In this document: positions 1 to 25,052 of the stretch, in pieces
Numbering within the stretch: the first letter of the stretch is position 1
Layout of the letters: each line of letters opens with the position of its first letter
Source of the DNA: a virus
Length of the DNA: 25,052 nucleotides
IMG/VR virus record: IMGVR_UViG_3300030329_001964
Span: 1-25,052 of that record
Direction: 5' to 3' (one strand)
Translations under genes and position numbers: made by a program
Notes under the pieces: generated by a model
Told to the model about the DNA's origin: nothing
The model's database searches: none
Seen by the model: only the letters and a program-made list of their open reading frames with translations

Positions 1-99
1 ACAAATAATTTAACAAGTTGTAATTTTAATAGATTTGAACAAATTATTAATGATCAAATTAATTTTGCTGTTGATTATAATAAATTGTATTTAAGATAA
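1..99 (+). CDS. C-terminal end of an unidentified gene (partial)
   Basis: The first reading frame is open from the window edge to a TAA at 97-99 and gives 32 residues ending in YLR. The peptide is rich in Asn, Phe and Ile. I recognise no domain. It is followed after 18 bases by the next start, which fits the tightly packed series of tiny genes downstream. The start and most of the protein lie outside the window, so the identity is unknown and the frame itself is only supported by context. Confidence 0.45.
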   Translation, partial: TNNLTSCNFNRFEQIINDQINFAVDYNKLYLR

Positions 100-117
100 T
101 AAATAATGGAGTATAAA

Positions 118-249
118 ATGAAATATACAATAATAAATGAAAAAAATAATAAAAAATATATTAAAAAATTCAAAAATAGTTTTGAGGCTAGAAATTGGAT
201 TGTAAATAATTTAGATTTAAGTAAGAAATGGAGCATGCACAAATTATAA
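118..249 (+). CDS. Small hypothetical protein, 43 aa
   Basis: ATG at 118 follows a GGAG at 108-111 with 6 bases between. The 43-residue product begins MKYTIINEKNNKKYIKKF and has a Lys/Asn-rich N-terminal half and a Trp-containing C-terminal half (NWIVNNLDLSKKW). It has no membrane segment or metal-binding motif. The pattern MKYxIxxE..KKYIKxFKxxxEAxNWIxNNLDLSKKW looks like a compact alpha/beta fold of the kind common among phage accessory proteins, but I cannot name a family. Its stop overlaps the start of the next gene (TAATG), which suggests translational coupling. Confidence 0.6.
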   Translation: MKYTIINEKNNKKYIKKFKNSFEARNWIVNNLDLSKKWSMHKL

Positions 250-401
250 TGATCCCAGAAGAAGACTTTTTAACTAGAATTTTAAATTTTAAACTATTAT
301 TTAATATAAGCTGTTATATATGGATAATTATATTACTGATATTATATTTTATAATAGATAATTTAATTGATGTTATAATAATAAAAAGGAGTAAAAAATG
401 A
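249..401 (+). CDS. Small single-span membrane protein, 50 aa
   Basis: ATG at 249-251 overlaps the stop of the preceding gene and the TGA at 399-401 overlaps the next ATG (ATGA), so the gene sits in a coupled chain. Residues about 21-39 (SCYIWIIILLILYFII and following) form one strongly hydrophobic helix. It is preceded by an amphipathic N-terminus with EED and followed by a positive C-terminal tail ending KRSKK. By the positive-inside rule the C-terminus would be cytoplasmic. It is too short for a database-style name. A host-takeover or membrane role is possible but is only inference. Confidence 0.55.
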   Translation: MIPEEDFLTRILNFKLLFNISCYIWIIILLILYFIIDNLIDVIIIKRSKK

Positions 402-571
402 ATTGGATAAAAGAGTACAAAAAAAACTATCCAAATTGTAAAAAATATAATAATAATGGGTTATTAAATGAAAGTAGCATGAATGGTGGTTGCACTTGCA
501 ATCATTGTGAAAATATGCTAAAAAGCTGGGTAAATTCATTAAATAAGGACGAAGGACTAAAAAGCACATAA
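398..571 (+). CDS. Small Cys-rich protein, 57 aa
   Basis: ATG at 398 lies 7 bases after an AAGGAG. The product has 57 residues. Its centre reads CTCNHCENM (residues 32-40), and with C14 and H35 this gives a possible C/H metal site (C14, C32, C34, H35, C37), so a small zinc-binding knuckle is plausible. The rest is polar and Asn/Lys rich. It overlaps the upstream membrane-protein gene by 4 bases. No known family is recognised. Zinc binding is inferred only from Cys/His spacing. Confidence 0.6.
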   Translation: MNWIKEYKKNYPNCKKYNNNGLLNESSMNGGCTCNHCENMLKSWVNSLNKDEGLKST

Positions 572-595
572 TTAATAATAAAAATGGAGAAAAAA

Positions 596-772
596 ATGAA
601 AAAATATCAAGTGCATTTTGGTAAAGCATATCCATTACATTTAGGATATGATAAAGATTACCATAGAATAAAATCATATAGTAATAAAAAACTTGCTTTA
701 AAGTGTTTAAATAGAGCAAATAATTGTAAATGGATAGAATGGACTGACTTAATTATAAAGGAGAAAAAATGA
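596..772 (+). CDS. Small hypothetical protein, 58 aa
   Basis: An in-frame ATG exists at 584, but its own bases supply the GGAG (586-589) that sits 6 bases before the ATG at 596, so 596 is the likely start. The protein begins MKKYQVHFGKAYPLHLGYDK. It is basic and aromatic with a WIEW motif near the C-terminus. There is no membrane span and no recognised domain. The stop overlaps the next start (ATGA at 769-772). It is probably an early accessory protein; the function is unknown. Confidence 0.6.
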   Translation: MKKYQVHFGKAYPLHLGYDKDYHRIKSYSNKKLALKCLNRANNCKWIEWTDLIIKEKK

Positions 773-984
773 AATATAAATTATGGTGTCGTCATAGAGA
801 AATTTATTCTCACAATGAACATATATTTAATGATCTAGAAGAAATAAAAGAAACACTTACAGATTATCATAGTGCAGATTGTGATGTTTATACTCTTACT
901 AAGATGACTTTAAACGAATTATTAGATTGTTATGATTGGGAAGTGCATAATGCAAAAACAGAAGAATTTATTTATATAAAATAA
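769..984 (+). CDS. Hypothetical protein, 71 aa
   Basis: ATG at 769 follows AAGGAG at 758-763 with 5 bases between. The 71 residues begin MKYKLWCRHREIYSHNEH and continue with an acidic stretch (NDLEEIKETL) and a helical C-terminal half (LTKMTLNELLDCYDWEVHNA). It is soluble and contains three Cys and several His. It is not a recognisable zinc ribbon and I cannot place it in a family. It belongs to the same coupled run of tiny early genes as its neighbours. Confidence 0.65.
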   Translation: MKYKLWCRHREIYSHNEHIFNDLEEIKETLTDYHSADCDVYTLTKMTLNELLDCYDWEVHNAKTEEFIYIK

Positions 985-993
985 GGAGAAAAA

Positions 994-1146
994 ATGAAAG
1001 ATAAAAAGTTACAGGAAGAATTAATATATGCTATAAAAAATTGTTATTCTAGTGATGTATTAATTGACTTGCATAATTTATTTATAGAATTTGATAGGAA
1101 TCCAAAAACAAGTAGTTTAAAAGAATTTATAAAAAATTATAAATGA
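994..1146 (+). CDS. Small hypothetical protein, 50 aa
   Basis: ATG at 994 follows AAGGAG at 983-988 with 5 bases between, the same start context as the gene before it. The product has 50 residues, starts MKDKKLQEELIYAIKNCYSS and is predicted mostly helical, with no membrane span. It is the last gene before the 435-base gene-free stretch. No family is recognised. Confidence 0.6.
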   Translation: MKDKKLQEELIYAIKNCYSSDVLIDLHNLFIEFDRNPKTSSLKEFIKNYK

Positions 1147-1174
1147 TTAATTATATATTATTATATATATTCTA

Positions 1175-1261
1175 TTATAACCTTTGTATCCAAAAGGATA
1201 GAATCCACCTAACCCCACATTATAATGCAGGTTAGATCGATCCCATCTTATAACCTTCGTA
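1175..1261 (+). repeat. Direct repeat pair TTATAACCTTNGTA
   Basis: Two copies at 1175-1188 and 1248-1261 match at 13 of 14 positions. Each is followed by GGATA (1196-1200 and 1273-1277). An inverted partial copy, AAGGTTATA, lies at 1446-1454. Repeats of this size in a gene-free region suggest protein-binding sites. The repressor encoded just downstream is the obvious candidate ligand, by inference. Confidence 0.5.
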
Positions 1262-1519
1262 GAGCCATATTAGGATATTATAAGCCGATATTAACTTATA
1301 AATTGCCGAATCACTTTAATAAAATTTATCTTATTTCAACTGGAGTTCTCGGTGTTTAATCTTCCATGTCGCTATGTTGTAACCCCTTTTTGTAACGACT
1401 TTTTATATCTGATTTCGCAAAAAGTGTTCATACCAAACCAAAATCAAGGTTATATTTTAAGTATTATATTTGAATTATGCAAATTTATATTATATTTACA
1501 AGAAAATAAAAAAAAGTGT

Positions 1520-1547
1520 TTGTATATTGTAAATTATTATTTATATT
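1520..1547 (+). promoter_or_regulatory. Possible sigma70-like promoter for the repressor operon
   Basis: TTGTAT at 1520-1525 and TATATT at 1542-1547 are spaced by 16 bases, 35 bases before the GTG of the HTH gene. The surroundings are very AT-rich, so chance matches are frequent and this is only a candidate. Confidence 0.3.
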
Positions 1548-1581
1548 GTAGTATTAGATTTTAATTATATAGGAGAAAGTC

Positions 1582-1809
1582 GTGAATAACATAAAAGAAG
1601 TTATATTAAAGTCAGGATTAAGAGCCAATCATATTGCAGAGCAAGTTGGAGTGTCTAAAACTGATATATCTAATTATATTGCAGAAAACAGAACACCAAA
1701 TCATGAAAGATTGTTAAAAATGTGCAAAGTTTTAGGTTGTACCATTAATGATTTATACCCAAATGCAAAGAGAGTTGTAACTTATGACTTGGGAGTTGGA
1801 AATGAGTAA
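1582..1809 (+). CDS. Cro/CI-type helix-turn-helix regulator, 75 aa
   Basis: A GTG start at 1582 follows AGGAG at 1571-1575. The 75-residue protein is essentially a single XRE-family DNA-binding domain. Residues 5-60 show the typical five-helix pattern. The HTH is at about 15-36 (HIAEQVGVSKTDISNYIAEN, with Ala/Gly/Ser at the usual positions), followed by RTPNHERLLKMCKVLGCTINDLYP, the standard end of HTH_3 domains. There is no protease-sensitive or dimerisation domain, so it resembles Cro more than CI. It heads the second early gene group and sits just downstream of a repeat-rich noncoding region that may hold its operators. The fold is confident; the regulatory target is inferred. Confidence 0.88.
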   Translation: MNNIKEVILKSGLRANHIAEQVGVSKTDISNYIAENRTPNHERLLKMCKVLGCTINDLYPNAKRVVTYDLGVGNE

Positions 1810-1954
1810 GGAAAACAAAGATCATTACATAGAAGAATTAGAAAGTTTAATTAAGTATCAATTCGCTTATAATCTTTTGAAAAAGTATTGGAGTTATATT
1901 CCTTATGAAGATAGACAAGAAGTTGATAGAGAATTAAAGGAAATGGGTTTATAA
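1802..1954 (+). CDS. Small helical hypothetical protein, 50 aa
   Basis: ATG at 1802 lies inside the end of the repressor gene (8-base overlap) and the stop is directly followed by the next start at 1955. The 50 residues begin MSKENKDHYIEELESLIKYQ and are amphipathic-helical throughout, with an aromatic patch (YNLLKKYWSYIPY). There is no family match I can name. The tight overlaps on both sides support it as a real coupled gene. Confidence 0.6.
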   Translation: MSKENKDHYIEELESLIKYQFAYNLLKKYWSYIPYEDRQEVDRELKEMGL

Positions 1955-2644
1955 ATGAACGATACCCTATTTAATAATGATAAAATAATACTTGATTTGT
2001 GTGGTGGTACAGGTAGTTGGAGTAAACCATACAAAGAAAATGGTTATGATGTTAGAGTTATTGATTTACAAGAATGGCTAGAAGATGAGTTGTGCTATGG
2101 TTGTGGTGATGGTAGTGGGGTGTTTAAAAAACATTGTGGATGCTTAGATAATGGTGATATTAGGCTGTTTAAAAAACCTAACGAGCAAATTTATGGTATA
2201 TTGTCAGCACCCCCTTGCACACATTTTTCTGTAAGTGGTGCTTGGTGTTGGGAGAAGAAAGGCAAAGAGCCATTATTAGAAGGTTTGTCAGTTGTTGATG
2301 CTTGTTTGAGGATAGTGTTAATAACTAAGCCAAAATTTTGGGTATTGGAAAATCCTGTTGGAAGATTAAAGCATTATATAGGTAATCCTAAATGCACATT
2401 CCAACCTTATCAATATGGAGATGCTTATAGCAAAAGAACTTGTTTATGGGGTGATTTTAATATGCCTAAACCTACAGATATAGTTGAACCAGAAATGGTT
2501 GAATATACTACTAAAAAAGGCGAAACCAAAAGAATGAGCAAGGTTAATTGGGAATCTTTTAAATTACCAAAAAATGAAAGAGCAAGATTAAGAAGCATGA
2601 CACCCTCAGGGTTCGCACAAGCATTTTATGAAAGTAATAAATAA
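1955..2644 (+). CDS. C5-cytosine DNA methyltransferase-like protein
   Basis: The 229-residue protein has the SAM-binding motif I (LDLCGGTGSWS, residues 13-23), an acidic motif II region (VIDLQE), the catalytic PPC motif of cytosine-C5 methyltransferases (SAPPCTHFS, Cys88), and an ENP version of motif VI (LENPVGR, 131-137). The C-terminus MTPSGFAQAFYESN is typical of short phage members. Classical motifs VIII-X are not evident, so the target-recognition part is minimal. A Cys cluster (C47, C50, C61, C63) lies between motifs I and IV and could bind a metal. The likely role is modifying phage DNA against host restriction. The family is well supported; target site and activity are unknown. Confidence 0.8.
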   Translation: MNDTLFNNDKIILDLCGGTGSWSKPYKENGYDVRVIDLQEWLEDELCYGCGDGSGVFKKHCGCLDNGDIRLFKKPNEQIYGILSAPPCTHFSVSGAWCWEKKGKEPLLEGLSVVDACLRIVLITKPKFWVLENPVGRLKHYIGNPKCTFQPYQYGDAYSKRTCLWGDFNMPKPTDIVEPEMVEYTTKKGETKRMSKVNWESFKLPKNERARLRSMTPSGFAQAFYESNK

Positions 2645-2660
2645 CAATGGAGAAAGAATA

Positions 2661-3098
2661 ATGACAAATAAAAAAGAAAGTATATATAATAAATTATACA
2701 AAGTTCAAAGAGAGATTGGGGCAATCAGTAAAGATTCTACTAACCCATTCTACAAATCAAAGTATTTTGATATAAATTCCTTAATAAAACAAGTTACCCC
2801 TATATTAGAAAAGCATAAGCTATTATTATTACAACCTATTAAAGATGGTGAGCAGTACAGTATTATTTTTGATTTAGATGGTGGCTCTGTTGAATCATCA
2901 TTAAAACTACCTACTGATTTAGATGCACAAAAAATAGGTTCAGCAATAACATATTATAGAAGATATACATTACAATCATTATTAGGATTACAAGCAGAAG
3001 ATGATGATGGTAATGTTGCATCAGGCAAACATAACTACAAAAAAGGCACAAACGAAGGCAATATATCTAGTTTTGAGTCTGATGGGTTTGGAGTATAG
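2661..3098 (+). CDS. erf: ERF-family single-strand annealing protein
   Basis: The frame is open from 2628, but the ATG at 2661 follows GGAG (2649-2652) with normal spacing, so the protein is 145 residues. It has the ERF signature: an N-terminal helix with KVQREIGAISKDSTNPFYKSKYFDIN, then GSAITYYRRYTLQSLLGL followed by the acidic EDDDGN (residues about 93-118). ERF proteins bind ssDNA as rings and anneal complementary strands. They circularise or recombine phage DNA, usually with a partner nuclease and an SSB. Both partner types are encoded nearby here. The C-terminal 25 residues are Gly/Ser/Asn-rich and end in the acidic, aromatic sequence FESDGFGV. Confidence 0.9.
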   Translation: MTNKKESIYNKLYKVQREIGAISKDSTNPFYKSKYFDINSLIKQVTPILEKHKLLLLQPIKDGEQYSIIFDLDGGSVESSLKLPTDLDAQKIGSAITYYRRYTLQSLLGLQAEDDDGNVASGKHNYKKGTNEGNISSFESDGFGV

Positions 3099-3099
3099 T

Positions 3100-3180
3100 A
3101 TGGTAGAAGGAACAATAATAGAATATGCAATGTTGTTTGTGTTTTTATTTGGATATACATTTATAACAGAGCTACTATGA
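3100..3180 (+). CDS. Tiny membrane peptide, 26 aa
   Basis: ATG at 3100 has GGAG at 3090-3093, 6 bases upstream, and the TGA at 3178-3180 overlaps the next ATG (ATGA). The 26 residues start MVEGTIIEYAML and are nearly all hydrophobic from position 6 to 24 (FVFLFGYTFIT), so it is a single membrane helix. Good start context and the precise 4-base overlap make it more than a chance ORF. Function is unknown. An alternative is that it mainly serves as a leader peptide coupling translation of the nuclease gene. Confidence 0.5.
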   Translation: MVEGTIIEYAMLFVFLFGYTFITELL

Positions 3181-3620
3181 ACCATACTGAAAATTATAAT
3201 AAAAGAAATGCTTTTGATTTAGCTGAGAATAAGTGTGTTGAGTTTTTAGAAAATAAAGGGATTGATTATAGAAGATTGGGATTTGAACAAAACAATGATC
3301 CAATACCAGTTAAAGATTTTATAAAGATTCCTAACACATTAAGAAGTATGCCTGACTTTATAATTTTTCAAAGTGTTCCTGTATTTGTAGAAGTCAAAGG
3401 TTGTAAGGATATACTAAGGCTCAAGGACTCAGATACAATGTCTTACAAGTTCTGGAGTAAACTTCTCCCACTAACACTATTTGTATATTCAAGCACCTTT
3501 GACTCTTACAAACTTATACCTTTAAAAAAGATTTTAGAATTGCTACCTTACTGCGAAACAGATAGGTATCATGATAACAATAAGTTGTATTATAAAATAA
3601 AATGGGAAATGATAAAATGA
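3177..3620 (+). CDS. PD-(D/E)XK nuclease-like protein, 147 aa
   Basis: The core reads MPDFIIFQSVPVFVEVKG. D60, E72 and K74 form the PD-(D/E)XK active-site pattern (PD, then EVK on the next strand), preceded by a helix (ENKCVEFLENKGIDY) and by beta strands. The small size fits VRR-NUC/Holliday-junction-resolvase-like phage nucleases or a structure-specific exonuclease partner of ERF. It starts inside the stop of the 26-aa peptide gene and lies directly downstream of erf, so a role in recombination is likely. Exact substrate is not determinable. Confidence 0.7.
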   Translation: MNHTENYNKRNAFDLAENKCVEFLENKGIDYRRLGFEQNNDPIPVKDFIKIPNTLRSMPDFIIFQSVPVFVEVKGCKDILRLKDSDTMSYKFWSKLLPLTLFVYSSTFDSYKLIPLKKILELLPYCETDRYHDNNKLYYKIKWEMIK

Positions 3621-3796
3621 TAAAAGAAATGAAATGTCATATCAATGATGAGTTCTACTTCTTCCTTAATTGGTTAGCAGATGAGAAATCATTTAGTGCT
3701 AGAGAGATTGCTGAAGTTGCTAGATACTACTGGAAGTATGAAAAATTATGGAAACAATATTTAGAGGAGGTGTCAGATGCAATCGAGTGTTACTGA
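3617..3796 (+). CDS. Small helical hypothetical protein, 59 aa
   Basis: The frame is open from an ATG at 3602, but the ATG at 3617 forms an ATGA overlap with the nuclease stop and is preceded by GGGAA, so I prefer 3617. The protein (MIKEMKCHINDEFYFFLNWL...) is mostly helical with many aromatics. The segment SFSAREIAEVARYYWKYEKLWKQYL resembles an HTH-like or helical-bundle fold. No family is recognised. Confidence 0.6.
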   Translation: MIKEMKCHINDEFYFFLNWLADEKSFSAREIAEVARYYWKYEKLWKQYLEEVSDAIECY

Positions 3797-3941
3797 TTTT
3801 TATGAAGAAGAATATTATAGTAATTGTTGTGATGCACCACCTGCATATGAAGTAGATGAATTTAACGAAAAATATTCAGGTATTTGTATGAGTTGCAAAG
3901 AAGGTGCAGTATTTAGAGTGGAGAAGTGTGAGAGTAAGTGA
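3777..3941 (+). CDS. Small zinc-ribbon-like protein, 54 aa
   Basis: ATG at 3777 lies 6 bases after a near-consensus AGGAGG (3765-3770), one of the strongest ribosome sites in the window, and inside the end of the preceding gene. The 54 residues hold two Cys groups, NCCDAPPAYE (C17, C18) and ICMSCKEG (C37, C40), the spacing of a four-Cys zinc ribbon. The pattern CCxAP...C..C..G is shared with small phage zinc-ribbon proteins. The metal site is inferred from Cys spacing; function is unknown. Confidence 0.65.
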   Translation: MQSSVTDFYEEEYYSNCCDAPPAYEVDEFNEKYSGICMSCKEGAVFRVEKCESK

Positions 3942-4089
3942 GTATATAAATTGGATTACGAGAACAGATATCGGTATGGCTGTAAATCCTAAGCCTTATG
4001 ATTATACTCACCTAACACCAAAAATGTTAGATAAAAGGGCAAGATATTTGTATCAATGTAAGTTAAAAGGAAAAAAACCAGTAAAATGA
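3928..4089 (+). CDS. Hypothetical protein, 53 aa
   Basis: The frame is open from a GTG at 3904. The in-frame GTG at 3928 is closer to a GGAG (3920-3923, only 4 bases spacing), so the start is uncertain between the two. The product (RVSEYINWITRTDIGMAVNP...YDYTHLTPKMLDKRARYLYQ) has no membrane span or Cys cluster, and a basic C-terminus. It overlaps both neighbours by a few bases, as throughout this operon. No family is recognised. Confidence 0.5.
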   Translation: MRVSEYINWITRTDIGMAVNPKPYDYTHLTPKMLDKRARYLYQCKLKGKKPVK

Positions 4090-4169
4090 AATTGCAATAT
4101 TATAGATGTAGTAAGTGTAAAAAACAATGTCATAATAAAAGGACTTGTAAAAAATATGATAAAAGATAA
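4086..4169 (+). CDS. Tiny Cys-rich basic peptide, 27 aa
   Basis: ATG at 4086 overlaps the previous stop (ATGA), and its end overlaps the HNH gene start at 4156 by 14 bases. The 27 residues begin MKLQYYRCSKCKKQCHNKR and include C8, C11, C15, H16 and C21, with ten basic residues. This is a compact zinc-knuckle-like arrangement. No ribosome site is obvious, so expression would depend on coupling. It could equally be a truncated zinc ribbon. Confidence 0.45.
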   Translation: MKLQYYRCSKCKKQCHNKRTCKKYDKR

Positions 4170-4596
4170 TATTCACAGAACTAAAGAAGGCATTAAAAAA
4201 AGATTGCAGAGAGATAAAGATAGGGTTAATTGTCAATTTTATTTAAACAGAAGAAAAGAATTGCACAAAAAAGATCCAAGAATAAGAATGAGAGATGGAG
4301 CAAGGAAAAGAGCAATAAAGAAAAATCTTGCTTTTGAATTATATACATATAAAGATGTTCCTGAAATTCCTAAACATTGTCCAATTTACAAAATTCCTTT
4401 ATTTGTAGGAGTCGGTGTTGCAACAGACAATTCTCCTTCTTTAGATAGAATAGATAATGATAAAGGCTATATAAAAGGAAATTTGCAAATTATATCAAGA
4501 AAAGCAAATCAAATGAAAAGCAATGGAAATTTTAAAGATATAGAAATGTTATATAAATACATGAAAAAACAAAGGAGAAAGAATGTCAAACTATGA
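4156..4596 (+). CDS. HNH endonuclease-like protein, 146 aa
   Basis: The C-terminal half has the layout of phage HNH/His-Me-finger nucleases: CPIYKIPLF (C75), then DNSPSLDRIDNDKGYIKGNL (residues 91-110) and IISRKANQMKSNGNF (113-127). SxDRIDNxKGYxxGN...RANxMKS is the familiar signature of this group. The N-terminal 60 residues are very basic (RRKELHKKDPRIRMRDGARKRA) and probably contact DNA. It may be a free-standing homing-type endonuclease or a nicking enzyme used in phage recombination or packaging. It overlaps the genes on both sides, which favours an integrated operon member over a recent invader. Confidence 0.75.
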   Translation: MIKDNIHRTKEGIKKRLQRDKDRVNCQFYLNRRKELHKKDPRIRMRDGARKRAIKKNLAFELYTYKDVPEIPKHCPIYKIPLFVGVGVATDNSPSLDRIDNDKGYIKGNLQIISRKANQMKSNGNFKDIEMLYKYMKKQRRKNVKL

Positions 4597-4846
4597 TAAT
4601 AATAATACTGGTGTATTATTTAGACAAACTGACAAACAAAGTGATAAACATCCAGACTTTACAGGCAACTGCGAAGTTAATGGTAAAAAAATGCAAATTG
4701 CATCTTGGATTAATACTTCTAAAGATGGTTCTAAAAAATATATGAGCCTTAAATTTAGTGAGTTTAAGCCAAAAGAAGAATCTGTTAGTGCATCAAACAC
4801 AGATAGTGTAAGTGCTACAGGTAGTGTGGATGAGATCCCATTCTAA
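4583..4846 (+). CDS. SSB-like protein (DUF736-like) with acidic tip
   Basis: ATG at 4583 has an AGGAG at 4572-4576. The 87-residue protein begins with NNNTGVLFRQTDKQSDKHPDFTG and continues with a beta-rich core (MQIASWINTSKDGSKKYMSLKFSEF), resembling the DUF736 family found in phages and mobile elements. It ends with a Ser/Ala/Thr linker and DEIPF, matching the acidic-hydrophobic C-terminal tip of bacterial SSB proteins (DDIPF). The tip normally recruits replication and repair partners. A role as a phage ssDNA-binding protein working with ERF and the nucleases is a good inference. DNA binding itself is not proven by sequence. Confidence 0.7.
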   Translation: MSNYDNNNTGVLFRQTDKQSDKHPDFTGNCEVNGKKMQIASWINTSKDGSKKYMSLKFSEFKPKEESVSASNTDSVSATGSVDEIPF

Positions 4847-5010
4847 TGAACGACAAGAAGTGTAAAATGTGTGATGTTGTTTTAAGCAAATTAAATGCAA
4901 AAAAATATAATGGGTATTATAATTCCTATTGTAAAAAATGTGATGCTAAAAAACAAAGAGCATATTATGCTGAAAGAAAAAAGAAACAACAAGCGAGTAA
5001 GTGGTTTTGA
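4846..5010 (+). CDS. Small zinc-finger-like protein, 54 aa
   Basis: The start overlaps the preceding stop (TAATG at 4844-4848) and its TGA overlaps the next start (TGATG). It carries two CxxC pairs, CKMC (C6, C9) and CKKC (C29, C32), with ...YNGYYNSYCKKCDAKKQRAYYAERKKK. This is the common phage/HNH-associated zinc-ribbon layout: CxxC, about 20 residues with F/Y, CxxC, then a basic helix. It may bind nucleic acid. There is no catalytic motif. Function is unknown. Confidence 0.65.
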   Translation: MNDKKCKMCDVVLSKLNAKKYNGYYNSYCKKCDAKKQRAYYAERKKKQQASKWF

Positions 5011-5489
5011 TGTTTCTTGAAGTCAAAGTAAGAGTGAATGGCGAGGAGAAATGGGTTGATGCTCGAAAGTTTTTTGATTACTTAGTCAAAGAATATAGCA
5101 AGGTTAGCTATCAAGGAAAGAGTGTTAACCCATATCCCGATAGAGTTAATAAGTTTTTTGATGAAATGCCTGAAGAATTGATTGATATGTGGAGTAAAGC
5201 ATATCCAAATGTAGATATAAAGGCAGAGTGTGAGAAAGCTAGAGCTTGGCTTCTTACAAACACCAACAAAGCTAAAAAAGATTTTAAAGGATTTACAAAT
5301 CGTTGGCTTGGTAGAGCTTGTAATAATGGTGGGCAAACTATTATAAAAGTTGATAAGATTTATGAACAGCAACAAAGGCAAGTAGAGTATCAAAGAGAAA
5401 TGGAAAAGAATAGTGCTACTGATGAAGAAAGAGAAGAAGCAATTAAATCAATTAAAGAAATGTTAAAAAAGAGAAGAATAAATGGATAA
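5010..5489 (+). CDS. Replication initiation/helicase-loader-like protein, 159 aa
   Basis: The frame is open from a GTG at 5001, but the ATG at 5010 makes a TGATG overlap with the previous gene. The central part, PEELIDMWSKAYPNVDIKAE through ARAWLLTNTNKAKKDFKGF and TNRWLGRA (residues 54-103), matches the conserved C-terminal block seen in many phage replication initiators and helicase loaders. That block has a W..AYP.VDI..E..K...WL..N..K.KK....F...WL.R form. The N-terminal winged-helix part of such proteins is absent or very short. The C-terminus is a charged coiled coil (QQQRQVEYQREMEKN...). Its place after the SSB-like gene supports a replication role. Confidence 0.55.
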   Translation: MFLEVKVRVNGEEKWVDARKFFDYLVKEYSKVSYQGKSVNPYPDRVNKFFDEMPEELIDMWSKAYPNVDIKAECEKARAWLLTNTNKAKKDFKGFTNRWLGRACNNGGQTIIKVDKIYEQQQRQVEYQREMEKNSATDEEREEAIKSIKEMLKKRRING

Positions 5490-5697
5490 AGATACAAGAG
5501 AGTTAATAGAAGAAGCTAGGTTTAATTTAGAAGTTGCTAGAAAAGATAATGAAGTTTTAAATAAAAAAATAAGTATTGCAATTCAAGGTTTAGAAGTTAT
5601 AATTTCTATGGGCGACTCAATGATTGAATCAGTTGCTCAACAAACACTTCAAGAAATGCAGAATTGTGATCAAAATTCATCACAGAAAGAAGAATAA
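5482..5697 (+). CDS. Coiled-coil hypothetical protein, 71 aa
   Basis: ATG at 5482 overlaps the end of the previous gene by 8 bases. The protein begins MDKDTRELIEEARFNLEVAR and is almost entirely heptad-like helix to residue 60, with an acidic, Gln/Ser-rich tail ending QKEE. No catalytic or metal motif is visible. It is the last gene before the structured noncoding stretch, and its function is unknown. Confidence 0.6.
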   Translation: MDKDTRELIEEARFNLEVARKDNEVLNKKISIAIQGLEVIISMGDSMIESVAQQTLQEMQNCDQNSSQKEE

Positions 5698-5753
5698 AGA
5701 TAGTCGGATTTTTATTTTTTAAATGAGTATGTCAATCTCATCTGTGATGATAT
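5698..5753 (+). other. Hairpin-containing leader of the noncoding stretch
   Basis: Between the coiled-coil gene and the tRNA-like element there are two mutually exclusive hairpins, ATGAG (5723-5727) with CTCAT (5737-5741), and TCATC-TGT-GATGA (5738-5750). A T-rich run at 5709-5720 precedes them, not follows, so it is not a typical intrinsic terminator. They may be processing sites flanking the tRNA-like RNA. Confidence 0.35.
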
Positions 5754-5853
5754 GGGAGTTTTGGAACATAAGGTTCTTATTTTAATAGGGGGTTGCAAGT
5801 CCTCCTTTCATTTTATTCCCCCTTATGCAGAGGTTCGATTCCTCTGACTCCCA
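5754..5853 (+). tRNA. tRNA-like element with abnormal body (possible divergent tRNA-Cys)
   Basis: GGGAGTT (5754-5760) pairs with GACTCCC (5846-5852) as a 7-bp acceptor with one G-T pair, then a discriminator A. AGAGG-TTCGATT-CCTCT (5829-5845) is a textbook T-arm. GAAC/GTTC (5764-5776) can form a D-like stem, but the loop is 5 bases and lacks the usual GG. GGGGG-TTGCAAG-TCCTC (5788-5804) would give an anticodon arm with anticodon GCA (Cys). However, 10-11 extra bases precede it and a 24-base variable region with no clear stem follows. Alternatively ATAGGGGG pairs with CCCCCTTAT around a 25-base loop, a tmRNA-like long helix. Functional type is therefore uncertain. Confidence 0.5.
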
Positions 5854-5857
5854 CAAA

Positions 5858-5922
5858 AGCAAGGTGAAATTCACGATAAGTTGTAAAACGAATATATGAA
5901 AAACTAGCATCACTCCCTTGCT
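5858..5922 (+). ncRNA. Structured stem downstream of the tRNA-like element
   Basis: AGCAAGG (5858-5864) is perfectly complementary to CCTTGCT (5916-5922). Inside the 51-base loop GTGAA-A-TTCAC (5865-5875) forms a second short hairpin. No open frame of note lies here. It starts 5 bases after the tRNA-like element, so both may be parts of one transcript. No RNA family is recognised. Confidence 0.35.
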
Positions 5923-5946
5923 CATTATAAATAACAAGGAGAAAAA

Positions 5947-6033
5947 ATGTCCTCATCAGATATATTACTCTACCTTCTTATGATAGTAATAGCAATAGTC
6001 ATGTATAGGAGTCATAATGAACAGAAGCGATAA
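5947..6033 (+). CDS. Tiny membrane peptide, 28 aa
   Basis: ATG at 5947 follows AAGGAG (5936-5941) with 5 bases spacing, the same start context as confirmed neighbours. The 28 residues begin MSSSDILLYLLMIVIAIVMY and end in a charged tail (RSHNEQKR), so it is one membrane helix with a probably cytoplasmic C-terminus. It overlaps the next gene by 17 bases. Function is unknown; it resembles the 26-aa peptide gene at 3100 in design but not in sequence. Confidence 0.5.
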   Translation: MSSSDILLYLLMIVIAIVMYRSHNEQKR

Positions 6034-6226
6034 AGATATGATTATAAAACTATACAAAAATATGTATTTTTATTATCTTGAGAATGTAGGCAAAAGATCA
6101 GAAATAACAGGTATGTTAATAACCCCAAGAAGAATATCAAGAGTATTAGAAAGAATTTTAGAATTAGGTGGAGAAATTCCAACCGAGCCTTATGAAGTGT
6201 GTTGGGAAGAAATCACTAAAGTGTAA
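6017..6226 (+). CDS. Hypothetical protein, 69 aa
   Basis: ATG at 6017 has AGGAG at 6007-6011. The product begins MNRSDKDMIIKLYKNMYFYY. The segment SEITGMLITPRRISRVLERILELGGEIP could be a small helix-turn-helix-like unit (two helices joined by a turn with TPRRIS), though I cannot assign a family. No membrane span and no Cys cluster. It lies between a tiny membrane peptide and a zinc-ribbon gene. Confidence 0.6.
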   Translation: MNRSDKDMIIKLYKNMYFYYLENVGKRSEITGMLITPRRISRVLERILELGGEIPTEPYEVCWEEITKV

Positions 6227-6401
6227 ATGTTGTTGTGAATGGAAGTATCATGCTCCATTCTATGAGTGGTATTCAATAGTTACAAAAGAGTTTATAGGAA
6301 CTATATGCCACAAATGTTCTGTTAGGGAGCAATTTGGAACAAATTTCAAAGCAAATAAAAGGTATAAAAGATGGCTAGAAAAGGTAAAGAAAGAATGGTA
6401 G
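6168..6401 (+). CDS. Zinc-ribbon protein, up to 77 aa
   Basis: The frame opens with GTG at 6168; an ATG at 6192 is the alternative, and neither has a clear ribosome site. After the start comes LKCKCCCEWKYHAPFY and later ICHKCSVREQFG, giving a CxCC...CxxC zinc ribbon with the aromatic HAPFY block between, then a basic tail (RYKRWLEKVKKEW). This is the recurring CxxC...FY...C..C phage ribbon pattern. It overlaps the preceding gene by up to 59 bases from the GTG, or 35 from the ATG. Confidence 0.6.
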   Translation: MEKFQPSLMKCVGKKSLKCKCCCEWKYHAPFYEWYSIVTKEFIGTICHKCSVREQFGTNFKANKRYKRWLEKVKKEW

Positions 6402-6586
6402 AAAAATGCAATATATGTGATTGTGATATAGAACAAGATAATGGAGATATTATTGGACAATTTGGTATTTCTACTGTTGCTTTTTGTGTATGGTGCTTGT
6501 CGTCAATGACTGATATGATTATTCAATTAAATGGATTTGATGATATTTCTACATTGCAAGAAAGAATAAGTAATTTAAAAGAATGA
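6395..6586 (+). CDS. Zinc-ribbon-like hypothetical protein, 63 aa
   Basis: The frame is open from 6371, but the ATG at 6395 overlaps the upstream stop (ATGGTAG) and fits the coupling style here, so I prefer it. The protein begins MVEKCNICDCDIEQDNGDII, with C5, C8 and C10, and has CVWC (about residues 34-37) before a helical C-terminus. Two CxxC pairs imply a zinc ribbon, with an acidic insert between. It abuts the methyltransferase gene with a 4-base overlap (ATGA). Function unknown. Confidence 0.6.
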   Translation: MVEKCNICDCDIEQDNGDIIGQFGISTVAFCVWCLSSMTDMIIQLNGFDDISTLQERISNLKE

Positions 6587-7155
6587 AAGAAATAAATATA
6601 TTAGATTTGTTTAGTGGTGTGGGTGGTTTTGCTCTTGGAATTGAAAAAGCAGGGATAAAACCAAAATGGTTAGGTTTTAGTGAAGTAGATAGATATGCAA
6701 ACAAAATTTATAAAAGGAGATTTCCAAATGCAAAAAAACTCGGCTCAGTTACAAATGTTTCCTACGAATCACTTAAAGGACAAAAAATTGATTTGCTCAC
6801 AGGGGGATTTCCTTGTCAGGCTTTTTCAGTTGCAGGAAGAAGACGAGGATTTGAAGATGCCAGAGGCACTCTCTTTTTTGAAATCGCAAGGATTCTCAAA
6901 GATTACATTGAAAATGGACAACCCATATCCTGTATATTACTCGAAAATGTTAAAGGTTTGCTTAGCCATGACAATAGACGAACATTTATTACAATCTATA
7001 AAGTTCTTGCCGAGCTTAATTATACCCTTGAATGTCAAGTGGTTAATACTCGCTGGTTTCTCCCCCAAAATAGAGAAAGAATTTTTATTTTTGGAAGATA
7101 TAATGGAAGCCCAAGTGGAAGAAAAGTATTTCCTATCGGAAAAAACAACATCTAA
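6583..7155 (+). CDS. C5-cytosine DNA methyltransferase, N-terminal part of a split gene
   Basis: These 190 residues carry motif I (LDLFSGVGGFALG, 7-19), the SEVD motif II region (33-36), the catalytic GFPCQAFS motif IV (75-82, Cys78), motif VI ENVKGL (121-126) and motif VIII PQNRERIFIFG (161-171). They end shortly after GRKVFPIG at a TAA (7153-7155). Motifs IX and X, needed for full activity, follow in the +1 frame (7142-7465). Together they make a normal ~294-residue enzyme that transfers a methyl group from SAM to cytosine C5. The junction is at the A6 run 7140-7145. The gene is therefore broken, sequenced with an error, or read by +1 frameshifting. Confidence 0.88.
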   Translation: MKEINILDLFSGVGGFALGIEKAGIKPKWLGFSEVDRYANKIYKRRFPNAKKLGSVTNVSYESLKGQKIDLLTGGFPCQAFSVAGRRRGFEDARGTLFFEIARILKDYIENGQPISCILLENVKGLLSHDNRRTFITIYKVLAELNYTLECQVVNTRWFLPQNRERIFIFGRYNGSPSGRKVFPIGKNNI

Positions 7156-7465
7156 ATTTAAAACATTGAATAAAAATCAAATAAAAAAATTAAAAAAATT
7201 AAATGTTGATTCTTCTGTAAGTGGAACTTTAACAGAGGCTTTTGGACGAGGTGGTTCTTCAGCAGAATATTTAAAAATGTTGAAAAAAAACAAACAAATA
7301 ACAGGACATATAAGAAAATTAACCCCAGTAGAGTGTGAAAGATTGCAAGGATTTCCAGATAATTGGACAGATGAACAATCTGACACACAAAGATATAAGC
7401 AATTAGGCAATGCAGTATCAGTTCCAGTTATAAAAGCTATAGTGGAGAAAATTTATGATTTGTAG
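7142..7465 (+). pseudogene. C-terminal part of the split C5 methyltransferase
   Basis: This is a continuation, not an independent gene. Reading from the A6 run in the +1 frame gives TTSKFKTLNKNQ..., a short target-recognition region, then HIRKLTPVECERLQGFPDNW (motif IX) and QLGNAVSVPVIKAIVEKI (motif X). These two motifs complete the enzyme whose motifs I-VIII lie in 6583-7155. No good ribosome site precedes a start in this frame. The same frame is also open upstream to 6695, but that part is not methyltransferase-like and is a shadow. Removing one A from 7140-7145 would restore a single frame. Confidence 0.8.
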
Positions 7466-7595
7466 TAAATGTAAAAAACAATTTAGAAAAAAAATGCTTG
7501 ATGAAGCAGATGAAGCATTATTAAGATATAATAAAAAGTTAAAAAAAATAATAAGGAAAGTTAAAAATGACACATCCAAGCAAACAAAAAGGTAA
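7455..7595 (+). CDS. Small basic protein with one CxxC, 46 aa
   Basis: ATG at 7455 follows GGAG (7444-7447) with 7 bases between and overlaps the end of the methyltransferase frame. The 46 residues begin MICSKCKKQFRKKMLDEADE. The single CxxC at 3-6 with basic residues looks like half a zinc finger. The remainder is a very basic helix (KKLKKIIRKVK). It overlaps the following resolvase gene by 29 bases. Possibly nucleic-acid binding; unproven. Confidence 0.5.
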   Translation: MICSKCKKQFRKKMLDEADEALLRYNKKLKKIIRKVKNDTSKQTKR

Positions 7596-7917
7596 TAGAT
7601 TTGAAAGGTTGATTGTAGATAAAGCACAATCTTATGGAGTAGGTGCAGAAAGAGCTTGGGGTTCTAATGGTAGAGCTTTGGGTATGCACGAAGAAGTTGA
7701 TGTATTACTTGAAGGTGATTTAAGAATACAGGCTAAATGTCGCAAAAAGATAGCAGAATGGCTAAAACCTTCAGAGGTTGTAGATGCAGTAGTAGTTAAG
7801 GAGGATCGTGGCGAAACCTACATTATAATTAGATATGATGAATTTTTAGATGATTATAAAAAATTCTTAGAATTTACCAAACCTCTCGAATCTTCAGAGA
7901 AATCTCATAACTCTTAA
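7567..7917 (+). CDS. Hjc-like Holliday junction resolvase / PD-(D/E)XK nuclease
   Basis: The 116-residue protein begins THPSKQKGNRFERLIVDKAQ, with E13 in the first helix, then RAWGSNGRALG and the strand pair VDVLLEGDLRIQAKCRK. E13, D45, Q55 and K57 match the E...D...QxK active site of Hjc-type resolvases, as do the KGNRFER and AWGS-N-GRA patterns. It would cleave branched recombination or replication intermediates before packaging. It is the last gene of the rightward block and overlaps the convergent structural block by 44 bases, with no terminator visible between them. Confidence 0.78.
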   Translation: MTHPSKQKGNRFERLIVDKAQSYGVGAERAWGSNGRALGMHEEVDVLLEGDLRIQAKCRKKIAEWLKPSEVVDAVVVKEDRGETYIIIRYDEFLDDYKKFLEFTKPLESSEKSHNS

Positions 7918-8953
7918 AAGCTACTTGTTTAACAGATAAAGAATCCATATCAAACTTTGCTATGCAAAATTGGTCTGGATTGTTATTAGTTGAATCAGGT
8001 TGAAATATAAAAGGTAAAGCACCTCCTAGTGTTTTATTCCACACTTGAGCTATAAAAGAATCATCTGTAAAAATATTATAATTAAATTCATTCTCAGTTA
8101 TATCATCAGAATCATAGCCATCAGAGTTTTCTACATAATTACTTTTCATATAATTAGATGAAAACACATCAGAATCTGATATATGTGTAAATTTCATACT
8201 CCAAGTTCTTCTACCATTTCTTTTGCATCCTGATGTAACATTTTCATAATAACTACCAACACCAAAAGGCATTATTTTTTCATTGTTATTTTCCCAATAT
8301 GGAGCACCTGCATTTCTTATATTTACTATCTCAGAACCACCAAGAGTTTGAACAGAGTCAAATCCTCCCATTTCAACATTCATAGTTATGTCTAGGTCTG
8401 GAGAGTTGGGCATAGTAAACATTACTCCCATACTAATTGCACCTAAATCAATGCTTTCTATAGCATCTTCACTAGATATTCTAAAACCACCATATTTCAT
8501 AGTTTCTGTAGGAACAAGATCAGTAAACATAATAGTAGTTCCATCACTAACTTGGCTGTTTGCTTGAAAGTTTAAAACAGATGTTGGATTTTCTTCTATT
8601 TCAAATTGTCCATTTAAGGCATCTGCAAATGTTAATCCAGCTATATTATAATTATTTGTTCCAAGTCTGTGATTAAGTATTGCACAATAAAACTTCATAT
8701 TATTAGAATAGTCTATGTCTTTAAAATTATTTACTGAATCAGATTGTTGTCCAAGAGGAATATAAAAATCTAAAGTATTTCCATTGCCTTGATATGCTTT
8801 CGCTCTCATACCATCCAATCCAAAAGCAACATCATAATTATTTGGAAAGTTATCTCCTGATGTGTAAGCATCAAATTCTAGTCCACTTGCTCTTAAATAT
8901 CTATAATTGTCTATAAAAAATCTTGGTGATCCACCTACATTTTGATAAGCCAT
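7874..8953 (-). CDS. Distal tail / minor tail structural protein, 359 aa
   Basis: The protein starts MAYQNVGGSPRFFIDNYRYL and ends QVAFKSYEISLKIREVW, with FIFQPDSTNNNPDQFCIAKF before it. I associate both ends with a tail protein found next to the tail hub in uncultured marine phages. It is rich in Asn/Ser/Asp with mixed beta content and has no signal or membrane span. It follows a 268-aa protein (start/stop overlap 8953) and is the last gene of the leftward operon. A distal-tail or adsorption-apparatus role is inferred from its position after tape measure and hub. Confidence 0.65.
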   Translation of the reverse strand: MAYQNVGGSPRFFIDNYRYLRASGLEFDAYTSGDNFPNNYDVAFGLDGMRAKAYQGNGNTLDFYIPLGQQSDSVNNFKDIDYSNNMKFYCAILNHRLGTNNYNIAGLTFADALNGQFEIEENPTSVLNFQANSQVSDGTTIMFTDLVPTETMKYGGFRISSEDAIESIDLGAISMGVMFTMPNSPDLDITMNVEMGGFDSVQTLGGSEIVNIRNAGAPYWENNNEKIMPFGVGSYYENVTSGCKRNGRRTWSMKFTHISDSDVFSSNYMKSNYVENSDGYDSDDITENEFNYNIFTDDSFIAQVWNKTLGGALPFIFQPDSTNNNPDQFCIAKFDMDSLSVKQVAFKSYEISLKIREVW

Positions 8954-9759
8954 TAGTATTTACCCTCCTTTTTAACAACTTTTGTTTTTGCAACAGATAC
9001 AGGCTCTTGTTTCTTTATTGCAGGTTGTATTTTTTCAACTCTTTTAGTAACTTGCACTTCTTGCAAATCTTTTTGTCTTAATATTGCATTGTATTTATTA
9101 GATAATCTTTTTACTTTTTTCTGTATAGTTTTGCTTTTAATAGGCAATTTTGGATTTAATACAGGCTGAGATTCATTTGTTAATTGTTTTCCTGTCATAT
9201 ATACATTTTCATCTGGATGATAATTAAAACTTCCAGAATATCCATTAGCAAATGGCTTTTTTGTATGCAATCCTTTTATAGAATTATCATCTATCTTGTT
9301 AGATGACAAACTATATCTTATTGGCTCTATTTCTTCTTCTTCTAATAAAAGCAAACTATCATCTTCTAAGTTTGTTTTACTATGATTTATGAGTAAAGTT
9401 CTGTTATTATCTGTTATATCGCATAAAAATTTATTTGAATTAAATGTCCTGACTTCTACACTTCTTATTTCTAGGTCGCCTATAAAAGTAAACAACAATC
9501 CATCTTCTTTAAGTTCTTTAGCAAGTAAATTGTAAATAAATATTTTATTTTTAGTAATACTTATTCCATATCCATCTGGCAGTTTGTTAAATACATTAAT
9601 CAACCCTCGAAAGTTTATTGTTATAAATTTAACAATACCATCAGTATTTAATTTAACTTCATCATCAGTTATATCTATGTGTCCAAATGTAGGATTTGGT
9701 ATTATAGAGTTAAATAATACTCTGCTTAAATTACTTATTGCTTTTAATTTATAGCTCAT
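8953..9759 (-). CDS. Tail-associated hypothetical protein, 268 aa
   Basis: Start and stop overlap the neighbours by single bases (TAATG-type junctions at 9759 and 8953). The N-terminal ~130 residues are beta/alpha mixed (FGHIDITDDEVKLNTDGIVK...). The middle carries an acidic run LLLLEEEEIEP. The C-terminal ~70 residues are basic and low-complexity (KKVKRLSNKYNAILRQKDLQ, then KKQEPVSVAKTKVVKKEGKY), resembling a disordered or coiled tail. No family is recognised. Its place between hub and distal-tail gene implies a virion or tail-assembly role. Confidence 0.55.
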   Translation of the reverse strand: MSYKLKAISNLSRVLFNSIIPNPTFGHIDITDDEVKLNTDGIVKFITINFRGLINVFNKLPDGYGISITKNKIFIYNLLAKELKEDGLLFTFIGDLEIRSVEVRTFNSNKFLCDITDNNRTLLINHSKTNLEDDSLLLLEEEEIEPIRYSLSSNKIDDNSIKGLHTKKPFANGYSGSFNYHPDENVYMTGKQLTNESQPVLNPKLPIKSKTIQKKVKRLSNKYNAILRQKDLQEVQVTKRVEKIQPAIKKQEPVSVAKTKVVKKEGKY

Positions 9760-12700
9760 TAGTTCTCTCCAATGATTTGATTTATAATTTCAATAACATC
9801 TATTACATTGACAAATCCATCTTGATTAACATCTTGCAATAATAAGTCTATGTTTGATTGTTCTTGACTTGTGATGACACTTATAAGCTCTACAATATCT
9901 TGAACATTTACTTGTCCATCTAAGTTAGCATCTCCTAAAAATTGTCCATCATATACTTGATATAAATTATAAAGCTCATCTAAATCTTCTTGTGTTATTA
10001 TCCCACTTGTATCAATATCACTTGCATTTTTCTGCACTCTTGTAAAATATTTTTCTGCCTTTTGTATAAAATACTTTTCAAACAACATCCAATCTGCTAA
10101 ATATACCAATCTTGGCTCACTTGAATCTACCATTCTAGTAACACTTCCAATCTTGCAATCAAATGTTGGGTTTAGGTCATGTAACTGAACACACTTTAAA
10201 GTTATACCTTTTAACTTTCTAGTTATTTTAGTAATCATAAAGTATGGATAAATTGTTTGCCCATTTCTTTTTACTGATTGTGTATAATCTTCTCCATAAG
10301 CCTTTACATTTTCTATTAGCTTATCAAATCTAATAACATCACCTGCTTCCAAATTCATATATTTTATAGGTAGGTCTAAGTTAAATATATTGTGCTGATT
10401 GCAATTATACATATAAAGAAAGTTTCTTAAAGATAATGCAGTATTTTTATCTCTGATATGATCACTTTCATATTCCAATACTTTATTATCTCTTTCTAAT
10501 CCTACATATTCATAGCTATAACCATCTTCTCTACCTTCAGCTTCCTCTATTCCATCTCCATTACCAAACATATCATAGCCATCAACATATCCAGTTTCTT
10601 TTATATACTCATCTTCTGCATAATCTTTTTTATATTTAACATTTACTATAGTATATATGTCTTGCAAGGGTGTTCTTGTAAAGTTATATTTAATAATATC
10701 ATCAGTATTAATAATAATGCTAACATCTTCATCACTATAATTGTTTTTTATATAAGAGCAAGTAAATTCAGAGTTACTTCTAAATTTAGGCATTAACCTT
10801 GTGTCTTTAGACAACTGCTCTATAAATTCCTTGCCTTTTTTAACCTCATCTGTAGTAAAAGCATAAGGAAGTCCTTGATGAGTTTCTGATGCTAAATCAA
10901 TCCCATCTACATCTATATTTGTATAATCTAATTCTTTTTCTAAAAAGTTTGTTATAATGCTTGTTGGATTTTCTATGACAGACAATTCCCCCTCTTCATC
11001 TTCTGTAGTTCTTCCAAAAACATCTACATAAAAAAGACTATCTAATGCTTTCTCGAAAATAATATAATGCACAAGACCAACTGAATGAATATCTGTATTC
11101 ATTACCACAGGATAATCAGAACCATTAGTTAAAGTTGATTCAACTCTATATGTTAGGTTTAGAGATGTAAAGGTAGAAGGATCGAAATAATTTAATCTTG
11201 CAAGTCCATTTGTAGCAGTATAGTTATCATTTTCTGAGTTTAAATCGGTATCTTCTGAAGGATAATCTTGTGGATCAGAACTCCACCATTGCTCAGTATC
11301 ATCAATGCTTGCTGTATTTTTTTCAATTAATTTAACAGCATCATCATCTATTACTTCATTTAAATCAAATTCCACAACATCTACTGGAGCAACAGATAAT
11401 ACAAAATTTGTATTAGGTGCACCAAGAGTATCTTCAGATATAAAACATTTTATTTTACCATGAAAGAATGTGTCTGTATGTACTTCATCTGATATATCCA
11501 AATCTCCAAGAGGAAACATTAAACTTAATCTTTTATCTGGCAATCCTTCAGCTTCATTTCTATCATGTATTGCAAAATTATTATTTGCTCTTTTTGCAGT
11601 TCCATAGTTTCCAAAAAATATTGTATCTTTACCATCTTCTGTATAACTTATATGACCTCTGTGAGTAGCAGGAAATACAGTATTTGAAGTTATTTTAATT
11701 TTTCCTTTAGCTCCATCACATCCAGTAGCATCAAAAGGATTGTCAAGCTCTCCATTATACTCTGTTAAAAACTCAAGAGTATCTCCTATGCCTTCAATGT
11801 CTTTTTTAATCCATATAGCCCAAGACTGTTGTGGAGAATCAAATACATCAGTTTCTCTAGTTCTCATATGATTCCATCCTGAAGAATACATACCATAACT
11901 ACCAAACCAAACACTATCATCACTCATATTATGACCTTGCTCAAAATATGGAGAGGTCTGCCCAAATGAATTAAATTGTGTTTTCTTAACCCCAAAACTT
12001 CTAAACATTTGCCTTCCTTGTGCAAAAGAATTTGTTAACTCATAAGGCACATATTCTTCAAAATCTTCAGATTCAAACAAATAAGGATTTCCATCATTTA
12101 AATTAAAAACATTAAATACTTTTATATTGTTGTAATTTGAAGATAAGGGATTGTTTGTATTGAAAGTAGAATTATTCATAGTTATAGCAATAACATCATA
12201 CCCTAAATCTTCTCTTATGCTTCCACTTTGAGTTATTTCGCTATATATAAAAAATGGTTGTGGACAAGCTGTTTGTTCTTCTTTTTTTGCAAACCACTCC
12301 ATATTAGTTGCATTTGCATTTAAATCTTCATAATCACCACTTTCATATGTAAACTGAGGTTGATTTCCTCTATAACTTCTACCACTTCTAAAAACATTCC
12401 AATTAGATGCAGACACCTGACTTTCTGTATAATTGCCTGTAGCTAAAAGTTCTTGGTTGATTATTTCTGATGCTCTATTGTACATACCTTTATGTGTAGG
12501 AAATTGTTTAAATACAACACTAGGATCATCATATCCTTGATTATTTATTATATGAGAATACAAATACAACCATTCATAAATTCTATGCCCCCAAGTAATA
12601 GTAGAAGTTGCACCAAAAAATATACCTATAGCACCATCATCAGAACCAAACTGATGTAATCTAAATCCATCATACAAGTCTTGATTATCTTCTTGAGATA

Positions 12701-13829
12701 TTAAATTGTTAGGTATCTGTGCTCTAGTTTCATAGTAGCTTTCAGAATTAAATCCAATAGGGTTTATATTAGTGCTAGTTAAAACTTGGAATGGATTATC
12801 TACTGCAAATTCAGGATTTAAAATATCAACACTTATGTTTTCATAAGGGTAGCCTAAATCATCAACTTCTTCTTCTCCAAAATCATTTGTCATTAACATA
12901 CATTGATTTGGAAACCTAACCTTAACACATTGAAATTCATTAAATGCAGGAGGATTCTGTGGTATAATTCCTTGATGTTTTTTTCTTATTTCTATAATAT
13001 CATTATTAATTGTATATTGTTCTTCATCTTCCCAACTCCAATCTTCAGGATCATAATCAGCACCACCAGTAATTACATCTGAGTTGTAGTTTTGCAATAC
13101 TTGATAATAAGAATCTTTGTAGATGTATAAAGGATTGTTGCCTTGCTCTAAAGATGATATATATTCGCTTTCTATACTTGATATTCCACCTAGCTGTATA
13201 TTTCTATCTGCATCTACTACATCTGTAGCATCACATACAATACGAACACTAACTTCATCTTCTGGATTTTCTTTATCTATGTAAGGAATAGCAGGCGACT
13301 TATCAACCTTGCCATATACAATAGGTATAGGCTTGTTTACATAATCTTTATTATAAACATTGTTTGTATAGCCAGTATTGGAAATGGGTACATTTTTCTT
13401 TAAAACATCTTCTGTTAAATCTTCTAAATCTATTCTTACTGATTGAGAGTCGTGATTTAGCTTCCTTATAGTTCCTTTAAATATCAGTAAGCAATCTTCT
13501 AAACTAGTGCAAGTTTGTGTTTTATAATACAATTCTGCTTCTTTGTTTAAAAGTCCTCTTTCAAATATAAAATCACTAAATCTTTTACCATTCACTTCAT
13601 AATTAGATAATGTAAATGAAACTTTGTTTATTTGAATTGTTTTATCTTTTATGTTTATAGAGTCAGTAGTAGATGTAACATTTAAAGCATAATCTTCTAA
13701 GAATATATCGCTATTTAAACTTCCTTTTACTGTAGATATATAAATATCATTATCAATAACTAATAATGGTGTTATATTCGTTTCTTTATACTGAATATCA
13801 TTATTAAATTTCTCTGATAAATTTAACAT
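9759..13829 (-). CDS. Tail hub/tip protein with C-terminal dockerin-like domain, 1356 aa
   Basis: This is the largest gene in the window, directly downstream of the tape measure, the usual site of the tail hub/tip protein. The N-terminus (NITPLLVIDNDIYISTVKGS..., then QINKVSFTLSNYEVNGKRFS, and LEDCLLIFKGTIRKL...IDLEDLTEDVL) resembles the hub domain of marine siphophages. Around residues 1080-1270 LEAGDVIRF and a beta-rich hub-like segment recur. The last 60 residues hold two 12-residue calcium loops, DANLDGQVNVQD (from 1300) and DVNQDGFVNVID (from 1333), each followed by a helix. This is the exact D-x-N-x-D-G-x-x-N-x-x-D pattern of type I dockerin. The long middle (400-1000) is Asn/Ser/Phe-rich and probably host-recognising. 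Confidence 0.75.
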   Translation of the reverse strand: MLNLSEKFNNDIQYKETNITPLLVIDNDIYISTVKGSLNSDIFLEDYALNVTSTTDSINIKDKTIQINKVSFTLSNYEVNGKRFSDFIFERGLLNKEAELYYKTQTCTSLEDCLLIFKGTIRKLNHDSQSVRIDLEDLTEDVLKKNVPISNTGYTNNVYNKDYVNKPIPIVYGKVDKSPAIPYIDKENPEDEVSVRIVCDATDVVDADRNIQLGGISSIESEYISSLEQGNNPLYIYKDSYYQVLQNYNSDVITGGADYDPEDWSWEDEEQYTINNDIIEIRKKHQGIIPQNPPAFNEFQCVKVRFPNQCMLMTNDFGEEEVDDLGYPYENISVDILNPEFAVDNPFQVLTSTNINPIGFNSESYYETRAQIPNNLISQEDNQDLYDGFRLHQFGSDDGAIGIFFGATSTITWGHRIYEWLYLYSHIINNQGYDDPSVVFKQFPTHKGMYNRASEIINQELLATGNYTESQVSASNWNVFRSGRSYRGNQPQFTYESGDYEDLNANATNMEWFAKKEEQTACPQPFFIYSEITQSGSIREDLGYDVIAITMNNSTFNTNNPLSSNYNNIKVFNVFNLNDGNPYLFESEDFEEYVPYELTNSFAQGRQMFRSFGVKKTQFNSFGQTSPYFEQGHNMSDDSVWFGSYGMYSSGWNHMRTRETDVFDSPQQSWAIWIKKDIEGIGDTLEFLTEYNGELDNPFDATGCDGAKGKIKITSNTVFPATHRGHISYTEDGKDTIFFGNYGTAKRANNNFAIHDRNEAEGLPDKRLSLMFPLGDLDISDEVHTDTFFHGKIKCFISEDTLGAPNTNFVLSVAPVDVVEFDLNEVIDDDAVKLIEKNTASIDDTEQWWSSDPQDYPSEDTDLNSENDNYTATNGLARLNYFDPSTFTSLNLTYRVESTLTNGSDYPVVMNTDIHSVGLVHYIIFEKALDSLFYVDVFGRTTEDEEGELSVIENPTSIITNFLEKELDYTNIDVDGIDLASETHQGLPYAFTTDEVKKGKEFIEQLSKDTRLMPKFRSNSEFTCSYIKNNYSDEDVSIIINTDDIIKYNFTRTPLQDIYTIVNVKYKKDYAEDEYIKETGYVDGYDMFGNGDGIEEAEGREDGYSYEYVGLERDNKVLEYESDHIRDKNTALSLRNFLYMYNCNQHNIFNLDLPIKYMNLEAGDVIRFDKLIENVKAYGEDYTQSVKRNGQTIYPYFMITKITRKLKGITLKCVQLHDLNPTFDCKIGSVTRMVDSSEPRLVYLADWMLFEKYFIQKAEKYFTRVQKNASDIDTSGIITQEDLDELYNLYQVYDGQFLGDANLDGQVNVQDIVELISVITSQEQSNIDLLLQDVNQDGFVNVIDVIEIINQIIGEN

Positions 13830-15910
13830 TAACTTACTCCTATATCAGCACCTCTACGAATTGCCTCTTTTATTTTAGGGATTGCTTCTGATTCTATAAA
13901 TTCATCTGACATTACATTTCCAGAAAATGAAATGTTTATACCTGTTCCACCACCCTCGTTAATTCTATTCATTGTTTCAAGTCCTACAGATTCTACAGCA
14001 GACCTACTCATAACAAACTCGCCTCTTTCTGCTTCAATTAAAGTTCCACCTTGTGAGTGCCTTCTGCCACCAACCATACCACCTCTTTCAAATTTTTGTG
14101 CTCTTATAGTTTCAACTTGCAATGCTCCTGCGATACCAATCAAAGTAGCAAGTGGAATGTCTGGTAATGCTTCAGTAACAGCTACAGCAGTATTAGATAT
14201 GGCTTCTAATATTCTAACTTTCTGAACTTGTTTCTTAACTTGTCTTTCTTCTTGCCTTGCTTTTTTATTTATCTTATCAATTTCTTTTTGTCTTTTCCTT
14301 TCACTTCTAATTGACTCTGCTGCAGCTAATCTAGTTGCTTTTTCTTGGTTTATTGCTTGCATTTCCATATTCTGATAAGCAGTTGCAATTTGTCCTAATG
14401 CTTTTATATACATATTCACTTCAGCAGTAATCCCTTGCACTTTGTCTAAGTCTATACCAAGAGTTCCATCACCTTCGCCTTCAAGGGCTTTTATCTTAGC
14501 AAGTAAAGTTTCATACTCTAATAAAAATTCTAGTATAACTTTATTTTGTTCTATTTGTTCATCTGACAAATCTACTTGATCTTTATTATGTTGCAATATA
14601 GGCAAATAGAACTCTGCCATTTTTTTCTGATTTTCCATAATTCTAATTTGATTTTCAATGTTTGTTGCATCAAATTCTTGAAAATCTTGATAAAAATCAG
14701 ATTCAAACTCAAGTGTTTCCCCATGTTCTTTTTGATGCTTTAAAAGTTCTTTATGATTGTCTATTGCTTGTTTGTACGATTCACTTGTAGATATTCTTAA
14801 TTTATTTTCATCTAAAGATTTATTATTAAGAGATGTTTGAATATCAAAAAGTTTTCTTAATCTTCCTATTCTTACTTCCTCTTGTCCTGCAATTTTATCA
14901 AGGACTTCAGAAGATGTATTTAATCCTTCAGGCATTTGTTTAAACTTTCTATCTAATTCTAGTTTTTCAGCATTCAATAGTGATAATCTTAAATTATCAG
15001 CATTTCCACCTGCTTCTTCAATAAGCCTTACAGTCCTTTCCATTGGAGTTTCACTAAAAGTAAGAAAAAACTCTCTAGCCGATTCTGCAGTTCCTTTGAA
15101 AAATTTAGCCAATGTTTTTATGGTTGGGGCAAAGGCTTGACCTACTGCTTCATTAGCATCTCCAAAAGCATTGCTCATTTGTTCTATAGCTCCTCCTAAT
15201 GTTTCTGCAGAGGCTTTTGCTTGACCACCAAATAGCTTGGCAATATTGCCAGTTAAAGAGTCTAATCTTCTTGTACTTCCAACAGCCCCTTCGACTTTAA
15301 TACCATATCTTGACAGAGAGTTTGTAGATGAACCTAATGTTTTAGATACTAGATCTGCAGCAGAACTTAAATCCATACCCTTTGCAGCAGCCAAGTCTAA
15401 TGTTGCTTTTGTTGCTTTTTTAATTGCTTCTTCATCATCTGTAAAAGATGCTATTAATGCTTGAACCCCTATTATAGATTCATCACCAAATGTTGTAACT
15501 TGCTGTAATGCACTTGCTTGATTCAATAAAGCTGTGCTAGTTCTACCTAAAGCTACTTCTAATTTTTTTTCTGCTTTTTCTTGCTCTATTGATTTTTCGA
15601 AAAGTTCTTTAAATGCTTTAGTAGTAAGACCTACAGCAAATGAGTATAAAAGTAGCTTAGAACGAACTGTTGCAAAAGTGTTTCCTAAAAGTCTTTGATT
15701 TTTAACTCCAAACAATGTAAGTTTATTTTGCTGAGATAAAAATTTGTTAGCTTGCCTTTGTGTAAACCCTAATCCTTTAAGATGTTTTTCATATTCTGAT
15801 GTTTGATTTGCAAGTCTTTTTGTAGCAACATCAAGATTCATTATAGCAAGTTGAAGTGCTTTATTCCCTTTTGCTTCAAACTTTATAGTTATTTTTTCTA
15901 AATTAGCCAT
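13829..15910 (-). CDS. Tape measure protein, 693 aa
   Basis: The N-terminus (ITIKFEAKGNKALQLAIMNL) and the segment EVALGRTSTALLNQASALQQ with ...SRYGIKVEGAVGSTRRLDSL are characteristic of tape measure proteins in this phage group. The middle is long coiled helix (EHGETLEFES..., QIRIMENQKKMAEF, KEIDKINKKARQEERQVKKQ). One hydrophobic stretch follows (IPLATLIGIAGALQ). Residues 607-643 hold FERGGMVGGRRHSQGGTLIE and AERGEFVMSRSAVESVG, a recurrent tape-measure motif. At 693 residues it predicts a tail of roughly 100 nm using the usual 0.15 nm per residue. It overlaps its upstream gene by 8 bases. Confidence 0.88.
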   Translation of the reverse strand: MANLEKITIKFEAKGNKALQLAIMNLDVATKRLANQTSEYEKHLKGLGFTQRQANKFLSQQNKLTLFGVKNQRLLGNTFATVRSKLLLYSFAVGLTTKAFKELFEKSIEQEKAEKKLEVALGRTSTALLNQASALQQVTTFGDESIIGVQALIASFTDDEEAIKKATKATLDLAAAKGMDLSSAADLVSKTLGSSTNSLSRYGIKVEGAVGSTRRLDSLTGNIAKLFGGQAKASAETLGGAIEQMSNAFGDANEAVGQAFAPTIKTLAKFFKGTAESAREFFLTFSETPMERTVRLIEEAGGNADNLRLSLLNAEKLELDRKFKQMPEGLNTSSEVLDKIAGQEEVRIGRLRKLFDIQTSLNNKSLDENKLRISTSESYKQAIDNHKELLKHQKEHGETLEFESDFYQDFQEFDATNIENQIRIMENQKKMAEFYLPILQHNKDQVDLSDEQIEQNKVILEFLLEYETLLAKIKALEGEGDGTLGIDLDKVQGITAEVNMYIKALGQIATAYQNMEMQAINQEKATRLAAAESIRSERKRQKEIDKINKKARQEERQVKKQVQKVRILEAISNTAVAVTEALPDIPLATLIGIAGALQVETIRAQKFERGGMVGGRRHSQGGTLIEAERGEFVMSRSAVESVGLETMNRINEGGGTGINISFSGNVMSDEFIESEAIPKIKEAIRRGADIGVS

Positions 15911-16370
15911 TTTTCTTTGCCTTATCTATATTTGTTTTTTCTAATTTAGCAAATGTGTTTCTTATAATATTTGCTTTATCTATCCATAAACAGGGTTGTT
16001 GTCCATAATCTCCCTTATATGGACTTGTTCCAAACTTTTCACAATAAAGATACCTTTGTATATCTTTTTGTATAATTCTATCAAAAAAAATGTTTCTACA
16101 ACCAAAAAAAGGCAACTGAGAATTGATAGAACTTAACACATCAAACTCTTTGCCTTTTTCTTGATTCACATCATTAACTTCCTCTATTAATAATTCTATT
16201 ACATCCCAAACATCTTTATCGCAGGTAAATTCTTTTGTAGGATATTTACCATCTACTCTGATAGGAAGTCGTGCTTTGTAAGGATATGATTCGTATTGAC
16301 AGCCCCCACATGGCTCACCAAGTATGTTGAGTCCTATTTGGAGGCTTCTTCTTCCCCCAAGTTCATACAT
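15903..16370 (-). CDS. Tail assembly chaperone, second frame (GT-like T part)
   Basis: This 155-residue frame sits between gene G-like (16334-16618) and tape measure, the T position of G/GT tail chaperones. Its first ATG (16370) is only 1 base from the AAGGAG at 16372-16377, too close for efficient initiation. No other start follows before the G stop. It lies in the -1 frame of G with a GGGGG run at 16354-16358 in the overlap. A -1 frameshift product of about 240 residues is thus likely. The protein contains GEPCGGCQYE (two Cys) and other Cys residues that could bind metal, which is unusual for such chaperones. Confidence 0.6.
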   Translation of the reverse strand: MYELGGRRSLQIGLNILGEPCGGCQYESYPYKARLPIRVDGKYPTKEFTCDKDVWDVIELLIEEVNDVNQEKGKEFDVLSSINSQLPFFGCRNIFFDRIIQKDIQRYLYCEKFGTSPYKGDYGQQPCLWIDKANIIRNTFAKLEKTNIDKAKKNG

Positions 16371-16618
16371 TCTCCTTGAATCTTAGTAAATATTTCACTT
16401 TTATCTGAGAATGACAACTTTTTAATAAACTCATCAGTAACCTCGCCTTCTATGCCTATTCTAAGAAATTTAGTCATAGTAGAGTGCATCATCTTTATTT
16501 TTGATACAGAATTGTCATCAGAATATTCATATTCTACTGAATCTAATAATTCATCTCTTTCATCTACACTAAGGTCTTTTAATTTAACTTTTTCACCAGT
16601 CGAAAGTTTGATTTCCAT
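16334..16618 (-). CDS. Tail assembly chaperone, first frame (G-like), 94 aa
   Basis: Located directly after the major tail protein and before the T-like frame. The protein begins MEIKLSTGEKVKLKDLSVDE and is helical (ERDELLDSVEYEYSDDNSVS..., DEFIKKLSFSDKSEIFTKI), with an acidic end NLGEEEASK. Length, acidity, order and the 37-base overlap with a -1 frame ORF match lambda-G-type chaperones that hold the tape measure during tail tube assembly. Sequence itself gives no family proof, so the assignment is positional. Confidence 0.62.
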   Translation of the reverse strand: MEIKLSTGEKVKLKDLSVDERDELLDSVEYEYSDDNSVSKIKMMHSTMTKFLRIGIEGEVTDEFIKKLSFSDKSEIFTKIQGECMNLGEEEASK

Positions 16619-16638
16619 ATACCCTCTTATTTAATTAA

Positions 16639-17637
16639 TTATGCTAAATCAAATGATATTACATTGTCAGAGCCATTGTTTAATGCTTTCATCTCAACAT
16701 CTAACATCATAGCATCTCCTTCATTGTAAGAAACATTAGTTAATACTCCACAAGGTATTGCTATTGATGTAACATTATCAGTTGTTTGATTTAATGTTAA
16801 TAAATCTGCATTGTCGTGCTCAGTTTGTGTATCAAATTCTGAAGGCAGTTCCATTGTAGCACTATCTAACTTAACAGTAGCATTTGCTGTAACTTCCATT
16901 TCTTCTCCCCTTCCAAAAGCTGCATATCCATTTCCTTCATCTACACCTGTGTATACTGCAGGACTAGATACTGTAACACTAAAAGCTGACAATATTGGAC
17001 TTTTACTTGCTACTTTAATTTCTGATACATCAAGAGCAGCCATATTTACAGATGTTCCACTATAAACAGTTCCTGAAACAGCACTATTTTCAGTAAGATC
17101 AGGCACTCTACCTGAACTTATTGTAGCACTCCATTTATACTGTCCACCATCTGTTCCCATATCTGCATTTATTGTAAAATCAGTACATAGACATCCTTTA
17201 AGAACAATGTTTTGAGCATCATTATTATCAGGAGAGTCCAAAACTAAAGTAAATGTTTTATTAGCTTCAGATTCCCCATATTTTCCTACTGTTGGTGATG
17301 GCGAAGATGATATTGTAACATCTGCTACAGAGTCAGGTGTTAGTGCATTTCCACAAACACTTTGCAGTAGCATTGCATGACCTCCATCTTTATGCCAAGT
17401 TCCAGATAATGATATTTCTACAGCCCTTAAATCATTGTCTTGAAAAAAATCATTAACATGAGCAACTCTGCCTATGCTAGTTCTTACTGAAGCAAATTGA
17501 TTTACATTTAAAGATGGAAACGAAATCGAATCAACATCTAACTGATAACAAGCATTTAATGTAGGTGCTGTTCCTGTTGTAGCTTCTTCTATTACCCAAG
17601 CCTTAAAATCTTTTGGTGAAAATACTGCATTTGCCAT
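16639..17637 (-). CDS. Major tail protein (tail tube), 332 aa
   Basis: Starts MANAVFSPKDFKAWVIEEAT. It is beta-rich throughout with LKGCLCTDFTINADMGTDGG and YKWSATISSGRVPDL, resembling the tube-forming fold of siphovirus major tail proteins where a receptor-like strand pattern surrounds a GG turn. The C-terminal ~130 residues read as additional beta strands (FSVTVSSPAVYTG..., EVTANATVKLDSATMELPSE), perhaps an Ig-like surface domain. Size and position (after terminator, before the chaperone pair and tape measure) fit the tube protein. No cleavage or decoration domain is identified with certainty. Confidence 0.75.
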   Translation of the reverse strand: MANAVFSPKDFKAWVIEEATTGTAPTLNACYQLDVDSISFPSLNVNQFASVRTSIGRVAHVNDFFQDNDLRAVEISLSGTWHKDGGHAMLLQSVCGNALTPDSVADVTISSSPSPTVGKYGESEANKTFTLVLDSPDNNDAQNIVLKGCLCTDFTINADMGTDGGQYKWSATISSGRVPDLTENSAVSGTVYSGTSVNMAALDVSEIKVASKSPILSAFSVTVSSPAVYTGVDEGNGYAAFGRGEEMEVTANATVKLDSATMELPSEFDTQTEHDNADLLTLNQTTDNVTSIAIPCGVLTNVSYNEGDAMMLDVEMKALNNGSDNVISFDLA

Positions 17638-17640
17638 TTA

Positions 17641-17838
17641 TTATTCCTCCTCTTTTAATATAGGTTGCTTTTTAATTTTTTTAGCACCTACTGTTTCTAC
17701 TTTTTCTTTAATAAAATTATTTATTTTATCAAGCTCAACTATCTCTCCTTGTTCAAGAGCCAACCAATCTTTATAACACAAACCAGAATAGTTGTCCATA
17801 GAAGATAATCGCTGTCCTTTTTTTAATTTTACTTTCAT
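17641..17838 (-). CDS. Hypothetical neck/tail protein, 65 aa
   Basis: ATG at 17838 follows AGGAG, which also contains the stop of the upstream gene (TTAGGAG). The protein (MKVKLKKGQRLSSMDNYSGL...) is basic at both ends with an acidic centre, and has no membrane segment. It sits between the tail terminator and the major tail protein. No domain is recognised; a minor assembly role is inferred from position only. Confidence 0.55.
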   Translation of the reverse strand: MKVKLKKGQRLSSMDNYSGLCYKDWLALEQGEIVELDKINNFIKEKVETVGAKKIKKQPILKEEE

Positions 17839-17845
17839 ACTTCTC

Positions 17846-18295
17846 CTAACTTACATTTCCTAAATATTGACATTTATAATCCCATTCAACAACATAAATA
17901 TTAGATTCCTCATCTGTGTTTAATTCTGTAGATTCAAATCTGCAATTAAAGGCATTTTCTGTTTGAGAATTTTCATTAGTGTAGCTCATAGAAACATTAT
18001 CGTGTATCAATGCTTCTATTCTTGATACATACCTAAGCACATGATCTAAGGCTGTTTCTCTTACATTAGCTTCATTAAATATAAATCTAACAGTTATGCT
18101 AAATTCTCTTGTTTCAGATGTTGCATTGTAATCTAACAAAACACTACCTGTTGGAATTAATTGAAGTGCTTGATTGACACCTTTAGGTACAATATTGCCT
18201 TTATAAACAGGCAATGCACCTTTAAACTCTGCCTCAATTATAGACTCTAACTTGTCTAAAATATTCTTAAAATTGTTTGTAAAAGTTACTGCCAT
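17846..18295 (-). CDS. Probable tail terminator/completion protein, 149 aa
   Basis: Length and position fit tail terminators (gpU-like), with a compact alpha/beta pattern. An N-terminal helix (FKNILDKLESIIEAEF) is followed by strands (SVLLDYNATSETREFSITVR), a helix (ALDHVLRYVSRIEALIHDN) and final strands (NIYVVEWDYKCQYLGN). This order is what is seen in terminator folds that cap the tail tube and join it to the neck. It lies immediately after the adaptor gene and two genes before the major tail protein. Sequence-only support is moderate. Confidence 0.6.
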   Translation of the reverse strand: MAVTFTNNFKNILDKLESIIEAEFKGALPVYKGNIVPKGVNQALQLIPTGSVLLDYNATSETREFSITVRFIFNEANVRETALDHVLRYVSRIEALIHDNVSMSYTNENSQTENAFNCRFESTELNTDEESNIYVVEWDYKCQYLGNVS

Positions 18296-18296
18296 T

Positions 18297-19301
18297 TTAG
18301 TAATTTTCCAAATTTCGTGGTCTGTGGTATTTAGTCAATCCTTTTCCTCCACCTCTTGTCATTTTTACACTATTTATTGCAGAATTATCTACTTCTTCTT
18401 GAAACCCTGCTACTTCTATTTCCCACTCATCATTTGCTGTGGCTGTGCTTGAATCTGTACTGCCACCAAATCTTATTTGCAATCCATGAGCAAGTGTTTG
18501 ATAATCTCCAGTTATAACTTCTTCTGTAATTACTTGATTTGTTTTAAGACCATTATTGTCTTTAACATAGACATTGTATTTAGCAGTTCCTATTGCTCCT
18601 GCTGTGCTAGAGCTAATCTTAACCTTAATTAAGTCATAATCAACTCCAGAAGCTCTGCCTCTTAAATCTACTGGTCTTACACTTCCTGATGTATAAGTAA
18701 CATCTCTTATAATTCCTTTTGATGAGTCGCCTGTTGTCTGCCATGATAATGCTGCTCCTCCTTTATTTAGAGAATCTATATTTCCTTGTGCATCTTCCAT
18801 TAAGGCTGTTGCTATTTCAGATGTTGGATCGTGGCTTGTAATTAGAAATGAAGCAGCTATAAGTGCAGTTGTTCTAACTATAATGTAATCAAAATTACCT
18901 GCTTTATCTTTAAATTGCTCTTTAGGTAGATTAGGATCAAGTTTAGCATCTAAGTATCTACTAGCATTTGCTGTAATTCTTGTGATTAATGCAGAAAATT
19001 CTTCTCCTGATTCTACAAGTTTATCATTCGGATTGCTTGCTGAGTAGTAATAAGTTATATCTTCTTCACTATTATAAAACCATTCTCCCTCGACATTTAG
19101 GTCTGTATGGGCAGATTGAGCTGCTCCTAAATCTTCTCCATCAACAAATAGTTGAGTCGTTAATCCACTATTGTGTGCTGCATATTTATTTGTTGTTACT
19201 TCTGTCCATCCATATAAAGCTCTTTTATTATCAAATGAATCTACTTGAGGAAATACATCCTTTAATTCTCTATGTGTGCAATATGTTGGTGCTGTCGCCA
19301 T
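18297..19301 (-). CDS. Head-tail adaptor (gp6/gp36-like neck protein), 334 aa
   Basis: ATG at 19301 has an AGGAGGAGG ribosome site embedded in the end of the upstream coding sequence. The first part (TYCTHRELKDVFPQVDSFDN) and the helical segment with RITANASRYLDAKLDPNLP, IIVRTTALIAASFL and ALMEDAQGNIDSLNKGGAAL match the helical bundle of phage head-tail connectors such as gp6/DUF1320 families. Those are usually ~110-150 residues. Here a beta-rich insert of about 60 residues (WTEVTTNKYAAHNSGLTTQL...) and a C-terminal ~120-residue beta domain (VDYDLIKVKISSSTAGAIGT... HGLQIRFGG) enlarge it. It probably docks the tail to the portal. Confidence 0.65.
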   Translation of the reverse strand: MATAPTYCTHRELKDVFPQVDSFDNKRALYGWTEVTTNKYAAHNSGLTTQLFVDGEDLGAAQSAHTDLNVEGEWFYNSEEDITYYYSASNPNDKLVESGEEFSALITRITANASRYLDAKLDPNLPKEQFKDKAGNFDYIIVRTTALIAASFLITSHDPTSEIATALMEDAQGNIDSLNKGGAALSWQTTGDSSKGIIRDVTYTSGSVRPVDLRGRASGVDYDLIKVKISSSTAGAIGTAKYNVYVKDNNGLKTNQVITEEVITGDYQTLAHGLQIRFGGSTDSSTATANDEWEIEVAGFQEEVDNSAINSVKMTRGGGKGLTKYHRPRNLENY

Positions 19302-19397
19302 CTATCTTTTCCTCCTCCTTTTACCATAGTATGGTTTTTTTGCCTTTTTATTTGACTTACTTTTATAGCTGCTTTTTCTTTTTCTTTTATATGGCAT
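19302..19397 (-). CDS. Highly basic small peptide, 31 aa
   Basis: ATG at 19397 is one base after the upstream stop at 19399-19401, with no Shine-Dalgarno, so translation would depend on coupling. The peptide begins MPYKRKRKSSYKSKSNKKAK and ends in a KRRRKR tail. 17 of 31 residues are Lys or Arg, none is acidic and four are Tyr. The final codons AAA AGG AGG AGG also form the ribosome site of the adaptor gene. It may neutralise packaged DNA (protamine-like) or be a structural tail peptide. Alternatively it is only the ribosome-site region that happens to be open. Confidence 0.6.
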   Translation of the reverse strand: MPYKRKRKSSYKSKSNKKAKKPYYGKRRRKR

Positions 19398-19398
19398 T

Positions 19399-20946
19399 TT
19401 AATTGTAAGCTAAAATTTTAATAGTTGTATTTAGTTTAGGATTTACACATCTTGCACCAATGCTTTGAATTGTGTTTTTTCCATTAGTGGTATTAGCATC
19501 TACACCTCCTGCATGAGCAGAAGAATGTATAACATTTAAAACAAAATTTGCATTAGGAAGTGAAGTAAATCTAATTTCTCCAGTTTCATAATTTATTCTA
19601 CCAGTACCTGCTCCAAGCAAATTACCTTGCCCATCATCATACATAAAGGCAGATTTGTTAGGAGAAGCATCATAAGTTTCTTTATCATAAACTGTATCAT
19701 CTGGTAGTTTTGCTGCAACTGCTGCTTCTACATCTCCTATTGCAGGTAATCTACCTACTCCAAAAGGTGTTGTTCCAGAAGTTGGTGCAGCCAATGCTAT
19801 TGCAGAGCCTGATAAATGTTGCCCTGAAGTAAATCTAACATCTCCATTTACAATTCCTACAGTAACTCTTTTTTCAAATAAGTTTCCTGATGTATAATAT
19901 TGAACATTTAAAGCATCTTGTATTTTGTTTATAACTCCATTTTTACCACCAAAGTTTGTATTAGAAGAATCAGTTGTAAATGAAAGACTTTGAAATGTTG
20001 AACCTCCATCTACTGTTATATTAAAAGCATAAGCAGTAGAGGCAGCTAAACCACTATTAGTATTTGGGGTAATTCCAGACAAACCTATTTCTTGGTAACC
20101 TGCTTGATAAAATTTAATCCCTACAGAACCTGCTTGAACTCCATCAGATATTGCATCTCCTGTTCTTCCATATCCAAAAAAGTTTTTAGCATGAAATACA
20201 CCATTCTTATCAGTCTGTGCAGTAGAAAATTTATCAAAGTCTGCAACCATATTAAAGAATGGTAACCTAATTGCAACATCATCTGCATGAGTAGCAGCAG
20301 TAGAGCCAAACAAACCTCTTTTAATTGTGCAAGTGCTATTAGCTAAATCTGCACCTGTGCCAACTGCAGTAACTTCGCATATTTCATTTTCTATTCTGAT
20401 CAAATCTCCAACTTTAAAGTATTTAGAATGTCCATTTTCTAAGTTTAATGTAGTGTGTGTAGCATCAGAACCCATAGTTGCTGATGTAGCATGATCTAAG
20501 TCTGCACCACTATCTACATACATATTTCCATCAGGTGCTGTGTTTTCTATTGTTGTAGCATTAGCTGCTGAAGCATCTGCATTATATCCACAAAACCTAC
20601 CATTTGGAAGATATATAAAATCACCTGCAGGTAAAAGAACAGTAGCATATCTTAAATTAGTTGAGCCACCACCCATATCTACTGCATTTGCATCATCTAC
20701 ATTTGAATTATTTTTCCATTCTTGATATGAAAACTGAACCTCTGCAGGAACATCTCCTTCATTATAAATACAAAATGCTTTTAAAGAAGGAACTATAGAA
20801 GTGCCTTTTGTTGCACTTACACTAAGAATTGTTATAAATCCATCTGTATTATCTACTTCTTGTGTGTTTTCAAATACTTGATTAAAATTTTTGCTTTTAC
20901 TAAAAGCATTTTGCCCTAAACTTAAACTTACATTAACATTCGCCAT
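19399..20946 (-). CDS. Virion structural protein, probable fibre or decoration, 515 aa
   Basis: Starts MANVNVSLSLGQNAFSKSKN and is beta-rich and Ser/Thr/Ala/Asn-rich throughout. A compact N-terminal domain (FITILSVSATKGTSIVPSLK... AEVQFSYQEW, residues ~35-90) is followed by DFIYLPNGRFCGYNAD and KYFKVGDLIRIENEICEVTA with TCTIKRGLFGSTAATHADDV. The C-terminal half contains repetitive strand patterns and KSAFMYDDGQGNLLGAGTGR. It has no transmembrane segments. Placed between the fibre-like 260-aa gene and the neck genes, it is probably a head or tail decoration or fibre protein. No catalytic domain is visible. Confidence 0.55.
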   Translation of the reverse strand: MANVNVSLSLGQNAFSKSKNFNQVFENTQEVDNTDGFITILSVSATKGTSIVPSLKAFCIYNEGDVPAEVQFSYQEWKNNSNVDDANAVDMGGGSTNLRYATVLLPAGDFIYLPNGRFCGYNADASAANATTIENTAPDGNMYVDSGADLDHATSATMGSDATHTTLNLENGHSKYFKVGDLIRIENEICEVTAVGTGADLANSTCTIKRGLFGSTAATHADDVAIRLPFFNMVADFDKFSTAQTDKNGVFHAKNFFGYGRTGDAISDGVQAGSVGIKFYQAGYQEIGLSGITPNTNSGLAASTAYAFNITVDGGSTFQSLSFTTDSSNTNFGGKNGVINKIQDALNVQYYTSGNLFEKRVTVGIVNGDVRFTSGQHLSGSAIALAAPTSGTTPFGVGRLPAIGDVEAAVAAKLPDDTVYDKETYDASPNKSAFMYDDGQGNLLGAGTGRINYETGEIRFTSLPNANFVLNVIHSSAHAGGVDANTTNGKNTIQSIGARCVNPKLNTTIKILAYN

Positions 20947-20956
20947 TTTTACTCCT

Positions 20957-21739
20957 CTACCTTAAATGATACTTTACTGTTGCATTAATTGAATAATCTG
21001 AATTTGCTGAGTCTTGCCTGAATGCAAAGACTAAAACTTTACCTGCATTTACATCTGCAGACTGAACTGTCATTTGTTGATAATAATTTTGTTCGTGTCC
21101 TGCTGATACTATATCTGCACCATCAGCACAAACAACTCCTCCTGATAAATCTCCACTTGTAGCACCAGAAGTTGTTTCTATGTCATAACTCATAAGATGA
21201 CATCTAACTGTATCTCCAGTTGCTGTATCTGCTCCAACCCAAAATATTACTTTGTCTATTGTTATATTATCACACAAATAAAAATAATGACCTATAAATC
21301 TATGAGAGTTGCTTGTAAATGATTTAGATGTATCAGGATTTGTTCCTGTTCCTATGCTTTGTGCTCCTTCATTTACATAGACATAAGATATAGGTAGAGC
21401 ATAATGTGTGTTTGCAGAAAAATCTGTTTGAGCATTTGTTACTCCAAAATTTAAATATTGTGTATTTACAGTATGTTGTCCTATACCTGCTTTAACAAGA
21501 TCATTTGTAGAATCAACAGTAACTAAAGCATTTCCATCTTTATCGAGTATAACTGTGTTTGTAGTAGAATCTGCAGCAGGCTGTATTTTAGCATTTTGAG
21601 TAGATAGATATAAAGATGTGCCATCCCCATCTCCACAAGTTATTTGTTTTATAGTAGTTGATAAGCCAGTATTAGAATTACTTGTATGAAGTATATCCTT
21701 ATAAACATCTTTTAAAGCACTACCTGTAAAACTTGCCAT
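20957..21739 (-). CDS. Fibre-like structural protein with C-terminal beta domain, 260 aa
   Basis: N-terminus (FTGSALKDVYKDILHTSNSN with GLSTTIKQITCGDGDGTSLY) reads as a capsid- or tail-anchored stem seen in marine phages. The C-terminal ~130 residues (FIGHYFYLCDNITIDKVIFW..., then QYYQ..MTVQSADVNAGKVL and ATVKYHLR) resemble the C-terminal part of the 358-aa neighbour in strand order, suggesting a shared jelly-roll-like domain. The start overlaps the 46-aa gene stop (TAATG). It is likely a host-contact or decoration protein. Confidence 0.55.
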   Translation of the reverse strand: MASFTGSALKDVYKDILHTSNSNTGLSTTIKQITCGDGDGTSLYLSTQNAKIQPAADSTTNTVILDKDGNALVTVDSTNDLVKAGIGQHTVNTQYLNFGVTNAQTDFSANTHYALPISYVYVNEGAQSIGTGTNPDTSKSFTSNSHRFIGHYFYLCDNITIDKVIFWVGADTATGDTVRCHLMSYDIETTSGATSGDLSGGVVCADGADIVSAGHEQNYYQQMTVQSADVNAGKVLVFAFRQDSANSDYSINATVKYHLR

Positions 21740-21879
21740 TATTTACCTTCCTTTTCTTCTTCAGACTCTTTTTTTAAATCTTCTAATTCTTTAATTTTGC
21801 CTTTTGTCATAATAAATTCTTGCTCAAGTAAAATTAATCTTTTTTTATATTCTTCAATTCTCTTGTCGTAATTTACCAC
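21739..21879 (-). CDS. Small coiled-coil protein, 46 aa
   Basis: GTG at 21879 follows AAGGAG with 5 bases spacing. An ATG two bases upstream of it is followed at once by a stop, so GTG is the only workable start. The product (MVNYDKRIEEYKKRLILLEQ and on) is one amphipathic, heptad-patterned helix with an acidic C-terminus (EEEKEGK). Its stop overlaps the 260-aa gene start. A fibre-assembly or trimerisation helper role is possible, purely by position. Confidence 0.6.
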   Translation of the reverse strand: MVNYDKRIEEYKKRLILLEQEFIMTKGKIKELEDLKKESEEEKEGK

Positions 21880-21904
21880 ATTTTCTCCTTAATTAAAAAT
21901 CTGC

Positions 21905-22981
21905 CTAACTGGTTATATCCCATTTAAAAACAACTGTTATATTTGTATCAAAACCAGTTGCTGGTGTTGATACATAAATTGCATAAATTTTACCTTTAGT
22001 TAATGGTGCATAATCACTTCCAACACTAGGGCTAGTTAAATCATAATCTAGAAATGTATCATCTGCTATATCAATAGTAGTATCTTTTCTATATATTGTA
22101 AAAAAAGGTATTTCAGAATTATCACTTGATTCCAAAACCCTTAAACTAAATGTTCCATCTTGTGCTATTTCACTTCTGTAAATAAACTTTTCTATTGTGC
22201 AATTATATGGTGCAACAAATGAAATAAATTCATTATTACTAACATTTGTTGTTTTTTCTATAATATAACCAGTCATTGGTATATATTGTGCAGTTTGACC
22301 TGCATAAAAACCTATAAACTTTGTTTCGTAATGATATTTACCAATACCAATTATATCTGTGCCTGCATCATCTGTAAATGCTAAACAATTAGGAGTTTGT
22401 GTATCAACCCATATTTGACCATATCCTGCTGTATCTGCAACAGCATCTGCACTTTCTTTTATTTTTAAAGGTATTTCACTTTTAATAACAGTTGTTTCAA
22501 CATCTAACATTGTCGTAGTATCATCTTTAAATGTTATATTGCCACCATCTGCATTAAGTTCTATATCAGCAGTAGCATCTAAAATTATATCATTACCTGC
22601 ATCTAAATTTATATCTGCTTCAGTACCACCACTTGCATCTACAGCTTGAAGTAAACAATTACCTCCAAGAACAAACATTCTTACATAATCTTCATCATTA
22701 TCAGTAGAATACCATCTATACTCTCCAGTCTTGGCAGTAAAAGCCATTCTTTCATTAGGAGAGTTTAGTATTCCTCTAAGCAAAGTATCAAACTCTATTG
22801 CACCTCTAATTATCAAACTATCTTCAGAAAGCTCTAAAATAGATGATTTTTCTCCGATTTTTATAGGTTTAGAGTCTGAACTTAGAACAGAATCATCTCC
22901 CAAAGAAATTGCATTTTTTCTATTAGGTTCAAATGAACCATCTTTAATAGAATTTAATGATGGGAGTTTACTTCTTGGCAT
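21905..22981 (-). CDS. Tail fibre / receptor-binding-like protein, 358 aa
   Basis: The central region (NCLLQAVDASGGTEADINLD, then AGNDIILDATADIELNADGG, NITFKDDTTTMLDVE, residues ~107-165) has the D/A/G-rich repeating short strands typical of phage fibre shafts. The N-terminus (PRSKLPSLNSIKDGSFEPNR) may be an anchor. The C-terminal ~140 residues form a beta-rich tip (ETKFIGFYAGQTAQYIPMTG... APYNCTIEKFIYRSEIAQDG...). This tip resembles the C-terminus of the 260-aa protein. A role in host recognition is inferred. Its start overlaps the 48-aa gene stop. Confidence 0.65.
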   Translation of the reverse strand: MPRSKLPSLNSIKDGSFEPNRKNAISLGDDSVLSSDSKPIKIGEKSSILELSEDSLIIRGAIEFDTLLRGILNSPNERMAFTAKTGEYRWYSTDNDEDYVRMFVLGGNCLLQAVDASGGTEADINLDAGNDIILDATADIELNADGGNITFKDDTTTMLDVETTVIKSEIPLKIKESADAVADTAGYGQIWVDTQTPNCLAFTDDAGTDIIGIGKYHYETKFIGFYAGQTAQYIPMTGYIIEKTTNVSNNEFISFVAPYNCTIEKFIYRSEIAQDGTFSLRVLESSDNSEIPFFTIYRKDTTIDIADDTFLDYDLTSPSVGSDYAPLTKGKIYAIYVSTPATGFDTNITVVFKWDITS

Positions 22982-23127
22982 TATCTCATTTTAACCTTTT
23001 CAAATATAGGTTTTAAGATCATATCAAATAACATATCATCATACTTTGTTGGACTAAGTTTTACTATTTTCTCTACTATTGTAAAGCCAAGCAATACCCA
23101 TTCCCAGTTTGCTGCCATCCATTCCAT
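22981..23127 (-). CDS. Small hypothetical protein, 48 aa
   Basis: ATG at 23127 follows AAGGAG with 6 bases spacing. The 48 residues begin MEWMAANWEWVLLGFTIVEK and continue KLSPTKYDDMLFDMILKPIFEK. The N-terminal ~18 residues are hydrophobic and aromatic and may lie in or on the membrane. The rest is amphipathic. Small proteins of this layout occur in phage lysis regions. No established family is recognised. Its stop overlaps the fibre gene start (TAATG). Confidence 0.6.
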   Translation of the reverse strand: MEWMAANWEWVLLGFTIVEKIVKLSPTKYDDMLFDMILKPIFEKVKMR

Positions 23128-23128
23128 G

Positions 23129-23413
23129 TTACTTCTCCTTGTTTTCTAATTTTTTTAATCTTCTATTAATTTTATTTAAATCTTTTTTAGTAAATAAAGG
23201 TGGATGAGAATTTGCTTTTAAAGCTCCTACATCTTTTTCTAACACCTCGATATACTTCAAAGCCTTGTTTAAGTTTTTCTGAGATTGTTTAAATTTTTTA
23301 TCTAACTCATTTGGCTTATTAACATAATCATCTATTTTTTTAAGATTATGTTTTCTTTGTATAGCCTTATAAATAGAATCAAATATTAATTTTACAATTA
23401 ACCCTTGTATCAT
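23129..23413 (-). CDS. Coiled-coil protein, lysis/tail region, 94 aa
   Basis: Starts MIQGLIVKLIFDSIYKAIQR, with an N-terminal hydrophobic helix too short to be a clear membrane span. It is followed by strongly charged coiled coil (NELDKKFKQSQKNLNKALKY and LEKDVGALKANSHPP) and a basic tail (DLNKINRRLKKLENKEK). The start overlaps the upstream 30-aa gene (ATGA). It could be a spanin-like or lysis-accessory protein, but no signal peptide or lipobox is present, so this is unresolved. Confidence 0.55.
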   Translation of the reverse strand: MIQGLIVKLIFDSIYKAIQRKHNLKKIDDYVNKPNELDKKFKQSQKNLNKALKYIEVLEKDVGALKANSHPPLFTKKDLNKINRRLKKLENKEK

Positions 23414-23502
23414 TCCTCATCCTTATGCAACATATATCCTAAACAAAATGTTGTAAAAAATCCTGCCATAAAATAAAGCAAATCTCTAAAATGCTCCATC
23501 AT
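23410..23502 (-). CDS. Tiny membrane peptide, 30 aa
   Basis: Start ATG at 23502 overlaps the XhlA-like stop and the TGA overlaps the next ATG. Two successive ATG codons leave the exact start open. The product begins MMEHFRDLLYFMAGFFTTFC and has one hydrophobic helix with a charged tail (HKDEE). It has no Shine-Dalgarno of its own. Position within the small-membrane-protein set suggests a lysis or holin-accessory role, unproven. Confidence 0.5.
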   Translation of the reverse strand: MMEHFRDLLYFMAGFFTTFCLGYMLHKDEE

Positions 23503-23711
23503 TGTAAGATACTAACCAAGCTAATAGCTACTGTTAGTATAGTAAACAGAGTAAGTCCTATTGTTTTTAACTTAACAATATCATTTTCTGCTCTATTTAA
23601 TCTACCATTTACTCTTTCTAAATGTTCAAAGTTTGCATCAACTTTTTCTTTAATATAGGTAAGATGAGTCATTACCTCACCTCTATACTCATCAGTATTT
23701 TTTGTTTTCAT
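23499..23711 (-). CDS. XhlA-like hemolysin/holin-accessory protein, 70 aa
   Basis: A 70-residue protein with a charged coiled-coil N-terminal half (YIKEKVDANFEHLERVNGRL, NRAENDIVKLKT) and a C-terminal hydrophobic helix (IGLTLFTILTVAISLVSIL). This layout is that of XhlA-type holin partners in Gram-positive phages, although the same shape is common. ATG at 23711 has AGGAGAAGA before it. It overlaps the upstream holin-like gene by 20 bases. A lysis role is likely from shape and neighbours. Confidence 0.6.
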   Translation of the reverse strand: MKTKNTDEYRGEVMTHLTYIKEKVDANFEHLERVNGRLNRAENDIVKLKTIGLTLFTILTVAISLVSILQ

Positions 23712-24000
23712 TCTTCTCCTGCATACGAAGGAACTTGTCCTTCAAACCATTTCCAGACAATTCAGCAATGATTGTTACTAGGGTTTTAAAACTATTCTCT
23801 ATACCTTTTTGCTCTAATTGTTGTTTTTTACTATTATCTATTAGTTTAATAATAATCCCTTCAACACGAGTAAAAGATTCTCTTAATTCTTTTTGAAGTT
23901 CATCTTGTATAAACTTGTTCTGTTTTTGTATAAATAGCCAAAATGCTACTGCTACTACTAATGGCACACCATATCTTTCTAATAATTCTAACCAATCCAT
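23692..24000 (-). CDS. Holin-like membrane protein, 102 aa
   Basis: MDWLELLERYGVPLVVAVAF and on: a short amphipathic start, one membrane helix (residues ~12-25), then a long charged coiled coil (QKQNKFIQDELQKELRESFT ...QQLEQKGIENSFKTLVTI) and a basic C-terminus. Class-III-like or accessory holins have a similar single-span plan. Start lies right after the stop of a small TM gene (24001), giving a coupled junction. No endolysin is seen in the window, so the lysis assignment rests on shape and clustering. Confidence 0.55.
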   Translation of the reverse strand: MDWLELLERYGVPLVVAVAFWLFIQKQNKFIQDELQKELRESFTRVEGIIIKLIDNSKKQQLEQKGIENSFKTLVTIIAELSGNGLKDKFLRMQEKNENKKY

Positions 24001-24138
24001 TTAATATCCCATTAAAATATTATAAATAAATACAATAACATAAATACACAAGAATAACAATCCACCCCATATAACCATCATAATCCAAATTAAAATGATT
24101 TGGTCAAATGTACTTAACCTTTTATTACCTCTCCCCAT
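24001..24138 (-). CDS. Small single-span membrane protein, 45 aa
   Basis: The frame starts with ATG at 24138 inside the metallophosphoesterase gene and ends with TAA directly before the holin-like start. It begins MGRGNKRLSTFDQIILIWIM with a basic N-terminus and then a long hydrophobic helix (WGGLLFLCIYVIVFIYNIL). There is no strong Shine-Dalgarno; internal ATG ATG at residues 20-21 would truncate the helix. The positive-inside N-terminus and hydrophobic core make a genuine membrane protein plausible, e.g. a second holin component. Confidence 0.5.
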   Translation of the reverse strand: MGRGNKRLSTFDQIILIWIMMVIWGGLLFLCIYVIVFIYNILMGY

Positions 24139-24893
24139 AAACATGTTTTTCCATTTATGATTTGTATAATGTGAACTGTAAATAAACCTCTCTCAAAAAA
24201 GTCTACTATAGCAAAAGCATGACTCCAGTTAATTCTTCTATTACCAAGCCATTCATTTGCTTCTGCTGACATATCCTTTAAACATCCAATACTCCAAGCA
24301 GATTTTTGACCATCCATATGGGTAGCAGACATTTGTTGTAAGTCGTGCCAATGTCCATACATTATATTGCAACCAAGTTTTCTTAAATGGTTTGCTGTAT
24401 GATATTGACCTCCATAGTGATGTCCATGATAAAAATTTAATTTTCCAATCTTTAAATACTTACCCATAGGATAATAATTATATCCTCTATCAGCCAAATT
24501 AACTGCATTAGCAAAGTTGTATTGAGGGATGTAAGGGTATTTAGAAACTGCAATATTAAGCCAATTATCATGATTCCCTTCTGTTATATATTTTTCCTTA
24601 CAATTTGCCTTATCAAGGGATTCATCTATCATATCCATTCCCTTGTTTACATCTTTTATATCTTTTTTAAAATCTTTTATAAGAAACTCTAATGGTGGGG
24701 CTTTCTTATTTTTAAATTTCCAATGAGAGAAGCCTTCCCATTCACCAACATCTCCCAAATCGACATAAGCATCAGGCTTGACTATTTCTATAGTCTTTTT
24801 AAGTACATTTATTGCTTTTTGATCGTGTAGGGGAAAATGCTTATCAGGTGTAACGACAACTCTTTTAATGACTCCAAAGTCTTTGTTTGCCAT
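24114..24893 (-). CDS. Calcineurin-like metallophosphoesterase, 259 aa
   Basis: All classical motifs appear in order: TPDKH (D17, H19), YVDLGDVGEW (D48), ITEGNHDNW (N107, H108), FYHGHHYGG (H156, H158) and MYGHWHDLQ (H181, H183). These bind two divalent metal ions and hydrolyse phosphate esters. Such proteins are common phage accessories, with possible roles in nucleotide or RNA/DNA end metabolism. AGAGGA precedes the ATG at 24893. It heads the visible part of the leftward operon; substrate is unknown. Confidence 0.85.
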   Translation of the reverse strand: MANKDFGVIKRVVVTPDKHFPLHDQKAINVLKKTIEIVKPDAYVDLGDVGEWEGFSHWKFKNKKAPPLEFLIKDFKKDIKDVNKGMDMIDESLDKANCKEKYITEGNHDNWLNIAVSKYPYIPQYNFANAVNLADRGYNYYPMGKYLKIGKLNFYHGHHYGGQYHTANHLRKLGCNIMYGHWHDLQQMSATHMDGQKSAWSIGCLKDMSAEANEWLGNRRINWSHAFAIVDFFERGLFTVHIIQIINGKTCLWGEVIKG

Positions 24894-24925
24894 ACATTTC
24901 CTCTTAATTCTTTGAAGTAAGTTAA

Positions 24926-24951
24926 TGATTTTTTATGAAAAATAAAAATCA
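24926..24951 (-). terminator. AT-rich hairpin between metallophosphoesterase and upstream gene
   Basis: TGATTTTT (24926-24933) and AAAAATCA (24944-24951) form an 8-bp AT-only-like stem around a 10-base loop. One arm contains the stop codon of the upstream gene. It lacks a GC-rich stem, so as a terminator it is weak at best. Confidence 0.25.
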
Positions 24952-25052
24952 GGCAAGGCTACGAATAATATCACTAAGCTCTTGACTTCTAGTTGGAGTT
25001 TGTTTATGCCAAAGGGAATCAAGCATCTCATCTGCAGCTTCTTCGTATTGTT
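24949..25052 (-). CDS. C-terminal end of an unidentified gene (partial)
   Basis: On the minus strand one frame is open from the window edge to TGA (24949-24951). The last 33 residues begin QYEEAADEMLDSLWHKQTPT and end DIIRSLA. It is acidic-helical and I recognise no family. It is separated by 55 bases from the metallophosphoesterase start, so it may be part of the same operon. The rest lies outside the window. Confidence 0.55.
   Translation of the reverse strand, partial: QYEEAADEMLDSLWHKQTPTRSQELSDIIRSLA

Follow-up and report, generated by a model that had tools for sequence, protein, structure and literature searches.

A tRNA-like sequence at positions 5754 to 5853 of a viral contig (IMG/VR record IMGVR_UViG_3300030329_001964; the whole stretch of 25,052 nucleotides analyzed is referred to as the window) raises the question of whether it represents an altered tRNA or an RNA gene of another kind. 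A sequence-only reading of this DNA had described the acceptor GGGAGTT/GACTCCC, a T-arm, and a discriminator A around an anomalous body, and inspection confirmed these letters and their order. We present evidence that the RNA very probably has the shape of the tRNA-like domain (TLD) of tmRNA. The full reading that we favor, to which we assign a probability of roughly 0.45, is that of a TLD-shaped, tmRNA-like RNA acting as a decoy or inhibitor of SmpB and trans-translation.

Fold of the RNA and comparison with tRNA

The RNA folds at −33.5 kcal/mol with a z-score of −3.34, and none of 200 shuffled sequences was as stable. Its minimum-energy structure is a three-way junction formed by the acceptor (5754–5759/5847–5852), a central helix designated H2 (5767–5773/5821–5827), and the T-arm (Table 1). 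The elements are ordered as acceptor, GG-bearing stemless D-loop, and H2 adjoining the T-arm, which is the layout of the tmRNA TLD. The H2 loop spans 47 nt in the window, where it is partly filled by a hairpin, and 13 to 28 nt in relatives, leaving no space for a tag reading frame. Position 3:70 is G-C and not the alanine pair G·U, while A73 is present. The discriminator is followed by CAA, and CCA is therefore not encoded; the string CCACAA is found in all aligned relatives.

Table 1. Features of the RNA locus and its gene slot in the window
Feature	Position	Strand	Basis or remark
Upstream ORF, 71 aa	5482–5697	+	Marks the gene slot; no family match
Upstream long-range helix, TCATCACAGA (5677–5686)/TCTGTGATGA (5741–5750)	5677–5750	+	Encloses a hairpin with loop GTCGGA (5703–5708); folds of relatives
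Whole RNA, putatively tmRNA-TLD-like	5754–5853	+	100 nt, without mRNA-like domain; fold, blind model match, 12-member covariation
Acceptor stem, 5′ strand GGGAGTT	5754–5760	+	Pairs with 5846–5852; seventh pair is T·G
Stemless D-loop-like segment TTGGAA	5761–5766	+	GG at 5763–5764, aligned in R1 matches
H2 helix, 5′ strand CATAAGG	5767–5773	+	Pair probabilities 0.85–0.86
H2 loop, enlarged in the window lineage	5774–5820	+	Comparison with L004/L005
Hairpin AGGGGG-TTGCAAGT-CCTCCT inserted within the H2 loop	5787–5806	+	Absent from L004/L005; the "anticodon arm" of the sequence-only reading
H2 helix, 3′ strand CCTTATG	5821–5827	+	Fold, covariation, pair probability
T-arm AGAGG-TTCGATT-CCTCT	5829–5845	+	Helix 3 of the covariation alignments; loop TTCGAYT in all members
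Acceptor stem, 3′ strand GACTCCC (5846–5852), and discriminator A (5853)	5846–5853	+	Sequence
Downstream ORF, 69 aa	6017–6226	+	Marks the gene slot; no family match

Three points of the sequence-only reading need correction. The D-loop GG reported as missing sits at 5763–5764, with a matching GG in relatives; what had been described as a long 5′ half and a 24-base variable region corresponds to the two strands of H2 and to its loop. Two competing central helices had been suggested, both of which are weaker than the overlooked H2 (CATAAGG/CCTTATG, pair probability ~0.86). One of them, ATAGGGGG/CCCCCTTAT, competes with H2 for one 3′ strand and costs 2.3 kcal/mol. The H2 loop contains the other, a hairpin that had been taken for a Cys-type anticodon arm. 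A GCA triplet is indeed present at 5795–5797 within a possible 7-nt loop, but the GGGGGTTGCAAGTCCTCC hairpin has no counterpart in the related loci L004 and L005, and the "GCA anticodon" therefore belongs to a lineage-specific insertion.

Descent from a Cys-type tRNA, whether insertion-bearing or decayed, is accordingly very improbable as an explanation of the RNA. The Rfam tRNA model (RF00005) does align over exactly 5754–5853, and acceptor, T-arm, and discriminator A are common to tRNA and the window RNA. However, the score of 22.7 bits lies below the cut-off of 29, and ARAGORN, a check proposed in the sequence-only reading, called neither a tRNA nor a tmRNA in the window. The combination of a D-stem, a 7-nt anticodon loop, and an above-cut-off tRNA score was not found there: the RNA has no D-stem and one hairpin where tRNA has two, relatives carry a single wide-loop hairpin without any anticodon arm, and compensatory changes, described below, have preserved the fold. 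A tRNA-Sec assignment was also rejected, the only matches being those in L008 and L009 with E values of ~3.

Relatives, covariation, and the gene slot

To find relatives, IMG/VR was searched with the neighboring protein (5001–5489), which yielded 28 loci, and a few more were gathered using an alignment. No relative of this protein was found in cellular genomes, and searches of cultured phages with two further window proteins gave no match. Between homologues of the two flanking ORFs, a shorter RNA of like plan (65 to 81 nt) is present in L004, L005, L007, L008, L009, L136, and L020–L024. These slot relatives have a 5- to 7-bp acceptor, a GG-bearing D-loop, one hairpin, a T-arm loop TTCGAYT, and a discriminator A followed by CAA. 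In L004 and L005, H2 (CATTAGG/CCTGATG) matches that of the window.

In an alignment restricted to seven short members, which left out the clade of the window as well as L007, 99.2% of cells were paired and nine pairs had changed on both sides, a result reached by none of 500 shuffles. When the window was included in a 12-member alignment, 13 of 17 pairs changed on both sides (50 cells; 0 of 500 shuffles), and all six H2 pairs varied in this manner. The larger alignment was fitted to the structure via a model; MAFFT alone misaligned the longer members. Compensating base changes in related phage contigs, which the sequence-only reading had proposed to look for, were thus found in all three helices, and they indicate that the fold is under selection. 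Neither of the outcomes it had named as telling against an unusual RNA, a lack of covariance support or an ordinary fold under a tRNA model, was observed.

A covariance model built from the seven short members (R1), which never saw the window, matched the window RNA end to end at 5754–5857 with 34.4 bits (E of 3e-5 in 130 kb). L004, L005, and L007 scored 34.5, 35.7, and 31.1 bits, respectively, and ten tRNA-rich phage loci reached a maximum of 26.0 bits, mostly remaining below 22. With filters off, a shifted placement at 5788–5857 (30.6 bits) was returned in which the T-arm and 3′ end were unchanged; the end-to-end placement is preferred because of its higher score and its agreement with L004 and L005. 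Model R2 also caught many ordinary tRNAs, and its hits were filtered with ARAGORN, with score alone not counted as evidence.

The same covariation bears on whether the locus is an attachment site, in which the phage would integrate by means of a host tRNA or tmRNA gene whose 3′ end is carried in its own DNA. This is the least probable of the alternatives, as such a site would have no compensatory changes maintaining H2 and its 5′ acceptor strand. Neither a tyrosine nor a serine integrase (PF00589, PF00239) was found in the window or in L001, L007, L010, L021, L022, L024, and L025, records that may be incomplete. Attachment is a likely explanation for L176:4521–4620 (Gordonia phage BetterKatz and relatives), where a tmRNA-like 3′ end adjoins an integrase gene, and possibly for L158. 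Ends of Mycobacterium prophage records match the L176 sequence as well, which is probably an attachment site in ssrA and a trap for TLD searches.

The main rival to a trans-acting RNA is a cis-acting element of the early transcript, either an RNase P or 3′-end processing site or a leader controlling the downstream small gene, for example via the pyrimidine-rich H2 loop. The RNA holds a fixed position between two small genes, and in L010, L012–L018, L025, L028, and L150 the slot is occupied by a plain or forked hairpin without a T-arm. A UUCCUUU-type loop is common to most of these hairpins and most TLD members, and the upstream GTCGGA-loop helix recurs in several of these loci. On the tree of the neighboring protein, types with and without a T-arm are interleaved through four changes, at least two of them forced by well-supported branches, a pattern compatible with the slot acting in cis. 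The records of L010 and L012 yielded no TLD outside the slot. However, compensatory changes have kept the T-loop, the D-loop GG, and the tmRNA-like layout, none of which a leader needs. The loop resembles an anti-Shine-Dalgarno sequence, but its pairing with its own downstream ribosome-binding site was not significantly better than with those of other loci (permutation P of 0.13, 16 loci), which gives no support past a generic complementarity. The loop motif is absent from L004 and L005. We consider a cis-acting element unlikely on balance, though the strongest competitor of the TLD-decoy reading.

Other features of the slot were recorded. The upstream helix joins the end of the upstream ORF to the region just before the TLD, ending 3 nt short of it, and is seen with changed pairs in relatives both with and without a T-arm. 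A promoter reading of the conserved TTGTGGTAATAT was dropped, since this sequence is the 3′ strand of that helix and lies too near the 5′ end of the RNA; a sigma-70 scan performed no better than shuffles. On the downstream side, an insertion of approximately 70 nt at 5857–5926, ended by GCAAGG/CCTTGC, separates the TLD from the next gene. It is missing from the 98%-identical L001–L003, and in L150 this site is occupied by a different insertion ended by GAGAGC/GCTCTC. A 28-codon ORF at 5947–6033, whose predicted product is the hydrophobic peptide MSSSDILLYLLMIVIAIVMYRSHNEQKR, overlaps the start of the downstream ORF at 6017.

Probable kinship with tmRNA, and message-less tmRNAs in viral contigs

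The window gave no match to the Rfam tmRNA model (RF00023), and the hallmarks of a standard tmRNA, namely an mRNA-like domain, a tag reading frame, and pseudoknots, were not found in its RNA of 100 nt in all. Its relative L007, by comparison, matched that model end to end (39.7 bits, E of 1.2e-12), with 23 nt taking the place of 312 central positions; L021 scored 20.1 bits and other slot members 14.1 to 20.8. A model built from 16 canonical message-less tmRNAs (R3), the class whose covariation was analyzed, gave 57.0 bits for L007, 31.2 for L021, and 28.2 for L020, against a maximum of 29.5 for tRNAs, so that L021 stands just above the tRNAs. On the window, R3 returned 17.9 bits in a shifted placement, which is within the tRNA range. 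The alanine pair G3·U70 is absent from most of the window family, G·U being seen only in L007.

Because its own letters give no tmRNA match, we infer the descent of the window RNA from its shared slot, its shared fold, and L007. On sequence comparison, the family extends from L007, which is close to the canonical class, to the window as its most distant member. Through this family, the RNA would be a phage-encoded tmRNA relative without a message, in which the TLD is retained and a hairpin stands in place of the mRNA-like domain. A resemblance to the tRNA-like domain of tmRNA had been remarked on in the sequence-only reading, and the TLD layout, the covariation, and the kinship of L007 bear this out. 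A permuted tmRNA was rejected, as the pieces stand in the standard order.

Pattern scans led to canonical cases in L227, L262, and L164, which scored 66.7, 67.8, and 64.7 bits, respectively, above the Rfam tmRNA cut-off of 47; in L227, 304 positions of the model are replaced by 3 nt. The contigs of these three encode a terminase, a ribonucleotide reductase, or a DnaB-like helicase. A further pattern combined an acceptor, a tmRNA-type D-loop GGNTTCGAC, and a T-arm, allowed no more than 48 nt of intervening sequence, and did not require U70. With it, a scan of IMG/VR, in which some contigs may be misclassed as viral, returned at least 120 stretches. Among 121 loci listed, 119 TLDs had a paired acceptor, at least 81 of them distinct and 60 to 86 nt in length. 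All 81 distinct TLDs among the matches listed carry G3·U70 and A73, and CCA is encoded in 30. Every one of 31 tested records passed the Rfam tmRNA cut-off with such short matches, and SmpB was not detected in any of these 31. Applied to cellular genomes, 257 Gb in total, the identical pattern gave 12 hits, of which Candidatus Poribacteria account for eight. The canonical class is common in viral contigs and seldom seen in cellular genomes.

The viral cases, L273–L390, are spread over many unrelated contigs (e.g., L298:4019–4084 and L283:6437–6500), in addition to L227:7355–7427. In Candidatus Poribacteria (L391–L394, L396, L397, L400, and L401), a closely similar, conserved message-less tmRNA of ~82 nt is present, and this lineage may be without a tag altogether. 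One viral record (G032, that of L278) holds a full-length tmRNA (record positions 77588–77979, 392 nt, 94 bits) alongside one that is message-less (46486–46567, 82 nt, 65 bits).

Such genes are easily missed, because ARAGORN returned nothing for L227 or L262, just as for the window, and the window family scores below the tmRNA cut-off. A 2025 survey of 97,179 unique tmRNA genes contains only nine that are unpermuted and message-less, with DS6A as its named phage example (PMC11915505). We found no description of the breadth of message-less tmRNAs in viruses in the open-access literature, a search with most subscription journals outside its range. The window RNA would be a diverged variant of a kind already known and recorded as rare.

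Several known RNAs invite comparison. Canonical message-less tmRNAs (L227, L262, L164, and L298) resemble the window RNA in their acceptor, stemless GG-bearing D-loop, H2 adjoining the T-arm, A73, and lack of a message. They possess the D-loop GGNTTCGAC, G3·U70, and an above-cut-off Rfam score, whereas the window has none of the three and L007 lies in between. Bacterial tmRNA (RF00023) has the TLD layout in common with the window RNA, which is without the mRNA-like domain, pseudoknots, and tag. Message-less mitochondrial tmRNAs (in jakobids and others) and two Mallomonadaceae plastid genes of ~65 bp also have no tag reading frame; by description, they are set apart from the window in being organellar, with the mitochondrial genes usually permuted (PMC11915505). 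The TLD-only tmRNA of Mycobacterium phage DS6A (Mao et al. 2009, as related in PMC4131195 and PMC11915505) is likewise described as a phage-encoded TLD with little else and no tag reading frame. Relative to that description, the window RNA is set apart by the loss of G3·U70 and by its enlarged H2 loop, within which a hairpin is nested.

Proposed role in trans-translation

That the window RNA works as a decoy or inhibitor of trans-translation is a tentative proposal, which we rate slightly short of even odds. In this role, the RNA would be cut out of an early phage transcript, would bind SmpB and/or enter stalled ribosomes instead of host tmRNA, and would thereby damp or divert trans-translation during infection to the benefit of the phage. 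The cited accounts of DS6A state that its TLD-type RNA inhibits host tmRNA, and that tmRNA is strongly inhibited by a similar TLD molecule whether or not it can be charged, perhaps through titration of SmpB (PMC4131195; PMC11915505). Alanine charging is probably dispensable in the window family, because most members are without G3·U70. No SmpB gene was found in the searched records of the family. The lack of a message, the lack of an SmpB gene in those records, and the loss of the alanine identity pair from most members fit an uncharged decoy. Earlier suggestions of a tRNA decoy or tRNA-like regulatory RNA survive in this form as the best functional guess and are offered as a proposal.

Alternatively, the RNA may serve ribosome rescue and not inhibition, freeing stalled ribosomes untagged with the SmpB of the host, as proposed for message-less mitochondrial tmRNAs; survey authors consider that the mitochondrial RNA may still help with incomplete mRNAs (PMC11915505). 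The retention of G3·U70 with A73 in 81 of 81 distinct canonical cases among the matches listed, where the pattern did not demand U70, suggests that charging matters in that class. Apart from L007, however, the window family has lost this pair, and the sole cited functional test of such an RNA reports tmRNA inhibition, as related in PMC4131195. We judge rescue improbable for the window, well behind a cis-acting element.

Returning to the decoy proposal, a broader picture can be sketched with somewhat less assurance than the proposal for the window itself: message-less tmRNAs may be widespread, nearly virus-specific phage RNA genes that suppress or hijack trans-translation, with the window lineage having shed the alanine pair to become an uncharged decoy. 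If these RNAs act like the DS6A-type molecule, many phages carry an RNA countermeasure against ribosome rescue.

TLD-like RNAs were also noted at other loci. Two phage contigs each hold a pair of them, L123 at 1445–1515 and 2965–3036 (minus strand) and L118 at 1614–1693 and 2243–2297 (minus strand); these are without the alanine pair and are not called by ARAGORN. In a cultured phage, Microbacterium phage HerculesXL (OP068330.1), L156:262–328 is a candidate unannotated TLD-like RNA with G3·U70 that adjoins the DNA polymerase gene, its score being near those of the best tRNAs. Finally, Pseudomonas phage vB_PaeS_FBPa45 carries an unannotated permuted tmRNA of betaproteobacterial type at L157:316–707, with scores of 111 to 119 bits.
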